From contig NZ_JOAK01000004.1 of assembly GCF_000720455.1 (NCBI RefSeq), positions 248,001 to 312,000 of the forward strand: a stretch of DNA of 64,000 bases. The letters are read 5' to 3'. The stretch is from Streptomyces virginiae. Its GTDB lineage: Bacteria; Actinomycetota; Actinomycetes; Streptomycetales; Streptomycetaceae. The notes beneath the pieces are model-generated. The model was not told where the DNA came from. It was given only the letters and a program-made list of their open reading frames with translations, and made no database searches. Below are positions 1-64,000 of this stretch, one piece after another; within the stretch, counting starts at the first letter, position 1, and each line of letters starts with the position of its first letter. Both the position numbers and the translations under genes were made by a program.

Positions 1-543
<543 letters not shown>

Positions 544-975
544 TCAGCGCACGGTGAAGCGGACCGCGCTCTCCAGGAACGGGATATCCAGCAGGGGCTT
601 GGGCTCCATCACCAGGGCCAGCAGCGTGATCGCCACGCCCAGCATCCCGTAGGTGATCATGTCCGTGAAGCGGGAGCGCACCGCGAGCATCCCCACCGAG
701 GGGAGCACGCGCCGCAGCACCGACGCCGCGATCAGGGCCACACCGATCACCAGGCAGCCGAACCGGGCCTGCCCGAGCGCCGTCGTCAGCAGCCCCACCG
801 CGGTCGCGGCGAGCACGCTGAGCATCGGCCACTGGCGCGCGGGCGTGGACACGGCTCCCGGGACGGCGCGGCCGCTGCCCTCGGGGCGGGCCGTGTCCCG
901 CGTGATGGACGGGAAGCGGCGGGACTTGGCCGCGCCGCTCCCGTTCACCTGCTCGGCACCCGGTTCAGCCCGCAC
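544..975 (-). CDS. DUF3017-type small membrane protein
   Basis: This 143-residue protein has a polar N-terminus of about 45 residues and three hydrophobic segments (about 50-70, 72-90 and 108-125), so it is an inner-membrane protein. It matches the DUF3017 family by size, topology and position: this gene follows folD in many Streptomyces. Its start lies inside the 3' end of folD (11-bp overlap), so it is translationally coupled to folD. The function is unknown; a link to folate metabolism rests on position only. The N-terminal extension has no clear Shine-Dalgarno, and an internal start near [11 protein letters not shown] is possible. Confidence 0.75.
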
Positions 976-1825
976 GGCCGGTCCGCTCCGCCGCCTCGAC
1001 GACGTTGACGAGCAGCTGGGCGCGGGTCATCGGGCCGACACCGCCCGGGTTCGGCGAGATCCACGCCGCGACCTCGGCGACACCGGGGTGCACGTCGCCG
1101 ACGATCTTCCCGGCCTCGTCGCGGCTGACGCCCACGTCGAGCACGGCCGCGCCCGGCTTCACGTCCTCGGGCTTGACCAGGTGCGGGACGCCGGCCGCGG
1201 CGACGATGATGTCCGCCTGGCGCAGCAGCCCGGAGAGGTCGCGCGTACCGGTGTGGCACAGCGTCACGGTGGCGTTCTCGGACTTGCGGGTCAGCAGCAG
1301 GCCGATGGACCGCCCGACGGTGATCCCGCGGCCCAGGACGACGACGTGCGCCCCGTTGATCTCGACGTCGTGGTGGCGCAGCAGTTCGACGATCCCGTAC
1401 GGGGTGCAGGGCAGCGGGCCCGGCTCGTTCAGCACGAGCCGGCCCAGGGAGGTGGGGTGCAGGCCGTCGGCGTCCTTCAGCGGGTCCATCAGCTCCAGGA
1501 CCCGGTTGGTGTCGATGCCCTTGGGGAGCGGGAGTTGGACGATGTAGCCCGTGCACTGCGGGTTGGCGTTGAGCTCCCGCACGACCTCCTCGATGTCCTC
1601 CTGGGAGGCCGTCGCGGGCAGTTCGCGCTGGATGGAGGCGATGCCGACCTCGGCGCAGTCCTTGTGCTTGCCGTTGACGTACCAGCGGCTGCCCGGATCG
1701 TCGCCGACCAGCAGGGTGCCGAGGCCGGGGGTGATGCCCCGGGCCTTCAGGGCCGCCACACGGGCGGTCAGTTCGGACTTGATCGCGGCGGCGGTGGCCT
1801 TGCCATCGAGAATCTGGGCGGTCAT
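965..1825 (-). CDS. folD: bifunctional methylenetetrahydrofolate dehydrogenase / methenyltetrahydrofolate cyclohydrolase
   Basis: FolD oxidises 5,10-methylene-THF with NADP and hydrolyses methenyl-THF to 10-formyl-THF, which supplies the PurN and PurH reactions encoded nearby. The 286-residue length is normal. The family motifs are present: [14 protein letters not shown] with the catalytic Lys, the QLPLPKGID substrate motif, and the nucleotide-binding [14 protein letters not shown]. The start at 1825 gives [19 protein letters not shown], the usual N-terminus. The DUF3017 gene overlaps its 3' end. Confidence 0.96.
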
Positions 1826-1894
1826 GCCCCCATCCTCCCGGATGAGGTGGCCATGGTTCCAGTCAAGGCGCTCGCAGGACCTCAGGGTTCATTG

Positions 1895-1911
1895 CACTTG
1901 CACAACAAGTG
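1895..1911. promoter_or_regulatory. inverted repeat CACTTG-N5-CAAGTG
   Basis: A perfect 6-bp inverted repeat sits about 75 bases upstream of folD and 160 bases upstream of the divergent gene at 2070. It overlaps a direct repeat of TTGCAC. The symmetry suggests an operator for one or both genes, but no regulator can be named. Confidence 0.3.
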
Positions 1912-2069
1912 ACCGTCCGTATGCCAACCGGCTGGACAAGGCCTCGCCGGTCGGACCACGATGAAACGACTGAGTGCCGCGGGCAGTGCCGGGGGGCGGA
2001 CCGCACCGTGCAGGATTCCTCCGCGCTCATTGCCGTGCGTCCCCGCACTTCCACGGAGGAACACCCCAG

Positions 2070-2747
2070 ATGAGTTTCGGCGACCCGCACAATCCGTACG
2101 GACAGCAGCCGGCGCAGGGCCAGCCCGGTTACGGCTACCCGCAGCAGGCCCCGCAGGGCATCCCGCCGCAGGGCGGCTACGCCTACCCGCAGCAGGCCCC
2201 GCAGGGCTACCCCGGCGGCCCCGCCGGCTACCCGGGCGGTCCGGGCGGCTACCCGGGTGCCCACATGGAGATGCCCGGCGGTGCGAAGGCCGCCCGCGTC
2301 ATCCTCTTCGTCGTCGGCGCCCTGCAGGTTTTGGGCGGCCTGTTCTTCATCATCGGCGGCGCCGTGTTCGCCGCGGCGCTCTCCGACTCCGGCACCGGCT
2401 ACTCGGACTCCTCGGCGGAGGACGCCGGCGCCATCGCCGGGACGGCGGGCGTCGTCGTGGGCCTCCTCTTCATCGCCTTCGCCCTGTGGCCCATCCTGAC
2501 CGCGGCCAAGCTGGCCAAGGGGCGCGGCGGAGTGCGCGTCTCCGGCATCATCTACGGCTCGCTCCAGACCCTCTTCGCCGCTCTCGGCGTACTGGTGTAC
2601 CTGGTCGCGCTCGGTGCGAGCGAGCACAACGCGGCCGGCGCCACCTTCATCGCCGTGCTGCCGTCCCTGGTCTCCCTCGCCCTCGGCCTCACGGTCGTCA
2701 TCGGCCTCGCGAAGGCGGGCGACTACTTCCGGCGCCCCCAGTACTGA
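2070..2747 (+). CDS. membrane protein with Pro/Gln/Gly/Tyr-rich N-terminus
   Basis: Protein of 225 residues. Residues 1-65 are a low-complexity cytoplasmic tail of YPQQAPQG and YPGG units. The rest has about four hydrophobic helices (roughly residues 75-100, 115-140, 155-180 and 190-215), so it is an integral membrane protein. The ATG at 2070 is chosen because GGAGGA sits 8 bases upstream and the protein then begins MSFGDPHNPYGQQP, a usual start for this kind of Streptomyces protein. A longer upstream reading lacks a ribosome site. Proline-rich tailed membrane proteins of this kind are common in actinobacteria and mostly uncharacterised. Confidence 0.8.
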   Translation: MSFGDPHNPYGQQPAQGQPGYGYPQQAPQGIPPQGGYAYPQQAPQGYPGGPAGYPGGPGGYPGAHMEMPGGAKAARVILFVVGALQVLGGLFFIIGGAVFAAALSDSGTGYSDSSAEDAGAIAGTAGVVVGLLFIAFALWPILTAAKLAKGRGGVRVSGIIYGSLQTLFAALGVLVYLVALGASEHNAAGATFIAVLPSLVSLALGLTVVIGLAKAGDYFRRPQY

Positions 2748-2762
2748 ACCTCTGCCGTCCGC

Positions 2763-2811
2763 ACACGGCGAAGGCCGCGACCCGCAGTGCGGGTCGCGGC
2801 CTTCGCCGTGT
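2763..2811. terminator. bidirectional terminator hairpin
   Basis: A perfect 24-bp inverted repeat (2763-2786 with 2788-2811) lies between the convergent membrane protein gene and purH. It is followed by a G-run rather than T residues, as is common for Streptomyces terminators. Confidence 0.8.
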
Positions 2812-2828
2812 CGGGGGGGGAGCCGGAC

Positions 2829-4424
2829 TCAGTGGAAGAAGTGCCGGGTGCCGGTGAAGTACATCGTCACGCCGGCCTTCCGCGCGGCCTCGACGACCTG
2901 CTCGTCACGGACCGAACCGCCGGGCTGGACGACGGCCTTGATGCCCGCGGCCGTCAGGATCTCCAGCCCGTCCGGGAAGGGGAAGAAGGCGTCGGACGCG
3001 GCGTACGAGCCCTGCGCGCGCTCGGTGCCGGCCCGCTCGACGGCGAGCTTCGCCGAGTCGACGCGGTTGACCTGGCCCATGCCGACGCCGACCGAGGCGC
3101 CGTCCTTGGCGAGCAGGATCGCGTTCGACTTGACGGCCCGGCAGGCCCGCCACGCGAAGGCCAGCTCGGCGAGCTCGGCCGGGGACAGGGCGTCGCCGGT
3201 GGCCAGGGTCCAGTTGGCCGGGTCGTCGCCCTCGGCCTGGAAGAGGTCCGACTGCTGCAGCAGCGCGCCGCCGGAGACCGGCTTCAGGTCGCCCGGCTGG
3301 TGCGGGGTCCCGTCGACCTTCAGGACGCGGATGTTCTTCTTCTTGGCCAGGATCTCGACCGCGCCGTCCTCGTAGCCGGGGGCGGCGATGACCTCGGTGA
3401 AGATCTCCGCCACCTGCTCGGCGAGCTCGACGGTCACCGGACGGTTGACGGCGATGACGCCGCCGAACGCCGACAGCGGGTCACAGGCGTGCGCCTTGCG
3501 GTGGGCTGCGGCGACGTCCGCACCCACGGCGATGCCGCACGGGTTGGCGTGCTTGATGATCGCGACGCACGGCTCTTCGTGGTCGTAGGCGGCGCGGCGC
3601 GCGGCCTCGGTGTCCACGTAGTTGTTGAAGGACATCTCCTTGCCGTGCAGCTGCTCGGCGTTGGCGAGCCCGCCCGGCTGCCCGTCCGTGTAGAGGGCGG
3701 CGGCCTGGTGCGGGTTCTCGCCGTAGCGCAGGGTGGACTTGCGCTCCCAGGCGCCGGCGAGGAACTCGGGCAGCGCGCCCTCCTCGCCCTCCGGGGCGTA
3801 CGCGTTCGTGAACCAGGAGGCGACGGCCACGTCGTAGGCGGCGGTGTGCTGGAAGGCCTCGGCCGCCAGCCGCTTGCGCGCGGTGAGGTCGAAGCCGCCG
3901 CCCTGGGCCGCGGCGATGACGTCGGCGTAGCGCGCGGGGCTGGTGACCACGGAGACCGACGGGTGGTTCTTGGCGGCGGCGCGGACCATCGAGGGCCCGC
4001 CGATGTCGATCTGCTCGACGCACTCGTCGGGAGTGGCACCCGACCGGACGGTGGCCTGGAACGGGTACAGGTTGACGACGACGAGGTCGAAGGGCTCGAC
4101 GCCCAGCTCGGCGAGCTGGTTGCGGTGGTCCTCCAGGCGCAGGTCGGCGAGGATGCCGGCGTGCACGCGCGGGTGCAGGGTCTTGACCCGGCCGTCCAGG
4201 CACTCGGGGAAGCCGGTCAGCTCCTCCACCTTGGTGACGGGCACCCCGGCGGCGGCGATCTTCGAGGCGGTGGAGCCGGTGGAGACGAGCGCGACGCCCG
4301 CCCCGTGCAGGCCGCGGGCCAGCTCTTCCAGTCCCGTCTTGTCGTAGACGCTGATGAGCGCACGCCGGATCGGCCGCCGGGTCGTGGTCGGGTCGTTGCT
4401 CGCTGCGGTGTCTGCGGCGGTCAC
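2829..4424 (-). CDS. purH: bifunctional AICAR transformylase / IMP cyclohydrolase
   Basis: PurH performs the last two steps of IMP synthesis: formylation of AICAR with 10-formyl-THF, then ring closure. The 531 residues comprise an N-terminal MGS-like cyclohydrolase domain (about 20-150, beginning [20 protein letters not shown]) and a C-terminal AICARFT domain with the motifs [24 protein letters not shown] and [14 protein letters not shown]. The start overlaps the purN stop by 4 bp, so purN-purH form a coupled operon. Transcription ends at the hairpin at 2763-2811. Confidence 0.97.
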
Positions 4425-5044
4425 TGGATTGTTACCTTTCGTCCCTCAATGCGGTAGCCGTGCCGGGCCAGGCGCCCCACGACATCGACGAGCAGCTTTC
4501 GCTCGACTTCCTTGATGCGCTCGTGAAGAGCGGCTTCGTCGTCCTCGTCCCGGACCTCGACCACACCCTGGGCGATGATCGGACCGGTGTCCACGCCGCT
4601 GTCCACGAAGTGGACCGTGCAGCCGGTGACCTTCGCGCCGTAGGCGAGCGCGTCCCGTACGCCGTGGGCTCCGGGGAAGGCGGGGAGGAGGGCGGGGTGG
4701 GTGTTGACGAACCGGCCGCCGAAGCGGTCGATGAACTCCTTGCCCACGATCTTCATGAAACCGGCCGACACGACGAGGTCGGGCGCGTACGCGTCGGTCG
4801 CCGCGGTGAGGGCGGCGTCCCACTCGACGCGGCTCCCGTAGTCCTTCACCGGGCAGACGAAGGTGGGGATCCCGGCCTTCTCCGCCCGCTCCAGGCCGGC
4901 GATGTTCGCGCGGTCGGCTCCCACGGCGACGACTTCGGCGCCGAAGCCCTCGGATCCGCCGGGGTGGGCGTCGATGGCGTCGAGCAGGGCCTGGAGGTTG
5001 GTGCCGGACCCTGAGACCAGCACGACCAGGCGGGAGGCGGCCAT
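4421..5044 (-). CDS. purN: phosphoribosylglycinamide formyltransferase
   Basis: PurN transfers formyl from 10-formyl-THF to GAR in purine synthesis. It has 207 residues, normal for the family. It carries the phosphate-binding [14 protein letters not shown], the catalytic [14 protein letters not shown] region and [15 protein letters not shown]. The start at 5044 gives [15 protein letters not shown] longer reading to 5164 would add an unconserved tail. It is the first gene of a purN-purH operon. Confidence 0.96.
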
Positions 5045-5089
5045 GGGAGGCCCTTTCTCGCGGAATTGCGGTGTTCGTCTTTGTGTGGT

Positions 5090-5132
5090 CATACGAAACT
5101 TCGGGGTACCGATATACGGGGAACCATACGAA
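5090..5132. promoter_or_regulatory. paired CATACGAA repeats upstream of purN
   Basis: CATACGAA occurs twice (5090-5097 and 5125-5132), 35 bp apart, in a comparatively A/T-rich patch that also holds GATATACGG. It lies 46-90 bases upstream of purN in the gap to a divergent gene. This looks like a promoter/operator region for the purine operon. The cognate factor is unknown. Confidence 0.35.
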
Positions 5133-5287
5133 GCCGCCGACCGCCTGCAACGATACCGGCACACCGGACGGCCCCCGAGGGACGGGGGGACGGGCGGGCG
5201 GTAGCGTCTGGCCTACAAGCCGCAAACTGGCCTACCTCGCCTCGATGTCCTCGCGACGTCCACGACACAGGGGAAGTAACACACCCG

Positions 5288-5872
5288 ATGCCGGACCGCC
5301 GTCAGCCCGACTCCCCCACCGACGACAACCCCTTCGCGGCCCCGCCGGAAGGCCGGCCCGACCAGCCGTGGCAGCCGCGCAGCGGTGGTGACGGCGGGAA
5401 CGGCGACGGGAACGGCCCGGGGGACTCGGGCGGGCAACGGGGTCCGGCGCGCTGGGACCCGACCGACCCGATCCAGCGCCGCGCCCGGTACGCGCTGCTG
5501 GCGGGCATGTGGGGCTTCTTCTTCGGGATCTTCGGGATCCCGTCGGTCGGCCTGCTGCTGGGTGCGCTCGCCCTGTACTGGGGGATCAGCGCGCTGCGCG
5601 GCAAGCCGGCGGCGGCGACCGGCGAGCCGGGCGCACCGACGGGCCTGGACGCCCTCGGCCCGGCGGCCCGCCCCCAGCGCACGGCGGCGGTGAGCGGCCT
5701 GGTCACCGCGTCACTGGCGATCCTGCTGGCCATGAGCTCGTACGCACTGCAGCTCGCGTACAAGGACTTCTACGTGTGCCGCGACGACGCCCTCACCAAG
5801 TCGGCGGAACTCCAGTGCAACACCCTCCTCCCGAACAACTTCGTCGGCGAGGTCCTGAAGGTCCGCCAGTAA
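5288..5872 (+). CDS. DUF4190-like small membrane protein
   Basis: Protein of 194 residues with a Pro/Gly/Asp-rich cytoplasmic N-terminus (1-60), then ARYALLAGMWGFFFGIFGIP and further hydrophobic stretches (about 65-105) and a membrane helix near 140-160. It ends in a short tail with two Cys (VCRD, LQCN). The layout resembles DUF4190 proteins. The ATG at 5288 follows GGGGAAG at normal spacing. It is divergent from purN. Function unknown. Confidence 0.75.
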   Translation: MPDRRQPDSPTDDNPFAAPPEGRPDQPWQPRSGGDGGNGDGNGPGDSGGQRGPARWDPTDPIQRRARYALLAGMWGFFFGIFGIPSVGLLLGALALYWGISALRGKPAAATGEPGAPTGLDALGPAARPQRTAAVSGLVTASLAILLAMSSYALQLAYKDFYVCRDDALTKSAELQCNTLLPNNFVGEVLKVRQ

Positions 5873-5940
5873 CGTCGCCCGAGGCGCGGAGCGCCGCTGT
5901 TTCAGCCCCGCCGGCCCACCCAGCCCCGCCGGCCCACCCG

Positions 5941-6110
5941 GCCCCGCCGGCGTTTGAGGCGCGGGGGTGCGGGGCGGAGCGCCCGCTGTTTCAGCCCCGC
6001 CGGCCCACCCAGCCCCGCCGGCGTTTGAGGCGCGGGGGTGCGGGGCGGAGCGCCCGCTGTTTCAGCCCCGCCGGCGTTTGAGGCGCGGGGGTGCGGGGGC
6101 AGCGCCCCCG
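5941..6110. repeat. three copies of a G+C-rich intergenic repeat
   Basis: A unit beginning GCCCCGCCGGCGTTTGAGGC occurs at 5941, 6012 and 6065. Copies 1 and 2 match over about 53 bases, and copy 3 diverges after about 35. Each contains CCCCGCCGGCGTTTGAGGCGCGGGG-type self-complementarity and can fold into a hairpin. Such elements are scattered between Streptomyces genes and probably act as terminators. Here they separate two convergent genes. Spacing is irregular (71 and 53 bp), so this is not a CRISPR. Confidence 0.75.
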
Positions 6111-6150
6111 CGAACGGCGCCGCACCCGGCAGGACACGACACCCCGCGGC

Positions 6151-7737
6151 CTACACGGGCGGCTTCCGCCGAGCCAGCACCCGCACCCCGGCCACAGACG
6201 GCACGGCCGGAACCGGCGGGTCCACGGGGGCCACGGGGGCCACGGGGGCCGGCCCCAGATCCAGCCCCGCCACCACGGTCACCGCCCGCCGCGCCACCCG
6301 AACGGCCGGCTCCGGAGCCACCGGAACCGGCGGAGCCACCGGCTCCGGCGCGATCTCCGGCACCAGCGTCCCCGACGCCTTCCGCATCAGCTCCCAGCGA
6401 AGCTCCCGCACCCCGCTGTCGTGCCACCCACCGCCCACCGGAACATCCCCGTCCGCGTCCCCGTCCGCGCCCACCGCCACCGGACCGGCCGCCGGGCGGT
6501 AGCGCCACGCGTGCACCCCCACCGCCACCGGCACGGCCAGCACCAGCGTCCACGCGAAGGCCGCCGCACCCGTGGCCCACCACACCGGCCCGAACTCGGC
6601 CAGCCGCCGCGAGCCCAGCGGGCCCGCCGAGGCCGCCGCCAGCCCGGCCATCGCCAGTCCGCACACCACCGCTCCGAGGGCCGCCGTCAGCGCGGTCTCC
6701 CCGTACGACACCTCGCGCGCCCGGCGTACCGCGAACCAGCCCACCGCCAGCCCCGCGACCACCGGCACCCCGACGGCCGCCCAGGTCAGCGGAGTGCCCG
6801 GGCCCGCGGCCGGGAGCGCCTCCAGCAGCGGGAAGCGGGGCAGCGCGGGCGCGCTGCCGGAGCCGAGCGGGGTGGCCGTCACCCCGGCGCCGAGGGCGAA
6901 ACCGGGACCGAGGGCGTAGGCCGCTCCCCAGACCATGGCGTTCGGAATCAGCGCGAGCGCGAGCAGCAGGACGGCGAACCGGCCCGACCACACCCCGGTG
7001 AGCGACAGGAACGAGGCCTGGACCTGCGCCCCGTGCCAGGCGAGCGAGGCGCCGACGAGCAGCGCTCCGCCGCCCAGGAGTACGAGGGCACCGCCCGCGC
7101 CCGCCCGCAGCGCCAGCGCGTACCGAGGGCGCACGAACCCCCTCCGCACGCCCCTTGGCAGCCAGTTCGGCAGCGGTCCGAGCGGACGCCCCTTGGCTCC
7201 CCACACCCCACCGGCCGCGGCCAGTACGGCGACCAGCGGAACGTGCCAGGCGGCGCTGATCGGGTCGGCCGGCATCGGGCCCCCGGCGGCGTACACCGTG
7301 GCGAGAGCCCCGACGGCGAGGTATCCGCAGAGCACGGCCGAGAACACGGCCGTCGCGGGCAGCACCTCCTCGTCGTCGTCGCAGGCGCCGCCCAGCCGGG
7401 CGGCGCGCCGCATGAGCAGGACGGGCAGCGCGACAAGGAGCAGGGGCGTCACCCCAACGGGTGCCGGGACGCCGGAAAGCGTCTCGTACCGCACCAGCTC
7501 GGTGCCGTGGGCGAGCAGCCACAGCCCGGCGGCGAGGTGCAGGGCCCCGCCGGGGCCGCTGTCCGGATAGGGGGAACTGATCCACAGGACGATGACGAGC
7601 ACGGCGAGGAAGCCGAGCCCGAGTCCGGCCGCCACGGCACCGCCCACCACGCATGCGGCGGCGGCCGGCGAACGCCGCCGCACACCGGCTCGCGGGGCCG
7701 CCGGCAACCGGGTCCCGCGTTCGGTCACTTGGGTCAC
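6151..7737 (-). CDS. DUF6350 / PerM-like multi-pass membrane protein
   Basis: This large integral membrane protein (528 residues from the GTG at 7737) has about ten hydrophobic helices and a Pro/Val/Ala-rich C-terminal tail (about 455-528). Position beside purN-purH is the same as for the mycobacterial cell-division protein PerM, and the composition fits the DUF6350 family, so a homologous envelope or division role is inferred. The start is uncertain: GTGs at 7737 and 7728 are in frame and neither has a strong ribosome site. A longer reading to 7929 would run into the divergent gene. Confidence 0.7.
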
Positions 7738-7856
7738 CCCGCCATGGTGCCAACGACACGCGCTATGGGCGGGTAACAGGCGAATGTCCGTGGTGTCGCC
7801 CAATATACGTTTATGTACTTTTTCGCTCAGGGCTGCCGGGTCGCGGGGAGTGCGGC

Positions 7857-9071
7857 ATGACACGAAACGTCGAGGGCCTGCCCGCCCCGAACGAGCGCCG
7901 AAGACTGCGCGAAGCTGCGGAACTGACACTCGATGAGGTCGCGACGGCGGTCGGCGTCACCGCGGCGACGGTGCGCTCCTGGGAGTCCGGGCGCACCACC
8001 CCGCGCGGCCGCAAGCGCGACGCGTACACGCGCTTCCTGGCCGGCATCCCCGAACTGGCGCCGGCGGCGGACGCGACCGGCCCGCCGGGCCGTGCCGACC
8101 CGGCCGACCCGGCCGACCCGGCCGACCCTGCCGCCCCGGCCGAACCGGTCCTGGTGGCGGTCGCGCCCGGAGCCGGGGCCGAGGGCGTTGCGGAGGCTCC
8201 CGTCGGGCCGGCCGACACCGCCGCCGGGCCGGCCACCCGGACCGAGGTACGTCTCGTCGTCGATCCGGCCGATGCCTTCGACACCCTCTACGACCTGGCC
8301 GCACCCGCCCTCGCCCGGCAGGCCTACCTGCTCACCGGCCGCCGCGCGCTCGCCCTGGAGGCCGTGGACCGGGCCTTCACGCGTGCCTGGGACCAGTGGC
8401 CCGAGGTGGCCACCGACCCGGACCCGGTGGGCTGGGTGCGCACGATCGTGTACGAGTACGCGCTCTCCCCCTGGCACCGCTTCCGGCGCTCCCACCGCCG
8501 GCCCGACCGGCCCCCGGCCGATCCCGCCGACCGGATCCTGCTCGACGCCCTGCTCGCCCTGCCCAGGTTCCACCGCCGCACCGTCCTGCTCTACGACGGC
8601 GTCGGCCTCGACCTGCCCGACACCGCCGCCGAGACGGAGGCCACCACCCCCGCCACCGGCAACCGCATCCTCAACGCGCACGCCGACCTCGCCGCCCGGG
8701 TGCCCGAACTGGCCGACGTACCGGTCGAGAAGCAGTCCGCGGCGCTGCGGGAGCGGCTGGCCGCGCTGCGGCCGCCGTTCTCCCTCGACCCGCGCCCGGC
8801 GGCGGCGGTCCGTGGCGGCGGCGAGCGGCGCACCCGGCAGTGGACCCGGGCAACCCTCGGGCTGACCGCGGTGATCACGGCCGCCACCGCCTACACGGCG
8901 GTGACCGCGCCCACCCAGTACGATCCCCCGCTCGCACCCGGCGAGAGCGTCTCCGGGGTACCGCCGCTCAGCGGTCCGCAGCAGCTCACCGAACGGAGCA
9001 GGCAACTCCACGACAAGCTCCGCGCGGACCCGGAGGCGGGTCCGGCGCGCATCGCCCCGAGGCTCGACTGA
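7857..9071 (+). CDS. HTH / sigma-region-2-like / transmembrane hybrid protein
   Basis: Protein of 404 residues. Residues 5-60 are an XRE-like helix-turn-helix ([20 protein letters not shown], then TVRSWESGR). A linker with repeated ADP units follows (about 75-95). Residues 135-210 resemble ECF sigma region 2 ([20 protein letters not shown], then [10 protein letters not shown] and [13 protein letters not shown]). The region-4-like part (about 225-290) is weak. A hydrophobic segment near 330-350 is probably a membrane helix with a short outer tail. The ATG at 7857 follows GGGAG. It lies next to sucD and ends at a shared terminator. The function is unknown, possibly a membrane-tethered transcription factor. 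Confidence 0.75.
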
Positions 9072-9083
9072 GACGGCGTACGC

Positions 9084-9129
9084 GAACGGGCGTGGCCCGC
9101 ACCCCGAGGGGTGCGGGCCACGCCCGTTC
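9084..9129. terminator. bidirectional terminator hairpin
   Basis: A perfect 22-bp inverted repeat (9084-9105 with 9108-9129) sits between the convergent HTH/sigma-like gene and sucD. Confidence 0.8.
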
Positions 9130-9146
9130 AGCCGTGAGGCCGGTGC

Positions 9147-10037
9147 CTACTGAGCGGCGTTCAGGATCGCGCGCGCGAGCTGGGCGGTCTCGGTCGGCGT
9201 CTTGCCGACCTTGACGCCGGCGGCCTCGAGGGCCTCCTTCTTGGCCTGCGCGGTGCCGGAGGAGCCGGAGACGATGGCGCCGGCGTGGCCCATGGTCTTG
9301 CCCTCGGGGGCGGTGAAGCCCGCGACGTAGCCGACGACCGGCTTGGTGACGTTCTTCGCGATGAAGTCCGCCGCACGCTCCTCGGCGTCGCCGCCGATCT
9401 CGCCGATCATGACGATCAGCTCGGTCTCCGGGTCGGCCTCGAAGGCCTCCAGGGCGTCGATGTGCGTGGTGCCGATGACCGGGTCGCCACCGATGCCGAC
9501 GGCGGAGGTGAAGCCGATGTCGCGCAGCTCGTACATCATCTGGTAGGTCAGCGTGCCGGACTTGGACACGAGACCGATCTTGCCGGGCTTGGTGATGTCG
9601 CCCGGGATGATGCCGGCGTTGGACTGGCCGGGGGTGATCAGACCCGGGCAGTTCGGGCCGATGATGCGGGTCTTGTTGCCCTTGGCGGTCGCGTACGCCC
9701 AGAAGGCGGCGGAGTCGTGCACCGCGATGCCCTCGGTGATGACGACGGCCAGCGGGATCTCGGCGTCGATGGCCTCGACGACGGCGGCCTTGGCGAAGGC
9801 CGGCGGGACGAAGAGGACGGAGACGTTGGCGCCCGTCTTCTCCATCGCCTCGGCGACGGAACCGAAGACCGGGACCTCGGTGCCGTCGAAGTCGACGGTG
9901 GTGCCGGCCTTGCGCGGGTTCACGCCGCCGACGATGTTGGTGCCGTCAGCCAGCATCAGCTTGGTGTGCTTCATGCCCGTGGCACCGGTCATGCCCTGGA
10001 CGATGACCTTGCTGTCCTTGTTGAGGAAGATAGCCAT
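9147..10037 (-). CDS. sucD: succinyl-CoA synthetase alpha subunit
   Basis: The alpha subunit binds CoA and carries the phospho-histidine of succinyl-CoA synthetase (TCA cycle, substrate-level phosphorylation). It has 296 residues, the normal length. The CoA-binding domain has [17 protein letters not shown]. The ligase domain has [14 protein letters not shown] and the active-site stretch [19 protein letters not shown] with the catalytic His. sucC lies 21 bp upstream in the same operon. Confidence 0.97.
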
Positions 10038-10058
10038 GTGAGTCTTTGACCTCTGCCC

Positions 10059-11237
10059 TTACTTCGCAGCCGCGAGCTCGGCGGCCTTGTCGGCCGCGCC
10101 GTCCATGGTGTCCACGCGCTGCACCAGCGGGTGGTTGGCGTCCGAGAGGATCTTGCGACCCAGCTCGGCGTTGTTGCCGTCGAGACGGACGACGAGCGGC
10201 TTGGTGACCGCCTCGCCCTTCTCCTCCAGCAGGGCCAGCGCCTGGACGATGCCGTTGGCGACCTCGTCGCACGCGGTGATGCCACCGAAGACGTTGACGA
10301 AGACGGACTTGACGTCCGGGTCCCCGAGGATGATCTCGAGACCGTTGGCCATGACGGCGGCGGAGGCGCCACCGCCGATGTCCAGGAAGTTGGCGGGCTT
10401 GACGCCACCGTGGTTCTCACCGGCGTAGGCGACGACGTCCAGGGTGCTCATGACGAGACCCGCGCCGTTGCCGATGATGCCGACCTCACCGTCGAGCTTG
10501 ACGTAGTTGAGGTTCTTCGCCTTGGCGGCGGCCTCGAGCGGGTTCGCGGCCGCGTGGTCCACGAACTCCTCGTGACCCGGCTGGCGGAACTCGGCGTTCT
10601 CGTCGAGCGAAACCTTGCCGTCGAGGGCGATGACCTCGCCGGAGGCGACCTTCGCGAGCGGGTTGACCTCGACGAGGAGCGCGTCCTCGGCGATGAAGGT
10701 GTCCCACAGGGTCACGAGGACCTCGGCGACCTTCTCGGCGACCTCGGCCGGGAACTGCGCCAGCGCGACGATCTCGCGGGCCTTCTCGATGGTCACGCCC
10801 TCGTTGGCGTTCACCGGGACCTTGGCGAGCTTCTCCGGGGTCTCCTCGGCGACCTGCTCGATGTCCATGCCGCCCGCGACCGAGGCCATGGCCAGGAAGG
10901 TGCGGTTGGTGCGGTCGAGGAGGTACGAGACGTAGTACTCCTCAAGGATCTCGGGAGCGGTCTCCGCGATCATCACCTTGTGGACCGTGTGGCCCTTGAT
11001 GTCCATGCCCAGGATGTCCGTCGCGCGGGCGACGGCCTCGTCCGGGGTGGCGGCCAGCTTCACGCCGCCGGCCTTGCCGCGGCCGCCGACCTTCACCTGC
11101 GCCTTGACGACCGACTTGCCGCCCAGCCGCTCGGTGGCCTCGCGAGCCGCCTCAGGCGTGTCGATGACTTCACCGGCCAGCACCGGTACACCGTGCTTGG
11201 CGAAGAGGTCCCTCGCCTGGTACTCGAACAGGTCCAC
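10059..11237 (-). CDS. sucC: succinyl-CoA synthetase beta subunit
   Basis: This ATP-grasp subunit binds the nucleotide and succinate and pairs with SucD. It has 392 residues. [19 protein letters not shown] is the classic N-terminus, followed by [17 protein letters not shown] and, in the C-terminal domain, [12 protein letters not shown] and [13 protein letters not shown]. The GTG start follows GGGACGG. It is the first gene of sucC-sucD. Confidence 0.97.
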
Positions 11238-11528
11238 GCGCGTCCGTCCCTTGTCTTTTTAAAGATTCGCAGTGATTCGCGGTTGTCTGCTATCTGCGTG
11301 GGCGTGCCGCGGAGGGCAACGTGACGGCGCTGTCACAAGGAAGGCGCACACGGTGACCGTGGACGCGGCATGTCCGTCCGGCAGGTTATCCCCGTGGGGC
11401 GTGCGTCCCTAAATCGCAGATCACACCTGAGCGGTGATACCTGTCACAGAACACCTCACGGTTGAACTGGAAATTCGTGTGATCGGCCGATTCACACGGG
11501 GTGCCGGGGCGGGCGTGTCGGAGGATCG
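11238..11528. promoter_or_regulatory. sucCD upstream region with two inverted repeats
   Basis: This 291-base gap holds the sucCD promoter region. Two symmetric sites are visible: GTGAC-N6-GTCAC at 11321-11336 and the 13-base palindrome CACGGTGACCGTG at 11349-11361. Both contain GTGAC and lie 85-125 bases upstream of sucC, which suggests a regulated promoter. No gene was seen in the gap, and the part nearest 11528 only follows the VWA gene stop. Confidence 0.4.
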
Positions 11529-12725
11529 TCAGGGGGTCGGCAGGGGCCGCTTCTCCAGCGCCGCGGCCATCACCTCCGGGAACAGGTCGGGGGTGCAGGC
11601 GAAGGCCGGCGCACCGAGCGCGGCGAGGGCCGCGGCGTGCTCGCGGTCGTAGGCCGGGGCCCCCTCGTCGGACAGGGCCAGCAGGGTCACGAACTCCACG
11701 CCCGCCCCCTTCATGGCGGCCACGCGCTTCAGCATCTCGTTGCGTATGCCGCCCTCGTAGAGATCGCTGATGAGGACGACGACCGTGTCGGCGGGTCGGG
11801 TGATCTTCGACTGGCAGTAGGCGAGGGCGCGGTTGATGTCCGTGCCGCCGCCCAGCTGGGTGCCGAAGAGGACGTCGACCGGGTCGTCGAGCTGGTCGGT
11901 CAGGTCGACGACGGCGGTGTCGAACACGACCAGGCGGGTGGCGATCGAGCGCATGGAGGCGAGGACCGCGCCGAAGACGGAGGCGTAGACGACGGAGGCC
12001 GCCATCGAACCCGACTGGTCGATGCAGAGGATCACCTCTTTCTTCACCGATTGCGCCGCCCGGCCGTATCCGATCAGCCGCTCGGGGACGACGGTGCCGT
12101 ATTCGGGCAGGTAGTTCTTGAGGTTGGCGCGGATCGTGCGGTCCCAGTCGATGTCGCGGTGGCGCGGGCGGCTGATCCGGGCGGAGCGGTCGAGCGCTCC
12201 GGTGAGGGTGGCCCGGGTGCGGGTCGCGAGCCGCTTCTCCAGCTGCTCCACCACCTTGCGGACCACGGCCCGCGCCGTCTCCTTCGTCGTCTCGGGCATC
12301 GCCTTGTTCAGGGAGAGCAGGGTGCCGACCAGGTGGACGTCCGGTTCGACGGCTTCCAGCATCTCCGGCTCCAGCAGCAGGGCGGACAGTCCGAGCCGCT
12401 CGATCGCGTCGCGCTGCATCACCTGGACCACCGAGCTGGGGAAGTACGTCCGGATGTCCCCGAGCCAGCGGGCCACGTTCGGCGCGGAGCCGCCGAGCCC
12501 GGCCGAGCGCGCCGCCCCCGAGGTCCTGCGCGGACCCCCTTCGCCGCCTCCGCCGTACAGCGCGCCGAGCGCCGCGTCCATCGCCGCGTCCCGCCCGGTC
12601 AGCGCGTGCCCGGTGCCGTCCGCGTCTCCGCCGCCGAGCACCATCCGCCACCGCCGCAGCCGCTCGCCTCCGGCGGAGCCCGCGGTGTCCTGTGCCGCCG
12701 CCACGCCCATGTCCGTACCGCTCAT
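11529..12725 (-). CDS. VWA domain protein of the MoxR/DUF5682 cluster
   Basis: Protein of 398 residues. The C-terminal half is a von Willebrand A domain with an intact MIDAS: DQSGS at residues 236-240 after VKKEVILCI, a later GGGTDINRA and VVVLISDLYEGG. The N-terminal half (about 75-220) is helical and includes a basic repeat of Arg/Ser near 180-200. Such VWA proteins act with MoxR AAA+ ATPases as metal-dependent adaptor or chelatase-like subunits. The ATG at 12725 is chosen over 12755 because GGAGGGG sits 8 bases upstream. It is the third gene of MoxR-DUF5682-VWA, 40 bp after DUF5682. Its substrate is unknown. Confidence 0.85.
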   Translation of the reverse strand: MSGTDMGVAAAQDTAGSAGGERLRRWRMVLGGGDADGTGHALTGRDAAMDAALGALYGGGGEGGPRRTSGAARSAGLGGSAPNVARWLGDIRTYFPSSVVQVMQRDAIERLGLSALLLEPEMLEAVEPDVHLVGTLLSLNKAMPETTKETARAVVRKVVEQLEKRLATRTRATLTGALDRSARISRPRHRDIDWDRTIRANLKNYLPEYGTVVPERLIGYGRAAQSVKKEVILCIDQSGSMAASVVYASVFGAVLASMRSIATRLVVFDTAVVDLTDQLDDPVDVLFGTQLGGGTDINRALAYCQSKITRPADTVVVLISDLYEGGIRNEMLKRVAAMKGAGVEFVTLLALSDEGAPAYDREHAAALAALGAPAFACTPDLFPEVMAAALEKRPLPTP

Positions 12726-12765
12726 CCGTCGATCCCCTCCACTTGTCGTATCCACCGGCCGGCGC

Positions 12766-15057
12766 TCAGGCGGCCGCGACCCCGTCGGGAGACGCGAGCA
12801 GCATCCGGACCAGCTCCGTCACCGCGTCCGCCCGCTCCGGATCGAGATCGGGGGCGAAGCCCTCGGGAGCCGATCCCGTCGCGCGCGCCGCCTGCGCGGA
12901 GGCGGCCGGACCGCGCCGGACCAGCTCGCCCAGCGTCCGCTTCACCCCCGGCTCGTACGCCCCGAACGTCCGCCTCAGCAGCGGCAGCACGTCGGTGAAG
13001 GCGCGCTCCGGGACCCCCACCAGCCAGGTGTCGATCAGGCCCAGCAGCCGGTCGTCGTGGACCAGCAGGGTGCCGCCGCCCGAACTCCCGCCCGCGAAGC
13101 CCTCGATCCAGCCCGCCGCGTCGGCGGGCGGGGCCGCCGGGGACAGCGCGAGCCCCATCAGCCGGGCCGTCTCCCCGGCCTCCAGCCGCCCGTCGTCGAG
13201 GAGGAGCCGGGCCGCCCTGCCACGGATGACGCCCGGCACGGTGTCCCGGTCCGCCAGCGTCCGCAGCACGGCGGACCAGCGCTCCCGCAGCCCGTCGTCG
13301 GCGTCCGCGAGCAGGCCGACCGCCGCGTGCACGCCGTCCACGTGGCCGCGCAGCTCCGCCGCCGCGTCGGCGTCCAGACCGGCCGCGCAGGCCGGCGGGA
13401 GCGCGACGCATATCCGCTCGGCGAGCCCGGCCGCGACCGCGCCGAGCGCCGTCGCGTCGGTGCCCCGTACGTCCCCGTACCGCAGTGAACGGGCCAGCGC
13501 CGGCAGGGCCTTCGCGAGCCGTGCGACGTCGGTGTCCAGCGCGGCGCGGTCCGCGAGGGCCCGCAGTACGGCGGGCAGCGCCTCGGACAGTCCGGCGAGG
13601 AGGCACTTTTCGGCCAGCTCCGTCACCTCGCCCAGCTCCTCGGCGGCCGCCGCGTCCGCCTCCGCCCTGGCGGTGGCCGCGGCGAGGACGGTGGTGCCCC
13701 AGATCCCGGCCTCGGCCACCCGGACGGACAGCTCCGGCTCCCAGCGCAGCCGCCAGGTCTCCCGGAAGGTTCCGGTGCTGCTGCGGGAGGCGGTCGGGGT
13801 GCCCCAGCCGATGCCGAGCAGCCGCAGCCGGTGCAGCAGCAGGGACTTGGCCGCGTCGGTGTCCTTGCGCAGGTCGAGTTCCAGCTCGCGTTCCTGCGCC
13901 TCCGCCTTGAGCCGCAGGGAGCGCTGCTGCCGCGTCAGGTCCCGCTGGAGGGGGACGACGGGCGCCCCGTCCGGGACCTCGCCGAGCACGTCGCCGACGA
14001 CGAGGCGGTCCTCGATGAGCGCGAGCGGTATGTCGGAGCCGTCGCACATCACCGCCCGCACCGATTCCAGGGTCTCGGTCAGACCGGGCAGGGGCCGCCC
14101 CCGCATCGCGGCCAGGGTCTCGGCGAGCCGGACCGCTTCGATGACGTGCGCCGAGGACACCTGCCGGTCCTCCTCGCGCAGCAGGCCGGCGACCTTGGTC
14201 AGCCACCGCTCGACGGGCCGGTCCCGGGCGGAGAAGAGGTGGGCGTACCAGCCGGGCGAGGTGATCCCCGCTCCGTACCCGCCGGCCCGGGCGAGCCGGC
14301 GGTGGGTCCACGGCACCCAGGTGGTCTCCACCTTGACCTTCGCCAGCCCCGTCAGCAGCGCCTTGTCGGCGGCCACGGTGGTCTTCGCCCGCAGCGCCGG
14401 GACGTGCCAGGCGCCGCACACCACGGCGTACCCGTCGCCGAACTCGCGGCGGGCGGCCCGCATCCGCTGGCGCATGTACGCCTCGCGGACCAGGTCGCGG
14501 TGGTGGCCGCCGTCGCCGTAGGTCTCGCGCAGGGCGCCCATGGCCTCCCCGAGCGCCTCGAACGCGCCGAGCGCCTCCTCGCCCGCACCGCCGGTCCCCC
14601 GGTGCTCGACGACGTCCTCCCACCAGCGCTCGGGGTCGTCGTACCCGGCGGTCCCGGCGAGCACCGCGAGGGGGTCCAGCCTGACCGCGTCGGACTCGGC
14701 ACGGTCGGGGTCCGGCTCCCCGGCGGCGGCCAGTGAGTGGGCGGCGGGCAGGTCCATGAAGCGGACCGGTACGCCCGCCTCCTGTGCCCAGCGGATCGCG
14801 ACCCACTCCGGGGAGAAGTCGGCGAGCGGCCAGAACGCGGCCCGGCCCGGGTCGTCCGCGGCGTGCGCGAGCAGCGCCACGGGCGGCCGCATGCCGGGGT
14901 CGGCGGCCAGTTCCAGCAGTGCGTCGCCCTCGGGCGGCCCCTCGATCAGCACGGCCGCCGGGCGGGCCTCGTCCAGCGCGGCCCGGACCGCGCGGGCCGA
15001 TCCGGGTCCGTGGTGGCGCACGCCGAGGAGCAGCGGGCCCTGGCGGGCGGTGCTCAT
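12766..15057 (-). CDS. DUF5682 family protein (TraB/PrgY/EreA-like N-terminal motifs)
   Basis: Protein of 763 residues. The N-terminal third shows GVRHHGPGS (12-20), VLIEGPPEG (36-44), FWPLADFSPEW (75-85) and CGAWHVPAL (214-222). That spacing of a His-His motif, an acidic strand end and a second His motif recalls the TraB/PrgY/GumN and erythromycin-esterase-like metal-dependent hydrolase fold; this is inference. The remainder is a long Ala/Leu/Arg-rich helical region, perhaps repeat-like. The start is the ATG at 15057, which overlaps the MoxR stop by 4 bp; further upstream the frame only shadows the MoxR gene. In context it is probably the client or effector subunit of a MoxR-VWA machine. Confidence 0.8.
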   Translation of the reverse strand: MSTARQGPLLLGVRHHGPGSARAVRAALDEARPAAVLIEGPPEGDALLELAADPGMRPPVALLAHAADDPGRAAFWPLADFSPEWVAIRWAQEAGVPVRFMDLPAAHSLAAAGEPDPDRAESDAVRLDPLAVLAGTAGYDDPERWWEDVVEHRGTGGAGEEALGAFEALGEAMGALRETYGDGGHHRDLVREAYMRQRMRAARREFGDGYAVVCGAWHVPALRAKTTVAADKALLTGLAKVKVETTWVPWTHRRLARAGGYGAGITSPGWYAHLFSARDRPVERWLTKVAGLLREEDRQVSSAHVIEAVRLAETLAAMRGRPLPGLTETLESVRAVMCDGSDIPLALIEDRLVVGDVLGEVPDGAPVVPLQRDLTRQQRSLRLKAEAQERELELDLRKDTDAAKSLLLHRLRLLGIGWGTPTASRSSTGTFRETWRLRWEPELSVRVAEAGIWGTTVLAAATARAEADAAAAEELGEVTELAEKCLLAGLSEALPAVLRALADRAALDTDVARLAKALPALARSLRYGDVRGTDATALGAVAAGLAERICVALPPACAAGLDADAAAELRGHVDGVHAAVGLLADADDGLRERWSAVLRTLADRDTVPGVIRGRAARLLLDDGRLEAGETARLMGLALSPAAPPADAAGWIEGFAGGSSGGGTLLVHDDRLLGLIDTWLVGVPERAFTDVLPLLRRTFGAYEPGVKRTLGELVRRGPAASAQAARATGSAPEGFAPDLDPERADAVTELVRMLLASPDGVAAA

Positions 15058-16160
15058 ACCGTCACCTCCCGGCAGGCCCGGTAGAAGTCCTTCCAGCCGT
15101 CGCGCTCGCGGACCACGGCCTCCAGGTACTCCTGCCAGACGACCTTGTCTGCCGCCGGGTCGCGCACGACCGCGCCGAGGATCCCCGCGGCCACGTCGGA
15201 GGGGCGCAGGACGCCGTCCCCGAAGTGGGCCGCCAGGGCCAGGCCGTTGGTGACGACGGAGATGGCCTCGGCGGTGGAGAGGGTGCCGCTGGGCGACTTC
15301 ACCTTCGTGCGGCCGTCGCCGGTGACGCCGTCGCGCAGCTCGCGGAAGACGGTGACGACGCGGCGGATCTCCTCCAGGCCCTCGGGCACGGCCGGCAGGT
15401 CGAGGGCGCGGCCCATCTGGTCGACGCGGCGGGCCACGATGTCGACCTCGGCGTCCGCGGTGGCGGGCAGCGGCAGGACGACGGTGTTGAAGCGGCGGCG
15501 CAGCGCGCTGGAGAGCTCGTTGACCCCGCGGTCGCGGTCGTTGGCGGTGGCGATGAGGTTGAAGCCGCGCACGGCCTGGACCTCTTCGCCGAGCTCCGGT
15601 ATCGGCAGGGTCTTCTCGGACAGGACGGTGATGAGGGTGTCCTGGACGTCGGCGGGGATGCGGGTGAGCTCCTCGACGCGGGCGGTCATGCCGTCGGCCA
15701 TGGCCCGCATGACGGGGCTGGGGACGAGGGCTTCGCGGCTGGGGCCCTGGGCGAGGAGCCGGGCGTAGTTCCAGCCGTACCGGATGGCCTCTTCCGGGGT
15801 GCCGGCGGTGCCCTGGACGAGGAGGGTGGAGTCGCCGCTGACTGCGGCCGCGAGGTGCTCGGACACCCAGGTCTTGGCGGTGCCGGGAACACCGAGCAGG
15901 AGCAGGGCGCGGTCGGTGGCCAGGGTGGTGACCGCGACTTCGACGATGCGGCGCGGGCCGACGTACTTGGGTGTGATCACCGTGCCGTCGTCGAGGGTGC
16001 CGCCGAGCAGGTAGGTGGCGACGGCCCACGGGGAGAGCTTCCAGCGGGTCGGGCGGGGCCTGTCGTCGGCGGCCGCCAGGGCTTTCAGTTCGTGCGCGAA
16101 GGCGTCTTCGGCGTGCGGTCGCAGCGCCTCGGCGCCGATGCCGTTCTCGGGCTTGCTCAT
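15054..16160 (-). CDS. MoxR-type AAA+ ATPase
   Basis: Protein of 368 residues. Walker A is GVPGTAKT at 90-97. The MoxR block RIPADVQDTLITVLSEKT follows, then the sensor-1 region FNLIATANDRDRGVNELSSA and an arginine pair (LRRRFNTVVLP). The Walker B position reads V-E-E-L instead of the usual D-E. MoxR ATPases remodel proteins together with VWA partners. The ATG at 16160 follows GAGGGGGACC; the longer reading to 16244 overlaps the divergent promoter. It is the first gene of the leftward operon and is 134 bp from the divergent SWIM gene. Confidence 0.88.
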   Translation of the reverse strand: MSKPENGIGAEALRPHAEDAFAHELKALAAADDRPRPTRWKLSPWAVATYLLGGTLDDGTVITPKYVGPRRIVEVAVTTLATDRALLLLGVPGTAKTWVSEHLAAAVSGDSTLLVQGTAGTPEEAIRYGWNYARLLAQGPSREALVPSPVMRAMADGMTARVEELTRIPADVQDTLITVLSEKTLPIPELGEEVQAVRGFNLIATANDRDRGVNELSSALRRRFNTVVLPLPATADAEVDIVARRVDQMGRALDLPAVPEGLEEIRRVVTVFRELRDGVTGDGRTKVKSPSGTLSTAEAISVVTNGLALAAHFGDGVLRPSDVAAGILGAVVRDPAADKVVWQEYLEAVVRERDGWKDFYRACREVTV

Positions 16161-16294
16161 GGTCCCCCTCCAATGCTCGGCAGCCGCTCCCGACTGCTGT
16201 TCCCACGGTGCACCACGCCACTGACAACGCCCCCCACTCATCACGTCGTTGCAGGTCAGGGCGATTGTCAGAGGGGGTCTCTACGGTGGTTCAC

Positions 16295-17638
16295 ATGACT
16301 GAGCAGGGGGTCCGCTGGACGGCGGAACAGGTACTGGCTCTGGCTCCTGACGATGCCTCACGCAAGGCGGGTGGCAAACTCGGCGGGGCGGGGCCATGGT
16401 CACAGATCGGAGGTTCCGCTTCCGGTTCTGTGTGGGGGTTGTGCAAGGGCAGCGGGAGCAATCCGTACCGGACGGTCGTCGACCTGACGGGACCGGCCTA
16501 CAAGTGCTCCTGCCCGAGCCGGAAGTTCCCGTGCAAGCACGCACTGGGACTGCTCCTGCTCTGGTCCGCCGAGGGGGTCGGTGAGCCCGGGGAGGCGCCG
16601 GACTGGGCCGCGCAGTGGCTGGCGGACCGTGCGGCCAAGGCCGCGCGGACGGCGGCCGGGGCGACCGGGCCGGTGGACGAGGAGGGGGCACGGCGCCGGG
16701 CCGAGCGGCGGGCGGCGCGCATCGGGGCGGGCGTGGGCGAGCTGGAACAGCGGCTGGCCGACCTGATGCGCGGCGGCCTCGCAGGCCAGGAGCACGCGGG
16801 GTACGCGGCGTGGGAGGAGACCGCCGCCAGGATGGTGGACGCCCAGGCGCCCGGACTGGCCGGTCGCGTAAGGGAGTTGGGGACGATACCCAGTTGCGGC
16901 CCCGGCTGGCCCGCCCGGATGCTGGAGGAGGCGGCGCTGCTGCACCTGCTGGACCGGGCCTGGATGGGGGTGACGGGGCTTCCGGACCAGTTGGCGGCGA
17001 CCGTGCGCAGCCGGGTGGGACTGCCGGCCTCCGGGGAGGGGGAGGCCGTACGGGACCGCTGGCTGGTGCTCGCCCAGTACGACTCGGCGTCGCCGGACGG
17101 CCGGCTCACCACCCGGCGGATATGGCTGCGGGGGCTGTCGGGGGGACGGCCCGCGCTGGTGCTGGACTTCGGACCGCCCGGGCGCCCGCCGGGGCTGGCG
17201 CTGCCGGTGGGGCTGGTGCTGGAGGCGGAGATGCGTTTCCGGGCCGGCTCGGCGGGGCTGCGGGCGGACCTCGGGGAGAGGTTCGCGGCGGCCGCGCCGT
17301 GCACGGAGGTTCCGGCCGGGGTGAGTACACGGGCGGCCCTGGAGGCCTACGGGGCGGCGCTGCGGGAGGACCCGTGGCTGGAGTCCTGGCCGGTGGTGCT
17401 CGGTCCGGTGGTTCCGATACCGGGAGAGCTCGGCTGGCAGCTGGCGGACGCGGAGGGCACCTCCGCCCTGCCGGTGCCCCTCACCGGGGCGGGCAGCCGC
17501 TCCCGCGGAGGGCTGTGGCAGCTGGCCGCGTTGTCGGGCGGGGGCCCGGTGACGGTCTTCGGCGAGTGCGGCCACCGCGGGTTCACCCCGCTGACGGCAT
17601 GGCAGCCCGGCTCTTCCGAGCCGGTCGCCCTGTCCTGA
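16295..17638 (+). CDS. SWIM zinc-finger protein
   Basis: Protein of 447 residues. A SWIM finger is intact near the N-terminus: C71-x-C73-x6-C80-x-H82 in KCSCPSRKFPCKHALG. SWIM domains bind zinc and mediate DNA or protein contacts. The rest is an uncharacterised helical/beta region ending at residue 447. The first 30 residues (WTAEQVLALAPDDASRKAG) are the usual N-terminus of these cluster-linked proteins. Starts at GTG 16286 (8 bases after GAGGGGG) and ATG 16295 are both possible. It is divergent from the MoxR operon and precedes the DUF5691 gene. Confidence 0.85.
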   Translation: MTEQGVRWTAEQVLALAPDDASRKAGGKLGGAGPWSQIGGSASGSVWGLCKGSGSNPYRTVVDLTGPAYKCSCPSRKFPCKHALGLLLLWSAEGVGEPGEAPDWAAQWLADRAAKAARTAAGATGPVDEEGARRRAERRAARIGAGVGELEQRLADLMRGGLAGQEHAGYAAWEETAARMVDAQAPGLAGRVRELGTIPSCGPGWPARMLEEAALLHLLDRAWMGVTGLPDQLAATVRSRVGLPASGEGEAVRDRWLVLAQYDSASPDGRLTTRRIWLRGLSGGRPALVLDFGPPGRPPGLALPVGLVLEAEMRFRAGSAGLRADLGERFAAAAPCTEVPAGVSTRAALEAYGAALREDPWLESWPVVLGPVVPIPGELGWQLADAEGTSALPVPLTGAGSRSRGGLWQLAALSGGGPVTVFGECGHRGFTPLTAWQPGSSEPVALS

Positions 17639-17815
17639 GCGGGACAGGGAACGGACAACGACATCGCAGGGGGCCTGGGGGGTCCTGTGCCGTCACACGA
17701 GGACGGCCGGGAGAGGTGCGGCGCCGGGGGGCGCCGTGGACGCAACGACGAGGAGCCGGGGGGCTTTCATGAACGACAACCACGCCAGTTGACCGAAGCC
17801 GTACGAGGAACAGAC

Positions 17816-17850
17816 TGCCCCGGTCCCGCGGAGGGGGCGGGACCGGGGCA
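17816..17850 (+). terminator. strong hairpin between the SWIM and DUF5691 genes
   Basis: A perfect 14-bp inverted repeat (17816-17829 with 17837-17850, 7-base loop) lies 41 bases before the DUF5691 start. It is either a terminator or attenuator that separates SWIM from DUF5691, or part of the DUF5691 leader. A seven-codon ORF (MNDNHAS, 17769-17792) with upstream GGAGCCGGGGGG precedes it. The intervening gap 17639-17890 holds no larger gene. Confidence 0.55.
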
Positions 17851-17890
17851 CCGGACACGACCGAGGACGAGCAGCGAGGGAGGGGCACCG

Positions 17891-19471
17891 ATGGGCGAGG
17901 GTGACGAGGGGTACGGGGAGTGGCAGGAGCTGGTCGGCGCCGCGCTGCTGGGCACCGACCGGCGCCGGGGCGGGGGTCCGGCCGGCTCGCCGGAGGCACT
18001 GCTGGACGCGGCGGCCGTGCACGCCGTCCGCCGCCGGGCCGGGTTGCGGCCGGCGGGGGCGCGTCCGCGCCCGGAGCCCGCGCCCCGCGATCCCCGGCCG
18101 GTGCCCCCGGAGGCGGCGGGCCACCGGCTCGCGCAACTGCTGGCGGGCCGCGGCGGCCCGGTGAACGGCGGCGGGCGGCGCGGGTCGGCCCCGGACCTGA
18201 CGGAGCTGCTCCCGCAGTGGCTGGCCGCGGCCGGACGGCACGGCTACCGCGCGCCCGACGCGCTCGTACCGGCACTGCTGGACGCCGCCCGGGCCCGCAG
18301 CGACCTGCGCCCGCACGCCCTGGCCCTGGCCGGGACGCGGGGGCTGTGGCTGGCGCGGATGAATCCCGACTGGCGCTTCGCCCTGCGCGGCGGGGCGGGC
18401 GGCGGGGAGCTGCCGGACGTGACCGACCCCTCCGCGGTGGAACGGCTGTGGGAGGAGGGGCTGTTCGCGGAGCGGGTGGCGCTGCTGGGCGCGGTACGGG
18501 CCCACGAACCGGCGGCCGCGCCGCGGCTGCTGGCGACGACCTGGGCGAGCGAACGGGCCGAGGACCGGCTGATGTTCCTCGATTCGCTGAGGTCGGGGCT
18601 GTCCTTGGAGGACGAGTCCTTCCTCGAGGCGGCGCTGGGCGACCGCAGCCGCAACGTGCGTGCGACGGCCGCCGAACTGCTGTCCGCGCTGCCGCAGTCG
18701 GCGCTGGCGGGACGGATGGCCGAGCGCGCGCTGGCCTGCGTGGGCCCGGAGGGGGTGACGCCGCCGGCCGAGTGCGATGCGGGGATGCTCCGCGACGGGG
18801 TGGTCAAGCGGCCGCCCGCCGGACGTGGGGAGCGCGCCTGGTGGCTCGGCCAACTGGTGGAGGCGGCGCCGCTGTCGTGCTGGCGGGAGCGGTTCGGGGG
18901 CCTCGGCCCAGCCGAGATGGTCGCCCTGCCGGTGGCCGCGGCCGAGGGCTGGACGGAGGAACTGCACGCCGCGTGGTGCCGGGCCGCGGTGCGCCAGCGG
19001 GACCCGGAATGGTCGCGGGCCCTGCTCGGCCCGGCGTCGGCACCGCCCGCGGCGGGTCCCGGCACGGCCTCCCTCGCGGAGCGGGCCAAACTGCTGGAGA
19101 CCCTGCCCGACGCGGAACGGGCCGCATGGGTCGCGGAGTTCATACGGGCCCACGGGCTCTCCGAGGCCTTCCAGCTGCTCGGGGTGTGCGTGGTGCCGTG
19201 GGCGGGAGCGCTGGGCCGGGCGGTGGTGGACGCGCTGGACATCGCCCGGGAGGCGGGCAGCTACCCGTGGAGCTTCAGCGGGGTGATGGGCCTGGCCGAG
19301 CGCTGCCTCGACCCGGCCGAGGCCGTCCGGCTGGAGGCCCTGACCGCAGCCGCGGAGGAACCGCCGGACGCGTCCCCGGGCGCGGCGGCGTACTGGGCGG
19401 AGGCCTTCCAGCGGCTGGTGGCCACGCTCCGGCTGCGCGCGGCGATGCTGTCGGAACTGGCCCCGGCCTGA
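17891..19471 (+). CDS. DUF5691 family protein
   Basis: Protein of 526 residues, Ala/Leu/Arg-rich and almost wholly helical, compatible with HEAT-like repeats (for example DRSRNVRATAAELLSALPQS near 255-275). The N-terminus WQELVGAALLGTDRR is typical of the DUF5691 family. The ATG at 17891 follows GGGAGGGGCACC. The gene belongs to the SWIM/MoxR/DUF5682/VWA neighbourhood and its family co-occurs with those genes. No catalytic motif is visible; a scaffold role is inferred from the helical content only. Confidence 0.8.
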   Translation: MGEGDEGYGEWQELVGAALLGTDRRRGGGPAGSPEALLDAAAVHAVRRRAGLRPAGARPRPEPAPRDPRPVPPEAAGHRLAQLLAGRGGPVNGGGRRGSAPDLTELLPQWLAAAGRHGYRAPDALVPALLDAARARSDLRPHALALAGTRGLWLARMNPDWRFALRGGAGGGELPDVTDPSAVERLWEEGLFAERVALLGAVRAHEPAAAPRLLATTWASERAEDRLMFLDSLRSGLSLEDESFLEAALGDRSRNVRATAAELLSALPQSALAGRMAERALACVGPEGVTPPAECDAGMLRDGVVKRPPAGRGERAWWLGQLVEAAPLSCWRERFGGLGPAEMVALPVAAAEGWTEELHAAWCRAAVRQRDPEWSRALLGPASAPPAAGPGTASLAERAKLLETLPDAERAAWVAEFIRAHGLSEAFQLLGVCVVPWAGALGRAVVDALDIAREAGSYPWSFSGVMGLAERCLDPAEAVRLEALTAAAEEPPDASPGAAAYWAEAFQRLVATLRLRAAMLSELAPA

Positions 19472-19505
19472 TCCCTCCCGGGCGGGGTGGCGGATCCGGT
19501 GCGGC

Positions 19506-19534
19506 GGGAGGCCGGGGACCACCCCCGGCCTCCC
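19506..19534. terminator. bidirectional terminator hairpin
   Basis: A 12-bp perfect stem (19506-19517 with 19523-19534, 5-base loop) lies between the convergent DUF5691 and icmB genes. Confidence 0.65.
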
Positions 19535-19583
19535 GTCCCGCCGGGCGCCGCCCGGGCCGCGCGGCAGCGCCGGAAGGGCGGGG

Positions 19584-19985
19584 TCAGCGACGGACGTGCG
19601 CGTTGACCCAGTCCACGATGGAGGTCGTCGTCGCGCCCGGGGTGAAGATCTCGGCCACGCCCTTCTCCTTGAGGGGGGCGATGTCGTCCTCCGGGATGAT
19701 GCCGCCGCCGAAGACCTTGATGTCCTCCGCGTCGCGCTCCTTGAGGAGCTCCAGCACGCGCACGAAGAGCGTGTTGTGGGCACCCGAGAGGATCGAGAGG
19801 CCGATCGCGTCGGCGTCCTCCTGGATCGCGGTGTCCACGATCTGCTCGGGGGTCTGGTGGAGGCCGGTGTAGATGACCTCCATGCCCGCGTCCCGCAGCG
19901 CCCGCGCGATCACCTTGGCCCCGCGGTCGTGGCCGTCGAGACCCGGCTTGGCCACCACCACACGGATCGGACCGGTCACACCCAT
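19584..19985 (-). CDS. icmB: isobutyryl-CoA mutase small (cobalamin-binding) subunit
   Basis: A free-standing B12-binding domain of 133 residues with the signature [13 protein letters not shown] (DxHxxG-type, His ligating cobalt), then [11 protein letters not shown] and FGGGIIP. In Streptomyces such a short protein is the IcmB subunit that joins a larger IcmA to rearrange isobutyryl-CoA and n-butyryl-CoA. IcmA is not in this window, and in streptomycetes the two genes are known to be unlinked. The ATG at 19985 follows GGGAGG at 7 bases. A general methylmalonyl-CoA-mutase-type B12 subunit is the alternative name. Confidence 0.88.
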
Positions 19986-20158
19986 CGCACTGCCTCCCGA
20001 GTGAACGAACGTTAAGTACAGCATCGCGCACGCTGCCGTTTCGCGGTCAAGCACGAGGGGGAAATCACACGTGGGACGGCATTGCGCCACCGTGCCGACA
20101 GCCGCACGGCACGGTGGCGCGGCGGCCGCCGCCCCAGGAGGATCACAGGAGGCCGTCG

Positions 20159-20941
20159 ATGGGACTGTCCTTACCCGTGCCCGTCCTTTTGTCCGGCGCC
20201 GCGCTGCGGGCCGGCGCGCTGGAGGTCGTCGTGCTCGGCGGGCACCTCCTGCTGTACCCCACTGGGGTGTGCCAGGAGAAGACCGCCGCCGTCCGGGCCA
20301 CGACGCGCCCGCCCGTCCTGCTCCTCCACGGATTCACCGACAACCGCTCCGTCTTCGTCCTGCTGCGCCGCGTCCTCGCGGCCGGCGGGCTGCGGCACGT
20401 GGAGGCGTACAACTACTCACCGCTCACGCTCGACCTGCGCGTCATCGCCCGCCACCTCGCCCGGCGCGTCGAGGAGCTGTGCGAGCGCACCGGCCACGAG
20501 CAGGTCGACCTCGTCGGGCACAGCCTGGGCGGCCTGGTCGGGCGCTACTACGTCCAGCGCCTCGGCGGCGACACGCGCGTGCGCACCCTCGTCACGCTCG
20601 GCACCCCGCATTCCGGCACGCGGGTCGCCCCCTTCATGGACGCGCACCCGCTGGTGCGGCAGATGCGCCCGGACTCCGAGGTGCTGGCCGAGCTGGCGGC
20701 ACCCTCGCCCGGCTGCGCCACCCGCTGCGTGGCGTTCTGGAGCGAGTTCGACACGCTGATGACCCCGGTCGGCAGCGCACGGATCGAACACCCGGACTTG
20801 TGTGTGGAAAACGTGCAGGTCATGGGCATCGGACATCTCGCCCTTCCGGCACACCCCGCGGTCATCGCGGCAGTCGCCCGCGCCCTCGACGGCCCCGCTC
20901 CCACGGCGATATCGGGCCCGGACGCCGCTTCCGTCGCCTGA
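20159..20941 (+). CDS. secreted or membrane-associated triacylglycerol lipase / esterase
   Basis: Alpha/beta hydrolase of 260 residues. It shows the oxyanion region [14 protein letters not shown] and the nucleophile elbow [12 protein letters not shown] with the catalytic Ser. The later SEFDTLMTP carries the probable acid and [13 protein letters not shown] the His. The N-terminus ([30 protein letters not shown]) is hydrophobic and may be a signal anchor. The family resembles lipase class 2 / PGAP1-like esterases. The ATG at 20159 follows AGGAGG at good spacing. Substrate unknown. Confidence 0.85.
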
Positions 20942-20949
20942 CCGTCCGG

Positions 20950-21160
20950 CGACCGAGAGTCGAACAGATTTCGAACTCAAGGCCAAGGCTGCGTCTTTCG
21001 GCGACCGAAAGACGGCCGAATGCCCGGTTCCGCTGATCTGGGGACCCGGCGAAGATTGTCGTTGCGAGTAACCGCCGGGTACAGTCACGCCACTGCTCTC
21101 CTCCGGTGAACTTCGAGTTCCCGGCCACCCAGGCCCCCACTGCCGAGGCGAAAGAGAAGT
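20950..21160 (+). promoter_or_regulatory. structured leader of the M23 gene, ydaO (c-di-AMP) riboswitch-like
   Basis: The leader contains a GAGTCGAA/TTCGAACTC pairing, a perfect 9-bp hairpin (20993-21001 with 21005-21013), immediately GGCCGAATG, then TGGGGACCCGG and finally CCGGTGAACTTC. The order hairpin, GCCGAAU, GG(G)GACCC, GGUGAA resembles the conserved core of the ydaO/yuaA c-di-AMP riboswitch, a class known to precede Streptomyces cell-wall hydrolase genes. The match is by eye only, and the hairpin could instead be the lipase terminator. Confidence 0.4.
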
Positions 21161-21162
21161 TG

Positions 21163-22713
21163 GTGAACGACCGCCCCTCGTCGGGCCAGTACCCGGATCC
21201 CGGGTATGACGGCCTTTCCACCACCGCTTTCGCTGGTGACTCGACCTACGTTTCCTATGAAACGCAGGGCCAGGGGGTCAACTACGCCGCCTACGGCTCC
21301 TATGAGACCGGCGCGTACGACACCACCGCGTGGACCTCGCAGGACCCCTACCTGTCCACGATCCCGTCGCAGTCCGCACCCGAGGACACCACCGGGAGCT
21401 GGGACGCGAGCGCCTGGAACGCGGCGGGGGCGGGAACGGACCACTCCGGCTACGCCGCCTACCCGTCGGCCTCCTTCGGCTACGACACCTCCGCCGAGCA
21501 GACCGGCCACTGGGCGATGCCGGGCTTCGGCACCACCGGTACCGAGACCGGCGCCTACGACGCGACCGCCTGGAACACCGTCACGCAGACCCCGGCGCAG
21601 CCCGAGGCCGAATACGCGTACGACTACCAGCCCGCGCAGCAGGACTACGCGTACGGCACGACCACCCTCGGCACCGTCGGCTACACCCATGAGGCCCACG
21701 AGGTCCATGAGGCCCAGGAGACCGGGGCAGGCAACGCCTACAGCGAGACCGCCGTCTTCGAGGTGCTCACCGACGAGGCGACCGGGGTTCCCGAGGGCCC
21801 CGAAGCACACGAGGCGTACGAGCTGCCCGAGGTCCACGAACTGCACGGCGTCCACGACATGCCCACCCAGGCCATGCCGGTGACCTCGGCGCCGCGCGCC
21901 GCGCGCCGCAACGCCGCCAAGGGCAGCACCGCCAAGGGGAACGCCAAGACGGCCGGCGCGAAGGCGGCCGGCAGCCGTCGGCGCACCCCGGCGAAGCGTT
22001 CCGCCCTGCTGACCGTCGCCGTTCCCTCCGCCTGCGTGATGGGTGTCGCGGGCGTCGCGGCCGCCTCCGTCGGCGGGCTCACCGGTACGGACAAGTCCGG
22101 CGAGGACACCACCACGATGGCCGCGCCCGACCCGGCCTCGGTGAAGCCGGTCGCGGCGAACACCAAGCTCGACACCCAACTGGTCGCGCTCAGCGCCGAC
22201 GCGGGCGACTTCGCGGACCGCGCGAGCCGCACGCAGGAGCGCATCGACCTGCGCGAGCGCCAGGAAGAGGAAAAGAAGAAGAAGGCCGAGGAGGCCGCGG
22301 CCAAGGAGGCCGCCCGCCCCAAGTTCGCCATCCCCGTGAACCAGCACGGCCTGAGCGCCAACTTCGGTCAGGCCGGCGGCATGTGGATGTCGGTGCACAC
22401 CGGCATCGACTTCCCGGTGTCCTACGGGACCCCGGTCATGGCGGCCACCGACGGCACCGTGCGCACCCAGTACAACAGCGCCTACGGGAACATGGCCATA
22501 GTGACCGCGCCCGACGGCACCGAGACCTGGTACTGCCACCTCAGCTCCACCAAGATCCGCGGCGGCAAGGTCAAGGCGGGCGACGTCATCGCCTACTCGG
22601 GCAACTCCGGCAACTCCACCGGCCCGCACCTCCACTTCGAGGTCCGGCCCGGCGGCGGCTCCGCGATCGACCCGCTGGCCTGGCTCCGCAGCCACGGTCT
22701 CGACCCGAGGTGA
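21163..22713 (+). CDS. M23 family metallopeptidase (peptidoglycan hydrolase)
   Basis: Protein of 516 residues. Residues 1-230 are a Tyr/Thr/Ala/Gly-rich low-complexity region with repeated YDTTAW-like and HEAHEVHEA units. A basic linker and a single membrane helix follow (about 282-305, LLTVAVPSACVMGVAGVAAA), then a Glu/Lys/Arg coiled coil (about 345-385). The C-terminal M23 domain has HTGIDFPVSYGTPV and HLHFEV, the zinc ligands. It should cleave peptidoglycan cross-links outside the membrane. The GTG at 21163 (VNDRPSSGQYP, after GAAAGAG) is preferred over GTG 21106, which lies inside the structured leader and lacks a ribosome site. Confidence 0.88.
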   Translation: MNDRPSSGQYPDPGYDGLSTTAFAGDSTYVSYETQGQGVNYAAYGSYETGAYDTTAWTSQDPYLSTIPSQSAPEDTTGSWDASAWNAAGAGTDHSGYAAYPSASFGYDTSAEQTGHWAMPGFGTTGTETGAYDATAWNTVTQTPAQPEAEYAYDYQPAQQDYAYGTTTLGTVGYTHEAHEVHEAQETGAGNAYSETAVFEVLTDEATGVPEGPEAHEAYELPEVHELHGVHDMPTQAMPVTSAPRAARRNAAKGSTAKGNAKTAGAKAAGSRRRTPAKRSALLTVAVPSACVMGVAGVAAASVGGLTGTDKSGEDTTTMAAPDPASVKPVAANTKLDTQLVALSADAGDFADRASRTQERIDLRERQEEEKKKKAEEAAAKEAARPKFAIPVNQHGLSANFGQAGGMWMSVHTGIDFPVSYGTPVMAATDGTVRTQYNSAYGNMAIVTAPDGTETWYCHLSSTKIRGGKVKAGDVIAYSGNSGNSTGPHLHFEVRPGGGSAIDPLAWLRSHGLDPR

Positions 22714-22759
22714 CGACCTCGGTCCCGAGGTGACACCTCGGCCCCACCGGCTCCACGGG

Positions 22760-22787
22760 TGCCCGGCAGCGTTCTCGCTGCCGGGCA
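22760..22787. terminator. bidirectional terminator hairpin
   Basis: A 12-bp perfect stem (22760-22771 with 22776-22787, loop TTCT) lies between the convergent M23 and pcrA genes. Confidence 0.75.
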
Positions 22788-22806
22788 TTCGCACGTGGTC
22801 CGGTCC

Positions 22807-25326
22807 TCAGAGCTTCTGCACCGGCGCGTAGCGCAGCAGCAGCCGCTTCGGCTTGTCGTCACCGAAGTCGATGGTGGCCTGCGCGTCCGCGCCCGCTCCC
22901 TTGACCTCCATGACGGTGCCGAGCCCGAACTGGTCGTGCGTGACCCGGTCCCCGACCACCAGCGCGATGACCGGCTTGTCGGAGGCCCGGCGCGTCGCGA
23001 ACCCGGACGGGCCCGACTTCGTACGCGACGACGACAGGAAGGCCTCGGGCGAGGTGCCGAACGACGACCGTCCGCCGCCGGCGCCCGAACCGTAGCCGGA
23101 ACTGCGCATCGGACCGGCCGGCTTCTGGGCCGCTCCCGTGCGCTTCCACTGCAGGTACTGGTCCGGGATCTCCTCCAGGAACCGCGAGGGCGGGTTGTAC
23201 GAGGGGGTGCCCCACGCGCTGCGCATGCTGGAGCGGGTCAGGTACAGCCGCTCGCGCGCCCGCGTGATGCCGACGTAGGCGAGGCGGCGCTCCTCCTCCA
23301 GCTCCTTGGTCTGGCCCAGCGCCCGCATGTGCGGGAAGACCCCGTCCTCCATGCCGGTCAGGAACACCACCGGGAACTCGAGGCCCTTGGCGGTGTGCAG
23401 GGTCATGAGGGTGATGACGCCGGAGCCGTCCTCGTCCTCGTCGGGGATCTGGTCGGAGTCGGCGACGAGGGCGACCTGCTCCAGGAACTCGGCGAGCGTG
23501 CCGGGGCCGGCCGGCGTCGCCGCGCCCTCCGGCGCCTCGGCGGCCGCGGCCTCGCGCGCCTGCTCGAACTCCAGCGCCACCGCCGCCAGTTCCTGGAGGT
23601 TCTCGATCCGCGTCTCGTCCTGCGGGTCGGTCGACGCCTGGAGTTCGGCGAGGTAGCCGGTGCGCTCCAGGACCGCCTCCAGCACCACCGCCGGGCCCGC
23701 GCCCGAGTCGACGATCGTGCGGAGCTCCTCCATCAGCGCGTTGAACCGCTTCACCGCGTTGGTGGAGCGGGCCGCCATGCCGAAGGCCTCGTCCACGCGC
23801 CGCAGCGCCTGCGGGAAGGTGATCTTCTCGCGCAGTGCGAGCGCGTCGACCATGGCCTCGGCGCGCTCGCCGATGCCGCGCTTGGGCACGTTCAGGATGC
23901 GGCGCAGCGGGACGTTGTCCTCCGGGTTCGCGAGGACGCGCAGGTACGCGAGGACGTCGCGGACCTCCTTGCGCTCGTAGAAGCGGACGCCGCCGACGAC
24001 CTTGTACGGCAGGCCGACCCGGATGAAGATCTCCTCGAAGACGCGCGACTGGGCGTTGGTCCGGTAGAAGATCGCGACGTCGCCGGCCTTGGCGTCCCCG
24101 GCGTCGGTGAGCCGGTCGATCTCGTCGGCGACGAACTGGGCCTCGTCGTGCTCGGTGTCCGCGACGTAGCCGGTGATGACCGCGCCGGAGCCGGCCTGGG
24201 TCCACAGGTTCTTGGCGCGGCGGTTCTCGTTGCGCTCGATGACGGCGTTGGCGGCGGAGAGGATCGTCTGGGTGGAGCGGTAGTTCTGCTCCAGCAGGAT
24301 CGTCGTCGCGTCCTTGTAGTCCTCCTCGAACTGGAGGATGTTGCGGATCGTCGCGCCGCGGAAGGCGTAGATCGACTGGTCGGCGTCACCCACCACGCAC
24401 AGCTCGGCCGGGGGCAGGTCCGGGTAGCCGGTGCCGACCAGCTCGCGCACCAGCGTGTACTGCGCGTGGTTGGTGTCCTGGTACTCGTCGACCAGGACGT
24501 GCCGGAAGCGGCGCCGGTAGTGCTCGGCGACGTCCGGGAAGGCCTGGAGCAGGTGGACCGTGGTCATGATGATGTCGTCGAAGTCGAGGGCGTTGGCCTC
24601 GCGCAGCCGTGCCTGGTACATCACGTACGCCTGGGCGAGGGTCTTCTCGAAGCCGTCGGCGGCCTGGTCGGCGAAGGCGTCTTCGTCGATCAGCTCGTTC
24701 TTCAGGTTCGAGATCTTGGCGTTGAAGGACTTCGGCGGGAATTTCTTCGGGTCCAGGTCCAGGTCGCGGCAGACGAGCGCCATGAGGCGCTTGGAGTCGG
24801 CCGCGTCGTAGATCGAGAACGAGGAGGTGAAGCCGAGCCGCTTGGACTCGCGGCGCAGTATGCGCACGCACGCGCTGTGGAAGGTGGAGACCCACATGGC
24901 GCCCGCACGCGGGCCGACCAGGCCCTCGACGCGCTCCTTCATCTCGCCGGCGGCCTTGTTGGTGAAGGTGATCGCCAGGATCTGGCCGGGGTGGACGTTG
25001 CGCGCGGACAGCAGGTGCCCGATGCGGTGCGTCAGCACCCTGGTCTTGCCGGAGCCCGCACCGGCCACGATGAGCAGCGGGGAGCCCGCGTGCACCACGG
25101 CCGCGGCCTGCTGCTCGTTCAGGCCGTCGAGGAGCGTCGCCGGGTCGATGACGGGCCTGGGGGCGCCGTCCCGGTAGTACGCGTCCCCGGTCATGGGCAC
25201 GTCGAAGTGCCCCCCGAAGAGGTCGTCCGCACCCGCCTCCGGGGCGGGGTGCTCCTCGGGCGGCGGCGGGACCTCGTCGGAGGGGGTGAGGTCCGCCAGG
25301 AAGCTGTCGTCAAAGAGGCTGCTCAT
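22807..25326 (-). CDS. pcrA: ATP-dependent DNA helicase PcrA/UvrD
   Basis: Superfamily 1A helicase of 839 residues that unwinds DNA in nucleotide-excision repair and replication/transcription conflict handling. Motif I is VAGAGSGKTRVLTHRIGHL, motif II is VDEYQDTNHAQY, motif III is VGDADQSIYAFRGA, and the later motifs LEQNYRST and MTLHTAKGLEFPVVF and YVGITRARERLY are all present. The C-terminus (VGDRVTHDQFGLGTVMEVKG) is the Tudor-like RNA-polymerase-binding domain known from PcrA. The ArsR gene ends inside its 5' end (17-bp overlap). Confidence 0.95.
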   Translation of the reverse strand: MSSLFDDSFLADLTPSDEVPPPPEEHPAPEAGADDLFGGHFDVPMTGDAYYRDGAPRPVIDPATLLDGLNEQQAAAVVHAGSPLLIVAGAGSGKTRVLTHRIGHLLSARNVHPGQILAITFTNKAAGEMKERVEGLVGPRAGAMWVSTFHSACVRILRRESKRLGFTSSFSIYDAADSKRLMALVCRDLDLDPKKFPPKSFNAKISNLKNELIDEDAFADQAADGFEKTLAQAYVMYQARLREANALDFDDIIMTTVHLLQAFPDVAEHYRRRFRHVLVDEYQDTNHAQYTLVRELVGTGYPDLPPAELCVVGDADQSIYAFRGATIRNILQFEEDYKDATTILLEQNYRSTQTILSAANAVIERNENRRAKNLWTQAGSGAVITGYVADTEHDEAQFVADEIDRLTDAGDAKAGDVAIFYRTNAQSRVFEEIFIRVGLPYKVVGGVRFYERKEVRDVLAYLRVLANPEDNVPLRRILNVPKRGIGERAEAMVDALALREKITFPQALRRVDEAFGMAARSTNAVKRFNALMEELRTIVDSGAGPAVVLEAVLERTGYLAELQASTDPQDETRIENLQELAAVALEFEQAREAAAAEAPEGAATPAGPGTLAEFLEQVALVADSDQIPDEDEDGSGVITLMTLHTAKGLEFPVVFLTGMEDGVFPHMRALGQTKELEEERRLAYVGITRARERLYLTRSSMRSAWGTPSYNPPSRFLEEIPDQYLQWKRTGAAQKPAGPMRSSGYGSGAGGGRSSFGTSPEAFLSSSRTKSGPSGFATRRASDKPVIALVVGDRVTHDQFGLGTVMEVKGAGADAQATIDFGDDKPKRLLLRYAPVQKL

Positions 25327-25657
25327 CGCATTCCGAGTCTAGGGGGCGGGACCGACAGGCCAGCACGAGTTCCAGCAGACCGGGGAAACGGAGCTCCAGG
25401 TCGTCGCGGCGCAGCGCGAGGTAGAGCTTGCGGCCCTGGGGGCGCTGGCGGATGACGCCGCTCTCGCGCAGTGTCCTGAGGTGGTGCGTGACGCTCGACC
25501 GGGGCAGGTCGGGCACGACCTCGCCGCAGAAGGCCTCCGCGCCGGAGGCGAGCTTGCGGACGATCTCCAGCCGGACGGGGTGTCCGAGCGCCGCCAGGAC
25601 GCCGACGAGCTCGATGCGGTCGGCGGCGGGGTGCGTCAGGTCGGCAGCGGCAGGCAT
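25310..25657 (-). CDS. ArsR-family winged-helix regulator
   Basis: Protein of 115 residues with the ArsR fold: VLAALGHPVRLEIVRKLASG then a recognition helix SVTHHLRTLRESGVIRQRPQ and the wing GRKLYLALRRDDL. No CxC metal motif is visible in the DNA-binding helix, so this may be a non-metal member. The start is unclear; ATG 25657 has a G-run very close, and ATG 25690 is in frame upstream. It overlaps pcrA by 17 bp, so the two are likely co-translated. The divergent membrane protein at 25803 is a plausible target. Confidence 0.85.
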   Translation of the reverse strand: MPAAADLTHPAADRIELVGVLAALGHPVRLEIVRKLASGAEAFCGEVVPDLPRSSVTHHLRTLRESGVIRQRPQGRKLYLALRRDDLELRFPGLLELVLACRSRPLDSECDEQPL

Positions 25658-25788
25658 GCCCCCCACTGTACGCAGACCTCGTACGGACATACGGGCCGCC
25701 ATCGGGCCGCCACCGGCCGCCATCGGGCCTCCATCGGGAGCCGCCGTCGACGGGCCGACCCGCTGCCCGGGCTGATCATCCGCCCCCG

Positions 25789-25794
25789 TACGCT
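25789..25794 (+). promoter_or_regulatory. -10 box of an apparently leaderless message
   Basis: TACGCT ends 8 bases before the ATG at 25803 and there is no Shine-Dalgarno, which fits a leaderless transcript beginning at or next to the start codon. Confidence 0.4.
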
Positions 25795-25802
25795 CGACTG
25801 CC

Positions 25803-26156
25803 ATGGACGTACTCATCAGTGTCTTCGTCGGCCTGCACATCATCGGGATCGCGGCCCTGCTCGGCGGCTTCCTGACCCAGATGAAGGCGATGAGCGCGGG
25901 CACCGCCCGCTTCACGCCCGCCATGCTGCACGGCGCGCTCACCATGCTCGTCACCGGCGTGCTCCTCGTCGGCTTCAACGAGATGGACGGCAGCCCCGTC
26001 AACAACGTCAAGGTCGGCGTGAAGCTCGCCCTCCTCTTCGTGATCCTCGCCCTCGTCTACGTCAAGCGCGACGAGGAGCAGGTGGACAAGGCGATGTTCG
26101 CCGCCGTCGGCGGCCTGACCGTGATCAACATCTTCATCGCCCTTCTCTGGCACTGA
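25803..26156 (+). CDS. four-helix integral membrane protein
   Basis: Protein of 117 residues with four hydrophobic segments (about 3-23, 42-60, 70-88 and 95-115) and short loops including ERD-like NEMDGSPVN and VKRDEEQVDKA. It is likely a small inner-membrane protein. It has no recognised catalytic motif. The ATG is probably read from a leaderless mRNA (TACGCT 8 bases upstream). It is divergent from the ArsR gene, so it could be regulated by it. Confidence 0.8.
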   Translation: MDVLISVFVGLHIIGIAALLGGFLTQMKAMSAGTARFTPAMLHGALTMLVTGVLLVGFNEMDGSPVNNVKVGVKLALLFVILALVYVKRDEEQVDKAMFAAVGGLTVINIFIALLWH

Positions 26157-26302
26157 CCCGCCCCGGAACGATCCACTCCGGTCCTGCGCGGCCAGCTCCG
26201 GTCGCATCAGGGCACTTGCGATCATCGCGTCATCCGCCCGTGACCTCCGGGTCTAGCGTCCTCCTCCAAGCAGCACCGGCAGAGGAAGGACGTGAGGCCC
26301 TC

Positions 26303-27352
26303 GTGGCCAGTCATCGAAAGCCCAGGCAGCGCCCGCTCTCCGGCGGCTCGGTACGGACCGCCGCCACCATCGCCCTCGCGGGCGCTGCCACCGCCACCGC
26401 CTTCGAAGGCACCTCCCAGGCCGACCCCCGGCCCACCCCCGCCCAGATCAAGACGGAGGTGGACCGGCTCTACGAGGAGGCCGAGGCGGCGACCGAGCGG
26501 TACAACGGGGCGAAGGAGCAGGCCGACGACGCCGAACGGGCCCTGACCGGGCTGCGCGACGAGGCCGCCCGCAAGGCCGAGCAGCTCAACAGCGCCCGCA
26601 GCGCGCTCGGGACGCTCGCCGCCTCCCAGTACCGCAGCGGCTCCCTGGGCACCGCCGTACAGCTCGCCCTGGCGGAGGACCCGCAGGAGTACCTCGCCCA
26701 GGCCTCCTTCATCTCGCGCGCCGGGGAGCGCAACGCCGCCGGGATCACCACCGTGCGCCGCAAGCTGGACGAGGTGTCCAAGCTGCGCGAGCAGGCGTCG
26801 GGACGGCTCGCCGACCTGCGCACCCGGCAGGACGAACTCGCCGCCCACAAGGCCGAGGCCGAGGAGAAGCTCGCCGCCGCCAAACGGCTGCTGGCCAAGC
26901 TCACCGCCGAGGAACGGGCCGCCTACGAGGCCCAGGCGCCCGGCGCCGCCTCTGCGGCTCCCGCCGGCCCGGCCGCCCCCGCGCCCCCGCCGCCCGCCGA
27001 CGGCTCCCGTGCGGCCCGCGCCGTGGCCTTCGCGTACGGATCGATCGGCAAGCCCTACGTGTGGGGCGCGACGGGGCCCGGCTCCTTCGACTGCTCGGGG
27101 CTGACCCAGGCGGCCTGGCGCTCGGCCGGGGTCTCGCTGCCCCGCACCACCTACACCCAGATCAACGCCGGCCGGCGGGTGTCCCGCGACCAGCTGGCCC
27201 CCGGTGACCTGGTGTTCTTCTACTCCGGGATCACGCACGTCGGCCTGTACGTCGGCAACGGCCAGATGGTCCACGCCCCGCGCCCGGGATCGACGGTCCG
27301 GCTGGCGCCGATCGACTCGATGCCCTGGGCCGGCGCCTCCCGCCCGGCATAG
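26303..27352 (+). CDS. NlpC/P60 family cell-wall endopeptidase
   Basis: Secreted peptidoglycan hydrolase of 349 residues. It has a signal peptide (about 1-40, ending near TSQADP), a long coiled coil (about 45-215, rich in Glu/Ala/Arg, as in RipA/CwlO-like proteins), a Pro/Ala linker and a C-terminal NlpC/P60 domain with FDCSGLTQAAWRSAG (catalytic Cys) and ITHVGLYVGNGQMVHA (catalytic His). The GTG at 26303 is the only in-frame start near the Shine-Dalgarno-like GTGAGG. Coiled-coil NlpC/P60 proteins are typically activated by FtsEX-type complexes; that is not shown here. Confidence 0.88.
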   Translation: MASHRKPRQRPLSGGSVRTAATIALAGAATATAFEGTSQADPRPTPAQIKTEVDRLYEEAEAATERYNGAKEQADDAERALTGLRDEAARKAEQLNSARSALGTLAASQYRSGSLGTAVQLALAEDPQEYLAQASFISRAGERNAAGITTVRRKLDEVSKLREQASGRLADLRTRQDELAAHKAEAEEKLAAAKRLLAKLTAEERAAYEAQAPGAASAAPAGPAAPAPPPPADGSRAARAVAFAYGSIGKPYVWGATGPGSFDCSGLTQAAWRSAGVSLPRTTYTQINAGRRVSRDQLAPGDLVFFYSGITHVGLYVGNGQMVHAPRPGSTVRLAPIDSMPWAGASRPA

Positions 27353-27400
27353 CCCGCGCGGGCCCGCCGGGCGCAGCCCGCCTGGGCCGCCGTCGGAGCG

Positions 27401-28090
27401 CTACCCAGGGGTATTTCCGTAGGGCGGGGCATCCACGTAGGGGTGACAGAGCTCGAAGACATGGACCGGCACGCAGTCCGGATCGGCGTCCTTCTGCTCG
27501 GGTGGGCACTGTGTCGCCAGCGCGTAGAGCAGAACCCCGATCAGCACCAGGATCGCGACGCGGATCAGGCAGCCCGTCCGGCTCGGTGCGGAGGCCACCG
27601 ACGTGCCCTTGGGCGGCGGCCGCTCCACCACCGTGCGCGGGGTGGCGGCTGATCTCAGCGGAAACTGCCGCCCGGCCTCGACCGTGAAGCCCTCCTCGTC
27701 ACCGAGGAATCGTCGGTAGACGGCGATCGCCGTCTCGCGACAGGCGTCCAGATCGGCCGGATCCGGTGCGCCGACCTGGCCTTCGTCGCAGACGAATCCG
27801 TACATCAACTGGAGGGGGCGGCCGAACTCGTCCCGTGGTGCCTGCTCGATGTCGGCCGCAGTGACCTGGTGCGTCGTGTGCACGACCGTCAGGGGGCGTC
27901 CCGACCTGGTGACCACCGGCACGACCTGCACCTGCTCCGCGACTGTGCCCGGCTTCACGAAATCGTCGAGGACCCCGTAATCGCCGTCGGCGAGGAGGAA
28001 GTCGGGGGCGAGCAGCGTCCGGTAGCCGCGGTAGCGTCCGCGAGCGACGAGGAACGGCCAGGCGGACCCGCCGTGTGAGGGGCCGTCCAT
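27401..28090 (-). CDS. uncharacterised membrane protein of the GTPase pair
   Basis: Protein of 229 residues. It has a soluble N-terminal region (1-170) with conserved-looking MDGPSHGGSAWPFLVARGRY and a Trp/Phe/Asp-rich patch, one membrane helix (about 176-195, CLIRVAILVLIGVLLYALAT), and a Cys-rich tail with CPPEQ, DCVPVH and ELCHPY. Its ATG is one base after the stop of the GTPase-like gene, so the two are coupled. The G+C content is visibly lower than in neighbours. I do not recognise the family; it may be a partner of the GTPase. Confidence 0.65.
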   Translation of the reverse strand: MDGPSHGGSAWPFLVARGRYRGYRTLLAPDFLLADGDYGVLDDFVKPGTVAEQVQVVPVVTRSGRPLTVVHTTHQVTAADIEQAPRDEFGRPLQLMYGFVCDEGQVGAPDPADLDACRETAIAVYRRFLGDEEGFTVEAGRQFPLRSAATPRTVVERPPPKGTSVASAPSRTGCLIRVAILVLIGVLLYALATQCPPEQKDADPDCVPVHVFELCHPYVDAPPYGNTPG

Positions 28091-28091
28091 G

Positions 28092-29369
28092 TCAGGACAG
28101 CCTGGAGTGCGGCAACTGGTCTTCCAGGACCGCTACTTTCCGGCGCATGTCTTCGATGACCTGGCGCCGCGCGTCGCGGAACTGCTGATGGTCCCGCTCG
28201 GCCTGGCTCAGGTCCTCGTCCAGATGCCCTCGTGGCTCCCCGCGCCCCCCGCCCATGGAGTCGAGGAGCATGCTCATCACGGCGTTCCCCGTCAGTACGG
28301 CCGCCGAAGGACCGAATGCGGCGACCATGGCCCTGCCTGCGGTCCGGCCGGCGAAGGTGACCAGGGAGGCGACCGCCTCCAACGGCGTCAGTTGGTTGCG
28401 TCGGTGTACCTCGGCGTGGAAGGCCATCCGGGCGTCCTCGTCGAGCCGGCCCTCCACCTGGGCGAACAGGTCGGGAACGACAGCCGACAACGGAACGTCC
28501 ACGCGGGTGGGATGCACCTTGCCCTCGGGCACTTTGACGACCCTCCCGGTGGAGTCGACGGTCGCGAATCCGGGGCCCACCGCGCTGACGGGGATGAGAC
28601 GGACGACCCGGGAGCTGCCGTGGATCTTCACCAGCGACCGGAAGTGGTCGTTCGAGGTCAACAGGTCCTGTACGAGTTCCAGGCGGACCCTCTCGTCGGG
28701 GTGCACGTCAGCGAGCAGGTCCCACTTGGTGATGACGAAGCTGACGGGACATTCCGCCTCGAGCATGATCGGCACCAGGGCGTTGAGGGTCTGCTCGAGA
28801 CGGACCTGCCCCTGGGGGGCACCGTCCAGGTGCTGGCGGATGTGGTTGCCGTCGATGATTCCGATCAACGCGTCAGCGCGCCGGATCTCGTCGAACAACC
28901 CTTCCTGCACCGTCGATCCGGGCGCCTGCGGCTCCGTCAGCAGTTCCCCCGCGTACTCCAGGTACTTCAGATGGAACATGGGCCGGGGCCGGACACCACT
29001 GGCGATCTGGGTCTTCACCGTGAACGTGAAGTGCCGCGTCTCCCCCTTCGCCGTTCCCGGCGGCCAGCCGGCTTCCCCAGACGTGTCCGCCATCTGGCTG
29101 AACCACTGATTGAGGTGCAGCACGTCATCCGGCGAGGCCTTGAGGAAATAGCTCTGGCCTGCCGGGGACTTGAGCCGGTGGTACATGCTCGCCAGCAGCA
29201 GCGTCTTGCCCGAGCCCTGCAAGCCCAGCGCCACGACCTGGAACGTCGGAGGGGCTTCCTCGAGTTCGAACCCGGGGCGGTTCCTGTTCCGCCTCTCCGC
29301 CACACGTTTGCGCCACGCCACGAACGCGATGAGGAGCAGGACCAGAACGACGAACGTTGTGACCAACAT
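28092..29369 (-). CDS. membrane-anchored P-loop GTPase-like protein
   Basis: Protein of 425 residues from the ATG at 29369. A membrane helix occupies about 1-18 (MLVTTFVVLVLLLIAFVAW). A P-loop GLQGSGKT follows at about 49-56, then a G3-like region (YLEYAGELL) and ITKWDLL, matching the G4 motif (T/NKxD), so a TRAFAC-type GTPase is likely. A C-terminal coiled-coil stretch follows (about 380-420). The start at 29402 (GTG) would add 11 residues before the helix. It lies one base upstream of the 27401-28090 gene and has lower G+C than neighbours. Function unknown. Confidence 0.7.
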   Translation of the reverse strand: MLVTTFVVLVLLLIAFVAWRKRVAERRNRNRPGFELEEAPPTFQVVALGLQGSGKTLLLASMYHRLKSPAGQSYFLKASPDDVLHLNQWFSQMADTSGEAGWPPGTAKGETRHFTFTVKTQIASGVRPRPMFHLKYLEYAGELLTEPQAPGSTVQEGLFDEIRRADALIGIIDGNHIRQHLDGAPQGQVRLEQTLNALVPIMLEAECPVSFVITKWDLLADVHPDERVRLELVQDLLTSNDHFRSLVKIHGSSRVVRLIPVSAVGPGFATVDSTGRVVKVPEGKVHPTRVDVPLSAVVPDLFAQVEGRLDEDARMAFHAEVHRRNQLTPLEAVASLVTFAGRTAGRAMVAAFGPSAAVLTGNAVMSMLLDSMGGGRGEPRGHLDEDLSQAERDHQQFRDARRQVIEDMRRKVAVLEDQLPHSRLS

Positions 29370-29542
29370 GGCTCTCCGTCCTGGCAGCCGGATCACGGCC
29401 ACCGCATGAACGGGAGTGGGACCGCCGGGCGCTCGTGGACGGGCCTGGAGCTGGAGGGTGGGAGAGGGGCCGGGACAGCGCGCCCGAAGGCCTCATGCTC
29501 CCAGTGCTTCACGTCCCCAAAGGGCACCGCTCTCCCTTCCAT

Positions 29543-29594
29543 TTTCCCCGACCGGCCCCGACCCGGCCAGTCGGGACGGGGCCGGTCGGGGAAA
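29543..29594 (-). terminator. terminator hairpin downstream of the esterase gene
   Basis: A perfect 18-bp inverted repeat (29543-29560 with 29577-29594, 16-base loop) lies 42 bases past the esterase stop. The gap 29370-29636 otherwise holds no recognisable gene. Confidence 0.65.
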
Positions 29595-29636
29595 CGAACA
29601 CCGGGAGGAGCCGGAAGGAAGCCGGTCGCCCCGGCC

Positions 29637-30740
29637 CTAGGGGGCCTTGACCACGCCGCTCAGCCAGCCGAAGGTCTGCGGCAGCTGCTTGGACCACGAT
29701 TCGAGGTTGTGTCCGCCGACGACCTTCTCGGCATGGACGACGGTGGGCTTCTGAGCGATCCCCTTGAGGTCCATGCCCGACAGGTAGCCGTCCTGCTCCG
29801 CGCCCGACAGCCACAGCGACACGGCCGGTGGGGCCGGCTGCGCCTTGAGGATGTTCTTCAGGTTGTGGGCGGTCCGCGTCTGCGGGTCCTGTGCGACGAG
29901 CGAGGTGGGTTCCTGGCCGGGGTCGTTGTAGCCGGACAGGGAAACGGCCGCGCTGTAGCGGTCGGGGTGGGAGATGGCCAGCTTGGCGGCGCAGTAGGCG
30001 CCGGCCGAGTACCCGGCCACGCCCCAGGTGCGGGCCTCGTCGGAGGCACGGAAGTTGTCCACGACCATCTTGCGGACGTCGACGCTGAACCAGCTGTCGG
30101 CGTTGACCTTGCCGGGAAGGTTGGCGCAGCCGGTGTCGCCGTTGCCCACCAGCATGGCGCGCGGCGAGACGAGGATGAACGGCTGCACCTTGCCGCTCTT
30201 CATCAGCGGCTCCAGCACCTCGTGCGCCTTGAGCCCCTGGAACCAGGACTTGCCCGTCCCCGGTATGCCCGGGATCAGCTCGACGACCGGGAACTTCTTG
30301 TCCTTGTAGGCGGGGTCGTCGTACTGCGGCGGCAGCCACACCAGGACGTCGCCCTTGACCCCGGAGATCTTGCCGTCCAGCTCGGTCTTCTGGACCCGCC
30401 CGCCCAGCCCCTCGACGGGCTGGAAGGCCTGCTTGACCTTCGGAGCCTCTTCGACCTTCTTTCCGCCGAGCCCGTCCGGACCGAGGTCGGGGGCCGCCGT
30501 GACGTACTTGCCGGTGCCGAGCAGGTCGTCCCACGAGTTGTAGAAGTGCTCGGCCCTGTTGACGGCGACGAACACCACGGCGACGGCTGTGACCTGTGCG
30601 AACACCACCATCAGGAAGCGCAGGGCGGTACGTACGACGGCGGGGCCGCGCACCTTGCTCCACACGGCCAGGGGCAGGATGACGGCGATCGCGGTCAGCG
30701 CGATCACCGTGGCGAAGAAAGGTGTCCCGGTCAGGCTCAT
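29637..30740 (-). CDS. membrane-anchored esterase (putative esterase / antigen-85-like)
   Basis: Protein of 367 residues. The N-terminus has two hydrophobic helices (about 5-27 and 35-60). A soluble alpha/beta-hydrolase domain follows, with the nucleophile elbow GVAGYSAGAYCAAKL and a C-terminal VVGGHNLESWSKQLP containing the probable His. The substrate is unknown; related Esterase-D-like proteins act on acylated compounds. ATG 30740 is preferred to the in-frame GTG at 30743. It ends at a strong hairpin and is separated from the regulator gene by a 138-base gap. Confidence 0.82.
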   Translation of the reverse strand: MSLTGTPFFATVIALTAIAVILPLAVWSKVRGPAVVRTALRFLMVVFAQVTAVAVVFVAVNRAEHFYNSWDDLLGTGKYVTAAPDLGPDGLGGKKVEEAPKVKQAFQPVEGLGGRVQKTELDGKISGVKGDVLVWLPPQYDDPAYKDKKFPVVELIPGIPGTGKSWFQGLKAHEVLEPLMKSGKVQPFILVSPRAMLVGNGDTGCANLPGKVNADSWFSVDVRKMVVDNFRASDEARTWGVAGYSAGAYCAAKLAISHPDRYSAAVSLSGYNDPGQEPTSLVAQDPQTRTAHNLKNILKAQPAPPAVSLWLSGAEQDGYLSGMDLKGIAQKPTVVHAEKVVGGHNLESWSKQLPQTFGWLSGVVKAP

Positions 30741-30785
30741 CACGCCACCGTAGAGGGCGGCACGCCGGTCCCCGGTTGCCCGGTC

Positions 30786-30814
30786 GACCTGCGGTTTCGG
30801 TCACACCGCAGGTC
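30786..30814 (-). terminator. hairpin downstream of the response regulator
   Basis: A perfect 10-bp stem (30786-30795 with 30805-30814) lies 65 bases past the response-regulator stop, a probable terminator. Confidence 0.5.
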
Positions 30815-30878
30815 AACGGCACACGGTGCGGGGCAGCCCTCGGACGTCAGGTGTCCGACATCACGCGGGCCCCACGCG

Positions 30879-31577
30879 TCACACCAGTCGTCGGGCCGTC
30901 GCCCAGCGGGTCAGCTCGTGCCGGTTGGAGAGCTGGAGCTTGCGCAGCACCGCCGAGACGTGCGACTCCACCGTCTTCACCGAGATGAAGAGCTGCTTGG
31001 CGATCTCCTTGTACGCGTACCCGCGCGCGATCAGCCGGAGCACCTCGCGCTCGCGCTGCGTGAGCCGGTCCAGGTCCTCGTCCACCGGCGGCGCGTCGGT
31101 CGAGGCGAACGCGTCGAGCACGAAGCCGGCCAGGCGCGGCGAGAACACCGCGTCCCCGTCCTGCACGCGGAAGACGGAGTCCACCAGGTCGGTGCCGGTG
31201 ATGGTCTTGGTGACGTACCCGCGCGCGCCGCCCCGGATGACGCCGATGACGTCCTCGGCCGCGTCCGACACCGACAGCGCGAGGAACCGCACCGGGTTCT
31301 CGGCGGCCGCCATCAGCGGGGCGCAGCGCCGCAGCACCTCGACGCCGCCGCCGCCGGGCAGGTGCACGTCGAGGAGGACCACCTCGGGCCGGGTGGCCGT
31401 GATGACGGTGACGGCCTGGTCGACGTCGGCGGCCTCACCGACGACCTCCACGCCGGTCCGGTCGGTCTCGCCGATCTCGGCCTGCACCCCGGTGCGGAAC
31501 ATCCTGTGGTCGTCGACGAGCACCACCCGGACGCGCCTGGTCTCCCCCACGCCTGCGTTCTTCTCGTCCTCGGTCAT
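30879..31577 (-). CDS. LuxR-family response regulator
   Basis: Protein of 232 residues. The receiver has VRVVLVDDHRMFRTGVQAE and the phospho-acceptor Asp in VVLLDVHLPGGGG. The C-terminal LuxR HTH reads LTQREREVLRLIARGYAYKE, then KTVESHVSAVLRKLQL. It is the partner of the kinase whose stop overlaps its start by 4 bp. Its targets are not visible. Confidence 0.93.
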   Translation of the reverse strand: MTEDEKNAGVGETRRVRVVLVDDHRMFRTGVQAEIGETDRTGVEVVGEAADVDQAVTVITATRPEVVLLDVHLPGGGGVEVLRRCAPLMAAAENPVRFLALSVSDAAEDVIGVIRGGARGYVTKTITGTDLVDSVFRVQDGDAVFSPRLAGFVLDAFASTDAPPVDEDLDRLTQREREVLRLIARGYAYKEIAKQLFISVKTVESHVSAVLRKLQLSNRHELTRWATARRLV

Positions 31578-32869
31578 GCCGCGTTCGCCGCCCTCTCCAT
31601 CTCCAGCTCGACTTCCGTGCCGCCGTCGGGCGCGGACCGCAGTCGTGCGGTCCCGCCGTTGCGCTGCATCCGGCCGATGATCGATTCTCGTACGCCCATG
31701 CGGTCGTCGGGTACCGCGTCGATGTCGAAGCCCGGCCCCCGGTCCCGTACGGACACGAACACCGTCTGGCCCTCCACCTCGGCGTACACCTGCACCGGCC
31801 CGCCCTCGCCACCGTACTTGGCGGCATTGACCATCGCCTCGCGTGCGGCCTGGACCTGTGCGCCCAGCTTCTCGTCGAGCGGGCAGTCGCCGACGACGAC
31901 GACCTCGATGGGCACGCCGTGGTGGTCCTCGACCTCGGCCGCGGTCTTCTTCACGGCCTCCGCCAGGGTGGCGGGCTCCTCGGCCTCGTCCTTGCCGGTG
32001 CCCTCGGGCTTGTACAGCCAGTTGCGCAGCTCGCGTTCCTGGGCCCGTGCGAGGCGGCGCACCTCGCCCACGTCCTCCGCGTTGCGCTGGATCAGGGTGA
32101 GGGTGTGCAGCACCGAGTCGTGCACGTGGGCGGCGACCTCGGCGCGTTCCTGGGCGCGGATGCGCATCAGCCGTTCCTCGGAGAGGTCCTGGGTCATCCG
32201 GATCAGCCAGGGGCCGGCGAGCAGGGCCACGCCGACGAGGACGGCGAGGGTGGCGGTGAGGACGTTGCCGAGCTGCGCGGCGGAGCCCCGTACGACGATG
32301 AAGACGGTGAGGCCCACACCGACCAGGGCGACCCCGGCGAGCGCGCGGGCGGCCTGGAAGAGGCGCCCGTGCCGGCCGGCGGCTGTGGTCCAGTGGGCGC
32401 GGCGGGCGTTGTCGGCCTGCCGCCATACGAGGACCACCCCGGCCCCGACCAGCAGCGTCGGCCATACGTAGCGCCCGGACTCGCCGCCCAGCTGGACCTT
32501 GGAGATGAAGATGCCCGCGCCGATGAACAGGGCGATCAGCGCGGTGATCTGCCCGCGGTCCGGTTTGCGCAGCCGGCGGGTGCCGTCGGGGAGGGACTCG
32601 AAGAAGGAGCGGTGCCCCGCGCGGCCGCCCACGCCGAGCGGTACGAACACCCAGAACGCGGCGTAGAGCAGCACGCCCAGTCCGTCGCCCCACATGAACA
32701 GCAGGAGGAACGCCAGCCGGACCCAGCCCACGGGCAGCCCGAGGTGCCCGGCCAGTCCGCGCGCGACACCGCCCAGCATCCGGCCGTCGGCGCTCCGGTA
32801 GAGCTTGCGCTGCGGCGGGTCGTCGGCGTCCGGGGCGTGCGGTGGGCGGGAGGCGGCGGCTACGGGCAT
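31574..32869 (-). CDS. PspC-domain sensor histidine kinase
   Basis: Protein of 431 residues. An N-terminal PspC domain (LYRSADGRMLGGVARGLAG, about 22-75) with a membrane helix is followed by four further membrane segments (about 110-215). The HisKA_3 dimerisation helix holds AAHVHDSVLHTLTLIQRN with the phospho-His. The HATPase has AREAMVNAAKYGG and VSVRDRGPGFD. The regulator gene follows with a 4-bp overlap. The start is ATG 32869; a GTG at 32884 is in frame. The PspC domain and the divergent PspC protein suggest envelope-stress sensing. Confidence 0.9.
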   Translation of the reverse strand: MPVAAASRPPHAPDADDPPQRKLYRSADGRMLGGVARGLAGHLGLPVGWVRLAFLLLFMWGDGLGVLLYAAFWVFVPLGVGGRAGHRSFFESLPDGTRRLRKPDRGQITALIALFIGAGIFISKVQLGGESGRYVWPTLLVGAGVVLVWRQADNARRAHWTTAAGRHGRLFQAARALAGVALVGVGLTVFIVVRGSAAQLGNVLTATLAVLVGVALLAGPWLIRMTQDLSEERLMRIRAQERAEVAAHVHDSVLHTLTLIQRNAEDVGEVRRLARAQERELRNWLYKPEGTGKDEAEEPATLAEAVKKTAAEVEDHHGVPIEVVVVGDCPLDEKLGAQVQAAREAMVNAAKYGGEGGPVQVYAEVEGQTVFVSVRDRGPGFDIDAVPDDRMGVRESIIGRMQRNGGTARLRSAPDGGTEVELEMERAANAA

Positions 32870-33000
32870 GTCACCAAGGGTCACATGGCGGGCCGCGGCC
32901 CGGCATCAGGGCATCCCCCCACTTCTGCCCGGGAGATTTCAGGGTTGCGCCAGGGTAGGGCCGGATTCCCGGCAGCCGCGCCGCCCGTCACCATGGACGC

Positions 33001-34344
33001 ATGACCGAAGTACACGATGCCCCGCCGCAGGCACCCGGGGCGCCCCGGGGAGCCGAAGCCCGGCCGTCCCTGCGCCGCAGCAAGCGCGACAAGGTCCTCG
33101 CGGGCGTGTGCGGCGGTCTGGGCCGGTACTTCGACCTGGACCCGGTGGTGTTCCGGATCGTCCTGGGCGTCCTCGCGGTCACCGGCGGCGTCGGCCTGAT
33201 CTTCTACGGCTTCGCGTGGCTGCTGCTCCCGCAGGAGGGCGAGGAGGACAGCGAGGCGAAGAAGCTGCTGACGGGCCGGGTCGAAGGGGCGACGCTGGCG
33301 GCGGTGTTCGCCGCCCTGGTGGGCTGTGCGCTGTTCCTGTCGATGCTGGACAACGGCGCCCTGGCGGTCTTCTCGGTGCTGGTGGTCCTGGCGCTCGGCG
33401 GTGCCTCGTACTGGTCGCAGCGGCGGCGGCAGGCGGCCCCGCCCGAGACGGAGGCACCCGCCCCGGGCGGGGCCGCGCCCCGCGCCGCGCACGGGCCGGC
33501 GGCCCCGCCCGAGACGAAGGCGCCGCCCGCCCCGGGCGCCCCTTCCTGGTGGCGGGACCCGCTGGTCAAGGACGGCACCACCGGCCCCGTCGGCGCGACC
33601 GGATACCTGTGGGGGCCCGACGACGCCGCCGGCCCGGCGGAGCCCGACGCGGCCGGCGCCGCGGACGCGGCCGTACGGCGGCCCGCCGCCGCCCGGGTCC
33701 GGGGGCGCGGCGGCATCGGCGGCCGGGTGTTCGTGCTGGCGCTGCTGGCCGGGGCCGTCGGTACCGCGGCCGACTGGGAGGGCAGCCCGCTGGGCGAGGC
33801 CCTGCAGACCGGGCTCGCCGCCGCGCTGATCGTCTTCGGCCTCGGCCTCGCGGTCAGCTCCCTGCTGGGGCGCACCGGCTTCGGCACCGTCGTGCTGGCC
33901 GTGATCACCGCGGGCCTGCTCGCGGGCGCGGCGGCGCTGCCGCGCGAGATCGGCACCGACTGGCAGGAGGTCGAGTGGCGTCCGGCCGCCGTGGCCGACG
34001 TACGGCCCGTGTACGAGGCGGGCACCGGGCTGGCGACCTTGGACCTGAGCCGCCTGGACGTGCCGAAGGGCACCAGCGTGTCCGTCAGCGCCTCCGTCGA
34101 CGCGGGCCGGCTCAAGGTCCTCCTGCCCCGGGAGGTCACCGCCGAGGCGGACGTCACCGTCCGGCGCCTCGGCGACATCCAGCTGCCCGGCGACTACGCG
34201 GGCCGCATCGAGCGGGCCGGGCCGGGGCGGCAGAACCGGACGGCGACCCTCGCGCCGCCCGCCGGCACCGAGACCGGCGGGACGATCGAGCTGGACCTCA
34301 ATGCGGGAATCGGACAGGTGGAGGTGGCCCGTGCGGCGTCATGA
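33001..34344 (+). CDS. PspC-domain multi-pass membrane protein
   Basis: Protein of 447 residues. The N-terminal PspC domain reads LRRSKRDKVLAGVCGGLGRY (about 24-44) followed by VVFRIVLGVLAVTGGVGLIF. Several membrane helices follow (about 95-135 and 243-315), separated by a Pro/Ala-rich linker (about 143-240). The last 110 residues (from about 340) resemble an extracytoplasmic beta-rich DUF2154/LiaF-like domain (LDLSRLDVPKGTSVSVSASV). It is divergent from the PspC-kinase gene, so it may be its target or partner. Confidence 0.8.
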   Translation: MTEVHDAPPQAPGAPRGAEARPSLRRSKRDKVLAGVCGGLGRYFDLDPVVFRIVLGVLAVTGGVGLIFYGFAWLLLPQEGEEDSEAKKLLTGRVEGATLAAVFAALVGCALFLSMLDNGALAVFSVLVVLALGGASYWSQRRRQAAPPETEAPAPGGAAPRAAHGPAAPPETKAPPAPGAPSWWRDPLVKDGTTGPVGATGYLWGPDDAAGPAEPDAAGAADAAVRRPAAARVRGRGGIGGRVFVLALLAGAVGTAADWEGSPLGEALQTGLAAALIVFGLGLAVSSLLGRTGFGTVVLAVITAGLLAGAAALPREIGTDWQEVEWRPAAVADVRPVYEAGTGLATLDLSRLDVPKGTSVSVSASVDAGRLKVLLPREVTAEADVTVRRLGDIQLPGDYAGRIERAGPGRQNRTATLAPPAGTETGGTIELDLNAGIGQVEVARAAS

Positions 34345-34555
34345 GTTCCAGCCGGGACGGCTGATCGCGGGCCTGGTCCTGCTGCTGGCGGGCGTGCTCT
34401 ACCTGGTCGAGACCACCGGTGAGGCCGACATGCCGTGGTACGCGGTCATCCCGATGACCGCGGGCGGGCTGACACTGGCCGCGCTGGTGGGGCTGGTGAC
34501 CTACGCGGTGCGCCGGGACCGGCGCGACCGGATCTCCGAGTCCAGCGACAGGTAG
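34331..34555 (+). CDS. small two-helix membrane protein
   Basis: Protein of 74 residues from the GTG at 34331, which follows GGTGGAGGTGG; the upstream PspC gene overlaps it by 14 bp. Two hydrophobic helices (about 12-30 and 40-60) are followed by a basic tail YAVRRDRRDRISESSDR. Its 3' end overlaps the convergent DoxX gene by 55 bp. Function unknown; coupling to the PspC protein suggests a joint role. Confidence 0.7.
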   Translation: MRRHEFQPGRLIAGLVLLLAGVLYLVETTGEADMPWYAVIPMTAGGLTLAALVGLVTYAVRRDRRDRISESSDR

Positions 34556-35010
34556 GGCGCGCCGGCGAGGATCAGCGGGGTCCAGGCCATCAGGTAGATC
34601 AGGTCGTTGCCGTAGTAGTACGGGCTCACCGCCCACGACACCGTGAGCCACAGGCTCAGCGAGATCAGCGCCCCGCCGACGGCCGCGGTCCGCGACAGCA
34701 GCCCGACCAGGGTGCCGAGGCCCACCAGGACCTCTGCGACGGCGAGGAACACGGCGAAGCCGACGGGCGCTTCCAGAGAGAGGTCCACGAGGGCGGGGAT
34801 CGCGGAGGTGTCGCGCACCCCGCGCATCAGGTCGCCGATGGAGCCGTCGCCGGAGGCGGAGAGGAACACGGGGTCGAAGAGCTTGTCCAGACCCGCGTAG
34901 ACGAAGGTCACGCCGAGGAACAGGCGCAGGGGCAGCAGGTGGTACCGGGCAGCCTGTTCACGCAGCCCGCGCGGTACGTCGGTCCGGGGAGGTGCTTCGG
35001 TTCTGGTCAC
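34501..35010 (-). CDS. DoxX family membrane protein
   Basis: Protein of 169 residues with four membrane helices and the DoxX motif LPLRLFLGVTFVYAGLDKLF near residue 25-45. An Arg/Glu-containing loop and a final YYYGNDLIYLMAWTPLILAG follow. DoxX proteins are linked to redox or sulfur-oxidation membrane complexes and are of unknown role in actinobacteria. Its 3' 55 bp overlap the opposite-strand small membrane gene. Confidence 0.88.
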   Translation of the reverse strand: MTRTEAPPRTDVPRGLREQAARYHLLPLRLFLGVTFVYAGLDKLFDPVFLSASGDGSIGDLMRGVRDTSAIPALVDLSLEAPVGFAVFLAVAEVLVGLGTLVGLLSRTAAVGGALISLSLWLTVSWAVSPYYYGNDLIYLMAWTPLILAGAPYLSLDSEIRSRRSRRTA

Positions 35011-35028
35011 GCGTCATGTCTACCCCGA

Positions 35029-36285
35029 TCACTCGGCCACGTCGATGGTGCAGCGGTTGGATTCCACTCCGGCGGCCGTGACCACCTGGATCTCGGTGCG
35101 CCCGGGTTCCACTTCCGCCGGGACCGGCACCGTCAGCACCGCGTCGGAGGGGTTGGTGAACCCGCCCGGCACCGGGACCAGCGGCACGTGCACGTGGACC
35201 GCCCCGATCCGTACGACCAGCCGGGCGAGCATCTCCGGGGTCTGCGCGCCGGGCGGCACGAAGCCCACGCCCCGGATCTCGATGTCGTCCCCGGGGCGGA
35301 CGGCGGCGTCCAGGTCCCCGGGCTCGCGTCTGCGCACCACCGACAGCACCAGCGGGCGGCTGCCCTCCGCGTACTTCGCCGCCAGGTAAACCGCCGCCGA
35401 CAGGGCCACCAGCAGGGCCAGCGCCCAGGGCAGCTGCGGCAGCCGGCCGGGGAAGCGGGCGAGCGAGGCCGCCGCGTAGGCCAGTACGACGGTGGAGACG
35501 AGCACGTACTGCGCGTCGGGGAAGCTCCCGCGGCCCGCGTCGTCCGTCAGCAGGTCCGCTCCGCGCGGCCGGTCGGCCGGCAGCTTCTGCAGCCGCTGGC
35601 TCATGATCCGTACGGAGACCACCCGGCGCACCAGCACCGCCACCGCGGAGGTCAGCACGACCACGGACAGCAGTGGCAGCGCCCGGTCCAGGGCGAGGCC
35701 CGCGTACAGCGCCCGCCGCTCCGGGCCGGGGGCCGAGGCGGCCAGCCGCAGCGCGAGCAGCAGCGTGGCGAAGGACGTCAGCACCACCCAGGCGGTGGGC
35801 ACCGCCTTCGAGGTGGACAGCCGGTTGTCCTCGCCGACCAGCGGGGCCAGCAGTCCGCCGCGCACCGACTGGGCTCTGGCGGCGACCGTCAGCAGCCCGG
35901 CGAGCAGCAGGGCCGCGAGGAGTCCGGCGGTGCGCGCGGTGGACCAGCCGGTGCCGAGCGCGGCGGCGACCTGGACCAGGAGCAGGACGCCGGCGGCGAT
36001 CCACACGGCGAGGACGGCCCGCCAGGAGAACACGTACAGCCAGGAGTTGCCGGCTTCCCGGCCCCGGTCGGCGACGGTACGGGCCGACAGGGTCAGCTCG
36101 TCGGAGACCCACTGGCGGGAGGCGCCGAGGGAGTGGGCGACGGCGGCCGGCACGCCCTGCCCGGCGGCGAACTCGTCGCGCTTCTCCAGGAACGCGGCGA
36201 CCGCTCGACGGTGCCCTTCCCGTGCGCACTCTTCGCAGGCGCAGGCAGTGGTATGGGTGCCGCGGGACATCTCTTGGACAGCCAC
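35029..36285 (-). CDS. uncharacterised multi-pass membrane protein with Ig-like tail
   Basis: Protein of 418 residues from the GTG at 36285 (GAGAGG upstream). The N-terminus has a CACEEC cysteine pair cluster (about 15-20) and a helical cytoplasmic segment to about 85. About seven hydrophobic helices follow between 90 and 310. The last 90 residues (IRGVGFVPPGAQTPE, TNPSDAVLTVPVP) look like an IPT/TIG or Ig-like beta domain. No family is recognised. It is followed by DoxX 18 bp downstream, so the two are probably co-transcribed. Confidence 0.7.
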   Translation of the reverse strand: MAVQEMSRGTHTTACACEECAREGHRRAVAAFLEKRDEFAAGQGVPAAVAHSLGASRQWVSDELTLSARTVADRGREAGNSWLYVFSWRAVLAVWIAAGVLLLVQVAAALGTGWSTARTAGLLAALLLAGLLTVAARAQSVRGGLLAPLVGEDNRLSTSKAVPTAWVVLTSFATLLLALRLAASAPGPERRALYAGLALDRALPLLSVVVLTSAVAVLVRRVVSVRIMSQRLQKLPADRPRGADLLTDDAGRGSFPDAQYVLVSTVVLAYAAASLARFPGRLPQLPWALALLVALSAAVYLAAKYAEGSRPLVLSVVRRREPGDLDAAVRPGDDIEIRGVGFVPPGAQTPEMLARLVVRIGAVHVHVPLVPVPGGFTNPSDAVLTVPVPAEVEPGRTEIQVVTAAGVESNRCTIDVAE

Positions 36286-36387
36286 GTACGTGCCGCCTCT
36301 CTGAACTACGGGGCAATGCCAGCGAATTGTGCACCACTGGGGCAGTGCTCCGGATTGCGCACGATGTCAGAGCAGGTGATTAACGGT

Positions 36388-37158
36388 TCATGATGTTGAC
36401 GCCATGTCCGCGACGGTCTGCCACAGCGGCTGGTAGCTCACCCAGGCGGCCAGGTCCCCGCCGAACCGCTCGCGGGTGGCCAGGGCGCCGTGGTGGTCGA
36501 TGAGCACCGGTTTCCCGGCGGCCCGTGCGATCAGCTGGACCTGCGCCGCCCGTTCCGCGGCGACGAACCACCAGGCGGCCGCGTCCACCGAGCCGCCGAC
36601 CGTCAACAGCCCGTGATTGCGCAGGATGAGCGCCTTGTACGGGCCGAGCGCCCGGGCGATGCGCGCGCCGTCCTCCGCGCCGGCGTACTCGTCGAGGAGC
36701 GCGTGGTCCTCGTAGAAGGCGCAGGCCTCGTGGGTGACCGGGGCGAGCAGCTCGCCGAGGGCGGCGAGGGCCCTGCCGTACGGGGCCTGTGCGCGGACGA
36801 CCGCCACCGCGTCGGGGCGGGCCCGGTGCACGGCCGCGTGCACGGCGAAGGCCAGTTGGTTGACGCGCCGCTCCCCCCGGACCACCCGCCCGTCCCCGTC
36901 GACGAGCAGCAGGTCCTCGGGGCCGAGCGGGGCGAAGGCCCGGCCGAAGGGGTTCACCCAGTAGCAGTCGTCGTACTCCGGGTCCCGCGCGGTGACGTGC
37001 CCGGCGACCCCGTCCTCGTACCCGAGGCGGGCGAACAGCCGCAGCGCGCCCGCGAGCCGCTCCTTGCGGTGCGCCCGCTCCTCGGCCGGGTCCGTGTGCG
37101 CGGGCGGCATCTCGAAGCGCAGCCGTTCCACGGGCACGGGTACGGGCTGGTCCGGCAT
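36388..37158 (-). CDS. class II aldolase/adducin family protein
   Basis: Protein of 256 residues. The family's metal-binding pattern is present: HVTARDPEYDDCYWVNPFG, then a VHAAVHRARPD pair of His (H-x-H spacing region) and NHGLLTVGGSVDAAAWWF, which supplies a further His. Members are L-ribulose-5-phosphate epimerases, fuculose aldolases or uncharacterised sugar-acid decarboxylating enzymes; the substrate is not decided here. The ATG at 37158 follows GAAGGAG. Transcription toward the 35029 gene is possible across a 102-base gap. Confidence 0.82.
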   Translation of the reverse strand: MPDQPVPVPVERLRFEMPPAHTDPAEERAHRKERLAGALRLFARLGYEDGVAGHVTARDPEYDDCYWVNPFGRAFAPLGPEDLLLVDGDGRVVRGERRVNQLAFAVHAAVHRARPDAVAVVRAQAPYGRALAALGELLAPVTHEACAFYEDHALLDEYAGAEDGARIARALGPYKALILRNHGLLTVGGSVDAAAWWFVAAERAAQVQLIARAAGKPVLIDHHGALATRERFGGDLAAWVSYQPLWQTVADMASTS

Positions 37159-37235
37159 GGGCGCTCCTTCGACGGCTCGGCTCGGCTCGCGGCGCAAGGT
37201 ACCGGCGCCCCTGCCAAGTGGCCAGAGAAACGGCG

Positions 37236-37266
37236 GAGCCGCCGCCCCGGAGGGGAGCGGCGGCTC
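37236..37266 (-). terminator. terminator hairpin after guaA
   Basis: A perfect 10-bp stem (37236-37245 with 37257-37266, with four extra inner G-C pairs) lies just after the guaA stop at 37288. Confidence 0.65.
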
Positions 37267-37287
37267 GTCACGCACGGCGGGTGGGGA

Positions 37288-38874
37288 CTACTCCCACTCG
37301 ATGGTGCCCGGGGGCTTGCTCGTGCAGTCCAGGACCACACGGTTGACCTCCGGCACCTCGTTGGTGATGCGGGTGGAGATCCGGGCGAGCACCTCGTAGG
37401 GCATGCGCGTCCAGTCCGCGGTCATCGCGTCCTCGGAGGAGACGGGGCGCAGCACGATCGGGTGGCCGTAGGTGCGGCCGTCGCCCTGGACGCCGACGCT
37501 GCGGACGTCCGCGAGCAGGACGACCGGGCACTGCCAGATCTCGCGGTCCAGGCCGGCCGCGGTGAGCTCGTGGCGGGCGATGGCGTCGGCCTCGCGCAGC
37601 AGGTCCAGGCGCTCCTTGGTGACCTCGCCGACGATGCGGATGCCGAGGCCGGGGCCGGGGAAGGGCTGGCGCTGGACGATCTCGTCGGGCAGGCCGAGTT
37701 CCTGGCCGACCATGCGGACCTCGTCCTTGAACAGCTGGCGCAGCGGCTCGACGAGCTCGAACTCGATGTCGTCGGGGAGGCCGCCGACGTTGTGGTGCGA
37801 CTTGATGTTCGCGGTGCCGGTGCCGCCGCCGGACTCGACGACGTCCGGGTACAGGGTGCCCTGCACGAGGAAGGCGACCGCGGGGCCGTCCTCCTGGAGG
37901 ATCTCCAGCTGGGCCTGCTCGAAGACGCGGATGAACTCGCGGCCGATGATCTTCCGCTTGGTCTCCGGGTCGGAGACGCCGGCGAGGGCGTTCAGGAAGC
38001 GCTCCTGCGCGTCGACGACCTTCAGCTGCACGCCGGTGGCGGCGACGAAGTCCTTCTCGACCTGCTCGGTCTCGCCCTTGCGCATCAGGCCGTGGTCGAC
38101 GTAGACGCAGGTCAGCTGGGAGCCGATGGCCTTCTGCACGAGGGCCGCGGCGACCGCGGAGTCCACGCCGCCGGACAGGCCGCAGATGGCGCGCTTGTCG
38201 CCGACCTGCGCCTTGATGGCCGCGATCTGCTCCTCGACGATGTTGCCGGTCGTCCAGGTGGGGGCGAGGCCGGCGCCGCGGTAGAGGAAGTGCTCCAGGA
38301 TCTGCTGGCCGTGCGTGGAGTGCATCACCTCGGGGTGGTACTGCACGCCGTACAGCTTCTTCTCGTCGTTCTCGAAGGCCGCCACGGGCACGACGTTCGT
38401 CGACGCGGTGACGGTGAAGCCCTCGGGGGCGGCGGAGCAGGCGTCGCCGTGCGACATCCACACGGACTGGTTCGCCGGGGTGCCCTCGAAGAGGGTGGAG
38501 CCGGCCTTGGAGACGGCCAGCGGGGTGCGGCCGTACTCGCGGGCGCCGGTGTTGTCGACCGTGCCGCCGAGGGTGACGGCCATCAGCTGGAAGCCGTAGC
38601 ACATGCCGAAGACGGGGACCCCGGCCTCGAAGATGGCGCGGTCCAGCTGCGGGGCGCCCTCCTCGTAGACGGAGGACGGGCCGCCGGAGAGGATGATCGC
38701 CTTGGGGTTCTTGGCCAGCATCTCGTCGACGGGCATCGAGCTCGGCACGATCTCGCTGTAGACCCGTGCCTCGCGGACGCGGCGGGCGATGAGCTGGGCG
38801 TACTGGGCGCCGAAGTCGACGACGAGAACCGTGTCCGGGGCGCTGTCGTGGGCGGCGGAGGGTGCTTCTGGCAC
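37288..38874 (-). CDS. guaA: GMP synthase (glutamine-hydrolysing)
   Basis: GuaA aminates XMP to GMP. The 528-residue protein has the class I amidotransferase domain with [20 protein letters not shown] and [10 protein letters not shown] (catalytic Cys), then the ATP-pyrophosphatase loop [12 protein letters not shown] and the C-terminal dimerisation domain ending [18 protein letters not shown]. The GTG at 38874 ([10 protein letters not shown]) is chosen because GGAAGG is at proper spacing; longer readings add unconserved residues. It is divergent from the chorismate mutase gene. Confidence 0.97.
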
Positions 38875-38961
38875 GGGGCGGCCTTCCGGCGGAAGAGGTG
38901 GCTGTTTTGTCGATTCTAACGGGGGACGCCGGGGCCCCTTCGTCTCACCATCCGAATGTGC

Positions 38962-38991
38962 TTGGCGTGCGGGGGGACGGGAGGCAATAAT
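38962..38991 (+). promoter_or_regulatory. promoter of the chorismate mutase leader
   Basis: A -35-like TTGGCG (38962-38967), an 18-base spacer and a -10-like AATAAT (38986-38991) place the start of transcription at about 38998, exactly at the GTG of a 22-codon leader ORF. So the leader peptide would be leaderless. Confidence 0.5.
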
Positions 38992-38998
38992 CCCTTCC

Positions 38999-39067
38999 GT
39001 GCGCAAGCAGCTGAGCTTCCTCTTTACCTATGGCACCGGCCGGTCCGGTCGCCATGGGTCATCGTGA
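38999..39067 (+). CDS. putative Phe/Tyr attenuator leader peptide
   Basis: A 22-residue ORF starts at GTG 38999 ([20 protein letters not shown]...). It begins at or next to the inferred transcription start, contains F-L-F-T-Y, and is followed by a terminator-like hairpin (39094-39125) and then the chorismate mutase gene. Chorismate mutase leads to Phe and Tyr. The arrangement matches transcription attenuation by aromatic codons as in pheL, but it is a reading of one genome, and a non-coding leader is possible. Confidence 0.4.
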
Positions 39068-39093
39068 TGCTCGCTTGAGCCGCTGACTTCCCA

Positions 39094-39125
39094 GAGCGCC
39101 CCGGTCCGACAGGACCGGGGCGCTC
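39094..39125 (+). terminator. leader hairpin before chorismate mutase
   Basis: A perfect 14-bp stem (39094-39107 with 39112-39125, 4-base loop) lies 41 bases before the chorismate mutase start and just after the leader ORF. It may be an attenuator terminator. A stretch CCGGTCC in the leader could compete for its 3' arm. Confidence 0.6.
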
Positions 39126-39166
39126 CGCGTTTCCGCTCCTGACGGCACGACCCACAGGAGAACACC

Positions 39167-39427
39167 ATGAGCGTCACCACCACCCCCGAGCAGCTGATCG
39201 CCGAGTCCCGTACCCGCATCGACGCGATCGACGACCGGATCATCGGGCTGATCCAGGAGCGGATGGCCGTCTCGACGGTCGTCCAGGACGCCCGGATCGC
39301 CTCCGGCGGGCGCCGGGTGCACCTGTCCCGCGAGATGGAGGTGCTGTCCCATTGGAACGACGCCCTCGGCAGGCCCGGCACCGCCCTCGCGATGACCTTG
39401 CTGGAGCTGTGCCGGGGCCGGGTGTGA
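39167..39427 (+). CDS. chorismate mutase (AroQ class, monofunctional)
   Basis: Chorismate mutase rearranges chorismate to prephenate, the branch point to Phe and Tyr. The 86-residue all-helical protein has the AroQ pattern: an N-terminal Arg region (LIAESRTRIDAIDDRIIGLI), a helix-2 Arg (QERMAVSTVVQDARI) and a C-terminal helix (MTLLELCRGRV). The ATG at 39167 follows ACAGGAG. It is divergent from guaA and follows the putative leader. Confidence 0.88.
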   Translation: MSVTTTPEQLIAESRTRIDAIDDRIIGLIQERMAVSTVVQDARIASGGRRVHLSREMEVLSHWNDALGRPGTALAMTLLELCRGRV

Positions 39428-39634
39428 CGGCTGTTCGTCACCCGTCCGGCGCGTGACCGCCCCGGGAACGCCTCGTTGGTGAGGGTGTCCGCGGCAGCCA
39501 GCCGCGGAACGCAACACCACGCGTGGCTCCGCAGGAGCGATGAGACGTGCGCCTCGTGGTGCGTGCGTCGTGGGACCTCGCTCCTTCGCGTGACCGGACG
39601 GCAGGGGACAGCAGCCCGGTCACCCCGTAGAAAA
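39428..39634. other. non-coding gap between chorismate mutase and the surface protein gene
   Basis: The gap holds short inverted repeats (CCGCGG-N7-CCGCGG near 39489 and GCTCC-N3-GGAGC near 39526) but no credible coding frame or RNA gene was recognised. Confidence 0.4.
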
Positions 39635-39666
39635 CGGCCGGCCCAGGGGACGCCCCGGGCCGGCCG
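39635..39666 (-). terminator. Rho-independent-like terminator after the surface protein gene
   Basis: A stem CGGCCGGCCC/GGGCCGGCCG (39635-39644 with 39657-39666) plus an inner GGGG/CCCC is followed on the minus strand by TTTTC, giving a conventional terminator for the gene at 39686. Confidence 0.75.
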
Positions 39667-39685
39667 CTGCGTTCGTGCTCCGCCG

Positions 39686-41320
39686 CTAGGCGTGCGTGCC
39701 GCTCTTGCGGCGGAAGGCCAGGACGAGACCGCCGCCCGCGGCCACGAGCACCGCGCCGCCGAGCGCGAGCGGCCCGGCGGAGCTGCCGGTGGCGGCGAGG
39801 CCGCCGTTCGCCGTGGCGCCGGACGTGGCGGTGGCCGTGGCCGTGGCCGAGGAGGTCGCCGTGGCGGTCGGCGAGGCGGTGGCCGTGGCGGTCGGGCTCG
39901 GCGAGGCGCCGCCGTCCTTCGCGCTGATCACGACGGACGCCTTGTCGTTGGCGTGGTTGGGGTCCCACGGCTGGCCCTTGGTGCCCTCGGGCGTCCCCTG
40001 GCCGACCGAGACGGAGCCCGCCGCGTTCGCCACGACCTGCTCGATCTTCAGCTCGAACGGGTAGCTGAACTTCTCCCGCTCCCCCACGACGTGTCCGGTG
40101 GAGCAGAAGTAGCGCGGCGCGCCGAGCGTCTGCTCGCGGGCGGTGCCGTCGGGGTTGACGCCCTGGCAGCCGGCCGGGACCTTGGTCACCTTCGTGCCGG
40201 CCGGGATCACGATGTCGGTGCGGGCGATGCTCTGACCGGAACGCAGTTCCGCCACCCAGGCGGGGCCGTTGTTGCGGAAGCCGAAGTCGGCCTTCACCGT
40301 CTCGCCCGCCCCGCCGGCGAGTGCGACGGGCCAGGCGACGAGGTCGGCGCTGTTCCTCGTCCTGAAGTCGAACTCCTGGAGGTTGTTCCAGGGGTCCAGG
40401 TCCACCGACTGCGCGGAGGCCTTGGCGGCGCGCTCGCGCACGGCCAGCTTCTTGCCGCCGGTCGGCTTCTTGGAGGTCTTGCCGGCCTTCGGCTGGTCGC
40501 CCGCGGCGTACACGGCGTAGGTGAGGCCGTCGGCGAAGGCGTGCGGGGCCGCCTTGAGGGTGAGCGGGCCGTCGACCCCGTAGACGGTGCCCGGCTTGTA
40601 CTCGCCCTCCAGGAGGCACTGCACCGTGCTCCAGCCCGTGTTCCAGGGCCGGCCCTCGCTCGGGTCCTCGGAGTAGGAGCAGTTGTCGTACTGCTCGACC
40701 AGGTCGATGCCGTGCGTGGTGCGCATCTCCAGGACGACGCCCTGGACGGACTCCGTGCCCTCGTTGGCGAAGACGATCGACAGGGGCTGCTTGTCGCCCG
40801 GCTTCTGCTCCGCCTTGAGGTCGGCCCGCTCCAGGACGAGGTCGGGGCCGCCGACCCGGACCTTGGTGGTGGCGGACTTGAAGGTGGCGCCTTCGGCCTT
40901 GCCGGTGACGGTGAGGTCCGCGGTGGCGCCGGCCTTGCTGTCCTTGGCGGCGCTGAGGTCGAGGTCCACGACGGTGGTCTCGCCCTTCCACAGCGCGGGG
41001 CGCTTGCAGGTGACGGCCGCCTCGGTGAGGGCGCAGTCAGAGCCCTGCTGCTTGGCGAGCGCGACGTCGGCGATGCCCTTGAGCCCGCTGAGGTCGATCG
41101 TGAAGGTGCTCTGGCGGTCGAAGGCCGCGGCGGTGTCGTTGACGAGCCGGAACTCGACCGAGGTCTTCTGCGGTCCGACGTTCTGCCCGGGGTGCGGGCG
41201 CAGGCCGATCTCGGCCGGTCCGGCCAGGGTGAAGACGGGGTCCGCGGCGTGCGCGGGAGTGGCGGCGAGCCCCAGGGCGGCGACGCCGCAGGCAGCCATC
41301 AGGGAGATGCGCTTTCTCAT
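39686..41320 (-). CDS. secreted surface protein with LAxTG sorting signal
   Basis: Protein of 544 residues. The signal peptide reads MRKRISLMAACGVAALGLAA with cleavage after AHA (about residue 27). A long extracellular beta-rich region follows, with paired Cys (DCALTEAAVTC, DNCSY...QCL). A Ser/Thr/Ala-Pro-rich linker of SPTATATASPTATATS type precedes a C-terminal LAATG motif, a hydrophobic helix and a basic tail RRKSG. This is a class E sortase substrate type known from Streptomyces. The ATG at 41320 has no strong ribosome site; earlier in-frame starts would not give a signal peptide. Confidence 0.85.
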   Translation of the reverse strand: MRKRISLMAACGVAALGLAATPAHAADPVFTLAGPAEIGLRPHPGQNVGPQKTSVEFRLVNDTAAAFDRQSTFTIDLSGLKGIADVALAKQQGSDCALTEAAVTCKRPALWKGETTVVDLDLSAAKDSKAGATADLTVTGKAEGATFKSATTKVRVGGPDLVLERADLKAEQKPGDKQPLSIVFANEGTESVQGVVLEMRTTHGIDLVEQYDNCSYSEDPSEGRPWNTGWSTVQCLLEGEYKPGTVYGVDGPLTLKAAPHAFADGLTYAVYAAGDQPKAGKTSKKPTGGKKLAVRERAAKASAQSVDLDPWNNLQEFDFRTRNSADLVAWPVALAGGAGETVKADFGFRNNGPAWVAELRSGQSIARTDIVIPAGTKVTKVPAGCQGVNPDGTAREQTLGAPRYFCSTGHVVGEREKFSYPFELKIEQVVANAAGSVSVGQGTPEGTKGQPWDPNHANDKASVVISAKDGGASPSPTATATASPTATATSSATATATATSGATANGGLAATGSSAGPLALGGAVLVAAGGGLVLAFRRKSGTHA

Positions 41321-41441
41321 GCTGCCGTTGACGGCCGAATGCGACGCGCAGTTGCCTCGTTGACCGTGTGATCGACACCACAGCCCGGCTTGGCGGATTC
41401 CGGTACAACCATCAAGGCTGAACATCTGTCACGTATGTACC

Positions 41442-41484
41442 GCGGTGGGTACCGCGCTCGGAGGGGGAGCGCGGTACCCACCGC
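41442..41484 (-). terminator. terminator hairpin after the GMC oxidoreductase gene
   Basis: A perfect 18-bp stem (41442-41459 with 41467-41484, 7-base loop) starts 3 bases past the GMC stop on the minus strand. Confidence 0.75.
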
Positions 41485-41486
41485 CG

Positions 41487-43307
41487 TCATCCGGCCGGTT
41501 CCGGATCCCGTGGGGGAATTTCGGGGACGGCCAGGAACGGCAGCCTCAGCGCGCCGAACGCGTCCTTGGGGACGGCCGGCCGGACCGGTTCCACCGCGTC
41601 CAGGCGGGCGTAGGCGGCGCCCTGTTCGGGGCGCGGGTCCCGCTCGCCCTTGTTCGGCCAGTACGACATCGCCCGCTCCGCCTGGGCGGTGATCGTCAGC
41701 GACGGGTTGACCCCCAGGTTCGCGGAGACGGCCGCGCCGTCGACCACCGAGATGCCCGGATGTCCGTAGAGCCGGTGGTACGGGTCCACCACGCCCTCCT
41801 CCTCGGACGCCCCGATCGGGCAGCCGCCGAGGAAGTGCGCGGTCAGCGGGGTCCCCATCAGCTCGCCGATGTTGCTGCCCGGGAAGCCGTTGATCTCCTC
41901 GGCCAGCAGGGTCGCGGCCTGCGTGGCCTCCGCGATCTGCACCGGGTTCGGGGCGCCGTGCCCCTGGCGGGCGGTGAGCAGGCCCTTCCCGATCCCGCCC
42001 GGCTTGCGGTACGTGGTCAGCGAGTTGTCCAGGGACTGCATCACCAGGCCGATGATGGTCCGCTCCGACCAGCGCCGGTTCGACAGCGACCTGGCCAGCT
42101 GCACCGGGTGCCGCACGGTCCTGGCGAGCCAGCCGCGGACCCGGTGGGCGCTGTGGGGGACCTGCAGGACGGTCATGAACCCCATGGCGTTGGAGCCCTT
42201 GCCGTAGCGGACGGGCTCGATGTGGGTGTCGGCGTTGGGGTGCACCGAAGAGGTGATCGCCACGCCGCGGGTGAAGTCGGCCCTCTGCTCCTCGCCGGGG
42301 CCCGCGCCGCGCCGCCTGCGGTAGCGGCGGTCGTCGGTCTGGGCGCCGATGATGCCCTCGGAGTTGGTCCGGGTCAGCTCCCCGAGCCGCTGCGACAGGC
42401 GCGGCAGCTCACCACGGTCCTTCATGGTGTGCAGCAGGGTCTGCGTGCCGTACGTGCCCGCCGCGACGACCACGTACCGGCAGCGCAGCACCTTCGCCTT
42501 CCCGCGGCGGCGGCCGTCGGTGGGCACGGTGCGGACGCGGTGGCCGCCGTCCGGGTGCTCGGACAGGGCGGTGACGGTCGTCATGGGGTGGATGACGGCG
42601 CCGGCCCGCTCGGCCAGGTGCAGGTAGTTCTCGTTCAGGGTGTTCTTCGCGCCGTGCCGGCAGCCGGTCATGCACTCGCCGCACTCGGTGCAGGCCTTGC
42701 GGGCGGGGCCGGCGCCGCCGAAGTACGGGTCGGCGCTCTCCTCGCCGGGCCGGACCCGGCAGGTGCCCGCGGCGTCCTCGCCGTCGCCGAAGAACACGCC
42801 GACCGGGGCCATGTGGAAGGAGTCCCCGACGCCCATCTTCTCGGCGGCCGCCTTCAGGTGGACGTCGGAGGGCGTCATGGTCGGGTTGAGGCGCACCCCG
42901 AGCATCCGCTTGGCCTGGTCGTAGTAGGGGGCGAGTTCCTCGCGCCAGTCGGTGATGGACGCCCACTGCCGGTCCTGGAAGAAGGCTTCCGGCGGCACGT
43001 ACAGGGTGTTGGCGTAGTTGAGCGAGCCGCCGCCCACGCCGGCGCCCGCGAGCACCATGACGTTGCCGAGCACGTGGATCCGCTGGATCCCGTACAGCCC
43101 GAGCGCCGGCGCCCACAGGTAGTTGCGCAGGTCCCAGCTGTTCTTGGGCAGGCTCTCGCGGGTGAAGCGGCGCCCTGCCTCCAGGACACCGACCCGGTAC
43201 CCCTTCTCGGTGAGGCGCAGGGCCGAGACCGCCCCTCCGAAGCCGGACCCGATGACGATGACGTCGTAGTCGTAGGCGTCGTCGCCGGATGCGTCGTCGT
43301 GCGACAC
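41487..43307 (-). CDS. GMC-type FAD oxidoreductase (cholesterol-oxidase-like)
   Basis: Protein of 606 residues. The FAD motif is DVIVIGSGFGGAVSALRLTE, then VLEAGRR and the GMC signature GAGVGGGSLNYAN. A Cys cluster CTECGECMTGC (about residues 208-218) suggests an iron-sulfur or disulfide element. The C-terminal HFLGGCPIG and VVDGAAVSANLGVNPSLTI are the GMC C-terminal signatures. It oxidises an alcohol or sterol; the substrate is unknown. It is 10 bp downstream of the aldehyde dehydrogenase gene, so an oxidation pathway of alcohol to aldehyde to acid is possible. Confidence 0.87.
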   Translation of the reverse strand: MSHDDASGDDAYDYDVIVIGSGFGGAVSALRLTEKGYRVGVLEAGRRFTRESLPKNSWDLRNYLWAPALGLYGIQRIHVLGNVMVLAGAGVGGGSLNYANTLYVPPEAFFQDRQWASITDWREELAPYYDQAKRMLGVRLNPTMTPSDVHLKAAAEKMGVGDSFHMAPVGVFFGDGEDAAGTCRVRPGEESADPYFGGAGPARKACTECGECMTGCRHGAKNTLNENYLHLAERAGAVIHPMTTVTALSEHPDGGHRVRTVPTDGRRRGKAKVLRCRYVVVAAGTYGTQTLLHTMKDRGELPRLSQRLGELTRTNSEGIIGAQTDDRRYRRRRGAGPGEEQRADFTRGVAITSSVHPNADTHIEPVRYGKGSNAMGFMTVLQVPHSAHRVRGWLARTVRHPVQLARSLSNRRWSERTIIGLVMQSLDNSLTTYRKPGGIGKGLLTARQGHGAPNPVQIAEATQAATLLAEEINGFPGSNIGELMGTPLTAHFLGGCPIGASEEEGVVDPYHRLYGHPGISVVDGAAVSANLGVNPSLTITAQAERAMSYWPNKGERDPRPEQGAAYARLDAVEPVRPAVPKDAFGALRLPFLAVPEIPPRDPEPAG

Positions 43308-43317
43308 GGATACCTCC

Positions 43318-44949
43318 TCAGCGCAGTCGGAGAGCCTTCATGACCTGGAGGCTTCGGGTCATGAACGCCGCGTACTTCTCGTCGTCCATGCCCAACGAGG
43401 GCGCCATCGGGAGCAGCCGCTGGTGGGCGACGGTCTGGGCCTCGGTGTACTTGAGGATGCCCTCGGAGCCGTGGCGGCGGCCGAGGCCGGAGTCCTTCAT
43501 GCCGCCCATGGGGGCCTGGGCGCTGCCGTAGGCGGGGGCGTAGCCCTCGTTGATGTTGACGGTGCCGGTGCGCAGGCGGGCGGCGACGGAGTGGCCGCGG
43601 CGGGCGTCCTTGGTCCAGACGCTGGAGTTGAGGCCGTAGGCGGTGGCGTTGGCCTCCGCGATCGCCTGCTCCTCGTCGGTGAAGCGGTAGACGGAGACGA
43701 CGGGGCCGAAGGTCTCCTCGCCGCACACCGCCATGGGGGCCTCGACGCCGTCGAGGATGGTGGGCTCGTAGAAGAGCGGGCCGATGTCGGGGCGGGCGGT
43801 GCCGCCGGCGACGAGGGTGGCGCCCTTGGCGACGGCCTCGTCCACGTGCCGGGTCACGGTCTCCAGCTGGCGCTCGCCGACCAGCGATCCCATGTCGGCG
43901 CCGTAGGCGAGGGAGGCGCCGAGCCGCATGGCCCTGGTACGGGCGGCGAACCGCTCGACGAAGGCGTCGGCGATCGAGGCGTGGACGTAGAGCCGCTCGA
44001 TGGAGATGCACAGCTGGCCGGCGGAGGAGAAGCAGGCGCGGACGGCGCCCGCGGCGGCCTTCTCGATGTCGGCGTCGTGCAGGACGAGCATGGCGTTCTT
44101 GCCGCCGAGTTCGAGGGAGACCCCGACGAGGCGGTCGGCGGCGCCCCGGGCGACCTCGCGGCCGGTCCGGGTGGAGCCGGTGAAGGAGACGTAGTCGGCG
44201 TGGCGGACCACCTCGGGGCCGACGACGGGACCCTCGCCGAGGACGATCTGGAAGACCTCGGCGGGCAGCCCGGCCTCGATCAGCAGGTCGCGTGCCCACA
44301 GGGCGGTCAGCGCGGTCTCGGTGTCGGGCTTCATGACGAGCGCGTTGCCCGCGACGAAGGCCGGCAGGGCGTCGCCGACGGACAGTTCGAGGGGGTAGTT
44401 CCAGGGGGCGATCTGGCCGACGACCCCGCGCGGCTGGCGCAGCTCGGTCACCTTGGTGAGGGTGGGCATCGCGCCCGTGTGGCCCTTGGGGCGCAGGTAC
44501 GAGGGCGCCCTGCGGCCGTAGTGGCGGGCGGACACGGCGACGGCCTGGACCTCCTCGTGGGCGTGCAGGCGGGCCTTGCCGGTCTCCAGCTGGATCAGGT
44601 CGAGGACCTCGGCCTGCCGGGCCAGGACCAGGTCGTGGAAGCGGAGCAGGACGGCAGCCCGCTTGCGTACGGGGACGGCGGCCCAGGCGGGCTGCGCGGC
44701 GCGGGCCCGTTCGAAGGCCTCGGCGACGTCCTCGGGGGTGGCCTCGGGCAGCTCCGCCAGCCGGTCCCCGGTGAAGGGGGTGTGGTTGGCGGTGCGGCCG
44801 GAACCGATCACTCCGCGGGTCAGCCGGGCGACCAGGTCGGGGGTCACCACGTCGGCGGCGGTGCGGGCACCGGCCGGGGCCGGGGCGACCGGGTTGGTGG
44901 GCTGCGGTGCGGTCCGGAGGGGGGCGGCTGGGGCCTGCGAGTCCGTCAT
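43318..44949 (-). CDS. succinic semialdehyde dehydrogenase-type aldehyde dehydrogenase
   Basis: NAD(P)-dependent aldehyde dehydrogenase of 543 residues. The nucleotide motif FTGSTRTGREVARGA, the general-base Glu in SLELGGKNAM and the catalytic Cys in FSSAGQLCISIERLYVH are all present. The sequence is close to actinobacterial succinate-semialdehyde dehydrogenases (GabD2 type). It is followed by the GMC gene and preceded by a palindrome at 45015-45030. Confidence 0.88.
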   Translation of the reverse strand: MTDSQAPAAPLRTAPQPTNPVAPAPAGARTAADVVTPDLVARLTRGVIGSGRTANHTPFTGDRLAELPEATPEDVAEAFERARAAQPAWAAVPVRKRAAVLLRFHDLVLARQAEVLDLIQLETGKARLHAHEEVQAVAVSARHYGRRAPSYLRPKGHTGAMPTLTKVTELRQPRGVVGQIAPWNYPLELSVGDALPAFVAGNALVMKPDTETALTALWARDLLIEAGLPAEVFQIVLGEGPVVGPEVVRHADYVSFTGSTRTGREVARGAADRLVGVSLELGGKNAMLVLHDADIEKAAAGAVRACFSSAGQLCISIERLYVHASIADAFVERFAARTRAMRLGASLAYGADMGSLVGERQLETVTRHVDEAVAKGATLVAGGTARPDIGPLFYEPTILDGVEAPMAVCGEETFGPVVSVYRFTDEEQAIAEANATAYGLNSSVWTKDARRGHSVAARLRTGTVNINEGYAPAYGSAQAPMGGMKDSGLGRRHGSEGILKYTEAQTVAHQRLLPMAPSLGMDDEKYAAFMTRSLQVMKALRLR

Positions 44950-45014
44950 GCCGGTGAGCGTATTGCGCCCGGCAGCCTTTGGGTACCCGCCGGTAACCGG
45001 ATTTTGCCTTTTCC

Positions 45015-45030
45015 GCCAGTGATCGCTGGC
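45015..45030. promoter_or_regulatory. near-palindrome upstream of the aldehyde dehydrogenase
   Basis: GCCAGTGATCGCTGGC has arms GCCAG and CTGGC around a 6-base centre, 66-81 bases before the start. It may be an operator for the dehydrogenase-GMC operon. Confidence 0.3.
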
Positions 45031-45052
45031 AGGATGCCCTGATCGGTGCCGG

Positions 45053-46696
45053 TCAGGACTTCTTGGCGGGTGGCTCCCAGCCGCTGAGCACGACGTCGAA
45101 CTGCTGCTCGGTCGTGGCCCAGCTCGCGACCGGGCTGGAGATGTAGATCGCGTACTCCGTGCCGTCCGGGGCGACGTACATCTGCTCCTTGGCCCGGCGC
45201 GGACCCGGGTGGGTCTGCTTCTCCGTATAGGTGAAGTCCCAGAGCGCGGCCCGGGTGCTGTCCCGGAAGGTGTTCTGGTTCAGCCGCACCTTCCTGTAGT
45301 CCGTCCGCTTCGCCACCTGCTTCTCCAGGTCGGTCAGGTGCTCCAACGGAGTCCCGTAGTCCGGGGTGGAGTCGGCGGCGATCCGGATGAAGTGCTTGCC
45401 GTCGTCCGGGGTGTAGTCGATCTGGTCGCCGTTCGCCTTGCGCGTCCAGCCCTCCGGGACGAAGAGGGTGAAGCCGGCGAGCGGGTCGACGACCTTGGTG
45501 TAGCCGGCCGGAGGGGCCGCCGCCTGCGGCTTGCCCTCGTCGCCGGACTGGCCGCCCGTCGAGCTGGTGACCCGGTCCTGGCCGCCGTCCGCCCCCGAAT
45601 CGCCGGTGAACTTGAGGATCCCGAAGACACCGCCGCCGCCGAGCAGCGCGGCCACCAGGGCCACCACCGCGGCGCGCTTGAGCCAGCCGCCGTCGCGGTC
45701 GGCGGGCACGGGCGCGGCCACCGTCCCTGACACCGCCGGCTCCGGAAGCGGCGCCGTCTGCGCGACCTCCTCGTGCGGGGCCGGCTCCTCCGGCCGCTCC
45801 TGCGCCGGGGCGAGCTCCTCGGAGGTGACCGCACGCGTCGGCACGTACGCGTGCGCCGCCTTCGGCTCGCGGCCCTCCATCGCCTCCAGCAGCATCCGCT
45901 CGGCCTCCTCCGCCGAGGGCCGCTCCGTCGGATCCTTGCGCAGCAGGGCGGTGATCACCGGGCCCAGCGCCCCGGCCTGGCGCAGCGCGGGCGGCTCGTC
46001 GTTGACGACGGCCTGCATGCTGGAGATGGGCGACGTACGGCGGAACGGCGAGCGCGCCTCGACCGCCGTGTAGAGGGTGGCGCCCAGCGACCACAGGTCC
46101 GAGGACGGGTCGGGGATGCCGCCGGTGACCCGCTCGGGCGCCAGGTAGTCGATCGAGCCGACGATCTCGCCGGTGCGCGTGATGGACGAGTCGCCCTCGA
46201 TCGCGGCGATGCCGAAGTCGGTGAGCAGCACCCGGCCGTCCTTGGCGAGGAGCACGTTGCCCGGCTTCACGTCCCGGTGCAGCACGCCGACCGCGTGTGC
46301 GGCGCGCAGCGCGCCCAGCACGTGCAGCCCGATCCGGGCCGCCTCGCGCGGCTCGATCCGTCCGGCCGCCTTGGCCGCGTCGGCGAGGGAGGGACCGTCG
46401 ATGTACTCCATGACGATCCACGGCCGGTCGTCGTGCTCCAGCACGTCGTGGACGGTGACCACCGCCGGGTGCTGGATCCGGGCCGCGGCCCGCGCCTCCT
46501 TCTGCGTCCGGGCGTGCATGACGTCCCGGTCGGCCTGGGTGACGTACAGACCCGCCGTCAGTTCCTTGACCGCGACGGTCCGGTGGAGCAGCTCGTCATG
46601 CGCGCGCCACACCTTTCCCATACCGCCCCGGCCGATCGGCTCGACGAGCCTGTACCGGCCCGCCAGCACGGCGCCCCCACCTGTCTGCTGTTCCAC
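45053..46696 (-). CDS. eukaryotic-type Ser/Thr protein kinase
   Basis: Protein of 547 residues. The kinase domain (about 14-275) is intact: IGRGGMGKVW, VAVKEL with K44, LHRDVKPGN (HRD 140-142), TDFGIA (DFG 160-162), SIDYLAPERV, SDLWSLGATLY. A cytoplasmic juxtamembrane linker rich in Glu/Pro, a membrane helix (about 340-360, AAVVALVAALLGGGGVF) and an extracytoplasmic domain with PAGYTKVVDPLAGFTLFVP follow. It is the first of three related genes in tandem and is active-kinase-like. Confidence 0.93.
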   Translation of the reverse strand: MEQQTGGGAVLAGRYRLVEPIGRGGMGKVWRAHDELLHRTVAVKELTAGLYVTQADRDVMHARTQKEARAAARIQHPAVVTVHDVLEHDDRPWIVMEYIDGPSLADAAKAAGRIEPREAARIGLHVLGALRAAHAVGVLHRDVKPGNVLLAKDGRVLLTDFGIAAIEGDSSITRTGEIVGSIDYLAPERVTGGIPDPSSDLWSLGATLYTAVEARSPFRRTSPISSMQAVVNDEPPALRQAGALGPVITALLRKDPTERPSAEEAERMLLEAMEGREPKAAHAYVPTRAVTSEELAPAQERPEEPAPHEEVAQTAPLPEPAVSGTVAAPVPADRDGGWLKRAAVVALVAALLGGGGVFGILKFTGDSGADGGQDRVTSSTGGQSGDEGKPQAAAPPAGYTKVVDPLAGFTLFVPEGWTRKANGDQIDYTPDDGKHFIRIAADSTPDYGTPLEHLTDLEKQVAKRTDYRKVRLNQNTFRDSTRAALWDFTYTEKQTHPGPRRAKEQMYVAPDGTEYAIYISSPVASWATTEQQFDVVLSGWEPPAKKS

Positions 46697-46821
46697 GAAT
46701 TCCCGCCGCTCTCTGCACTTCAGGCCAGATTACGGAGCCCACGGGGGCTGTCGGAACCGCCCGGGCGCCGAAAGACGGCACTGTGACGCAATCGCCGTAC
46801 TGATCGGTCGTCAATATCCGC

Positions 46822-49419
46822 TCATCCGCCCGCCTTGTAACTCGCCGTGGCCTTCTCGAAGACTTCGGTGACCTTGGTCTGTTCGTCCTCCGGACCGGTC
46901 ACCAGGACGACGTGGTAACTGCCGCCCAGCGCGACGACGAAGTTGCGGGCGAAGACGTTGCGACCGGTCCCGTCGATCCACGTGTAGCGTCCCGTGGCCC
47001 GCAGTTGCTGCCCGACCCTGGTGGTCTTCACGTCCCCGACGGTCGACCAGGTGGAGGTCCGGTACGGCGTCAGCTCCGGCTCCTTGTCCTTCTGGTACGC
47101 CGCCGGGTCCGGATTGCCCTCGACCTTGTCCCGGCCGGGGACCACCGTCAGCACGAACGCCCCGTCGGTGTAACGCACCTGGCCCGCCTCGTTGATCCCG
47201 CGGCGCTCCCAGCCCTCGGGGACGGCGATCTCGAAGTGCTCCGGGTCCTGCTGGGTGGTGTAGCCGGGCGGGGCGGGCGCGGGGGCGGCCTGCGAGGCCG
47301 CGGGCCCGGTCGTCTGCGGCGCGGGCCTGGACTCGGGCGTACCGGACGGGACCTGGGACGGGTTCGGCGGCGAGGAGGCGTGCGCGGTGGCCTCGCCGGG
47401 GCCGTCCTGCTCCTGCGGGACACCGGCCCGGGGCATGAACAGCATCGCGTACGCGACGGCTCCGGCGAGGAGGACCAGGATGCCGACGAGCAGGGTCCGG
47501 CCGAGCGCGCGCGGCCTGCGGGCGGCCGTGGGGTTGCGGTGGCGCCCGTGGACCTCGCCGCGACGGCGTACGACGGGCAGCCGCGCCGGATCCGCCTCGG
47601 GCATCGGGAGCACGCCGAGCCCGGCGTCCGGCTCGGGAGCGGACCGTACGAGCGAGCGCAGCCAGCCGCGCAGCTCCTCGAAGTCGGGCCGCTCTGTGGG
47701 GTCCTGGCGCAGCAGGGACTCCACGACCGGGCGCAGCGCGCCGCATTCCTCGGCGAAGGCGGGCGGCTCGGCGCAGACCATCTCGACGAGCTCGGCGACG
47801 CTGTCCTCGGGGTACGGGGCGTGGCCCTGCACGGCGCGGTAGAGCAGCGCGCCGAGCGCCCAGAGGTCGGTGGCGGGCCCGACGGGCGCGGCCAGCTGCC
47901 AGTGCCCGTGCACGGGGCCGGCCTGTTCGGGGGCCCACCGCTCGGTGACCGCGCCGACCACGGCCATCCGCGTGTGCCGGGCCCGCTCGGCGTCGAGCCC
48001 GGTCCAGGGGGCCGACGGGGGGCGCTGCGGGGCCGGTTGCGGGGTCGGTTGTGGGGTCGGGGACGGGAGCGGGAGAGGCCCGCCGGGCGCCGGGCGCCCC
48101 GGAGGCTCGGCCTGGCGGTAGCCCTGCGGCAGCGCGAGCTGCGCGGGCAGGGCGGGCGCGGCCGGCGGGTCGGCCCGGCCCCACCCCGGCGGCGTAGGGG
48201 CGGGCGGGTGCTGGTCCGCGGGCTCCGGCCCGGGCCTCGGCGCGGGCTCGGGTCCGGGCCGGCGCTCGCGCTCGGGCAGCGACGCGCGTTCCGGCTCCGT
48301 TGCCGGCTCCGGCTCCGGTTGGGCCGGGCGGCGCGGGGTCGCGCCGTGCCAGGCGCCACCGGTCCGGGCCTCCGGTCCGCCGTACGGGTAGGAGTACCCC
48401 TGCGGGAGGGTCGATCCCGCGGGCCTGCGCTCGGTCGCGGCGCCGGAACCCGGTCCCGCCTCGATCGCGGCAGGGGCAGCGCTCCCGCCGGCGGCTTCGG
48501 CCTTGCGCTGCTCGGTGACCCGGGCGGCCGCCGCCCGCGCCCCCGCCCGGTAGGCGGCGATGACCCCGGCGCGCGCGGCGGCCTGGAGGTCGGGCCCGTC
48601 CTGCGGCCGGCCGGGGGTGATGTGATCGGTGTAGCGCGGCCCGGTGTCGTAGCCGGGGGCCACGAGCGGCGCGTACCCGCCGTCGCCGGGCGCGCCGGGC
48701 CCCCCGGCCGGGGTGATCACAGGAGCCGGAACCGCAGGGGCCGGCACGGGAGGAGCCGGAACCGCAGGGGCCGTTACGGGAGGAGCCGGTAACGGGGCGG
48801 GGGCGGGGCCGGCACCCCAGCGCTCGTCGGGACCGGGGTCGTCGGTGCGGGGGACGGGGTCGTACCCGCAGAGGGCCTCCTCCGCGGCGCCGGCCGCCAG
48901 GCCCGTCAGTACGACGCGGCCGTCCTCGCACACCAACACCGTGCGGACGGTGATGTTCCGGTGGGTCCAGCCGTGCGCGTGCAGCACCCGCAGCGCGGTG
49001 AGCACGTCCGACGCCACCTCAGCCGCCCGGTACGGGGTGAGGGGTTCGTCGGCGATCAGCGCGGCCAGCGGCCTGGCCGGGACGAGTTCGCTCACTATCC
49101 ACAGCGACTCGCCCTCGGCGAACACGTCGAAGACCTGGTCCAGCCGGGGGTGGTCGGGAATCGAGGCCGCGGCCTGCGCCGCCTCGATCGCGCGCCGCAC
49201 GGCCGGCAGGTCGGCGGGAGCGCGGCGCGCCGCCGGGACGGCCAGGGGCCCGTCGACCAGCTCGGCGTCCACGACTTCCGGCAACGGCACCTGCCGTACC
49301 AGGACTTCCTGTCCGCTGCGCGTGTCGAAGGCCCGGGTCTCGACCAGCTCGTACTCGTCGGACGGCGGCAGGGGCAGGCGGTAGCGGCCGGCCAGGATCC
49401 GGCCCGCGTACTCCTCCAC
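46822..49419 (-). CDS. Ser/Thr kinase-like pseudokinase with 300-residue insertion
   Basis: Protein of 865 residues. The kinase fold is recognisable but its catalytic residues are changed: no glycine-rich loop (YRLPLPPSDEYEL), the Lys position is R42 (VLVRQV), HRD is H153-R154-N155, the catalytic Asn is T160, and DFG is T-G-L (172-174). An Ala/Pro/Gly-rich insertion of about 300 residues (185-490) interrupts the lobe before WAPEQ (495) and DLWALGALLYRA. A membrane helix (about 668-690) and an extracytoplasmic domain starting PPGYTTQQDPEHFEIAVPEGW follow, matching its neighbours. It is likely a scaffold or sensor rather than an enzyme. Confidence 0.9.
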   Translation of the reverse strand: MEEYAGRILAGRYRLPLPPSDEYELVETRAFDTRSGQEVLVRQVPLPEVVDAELVDGPLAVPAARRAPADLPAVRRAIEAAQAAASIPDHPRLDQVFDVFAEGESLWIVSELVPARPLAALIADEPLTPYRAAEVASDVLTALRVLHAHGWTHRNITVRTVLVCEDGRVVLTGLAAGAAEEALCGYDPVPRTDDPGPDERWGAGPAPAPLPAPPVTAPAVPAPPVPAPAVPAPVITPAGGPGAPGDGGYAPLVAPGYDTGPRYTDHITPGRPQDGPDLQAAARAGVIAAYRAGARAAAARVTEQRKAEAAGGSAAPAAIEAGPGSGAATERRPAGSTLPQGYSYPYGGPEARTGGAWHGATPRRPAQPEPEPATEPERASLPERERRPGPEPAPRPGPEPADQHPPAPTPPGWGRADPPAAPALPAQLALPQGYRQAEPPGRPAPGGPLPLPSPTPQPTPQPAPQRPPSAPWTGLDAERARHTRMAVVGAVTERWAPEQAGPVHGHWQLAAPVGPATDLWALGALLYRAVQGHAPYPEDSVAELVEMVCAEPPAFAEECGALRPVVESLLRQDPTERPDFEELRGWLRSLVRSAPEPDAGLGVLPMPEADPARLPVVRRRGEVHGRHRNPTAARRPRALGRTLLVGILVLLAGAVAYAMLFMPRAGVPQEQDGPGEATAHASSPPNPSQVPSGTPESRPAPQTTGPAASQAAPAPAPPGYTTQQDPEHFEIAVPEGWERRGINEAGQVRYTDGAFVLTVVPGRDKVEGNPDPAAYQKDKEPELTPYRTSTWSTVGDVKTTRVGQQLRATGRYTWIDGTGRNVFARNFVVALGGSYHVVLVTGPEDEQTKVTEVFEKATASYKAGG

Positions 49420-49497
49420 ATCGCCTCCCCCGAGTGCGGCGGGCCCCCCAGGGCCCCGCTGACACGATACGTCGACAGGGGCGCCTGCGTCCCGGGG

Positions 49498-51915
49498 TCA
49501 GCCGAGAGGCCGGAAGGTCTCGAAGGCGACGTTGCGCATCTGGGTGCACTCGGGGCCGTCCCACTGGTCGGCGGGGCAGCTGATCATGATGGCGTAGCCG
49601 TGCGTGGCGTCGATCTTGAACCCGCGGTTGAGCACCCGGACCCTCGTCCCGCTCTGTTCGCGCTCGAACTCCCAGTCCGCGACGGTCGGGTAGCCCCGGT
49701 ACTGCAGCTTGTCTATGCGGATCAGCCGGTAGCCCTTGCTGCTGCTGCCCACGGCGGGGGCCAGCTTGGTCCAGGCGAGGGCAGCGTCGTCGCCCGGCTT
49801 GTCGGTGAAGTCGACCTGGATCCGCGGGAACCCGCCGTCGCGGCTGAATATCCCGCCGGAGTTGTCGCCCGCGATGGCGGTCCGCTTGAACCCCTCGGGC
49901 ATGGCCATCGAGAAGTGGAAGCCGGGCTCCGTCACGACCGCGTATCCGGCCGGGAGTGCGCCGCCCGCGCCGCCGTTCGTGGCGCCCTGACCCTGGCCCT
50001 GACCCTGGCCGGCGGTCTGCTGGCCCTGACCCTGGCCCTGGCCCTGGGCGCCGGCTCCCGCGTCGGCACCGGTGCCGGTACCGGTACCGGCGCTGCCGCC
50101 CGTACCCGTCTCGCCGGTGTTCCCCGACGGCTTCGGGGAGCCCTGTTCGGCGCCGCCCGTGGTCTGCGGGGCGGATGCGGCCGGGGTGGCCTGGCCGCCC
50201 TTCCCCTGGTTCTTCTTGTCCTTGTCGTCACCGCTGACCGCCCAGGCGATCAGCGAGCCGACGACCGCCAGCACGGCGACCACGGCGACCACGGCCAGCG
50301 CGATGGTGCGACGCGGCATGACGTCCGTGAGCGGCGCGACGACGGAGGCGGGGCGGCGCTTGGGCGCCTCCGCGGCCGATACCGCCGGCGTTGCGGCGGC
50401 CGCGGCGGCCGTCTGCGCCTTGCGGGCGGCCTTCACCGCGGCGCGGGCGCGTTCGCGCTGCTCCCGCTCGCGGCGCTCCCGCTCCTTCTTGGCCGCCTTC
50501 TCGGCGGCCTTCTCCGCGGTGGCCTTCTCCGCGGCCTCCCGGGCGTCCGCCAGCGATATCTGCCGGGTCTCCTCGGCGACGGCGGGCACGGGGGCCGGTA
50601 CCGGTTCGGGCGCGGCGAGGACGGCGGTGAGCATCGCCCGTGCGCGTCCCTCGTCGAGACGGCGGGCCGGATCCTTGGCGAGCAGACCGTAGATGACCTC
50701 GGTGAGCGGGCCGGCGTTCTTCGGCGGGTCCACCGGCTCGGTCATCACCGCGGTGAGCGTGGCGAGCGCGGACCCCTTGTCGTACGGGGGGACGCCCTCG
50801 ACGGAGGCGTACAGGAGGCCGCCGAGCGACCACATGTCGGCGGGCGGGCCGGGCTTCTGGCCGCGGGCGCGCTCGGGCGAGATGTAGGAGGGGGCGCCGA
50901 CGAGCATGCCGGTGGAGGTGACGGAGGGGTCACCCTCGACCTGCGCGATGCCGAAGTCGGTGAGGACGACACGGCCGTTGCCGGCGATGAGCACGTTGGA
51001 GGGCTTGACGTCGCGGTGCAGGATGCCCTGGCCGTGCGCGGCGCGCAGGACGTCGAGCACGGCGAGGCCGACCTCGGCTGCGCGGTGCGGGGTGAGGGGG
51101 CCGTTCTCCCGGATGAACTCGGCGAGCGAGGGCCCCTCGATGAGCTCCATGACGATCCACGGGCGGGCGTCCTCGTCGACGACGTCGTAGACGGTGACGG
51201 CGCCGCCGCTGCGGATCCGGGCGATGGCCTTGGCCTCGCGGAGGGTGCGGGTGATGAGGCGGCGCTTCTCGTCCTCGTCGACGCCGCTGCTGAAGCGGAG
51301 TTCCTTGACGGCGACGGTGCGGCCCAGGGTCTCGTCCTGGGCCCGCCAGACGGTGCCCATGCCGCCCTTGCCGAGCACCGAGTTCAGCCGGTAGCGCCCG
51401 GCCAGCAGCCGGCCTTCGTCATGCCCGCCCCCGGCCGCCTTGGCGGCGGCGGCCTTCACGGCGGCGGCCATGGCATCGGCCTTCTCGACGACCGGGTTGC
51501 CCCCGGTCGCCCCCACGGCCGTCTTCGAAGCCGCCGGCCTGGCCGCACCGTCCTTGCCCGACCCCGACCCCGACGTCGCAGCCGCAGGCTTCGCGTCCTC
51601 GGGCTCGTCCGCGGGCACGGCCTTGCCCGGCCCCGGCTTGGCAGCCGCGGGCTCGGCGTCCTCGGGCTCCGCCGCAGCGGCGGCCTTGCTCAGGCGCGGC
51701 TTGGCAGCCGCAGGCTTCGCGTCACCGTCCGGCTCGGCCGCGGGCGACGACGCGGAGGCGGCCTTCGGCCCATCAGGCTCCGCGTCGGCGGCAGCCCTTG
51801 CCGCGGGCACGGAAACGTCCTCGGGCTTCGCCGCAGGCGACGCCGCAGAAGCGCCATCGTCAAGCTTCGCCGCAGGCGCCCCGGCAGGTGACTCGGTGTG
51901 CTCCGGCTTCGACAT
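49498..51915 (-). CDS. eukaryotic-type Ser/Thr protein kinase with long N-terminal extension
   Basis: Protein of 805 residues. Residues 1-170 are an Ala/Pro/Glu/Lys-rich disordered extension with repeats of AAAKP, EPEDA and AAEP type. The kinase domain (about 174-435) is intact: VLGKGGMGTVW, VAVKEL, LHRDVKPSN, TDFGIA, SYISPER. A basic/Ala coiled linker (REREQRERARAAVKA) leads to a membrane helix (about 535-560), then a Gly/Gln repeat and an extracytoplasmic domain PAGYAVVTEPGFHFSMAMP. The ATG at 51915 follows GAGGGG. Confidence 0.92.
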   Translation of the reverse strand: MSKPEHTESPAGAPAAKLDDGASAASPAAKPEDVSVPAARAAADAEPDGPKAASASSPAAEPDGDAKPAAAKPRLSKAAAAAEPEDAEPAAAKPGPGKAVPADEPEDAKPAAATSGSGSGKDGAARPAASKTAVGATGGNPVVEKADAMAAAVKAAAAKAAGGGHDEGRLLAGRYRLNSVLGKGGMGTVWRAQDETLGRTVAVKELRFSSGVDEDEKRRLITRTLREAKAIARIRSGGAVTVYDVVDEDARPWIVMELIEGPSLAEFIRENGPLTPHRAAEVGLAVLDVLRAAHGQGILHRDVKPSNVLIAGNGRVVLTDFGIAQVEGDPSVTSTGMLVGAPSYISPERARGQKPGPPADMWSLGGLLYASVEGVPPYDKGSALATLTAVMTEPVDPPKNAGPLTEVIYGLLAKDPARRLDEGRARAMLTAVLAAPEPVPAPVPAVAEETRQISLADAREAAEKATAEKAAEKAAKKERERREREQRERARAAVKAARKAQTAAAAAATPAVSAAEAPKRRPASVVAPLTDVMPRRTIALAVVAVVAVLAVVGSLIAWAVSGDDKDKKNQGKGGQATPAASAPQTTGGAEQGSPKPSGNTGETGTGGSAGTGTGTGADAGAGAQGQGQGQGQQTAGQGQGQGQGATNGGAGGALPAGYAVVTEPGFHFSMAMPEGFKRTAIAGDNSGGIFSRDGGFPRIQVDFTDKPGDDAALAWTKLAPAVGSSSKGYRLIRIDKLQYRGYPTVADWEFEREQSGTRVRVLNRGFKIDATHGYAIMISCPADQWDGPECTQMRNVAFETFRPLG

Positions 51916-52076
51916 GCGTCCCCTCTGCGATCGTGCCGCTGCTCCGCCCGCCCCAGCGGCTGAGCGACCCGGCGGCCGGGGCCCACGGTAACCCGCCCCG
52001 GCAGAGCCATCATTGTTCCTCACTCCGCAACGGACGGACCCCCCGGGTCTGCGGTTCCGCCTTCCGCATCCCGGAG

Positions 52077-53783
52077 TTACAACGGAACGATGTCGGGCGC
52101 CCCCAGCCGTGCCGCGTCCGCCGTCTGGTCGTCCGGCTGCCGCTGCGATTCCCGTTCCGCCTGGACCCGCTTCTCGTAGTGCTCCACTTCCTTCTCGATC
52201 TGCTGTTTGTCCCATCCCAGCACCGGTGCCATCAACTCCGCGCACTCCCGCGCCGACCGCGTCCCGCGGTCGAAGGTCTCGATGGAGATGCGCGTCCGCC
52301 GCGTCAGCACGTCGTCCAGGTGGCGCGCCCCCTCGTGCGAGGCGGCGTACACGACCTCCGCCCGCAGGTAGTCGTCGGCCCCGGTCACCGCCTTGCCCAG
52401 TTCCGGATCGGCGGCGACCAGTTCCAGCAGTTCCTCCGTCAGCGTTCCGTACCGGTTCAACAGGTGCTCCACCCGCACCACATGAAGCCCCGTCCGGGCC
52501 GCGATCCTCGCGCGGGCGTTCCACAGGGCGCGGTACCCCTCGGCCCCCACCAGCGGCACGTCCTCCGTCACGCACGGCGCCACCCGCTGGTCCAGCCCGT
52601 GCACCGCCTCGTCGACCGCGTCCTTCGCCATGACCCGGTACGTCGTGTACTTGCCGCCCGCGACCACCACCAGCCCCGGCACCGGATGCGCCACCGTGTG
52701 CTCGCGCGACAGCTTGCTCGTCGCGTCCGACTCGCCGGCCAGCAGCGGCCGCAGGCCCGCGTACACGCCCTGGACGTCGTCCCGGGTCAGCGGCACGGCC
52801 AGCACCGAGTTGACGTGTTCCAGCAGGTAGTCGATGTCCGCACTGGACGCCGCCGGGTGCGCCTTGTCCAGGTCCCAGTCGGTGTCCGTGGTCCCCACGA
52901 TCCAGTGCCGGCCCCACGGGATGACGAACAGCACGGACTTCTCGGTCCGCAGGATCAGCCCGGTGGTCGAGTGGATGCGGTCCTTCGGCACGACCAGGTG
53001 GATGCCCTTGGAGGCCCGTACGTGGAACTGCCCGCGCTCCCCGATCAGCGCCTGGGTGTCGTCCGTCCACACCCCCGTGGCGTTCACGACCTGCTTCGCG
53101 CGGATCTCGTACTCGACGCCGCCCTCCACGTCCCGCACGCGCGCGCCGACCACCCGTTCACCCTCGCGCAGGAACCCGACGACCCTCGCCCGGTTGGCGC
53201 AGTGCGCCCCGTACGCCGCGGCCGTCCGCACGAGCGTGGTGACGTACCGCGCGTCGTCCATCTGGGCGTCGTAGTACTGGAGGGCGCCGACCAGGGCGTC
53301 CTTGCGCAGCGCCGGCGCCACCCGCAGCGCCCGGGTGCGCGACAGGTGCCGGTGCACCGGCAGTCCCCGTCCGTGGCCGCTGGAGACCGACATCGCGTCG
53401 TACATCGCGACGCCCGCGCCGGCGTAGATCCGCTCCCAGCCCTTGTGCTGCAGGGGGTACAGGAAGGGCACGGGCTTCACCAGGTGCGGGGCGAGGCGCC
53501 CCAGCAGCAGGCCGCGCTCCTTCAGCGCCTCCCGTACGAGGGCGAAGTCGAGCATCTCCAGGTACCGCAGACCGCCGTGGACGAGCTTGCTCGACCGGCT
53601 GGAGGTGCCCGAGGCCCAGTCCCGCGCCTCCACCAGGCCGGTGGACAGGCCCCTCGTCACGGCGTCGAGCGCGGTGCCGGCGCCGACCACGCCCGCGCCC
53701 ACGACCAGCACGTCCAGTTCCCGTTCGGCCATCCGGGTGAAGGCCACGGCTCGCTGCTCCGGCCCCAGTGTCGCTGTCCTCAC
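52077..53783 (-). CDS. glpD: glycerol-3-phosphate dehydrogenase (FAD)
   Basis: GlpD oxidises sn-glycerol-3-phosphate to dihydroxyacetone phosphate with electrons to the quinone pool (membrane-peripheral). It has 568 residues. The FAD motif is DVLVVGAGVVGAGTALDAVT, then SRSSKLVHGGLRYLE and the C-terminal GGKYTTYRVMAKD. The GTG at 53783 follows GGGAGG. It is divergent from the nucleotide-sugar dehydrogenase. Confidence 0.95.
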   Translation of the reverse strand: MRTATLGPEQRAVAFTRMAERELDVLVVGAGVVGAGTALDAVTRGLSTGLVEARDWASGTSSRSSKLVHGGLRYLEMLDFALVREALKERGLLLGRLAPHLVKPVPFLYPLQHKGWERIYAGAGVAMYDAMSVSSGHGRGLPVHRHLSRTRALRVAPALRKDALVGALQYYDAQMDDARYVTTLVRTAAAYGAHCANRARVVGFLREGERVVGARVRDVEGGVEYEIRAKQVVNATGVWTDDTQALIGERGQFHVRASKGIHLVVPKDRIHSTTGLILRTEKSVLFVIPWGRHWIVGTTDTDWDLDKAHPAASSADIDYLLEHVNSVLAVPLTRDDVQGVYAGLRPLLAGESDATSKLSREHTVAHPVPGLVVVAGGKYTTYRVMAKDAVDEAVHGLDQRVAPCVTEDVPLVGAEGYRALWNARARIAARTGLHVVRVEHLLNRYGTLTEELLELVAADPELGKAVTGADDYLRAEVVYAASHEGARHLDDVLTRRTRISIETFDRGTRSARECAELMAPVLGWDKQQIEKEVEHYEKRVQAERESQRQPDDQTADAARLGAPDIVPL

Positions 53784-53907
53784 GGCTGCCTCCCGTTGGT
53801 GCGGGTGAGATCCCGCTCACATGCCCCCGTTTCTCGATTCTGACTTCCCGCATCCACATCAGCCACCGCCTGTGGACAACACAACGGTGGCGTTCACCCC
53901 GGAATGC

Positions 53908-53940
53908 GACATATCTGTCATATATAAGCCTAGTCTGACA
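53908..53940. promoter_or_regulatory. TGTCA/TGACA cluster in the glpD intergenic region
   Basis: GACATATCTGTC is a perfect inverted repeat of GACA/TGTC (53908-53919). TATATAA and another TGACA follow within 21 bases, in an A/T-rich pocket between two divergent genes. It is a candidate operator. Confidence 0.35.
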
Positions 53941-54011
53941 TTGCGCCAGCTCCCCTGTCCTCGGAGGACTCGCGCGGCACCCCCTCACGCCAGGGAAGGG
54001 ACGGCATCCCC

Positions 54012-55241
54012 ATGCCCGCAGACCTCGCCGTCATCGGACTGGGCCATCTCGGCCTCCCGCTCGCGCAGGCGGCCGTAGCCGCCGGAATCGAGACGGTCGG
54101 CTACGACAGCGGTCCGGTCACGGACTCCACTCTCTCCGCTGCCGAGATCCGCCGCATGTCGGCGGCCGGCTTCCGGGTCACCACCAACCCCGCCGAGCTC
54201 GGCCGGGTCCGCACGGCCGTCATCTGCGCCCCCACCCGGCTCGGCGCCGACCGCGCGCTGGACCTCTCCGCCGTGGGCGGGGCCGGCCGCGCGCTCGCCG
54301 CACGGCTGCGCCCGCACACCACGGTGATCCTCGAGTCCGCCGCCCACCCCGGCGTCACCGAGGACTACCTGCGGCCCATCCTGGAGGAGGGATCCGGACT
54401 CCGCGCCGGCCGGGACTTCCACCTGGCCTACTCCCCCAGCCGCCTCGACCCCGGCAACCGGACGCACGGCGTCTCCAACACCCCCAAGGTGATCGGCGGC
54501 CTCACCCCCGCCTGCACCGAGTCCGCGCACGCCTTCTACGCCCGCCTCACCGAGAAGGTCGTCCGCGCCCGCGGCCTGCGCGAGGCCGAGACCGTACAGC
54601 TCCTGGAAACCAACTACCGCCACGTCAACATCGCCCTGATGAACGAGATGGCCGTGCTCTGCCACGACCTCGGCGTCGACCTGTGGGACGTCATCCGCTG
54701 CGCCGAGACCAAGCCGTACGGATTCCAGGCCTTCCGCCCCGGCCCCGGGGTCGGCGGCCACGGCGTCCCCCTCGACCCGAACTACCTCCCCCACACCACC
54801 CGCACCCCCGGCCACCCGCTGCGCATGGTCGGTCTGGCACAGGAGATCAACAACCGGATGCCGCAGTACGTCATCCAGCGCTCCGCCACCCTGCTGAACG
54901 AGCACGGCAAGTCCGCCCGCGGGGCCCGCGTCCTGCTGCTCGGGGTCACGTACAAGCCCGACCTCGCCGACCAGGAGGGCTCCCCGGCCGGTGAGATCGC
55001 CAGCCGCCTCATCGACCTCGGGGCGCTGATCAGCTACCACGACCCGTACATCACGGGCTGGCGGGTCAGGGACCGGCCGGTCCCCCGCGCCGAGTCCCTG
55101 TACGAGGCCGCGGCCAACGCCGACCTGACGATCCTGCTCCAGCACCACCGCACCTACGACATGCAGGCCCTGGCGGTGAAGGCGCAGCTGCTCCTGGACA
55201 CGCGCGGCGCCAGCCCGGTGGGCGCGGCCCATCGGCTCTGA
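54012..55241 (+). CDS. UDP-glucose/GDP-mannose dehydrogenase-like protein lacking the catalytic Cys
   Basis: Protein of 409 residues. Rossmann motif DLAVIGLGHLGLPLAQAA, then the central LLETNYRHVNIALMNE and the C-terminal GVTYKPDLADQEGSPA are the family signatures. In the active-site loop GPGVGGHGVPLDPNYL the position normally held by the nucleophilic Cys is G251, codon GGC. Unless another residue substitutes, it cannot perform the usual two-step oxidation to the uronic acid. The ATG at 54012 follows GAAGGG about 12 bases upstream, with no other start nearby. Confidence 0.85.
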   Translation: MPADLAVIGLGHLGLPLAQAAVAAGIETVGYDSGPVTDSTLSAAEIRRMSAAGFRVTTNPAELGRVRTAVICAPTRLGADRALDLSAVGGAGRALAARLRPHTTVILESAAHPGVTEDYLRPILEEGSGLRAGRDFHLAYSPSRLDPGNRTHGVSNTPKVIGGLTPACTESAHAFYARLTEKVVRARGLREAETVQLLETNYRHVNIALMNEMAVLCHDLGVDLWDVIRCAETKPYGFQAFRPGPGVGGHGVPLDPNYLPHTTRTPGHPLRMVGLAQEINNRMPQYVIQRSATLLNEHGKSARGARVLLLGVTYKPDLADQEGSPAGEIASRLIDLGALISYHDPYITGWRVRDRPVPRAESLYEAAANADLTILLQHHRTYDMQALAVKAQLLLDTRGASPVGAAHRL

Positions 55242-55357
55242 GCACCGGGAAATCCCCCTGGCGATGTCCGACCGGCCTGCTGGCCTGCGGCGTCACTTAT
55301 CTAGCACTTATGCCCGAGGGCCACACGTGTGCTCGGGTCCCTGGGGGGATTTTTCCA

Positions 55358-55828
55358 ATGAGCCAGAACTTCACGCCGCCCGCGCCCGACTCCTACTCCC
55401 CGGTCGCCGCCCCGGCCCCGACCCGCGGCGGCAACATCGGCCTCGGCATCGTCGCCGCGGTCGTCGCGGCCATCGTCACCGGCGGCGTCTACGGCGCGAT
55501 CATCGGCGCCAGCGGCTACCAGATCGGCTACGCCGCCGTGGCCGTCGGCGCGGTCGTCGGCCTCGCGGCCGGCAAGGTGGGCGGCTCCAACCCGGTTCTG
55601 CCGCTGCTCAGCGTCGTGCTGTCGCTGGCCGCCGTCTTCGGCGGTCAGCTCTTCGGCATCGCCTGGATCCTCGCGGACGAGCTCGGCACGACCGTCCCGG
55701 ACGTCCTGAGCATCGGCGTGCCCAAGCTGGTCGAGGCCTGGCAGGAAGTGATCTCCCCGATGACCTTCCTCTTCCTCGCCATCGGCGGCTACGCCGCCTT
55801 CCAGTCGGCCCGGAAGGCCGGCCACTGA
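55358..55828 (+). CDS. four-helix membrane protein
   Basis: Protein of 156 residues. A short Pro-rich N-terminus (MSQNFTPPAPDSYSP) is followed by about four hydrophobic helices with many Gly/Ala and a hydrophilic loop (DELGTTVPDVLS). The ATG at 55358 follows GGGGGG, 9 bases away. Family not recognised. It ends before a strong bidirectional hairpin. Confidence 0.75.
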   Translation: MSQNFTPPAPDSYSPVAAPAPTRGGNIGLGIVAAVVAAIVTGGVYGAIIGASGYQIGYAAVAVGAVVGLAAGKVGGSNPVLPLLSVVLSLAAVFGGQLFGIAWILADELGTTVPDVLSIGVPKLVEAWQEVISPMTFLFLAIGGYAAFQSARKAGH

Positions 55829-55975
55829 CGCACCGGCCGCCGACGGGGGGCTGAGCAGCCACGACCGGTCCGGCCGCGGCCTTCTTCAGGTCCCTGCCGA
55901 CCGTGACCTGCGCCTATCCGTGGATCGAGTACCTGCGCAGGCGCCGGCGCGGCGAAGGCTGATCCGGCCGCGCAC

Positions 55976-56017
55976 GCCGAAGGGCCCGGCCCCCGGAACG
56001 GGGTCGGGCCCTTCGGC
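55976..56017. terminator. bidirectional terminator hairpin
   Basis: A 13-bp perfect outer stem (55976-55988 with 56005-56017) with four further inner pairs lies between the convergent membrane protein and guaB3 genes. Confidence 0.75.
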
Positions 56018-56032
56018 ATGCGGCCGGTGGGG

Positions 56033-57157
56033 TCAGCGGCGGTGCTGGGAGTCCGCGACGGTGACCTCGACGCGCTGGAACTCCTTGAGCTCGCTGTAGC
56101 CGGTGGTGGCCATCGAGCGGCGCAGGGCGCCGAAGATGTTCATCGAGCCGTCCGGGCTGTGCGAGGGACCGGTGAGGATCTCCTCGGTGGTGCCGACGGT
56201 GCCGAGGTCGACCTTCTTGCCGCGCGGCACGTCCTCGTGGACGGCCTCCATGCCCCAGTGGTTGCCCTTGCCGGGCGCGTCCGTGGCGCGGGCCAGCGGG
56301 GAGCCCATCATCACGGCGTCGGCGCCACAGGCCACCGCCTTCGGGATGTCGCCCGACCAGCCCACGCCGCCGTCGGCGATGACGTGCACGTAGCGGCCGC
56401 CGGACTCGTCCATGTAGTCGCGGCGGGCCGCGGCCACGTCCGCGACGGCGGTCGCCATCGGGACCTGGATGCCGAGCACGTTGCGCGTGGTGTGCGCGGC
56501 GCCGCCGCCGAAGCCGACCAGCACGCCGGCCGCGCCGGTGCGCATCAGGTGCAGGGCCGCCGTGTAGGTGGCGCAGCCGCCCACGATGACCGGGACGTCC
56601 AGTTCGTAGATGAACTGCTTGAGGTTCAGCGGCTCGGCGGCGCCCGAGACGTGCTCGGCGGAGACGGTGGTGCCGCGGATCACGAAGATGTCCACGCCCG
56701 CGTCGACGACGGCCTTGGAGAACTCGGCGGTGCGCTGCGGGGAGAGCGCCGCGGCGGTGACGACACCGGAGTCGCGCACCTCCTTGATCCGCTGACGGAT
56801 CAGGTCGGCCTGGATCGGCGCGGAGTAGATCTCCTGGAGGCGGCGGGTGGCGGCCTCCTCGTCCAGCTCCGTGATCTCGTCGAGCAGCGGCTGCGGGTCC
56901 TCGTAACGGGTCCACAGGCCTTCGAGGTTCAGCACGCCGAGGCCGCCGAGCTCGCCGATGCGGATCGCGGTCTGCGGGGAGACGACCGAGTCCATGGGGG
57001 CGGCCAGGAAGGGGAGCTCGAAGCGGTACGCGTCGATCTGCCAGGCGATCGAGACCTCCTTCGGGTCCCGGGTACGCCGGCTCGGGACGATGGCGATGTC
57101 GTCGAACGCGTACGCCCTGCGGCCGCGCTTGCCGCGCCCGATCTCGATCTCAGTCAC
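56033..57157 (-). CDS. guaB3: GuaB3-family IMP dehydrogenase-related protein
   Basis: Protein of 374 residues, shorter than IMPDH and lacking the CBS pair. It begins VTEIEIGRGKRGRRAYAFDD, the usual GuaB3 start. The barrel has PFLAAPMDSVVSPQTA and GGVGWSGDIPKAVACGADAV. Where IMPDH has GSxCxTR, this reads GGAAHTTR, with no Cys. GuaB3 proteins are found with GuaB in actinobacteria and their activity is debated. The GTG at 57157 is used; longer readings go upstream into the guaB terminator. Confidence 0.88.
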   Translation of the reverse strand: MTEIEIGRGKRGRRAYAFDDIAIVPSRRTRDPKEVSIAWQIDAYRFELPFLAAPMDSVVSPQTAIRIGELGGLGVLNLEGLWTRYEDPQPLLDEITELDEEAATRRLQEIYSAPIQADLIRQRIKEVRDSGVVTAAALSPQRTAEFSKAVVDAGVDIFVIRGTTVSAEHVSGAAEPLNLKQFIYELDVPVIVGGCATYTAALHLMRTGAAGVLVGFGGGAAHTTRNVLGIQVPMATAVADVAAARRDYMDESGGRYVHVIADGGVGWSGDIPKAVACGADAVMMGSPLARATDAPGKGNHWGMEAVHEDVPRGKKVDLGTVGTTEEILTGPSHSPDGSMNIFGALRRSMATTGYSELKEFQRVEVTVADSQHRR

Positions 57158-57248
57158 GTGTGGTGGCCTTTCCTCTGGGTCTGCCCGTCCAGTATCCCCG
57201 AACCCCGGCGGGCCGCGTTCCGGTGACCGCTGTACGGACGTCATGCGT

Positions 57249-57282
57249 GAGGGGCGGACCCGGTGACCCGGGTCCGCCCCTC
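57249..57282 (-). terminator. terminator hairpin after guaB
   Basis: A perfect 15-bp stem (57249-57263 with 57268-57282) lies 15 bases past the guaB stop and before guaB3. Confidence 0.8.
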
Positions 57283-57296
57283 CGCGTCGCGCCTGC

Positions 57297-58910
<1,614 letters not shown>

Positions 58911-58914
<4 letters not shown>

Positions 58915-59633
58915 TGCTCGGCGAGCGCGCGGAGCCTGCTGAGCGCCCGGTGCTGGGCGACGCGCACGGCTCCGGGGGACATCCCGAGCATCTGACCGGT
59001 CTCCTCCGCGGTCAGCCCGACGGCCACCCGCAGTACGAGGAGTTCGCGCTGGTTCTCCGGAAGGTTCGCCAGCAGCTTCTTGGCCCAGGCGGCGTCGCTG
59101 CTGAGCAGCGCGCGCTCCTCCGGGCCCAGCGAGTCGTCCGGCCGCTCGGGCATCTCGTCCGACGGCACGGCCGTGCTGCCCGGGTGCCTCATGGCGGCCC
59201 GCTGCAGGTCGGCGACCTTGTGCGCGGCGATGGCGAAGACGAATGCCTCGAAGGGCCGACCGGTGTCCCGGTAGCGCGGCAGCGCCATCAGGACGGCGAC
59301 GCAGACCTCCTGCGCCAGGTCCTCCACGAAGTGGCGAGCGTCACCCGGGAGCCGGGACAGTCGGGTGCGGCAGTAGCGGATCGCGAGGGGGTGCACGAAG
59401 GCGAGCAGGTCGTGCGTGGCCTGCTCGTCGCCCTCCACCGCCCTGCGGACGAGCGCGCTGACGCCCCCGGCACTGCCGCCTCCGGCGGCGCCGGTGGGGC
59501 CTGTGGCCGCAGGGGACCCCAGGGCCTCGTCGTCGCGCATCCGTCCATGGTGCCTTGGCGCCGGAGCATCCGCGGCACCGTGGCCCTTGTTGTGCGTCGA
59601 AGCGTTATGAGCGGGTGCGCCGGAACTCTGCAT
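58911..59633 (-). CDS. shbA: ECF/SigD-like sigma factor ShbA
   Basis: Protein of 240 residues. Sigma region 2 reads [20 protein letters not shown], then [20 protein letters not shown] and [18 protein letters not shown]; region 4 has [19 protein letters not shown] and [15 protein letters not shown]. It lies directly upstream of guaB in the order seen for ShbA, the factor that transcribes the principal sigma gene hrdB in Streptomyces, and for mycobacterial SigD. The ATG at 59633 is chosen because GGGAGGG is 6 bases upstream; ATG 59540 is an alternative giving 209 residues. Confidence 0.85.
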
Positions 59634-59915
59634 CTGCGCCCTCCCCTCCCGCTCGGCCGAATAGTCCCCGAGAGACTCCACACCCTCAAGGATGCGGCAT
59701 CGCGCACGAAGCGAGACGTCCCCCGGATTGTGCCCCGCCAACCCCCGGGTGCGCACCGGGTACGGCGGGACAGGGCTACCGCGACGAGAAGAGGCGCCGG
59801 GAGGCGCCGGGAGGCGGCAAGAGCGGCGCGCCGCCCCGTCCACCGGCGGCGGACGGGACCGCTCTCGACGATCCGCGGTGTGCGGCGGACCGGGCGGGGC
59901 CCGGCCGCGGCCGGG

Positions 59916-60527
59916 TCAGCGGACGAGACCCCAGCGGAAGCCGAGCGCCACGGCGTGCGCGCGGTCCGAGGCGCCGAGCTTCTTGAAGAGCCGGCGGGCG
60001 TGCGTCTTGACGGTGTCCTCCGAGAGGAAGAGCTCGCGCCCGATCTCCGCGTTGGACCGGCCGTGACTCATGCCTTCCAGCACCTGGATCTCGCGCGCGG
60101 TGAGGGTGGGCGCGGCGCCCATCTCGGCGGAGCGGAGCCGGCGCGGGGCCAGTCGCCAGGTCGGGTCGGCGAGGGCCTGGGTGACCGTGGCCCGCAGCTC
60201 GGCGCGCGAGGCGTCCTTGTGCAGGTAGCCGCGGGCGCCGGCGGCGACCGCGAGGGCCACGCCGTCCAGGTCCTCGGCGACCGTCAGCATGATGATGCGG
60301 GCGCCGGGGTCGGCCGAGAGGAGACGGCGGACCGTCTCCACACCGCCGAGCCCGGGCATCCGTACATCCATCAGAATCAGGTCGGAGCGGTCGGCGCCCC
60401 AGCGGCGGAGGACTTCCTCGCCGTTGGCAGCCGTCGTCACACGCTCGACGCCGGGCACGGTGGCAACCGCGCGACGGAGCGCCTCTCGGGCAAGCGGGGA
60501 GTCGTCGCAGACGAGGACGGATGTCAT
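59916..60527 (-). CDS. bldM: response regulator BldM
   Basis: BldM is an atypical response regulator required for aerial growth and sporulation of Streptomyces. It has 203 residues. The receiver is TSVLVCDDSPLAREALRRAV and LILMDVRMPGLGG; the LuxR HTH is LTAREIQVLEGMSHGRSNAE and KTHARRLFKKLGAS. Its size and its position between shbA and whiD match BldM. The ATG at 60527 follows GGAGGGCGG. Upstream a sigma-BldN-type promoter is seen. Confidence 0.95.
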   Translation of the reverse strand: MTSVLVCDDSPLAREALRRAVATVPGVERVTTAANGEEVLRRWGADRSDLILMDVRMPGLGGVETVRRLLSADPGARIIMLTVAEDLDGVALAVAAGARGYLHKDASRAELRATVTQALADPTWRLAPRRLRSAEMGAAPTLTAREIQVLEGMSHGRSNAEIGRELFLSEDTVKTHARRLFKKLGASDRAHAVALGFRWGLVR

Positions 60528-60916
60528 GACCGCCCTCCGCAGCTGCTGATGCGCGTCACCTTGAGCCTCCAGGCTGGTACGTATCGTCACCTGTGCGGTC
60601 GATGCTCCCGGACACCTGTCCGAGAACTTGTGGGTTCAACCGCCTTCGCACTCTCAACGATGGTCACTCGAAAGAGTTACGGGTCGGACGGACACCTTCG
60701 GCACTCTACGTGAGGAAGCGATCACGGCGGTGGAGGCGCAACCGGCCTGTCCTCCATCTGGAGCTATGCCCTATTTGGCGGCTTTCCTTCCGTTTGGCAC
60801 GTGTCTGAGGCTAGATTCCCAATGAGTCATATTTACATCTACTCCGACAGTAGGTGTGGAGACCCTTGGAGACATGGACCGTATCCGCCTCAGTACCGGC
60901 ACCAAGAGGACTACCA
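60528..60916. other. bldM-whiD divergent regulatory region
   Basis: This 389-base gap has no gene. It holds a sigma-BldN-like promoter for bldM (60654-60681) and a TAGATT -10-like box (60812-60817) facing whiD. It is more A/T-rich near whiD. An out-of-frame ORF starts at 60822 and overlaps whiD; I do not call it a gene. Confidence 0.55.
60654..60681 (-). promoter_or_regulatory. sigma-BldN-type promoter of bldM
   Basis: On the minus strand CGTAAC (60681-60676), 16 bases, then CGTTGA (60659-60654) matches the consensus recalled for sigma-BldN promoters, of which bldM P1 is the known example. The start of transcription would be about 120 bases before the bldM ATG. Confidence 0.6.
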
Positions 60917-61243
60917 ATGGCAGATTTCTCCCGCCTCCCCGGACCGAACGCCGACCTCTGGGACTGGCAGCTGCTAGCCGCCTGCCGCGGGGTCGACAGC
61001 TCCCTCTTCTTCCACCCGGAAGGCGAGCGGGGCGCGGCCAGGAGCGCGCGCGAGGCCTCGGCTAAAGAGGTCTGCATGCGATGCCCGGTTCGTTCGGAAT
61101 GCGCCGCGCACGCACTCGCCGTCCGTGAGCCCTACGGGGTGTGGGGCGGCCTCACGGAGGACGAGCGCGAGGAACTGATGGGCCGCGCCCGGCATCGCCT
61201 GATCCCCGCGTCGAGTGCGATCGGACCGATCGCGCCGCACTGA
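60917..61243 (+). CDS. whiD: WhiB-like protein WhiD
   Basis: WhiD is a WhiB-like iron-sulfur transcription factor needed for late sporulation. It has 108 residues with four conserved Cys (C23, C53, C56, C62) in AACRG and CMRCPVRSEC, plus the GVWGG turn. The N-terminus MADFSRLPGPNADLWDWQLL and the position beside bldM match WhiD. The ATG at 60917 follows AGAGGAC. Confidence 0.95.
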   Translation: MADFSRLPGPNADLWDWQLLAACRGVDSSLFFHPEGERGAARSAREASAKEVCMRCPVRSECAAHALAVREPYGVWGGLTEDEREELMGRARHRLIPASSAIGPIAPH

Positions 61244-61378
61244 GAGCCGACGAAACGACGGAAGGAACGTTTCCTCCGCACCACCGGCACGCCCGGGCGT
61301 GTCGTCGCCCGGTCCCGGTTTCACGCGTTCGGCCGTACGCGCCCCGGCACGTTACGGCCGGCGCGGCCGGGGCCTGCG

Positions 61379-61440
61379 GTCAGCGCGTCCGGCCGGGACC
61401 TTCGGTCAGCGTGTCCGGCCGGGGGCGCGCGGTCAGCGCG
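61379..61440. repeat. tandem GGTCAGCG repeat between whiD and the LysR gene
   Basis: GGTCAGCGCGTCCGGCCGGG (61379), GGTCAGCGTGTCCGGCCGGG (61404) and GGTCAGCGCG (61431) form a 25-27-bp tandem repeat, 2.5 copies, ending in the LysR stop codon. It may be a terminator remnant or replication slippage. Confidence 0.6.
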
Positions 61441-62332
61441 TGGCCGCCCGCTCCAGCTCGGCCAGGGTCGCGGCCACGGCCGGCACCCGGGCCAGGTCGG
61501 GCAGCGTCAGCGCCACGACCTCCCGCTCGACGGCCGGCTCCACGACGACCGTACTGACGCCCTTGGCCCGTACGGACTCCACCGCGAGCTCCGGCAGCAC
61601 CGCGACGCCCAGCCCCGCGCCGACCAGGCCGACCACCGCCGGGTAGTCGTCGGTGGCGAAGTCGATGCGCGGGGTGAAGCCCGCCTCCTCGCACACCTCC
61701 ACCAGATGGCGGCGGCAGCGCGGGCAGCCCGCGATCCAGGGCTCGTCGGCCAGCTCCGCCATGCCCACGCGCTCCGCCCCGGCCAGCGCGTGCCCCTCGG
61801 GGACCAGCCCCACGAGCCGGTCGGTCAGCAGCGGCCGCACCACGAGGTCGTCCCACTCGGCGGCGGACCCGGCGGCCCCGCCGTAGCGGAAGGCCAGCGC
61901 CAGGTCGCAGTCGCCCTCGCGCAGCATCTCCACCGACCGCGGCGGCTCTGCCTCGACCAGGGAGATACGGGTGCCCGGGTGCTCGGCGCGCATCGCCGCG
62001 AGTGCGGTCGGCACCAGCGTGGAGCTGCCGCTGGGGAAGGACACGAGCCGCACCCGGCCCGCGCGCAGCCCGGCGATGGCCGCGACCTCCTCCTCCGCGG
62101 CGGTCAGCCCGGCCAGGATCCCGGCGGCGTGCCGGACCAGGGCCTCGCCCGCCTGGGTCAGCCGCATCTCGCGGCCGGTGCGGATGAGCAGCGGGGTGCC
62201 GGCCGACTGCTCCAGCGCCTTCATCTGCTGGGAGACGGCGGGCTGGGTACAGCCGAGTTCGCGCGCGGCGGCGGAGAAGGATCCGGTCCCGGCGACGGCG
62301 CGCAGTACCCGGAGATGACGTGCCTCGATCAC
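61433..62332 (-). CDS. LysR-family transcription regulator
   Basis: Protein of 299 residues. The winged helix reads EARHLRVLRAVAGTGSFSAA, then AARELGCTQPAVSQQMKALE. The effector-binding domain spans about 90-290 and has a possible metal or disulfide group CPRCRRHLVEVC. It is divergent from the MOSC gene, which it probably controls along with itself, as LysR regulators do. The GTG at 62332 gives VIEARHLRVL. Confidence 0.92.
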   Translation of the reverse strand: MIEARHLRVLRAVAGTGSFSAAARELGCTQPAVSQQMKALEQSAGTPLLIRTGREMRLTQAGEALVRHAAGILAGLTAAEEEVAAIAGLRAGRVRLVSFPSGSSTLVPTALAAMRAEHPGTRISLVEAEPPRSVEMLREGDCDLALAFRYGGAAGSAAEWDDLVVRPLLTDRLVGLVPEGHALAGAERVGMAELADEPWIAGCPRCRRHLVEVCEEAGFTPRIDFATDDYPAVVGLVGAGLGVAVLPELAVESVRAKGVSTVVVEPAVEREVVALTLPDLARVPAVAATLAELERAATR

Positions 62333-62399
62333 CCTGTGAGCATAAGGCCCGCTTTGACGCTCGCGCGAATACCTCCGTGACGCTTTGGGGCCGCGCGGT

Positions 62400-62405
62400 T
62401 AGCCT
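62400..62405 (+). promoter_or_regulatory. -10 box of a leaderless MOSC message
   Basis: TAGCCT ends 6 bases before the ATG at 62412 with no Shine-Dalgarno, fitting a leaderless mRNA. Confidence 0.45.
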
Positions 62406-62411
62406 GTGCTC

Positions 62412-63107
62412 ATGGGTCCCATGCATCTGATCTCCGTCAACCTCGGCGCCGCCACCCCTTCCGAGCACACCGACGCGGACAGCGGGGTGACGGGCATCGG
62501 CAAGCGCCCCGTCCCCGGCCCGGTCCGCGTCTTCGCCCCCGGCGCCAAGGCCACCGGCCTCGGCAGCGGCCTTGAGGGCGACGCCGTCTGCAACCGGCGC
62601 CACCACGGCGGCGACCACCAGGCCGTCTACGCGTACGCCCGCGAGGACCTGGACCTGTGGGAGCGCGAGCTGGGCCGCGAACTGCCCGGCGGGCTCTTCG
62701 GCGAGAACTTCACGACCTCCGGCGTCGATCTGAACACCGCGCGGCTCGGCGACCGCTGGCGGGTGGGCACGGACCTCGTCCTCGAAGTGGCCTCGGCCCG
62801 CATCCCGTGCCGCACCTTCCAGGGGGTGCTGGGCGAGGCGGGCTGGGTCAGGCGGTTCACCCGGGAGGCCCGGCCGGGCGCGTACCTGCGGGTGATCCAG
62901 GAGGGTTCGGTCTCCCCCGGCGACCCGATCGAGATCATCCACCGGCCGGACCACGACGTGACGGTGCAGCTGTGGTTCCGCGCCTTCACCACCGAACGGG
63001 CCCTGCTGCCGCGCACCCTCGCCGCGGGTGCGGCGATGGAGCCGGAGGCGCACGAGACCGTGCGCCAGTACGTGGAGAAGTACGGGGCCGGGGCCGGGGC
63101 GCGATAA
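62412..63107 (+). CDS. MOSC domain protein (YiiM-like)
   Basis: Protein of 231 residues. Family features are GLEGDAVCNRRHHGGDHQAVYAY, GLFGENFTTSGVDL and the catalytic-type Cys in ARIPCRTFQGVLG. MOSC proteins of the YiiM type bind molybdenum-pterin-related groups and reduce N-hydroxylated compounds. ATG 62412 is preferred (leaderless); ATG 62421 and GTG 62406 are in frame. It is divergent from the LysR regulator. Confidence 0.9.
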   Translation: MGPMHLISVNLGAATPSEHTDADSGVTGIGKRPVPGPVRVFAPGAKATGLGSGLEGDAVCNRRHHGGDHQAVYAYAREDLDLWERELGRELPGGLFGENFTTSGVDLNTARLGDRWRVGTDLVLEVASARIPCRTFQGVLGEAGWVRRFTREARPGAYLRVIQEGSVSPGDPIEIIHRPDHDVTVQLWFRAFTTERALLPRTLAAGAAMEPEAHETVRQYVEKYGAGAGAR

Positions 63108-63126
63108 CGCTGTCATCCGGGGCGGC

Positions 63127-63132
63127 TAGGTT
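63127..63132 (+). promoter_or_regulatory. -10 box of a leaderless SDR message
   Basis: TAGGTT ends 6 bases before the ATG at 63139 and no Shine-Dalgarno is present, fitting a leaderless transcript. Confidence 0.45.
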
Positions 63133-63138
63133 GCGCCT

Positions 63139-63912
63139 ATGACGACTGCGTTGATTACGGGATCCACGGCGGGCATCGGCGCCGCCTTCGCCCGGCGGCT
63201 GGCCGCCCAGGGGCACAACCTCGTGCTGGTGGCGCGCGACACCAAGCGGCTCGGCGAGCAGGCCACCGAGCTGCACGACCTGCACGGCATCGAGGCCGAG
63301 GTGCTGGCCGCCGACCTCTCCACGGAGGAGGGCATCGCGGCGGTGGAGAAGCGCCTCGGCGACCGTACGCACCCGGTCGACCTGCTGGTCAACAACGCGG
63401 GCTTCGGCAACAAGGGCCGCTACCTAGAGGTCTCCATGGCCGACGAGCTGACCATGCTGAAGGTCCACGTCGAGGCGGTGCTGCGGCTGACCTCGGCGGC
63501 CTCGGAGTCGATGCGCTCGCGCGGCCGCGGCGGCGTGATCAACGTGGCCTCGGTGGCCGCCTTCGTACCCCGCGGTACGTACGGGGCCAGCAAGGCCTGG
63601 GTCGTGCAGTTCACCCAGGGCGCGGCGCGGGACATGGCCGGGTCCGGGGTCCGGCTGATGGCGCTGTGCCCCGGATTCGTGCGGACGGAGTTCCACCAGC
63701 GCGCCGGCATGGGCACGGACAACATCCCCGGCTGGATGTGGCTGGACGCCGACAAGCTGGTGGCGGCGGCGCTGGCCGACCTGGCGCGGGGCAAGACGGT
63801 GTCGATCCCGGACCCGCGGTACAAGGCGCTGATGGGCGTGGTGAAGCTGACGCCGCGCGGGCTGCTGGGCGGGATGTCCTCGCGCACGGGCCGCAAGTAC
63901 GGGCCCCAGTAG
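63139..63912 (+). CDS. short-chain dehydrogenase/reductase
   Basis: Protein of 257 residues with the SDR signatures: TALITGSTAGIGAAFARRLA for NAD(P), LLVNNAGFG, the catalytic INVASVAAFVPRGTYGASKA (Ser, Tyr, Lys) and CPGFVRTEFH. Substrate unknown; it belongs to the broad classical SDR group. A leaderless start is likely (TAGGTT 6 bases upstream). The window ends 88 bases after it; an ATG at 63990 preceded by TAAACT may open the next gene, which is cut off. Confidence 0.9.
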   Translation: MTTALITGSTAGIGAAFARRLAAQGHNLVLVARDTKRLGEQATELHDLHGIEAEVLAADLSTEEGIAAVEKRLGDRTHPVDLLVNNAGFGNKGRYLEVSMADELTMLKVHVEAVLRLTSAASESMRSRGRGGVINVASVAAFVPRGTYGASKAWVVQFTQGAARDMAGSGVRLMALCPGFVRTEFHQRAGMGTDNIPGWMWLDADKLVAAALADLARGKTVSIPDPRYKALMGVVKLTPRGLLGGMSSRTGRKYGPQ

Positions 63913-64000
63913 CGCTCGTGACCCGTCGGTAAGCCTCCGCCGAAGCCCCGCCGAAACCGCCAAACGGGCTAACTCTCCCTAAACTGGACATGTCCCATCT

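Follow-up and report, generated by a model that had tools for sequence, protein, structure and literature searches.

A conserved MoxR-DUF5682-VWA gene module with PafBC-type promoter elements in Streptomyces, a candidate DNA-damage-inducible protein-remodelling machine

In this study, we analysed a 64-kb window of a Streptomyces chromosome, within which all coordinates are counted, and found that five neighbouring genes, encoding a MoxR ATPase, a DUF5682 protein, a VWA protein, a SWIM zinc-finger protein and a DUF5691 protein, form one conserved module and look like parts of one ancient, unstudied remodelling machine. What computation establishes is the module and its conservation, together with the invariant residues, the promoter elements and, at moderate strength, the predicted fold; new here are the residue pattern and predicted fold of DUF5682 and the PafBC-type elements in the divergent promoters. 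Our preferred reading, to which we give about even chances, is a single DNA-damage-inducible AAA+/VWA protein-remodelling machine that drives a TIKI-fold hydrolase, and it is its substrate, catalysis, assembly and control by PafBC that we infer. A first-pass annotation of the window, which had proposed a joint remodelling role, was supported in part; it had overlooked the relationship to E. coli YehLMPQ and the PafBC-type promoters.

Gene organization and relationship to E. coli YehLMPQ

All five genes lie where they had been placed in the first-pass annotation, and their families were confirmed by Pfam. Three are on the minus strand, namely a CoxE-like VWA protein homologous to YehP (398 aa; 11529-12725; Pfam VWA_CoxE, 3e-61), a DUF5682 protein homologous to YehM (763 aa; 12766-15057; Pfam DUF5682, 8e-290) and a YehL-type MoxR AAA+ ATPase (368 aa; 15054-16160; Pfam AAA_5, 3e-37). 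A divergent promoter region (16161-16294) leads on its other side to the plus-strand genes of the SWIM protein (447 aa; 16295-17638; Pfam SWIM, 3e-6), a homologue of YehQ along most of the chain, and the DUF5691 protein (526 aa; 17891-19471; Pfam DUF5691, 4e-164). The 4-bp overlap described for the MoxR and DUF5682 genes is present (ATGA, 15054-15057). The description of a tight five-gene set holds for the DUF5682-VWA (40 bp) and MoxR-SWIM (134 bp) spacings and fails for SWIM and DUF5691, which are 252 bp apart. The genome also carries a second, divergent copy of the MoxR-DUF5682-VWA core, in which a single reading frame encodes DUF5682 joined to VWA.

Sequence comparison paired four of the five proteins with homologues in E. 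coli K-12, namely YehL, YehM, YehP and YehQ. BLAST aligned MoxR with YehL at 41% identity over 356 positions, DUF5682 with YehM at 27% and VWA with YehP at 36%; the SWIM protein gave no BLAST match to YehQ, and the two family profiles were aligned by hhalign with 98.2% probability over 424 columns. The E. coli genes share the order MoxR-DUF5682-VWA and the accompanying SWIM protein, whereas DUF4132 (YehI) stands upstream in place of DUF5691 and all genes run in one direction; in Streptomyces, the SWIM-DUF5691 pair is split off divergently under PafBC-type promoters. YehL, one of the two MoxR ATPases of E. coli K-12, gives its name to a MoxR subfamily (PMC3893208, available in part), and our literature search, among sources available in part, found no function for YehLMPQ. 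Profile comparisons left two proposed relatives of DUF5691 unsupported, DUF4132 (0.6% probability) and the large partner encoded at the second locus (0.2%). Separately, DUF4132 and DUF5682 were matched with 11% probability (E 7e-4, for that single comparison).

Conservation and co-occurrence

The association of the five families is far above chance. Across samples of three phyla, 31 of 33 genomes with DUF5691 over the cut-off also had DUF5682, and the two lay within 3.4 kb of each other in 29 of the 31 genomes carrying both; by sample, DUF5682 was found in 18/18, 8/10 and 5/5 DUF5691-positive genomes (296, 149 and 249 genomes searched; Fisher test). Neighbourhood maps, which covered the system's own families, placed MoxR next to DUF5682 in 61 of 64 loci and VWA next to it in 63 of 68 loci with room on the respective side, the core occurring in four recurring arrangements. 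Judged by record title, loci came from Actinobacteria, Pseudomonadota, Planctomycetes, Verrucomicrobia, Firmicutes, Chloroflexi and others, and the module is also found in E. coli K-12. This gene-neighbourhood and co-occurrence survey had been named in advance as a possible refutation of a joint unit, and it came out in favour of one. No paper naming DUF5682 or DUF5691 was found in the literature search.

The MoxR-VWA pair and its partners

The P-loop of MoxR (G90/P92/G93/T94/K96) is intact and unchanged in 101 of 101 MoxR domains of the homologue alignment, and the VWA MIDAS (D236xS238xS240…T295…D321) is intact with these five residues unchanged in 100 of 100 VWA domains; both motifs had been noted in the first-pass annotation. 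The Walker B of this MoxR, as read here, is Glu-Glu (E163/E164), not Asp-Glu. An AAA+ MoxR with a MIDAS-bearing VWA is likewise what RavA-ViaA and other MoxR-VWA pairs consist of, and remodelling, as the first-pass annotation had it, is the natural reading of the pair. Unlike RavA-ViaA, however, this cluster has a MoxR of another subfamily, and its VWA protein reached only 20.5 bits with the ViaA model, whose cut-off is 500. DUF5691 may be a helical scaffold, as suggested by a sub-cut-off HEAT match (Pfam, E 0.039).

MoxR proteins of known role are mostly maturation factors (PMC3893208, available in part), the VWA protein is CoxE-like by Pfam, and DUF5682 forms a one-frame fusion with VWA in the second copy. 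These points are consistent with a maturation chaperone whose client would be DUF5682 or an unknown metalloenzyme, acting by cofactor insertion or enzyme release like CoxD/NorQ, with the link to DNA damage being only regulatory. Nevertheless, SWIM and DUF5691 (or DUF4132) would be ill-suited to a simple maturation pair, and we regard this explanation as rather unlikely.

Residues and predicted fold of DUF5682

AlphaFold2 models divide DUF5682 into an N-terminal TIKI/ChaN/Ere-like domain (about 1-270), helices (275-355) and a C-terminal helical solenoid (about 435-763). A GxxH…E…GxxH motif, spotted ahead of any fold search, is invariant in the N-terminal domain: H15, P18, E39, E84, D102, R191 and H218 are invariant in 67 sequences, the two GxxH motifs and conserved Glu being represented by the invariant H15, E39, G215 and H218, and across 110-111 domains each of these residues is kept with at most one exception. 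The N-terminal domain was modelled alone because helical repeats swamp the full-length model. The resulting model (pLDDT 91.8) resembles the common alpha/beta fold of the TIKI/ChaN/Ere superfamily, and its best VIA matches include ChaN, HopBA1, EreC and BcR135-type structures. Other searches returned less: the sequence profile gave two chance-level matches in the PDB (best E 0.45, a designed protein), the single-sequence search gave none, and Foldseek found nothing at E<=0.001 with either the full-length or the N-domain model. The resemblance of the predicted N-terminal fold to the TIKI/ChaN/erythromycin-esterase superfamily is taken at moderate strength.

Given the invariant GxxH…E…GxxH residues and the predicted TIKI/ChaN-like fold, DUF5682 is probably a hydrolase, and the earlier description of it as hydrolase-like looks right on the same grounds. 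It shares these residues and the predicted alpha/beta core with the TIKI/TraB/ChaN/erythromycin-esterase superfamily but differs in its large attached helical solenoid and its genetic tie to MoxR and VWA. The haem-binding ChaN among the best structural matches raises the alternative that the domain has the fold and serves as a binding module for haem, iron or a peptide instead of an enzyme; the invariance of its His, Glu and Arg residues, and a residue pattern resembling catalytic superfamily members (PMC6254334, available in part), make this improbable in our estimate.

PafBC-type elements in the divergent promoters

PafBC provides SOS-independent control of the DNA-damage response. Its (RecA-NDp) consensus is TGTCRG-N10-TA-N3-T (PMC8151990, available in part). 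The 134-bp divergent region holds two elements of this type, against 0.05 expected in 64 kb. The one directed towards MoxR (16205-16227, minus strand) reads TTGTCAGTG-N8-CACCGT, with one mismatch, CA for TA; the one directed towards SWIM (16265-16287, plus strand) matches the consensus perfectly from 16266 and ends 7 bp before the SWIM start. Elements were present in the divergent promoters of 10/10 Streptomyces examined, the MoxR-side element having the same form with CA in all ten, and 27 sites were found upstream of operon heads at 59 actinobacterial loci (0.41 expected). A genome-wide scan gave 22 sites, and the reversed pattern none; the element precedes recA, uvrC, polA, dnaX and genes for uracil-DNA glycosylase and an AlkZ-like glycosylase, a SNF2-type gene is also among the 22 downstream frames, and a further element lies about 0.6 kb before ruvA. 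PafB and PafC are tandem WYL regulators; the genome has 11 WYL matches, which include two pairs in tandem, on C16 and C38.

The promoters of the cluster carry a DNA-damage-response signature, from which we infer control by PafBC itself; therefore, the machine may help cells to handle damaged or over-twisted DNA. At non-actinobacterial loci and in E. coli, five LexA-type patterns (CTGT-N8-ACAG, TACTGT-N8-ACAG, GTTC-N7-GTTC, CGAAC-N4-GTTCG and GAAC-N4-GTTC), searched on the given strand, which tests the non-palindromic GTTC pattern by half, gave 0 to 16 scattered sites each as judged by eye, and SOS control is unsupported there.

SCO4804 and topA expression

SCO4804 of S. coelicolor very probably corresponds to this DUF5682, with SCO4803 and SCO4805 as the MoxR and VWA proteins beside it, judging from gene order, length and mass (815 aa and 86.04 kDa, versus 815 aa and 86.02 and 86.07 kDa for DUF5682 of relatives). 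According to PMC8120823 (available in part), transposon disruption of SCO4804 lowers the topA transcript to ~70% and TopA to ~50%, overexpression raises topA promoter activity, the locus is induced about eightfold on TopA depletion, and the protein, viewed as a hypothetical regulator, binds DNA non-specifically in vitro. A term search of the main text found neither MoxR nor von Willebrand, and the available part mentions neither a TIKI fold nor the promoter element.

The expression effects and the DNA binding would fit a system that regulates chromosome topology or transcription, in which DUF5682 would act, in the way proposed for SCO4804, as an indirect activator of the topA and gyrase genes. 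However, SCO4804 showed no specific promoter binding and no TopA interaction (PMC8120823, available in part), Pfam matched no HTH domain in any of the five proteins, and the hydrolase-type residues of DUF5682 are invariant across phyla; we consider such a regulator quite improbable.

An anti-phage or conflict role, down-weighted here, is very unlikely: the side-by-side MoxR and VWA genes recall the vWA-MoxR-VMAP ternary conflict systems (PMC7159879), the bpMoxR model is matched weakly, at 23.4 bits against a cut-off of 27 bits, and 36 of 72,556 plasmid records (a few chromosome-sized) hold copies, but PADLOC found no defence-system match, the five proteins have no VMAP or effector domain among their Pfam matches, the chromosomal position is fixed in 8/8 Streptomyces sampled, and the cluster occurs in 9/9 Streptomyces genomes among the matches listed. 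The same PADLOC result and fixed locus, with promoters that point to a DNA-damage regulon, spoke against the conflict or envelope-stress role suggested at first. YehL, YehM, SWIM, DUF4132, DUF5682 and TIKI were all absent from the main text of PMC7159879 in a term search.

Proposed machine and its implications

In the remodelling machine that we favour, the MoxR AAA+ ring and its VWA partner would spend ATP to open a protein substrate or deliver it to DUF5682, or alternatively would switch DUF5682 on. DUF5682 would present a TIKI/ChaN/Ere-fold active site on its helical solenoid, probably that of a His-Glu hydrolase and most likely a peptidase or esterase. SWIM and DUF5691 may make up a recognition module and guide the machine to what is most likely a protein complex bound to stressed DNA, perhaps a nucleoprotein complex. 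Both halves would be co-induced from the back-to-back PafBC-type promoters in response to DNA damage or over-winding.

A more specific and speculative proposal, which we hold to be fairly unlikely, is that the cluster clears DNA-protein crosslinks or stalled complexes in bacteria, SWIM and DUF5691 (or DUF4132) recruiting a MoxR/VWA unfoldase to DNA and a TIKI-fold protease of a new class receiving the trapped proteins. If true, it would be an independent route to the job that Cdc48/p97 does with SPRTN/Wss1 in eukaryotes, and damage would control it independently of SOS.

An anonymous module of several phyla thereby gains a probable enzyme at its core and an associated stress, which makes it a directly testable DNA-damage system. 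It gives a lead on YehL of E. coli K-12, and the DUF5682 module offers a way to account for the SCO4804/topA phenotype, so far unexplained.

Results

The five genes lie on contig 4 of an 8.3-Mb genome of 132 contigs, and all five family assignments were upheld by Pfam: VWA (11529-12725), DUF5682 (12766-15057) and MoxR (15054-16160) on the minus strand, and SWIM (16295-17638) and DUF5691 (17891-19471) on the plus strand. The 4-bp MoxR-DUF5682 overlap described with this set in the first-pass annotation is present as ATGA, in which the MoxR stop overlaps the DUF5682 start. DUF5682 and VWA are spaced by 40 bp, SWIM and DUF5691 by 252 bp, and the divergent MoxR/SWIM gap is 134 bp. For the five proteins, no NCBIfam model scored over its cut-off and no PADLOC model matched at E<=0.01. 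The DUF5682 protein showed 98% identity with Streptomyces virginiae and S. lavendulae proteins. The presumed Walker B of MoxR (codons 163-164; 15669-15674) is Glu-Glu, not Asp-Glu, in 101 of 101 such domains.

A species-wide scan (one genome per species, 84,980 species) confirmed at least 582 relatives, of which the 80 best loci were retained; these are a non-random sample because they were ranked by similarity to one DUF5682, that of locus L027. Among them, MoxR stood beside DUF5682 in 61 of 64 loci, and VWA in 63 of 68, with at least 3.5 kb on the relevant side; L110, in which a complete DUF5682 domain is absent, was set apart. VWA sits in broken frames in L093 and L107, two of the five loci counted as lacking it. 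The other three are true orphan DUF5682 genes with neither neighbour in their 10-kb flanks (5.7 kb on one L043 side): L040:9998-12445, L043:5628-8180 and L069:10007-12514, from Blastocatellia, Planctomycetaceae and an unclassified bacterium. DUF5682/YehM-like copies were also present in 36 of 72,556 plasmid records, some chromosome-sized, from E. coli, Rhizobium and others (e.g., CP088875, CP137936, NZ_CP103756).

MoxR-DUF5682-VWA is one core in four ARRANGEMENTS. The first, DUF4132-MoxR-DUF5682-VWA-SWIM, is that of E. coli yehI-yehLMPQ. The second, SWIM-DUF5691-MoxR-DUF5682-VWA, is the window's type, collinear in 9/9 non-Streptomyces actinobacterial loci of that type (L124-L132) and divergent in 8/8 sampled Streptomyces, plus the window and the S. 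coelicoflavus locus L156. The third, a protein of ~1,550 residues without a Pfam match followed by MoxR-DUF5682-VWA-SWIM, is the second copy in the window's genome (contig 6, ~172.7-184.9 kb; L007:7736-19900; also L179); there DUF5682 and VWA are fused in a single frame, and a DUF4132-domain gene directly upstream is itself preceded by a perfect PafBC-type element. The fourth, VWA-MoxR-DUF5682 with a distant DUF5682 (L136-L139), had no detected SWIM gene. In L136-L138, a perfect PafBC-type element lies ~2-3 kb ahead of the VWA domain.

Identities to E. coli were 41% for MoxR/YehL, 27% for DUF5682/YehM and 36% for VWA/YehP, and profile comparison gave a probability of 98.2% over 424 columns for SWIM and its homologue YehQ, against 0.1-11% for six other profile pairs. 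Homology to YehLMPQ is well supported. PMC3893208 names a MoxR 'YehL subfamily'.

The neighbourhood survey proposed in the first-pass annotation was run for DUF5682 and DUF5691 on the same genomes of three phyla, and the families co-occur, mostly close together. In the window's own phylum (296 genomes), all 18 genomes with DUF5691 over cut-off had DUF5682, found in 21 overall. The phylum of the Planctomyces locus (149 genomes) gave 8 of 10, with DUF5682 over cut-off in 18 overall; the two exceptions scored 28.0 and 27.4 bits over 80-92 residues at a cut-off of 27. That of the Thiofilum locus (249 genomes) gave 5/5, with 11 DUF5682 genomes overall. Fisher P values (4.7e-26, 3.5e-7 and 6.0e-8, respectively) are naive because the genomes share kinship. 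In 18/18 own-phylum genomes, no more than 3.4 kb separates the two genes. Of the 13 positive genomes in the other two phyla, 11 have 1.15-1.8 kb between them, about the size of a MoxR gene; in genome G399 they are on separate contigs. On contig 1 of genome G334 they lie at 2.51 and 2.86 Mb, ~345 kb apart; retention of both despite this distance suggests functional linkage without gene linkage. DUF5682 often occurs without DUF5691; among own-phylum genomes of this kind, G204 and G124 have other partner sets and G259 carries the gene on a 4.4-kb contig. That the five genes form one module rather than chance neighbours is well supported.

In the 134-bp divergent gap are two elements arranged head-to-head: TTGTCAGTGGCGTGGTGCACCGT on the minus strand (16205-16227), directed towards MoxR, and TTGTCAGAGGGGGTCTCTACGGT on the plus strand (16265-16287), directed towards SWIM, which ends 7 bp ahead of the SWIM start codon. 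They are the sole sites in 64 kb matching TTGTCRGTG-N8-TANNNT, which we take to represent the PafBC-type element, with at most one mismatch (expected 0.05). Against the M. tuberculosis PafBC motif, TGTCGG/TGTCAG (also TGTCAC)-N10-TA-N3-T in PMC8151990, the SWIM site is perfect and the MoxR site has one mismatch. In all 10 Streptomyces examined, a site on the SWIM side fits this consensus and one on the MoxR side has the form seen in the window. In the window (16265-16297), the -10-like part stops 7 bp short of the SWIM start codon, a spacing that suggests a leaderless transcript.

Across 59 actinobacterial loci, the sequence upstream of operon heads (53,472 strand-bases) held 27 perfect sites (expected 0.41) and the remainder (2,228,488 strand-bases) 17; the reversed pattern gave 0 and 1. 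The Poisson P of 2e-39 is only nominal because the loci share kinship. Perfect operon-head sites were found in 26 loci, spread over the first three arrangements and including Streptomyces, Lentzea, Actinoplanes, Kibdelosporangium, Micromonospora, Spirillospora, Actinomadura and Allokutzneria. The other 33 had none in the regions counted, in some cases owing to truncated contigs or too narrow a definition of the operon head; in L073, L136-L138, L140 and L143, for example, sites lie farther off.

A stricter element gave 22 sites in the window's genome and its reversed control 0. One downstream frame per site was picked mechanically from GC3 and length, and frame starts are therefore not gene starts; 12 of 22 had a Pfam match and the other 10 had none. 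The 12 are RecA, UvrC, a uracil-DNA glycosylase superfamily member, an AlkZ-like glycosylase, DNA polymerase I exonuclease, DnaX-type, SNF2-type (DUF3670), WGR, Mrr-type endonuclease, HEAT_2, DUF4132 and RuvA, the last ~0.6 kb from its element. The DUF4132 gene is the one directly before the second DUF5682 locus, and therefore both genome copies bear the PafBC-type signature. On contig 52 (L176), a perfect element precedes a beta-propeller protein with a WGR domain (PF05406), the family also of YehF near the E. coli yeh cluster. The genome has two tandem WYL-regulator pairs, which may include PafBC.

Discussion

SCO4804 of S. coelicolor is very probably this DUF5682, as argued from its relatives' length, mass and Gly/Pro-rich start and from its gene neighbourhood. 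S. coelicolor A3(2) is presumably close to S. anthocyanicus, a member of the S. violaceoruber group. Relatives of 815 aa with a Gly/Pro-rich start occur in S. anthocyanicus (86.02 kDa) and Streptomyces sp. DSM 41013 (86.07 kDa); five 815-aa relatives span 85.69-86.07 kDa, and 9 of 120 relatives among the matches listed have this length, which alone is weak evidence. The neighbourhood of sucC, which we take to be SCO4808, and polarity to SCO4805 are consistent with the order MoxR-DUF5682-VWA. In PMC8120823, SCO4804 is a glycine/proline-rich protein of 815 aa and 86.04 kDa; transposon insertion lowered topA transcript to ~70% and TopA to ~50%, TopA depletion induced sco4804 and adjacent genes eightfold, the purified protein bound DNA non-specifically with no TopA interaction, and plasmid supercoiling was unaltered. 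The gaps of 103 and 171 bp reported there are unlike the spacing in the window; in S. coelicoflavus (L156), DUF5682 is preceded by a gap of ~126 bp and overlaps the next gene by 4 bp.

The promoter elements themselves are well supported and point to DNA damage, and damage control of the system in Actinobacteria is moderately supported. LexA-type patterns, judged by eye in the non-actinobacterial loci and E. coli, revealed no damage-type promoter outside Actinobacteria, and therefore the shared function might extend beyond DNA damage. The invariant residues are well supported and the predicted TIKI fold of DUF5682 moderately so; physical assembly, catalysis and substrate we infer. In the mechanism we propose, to which we give an even chance, DNA damage would induce an AAA+ (MoxR)/VWA machine that would work on, or by way of, DUF5682 as a probable TIKI-fold hydrolase, and SWIM and DUF5691 would aim it at protein complexes on stressed DNA.
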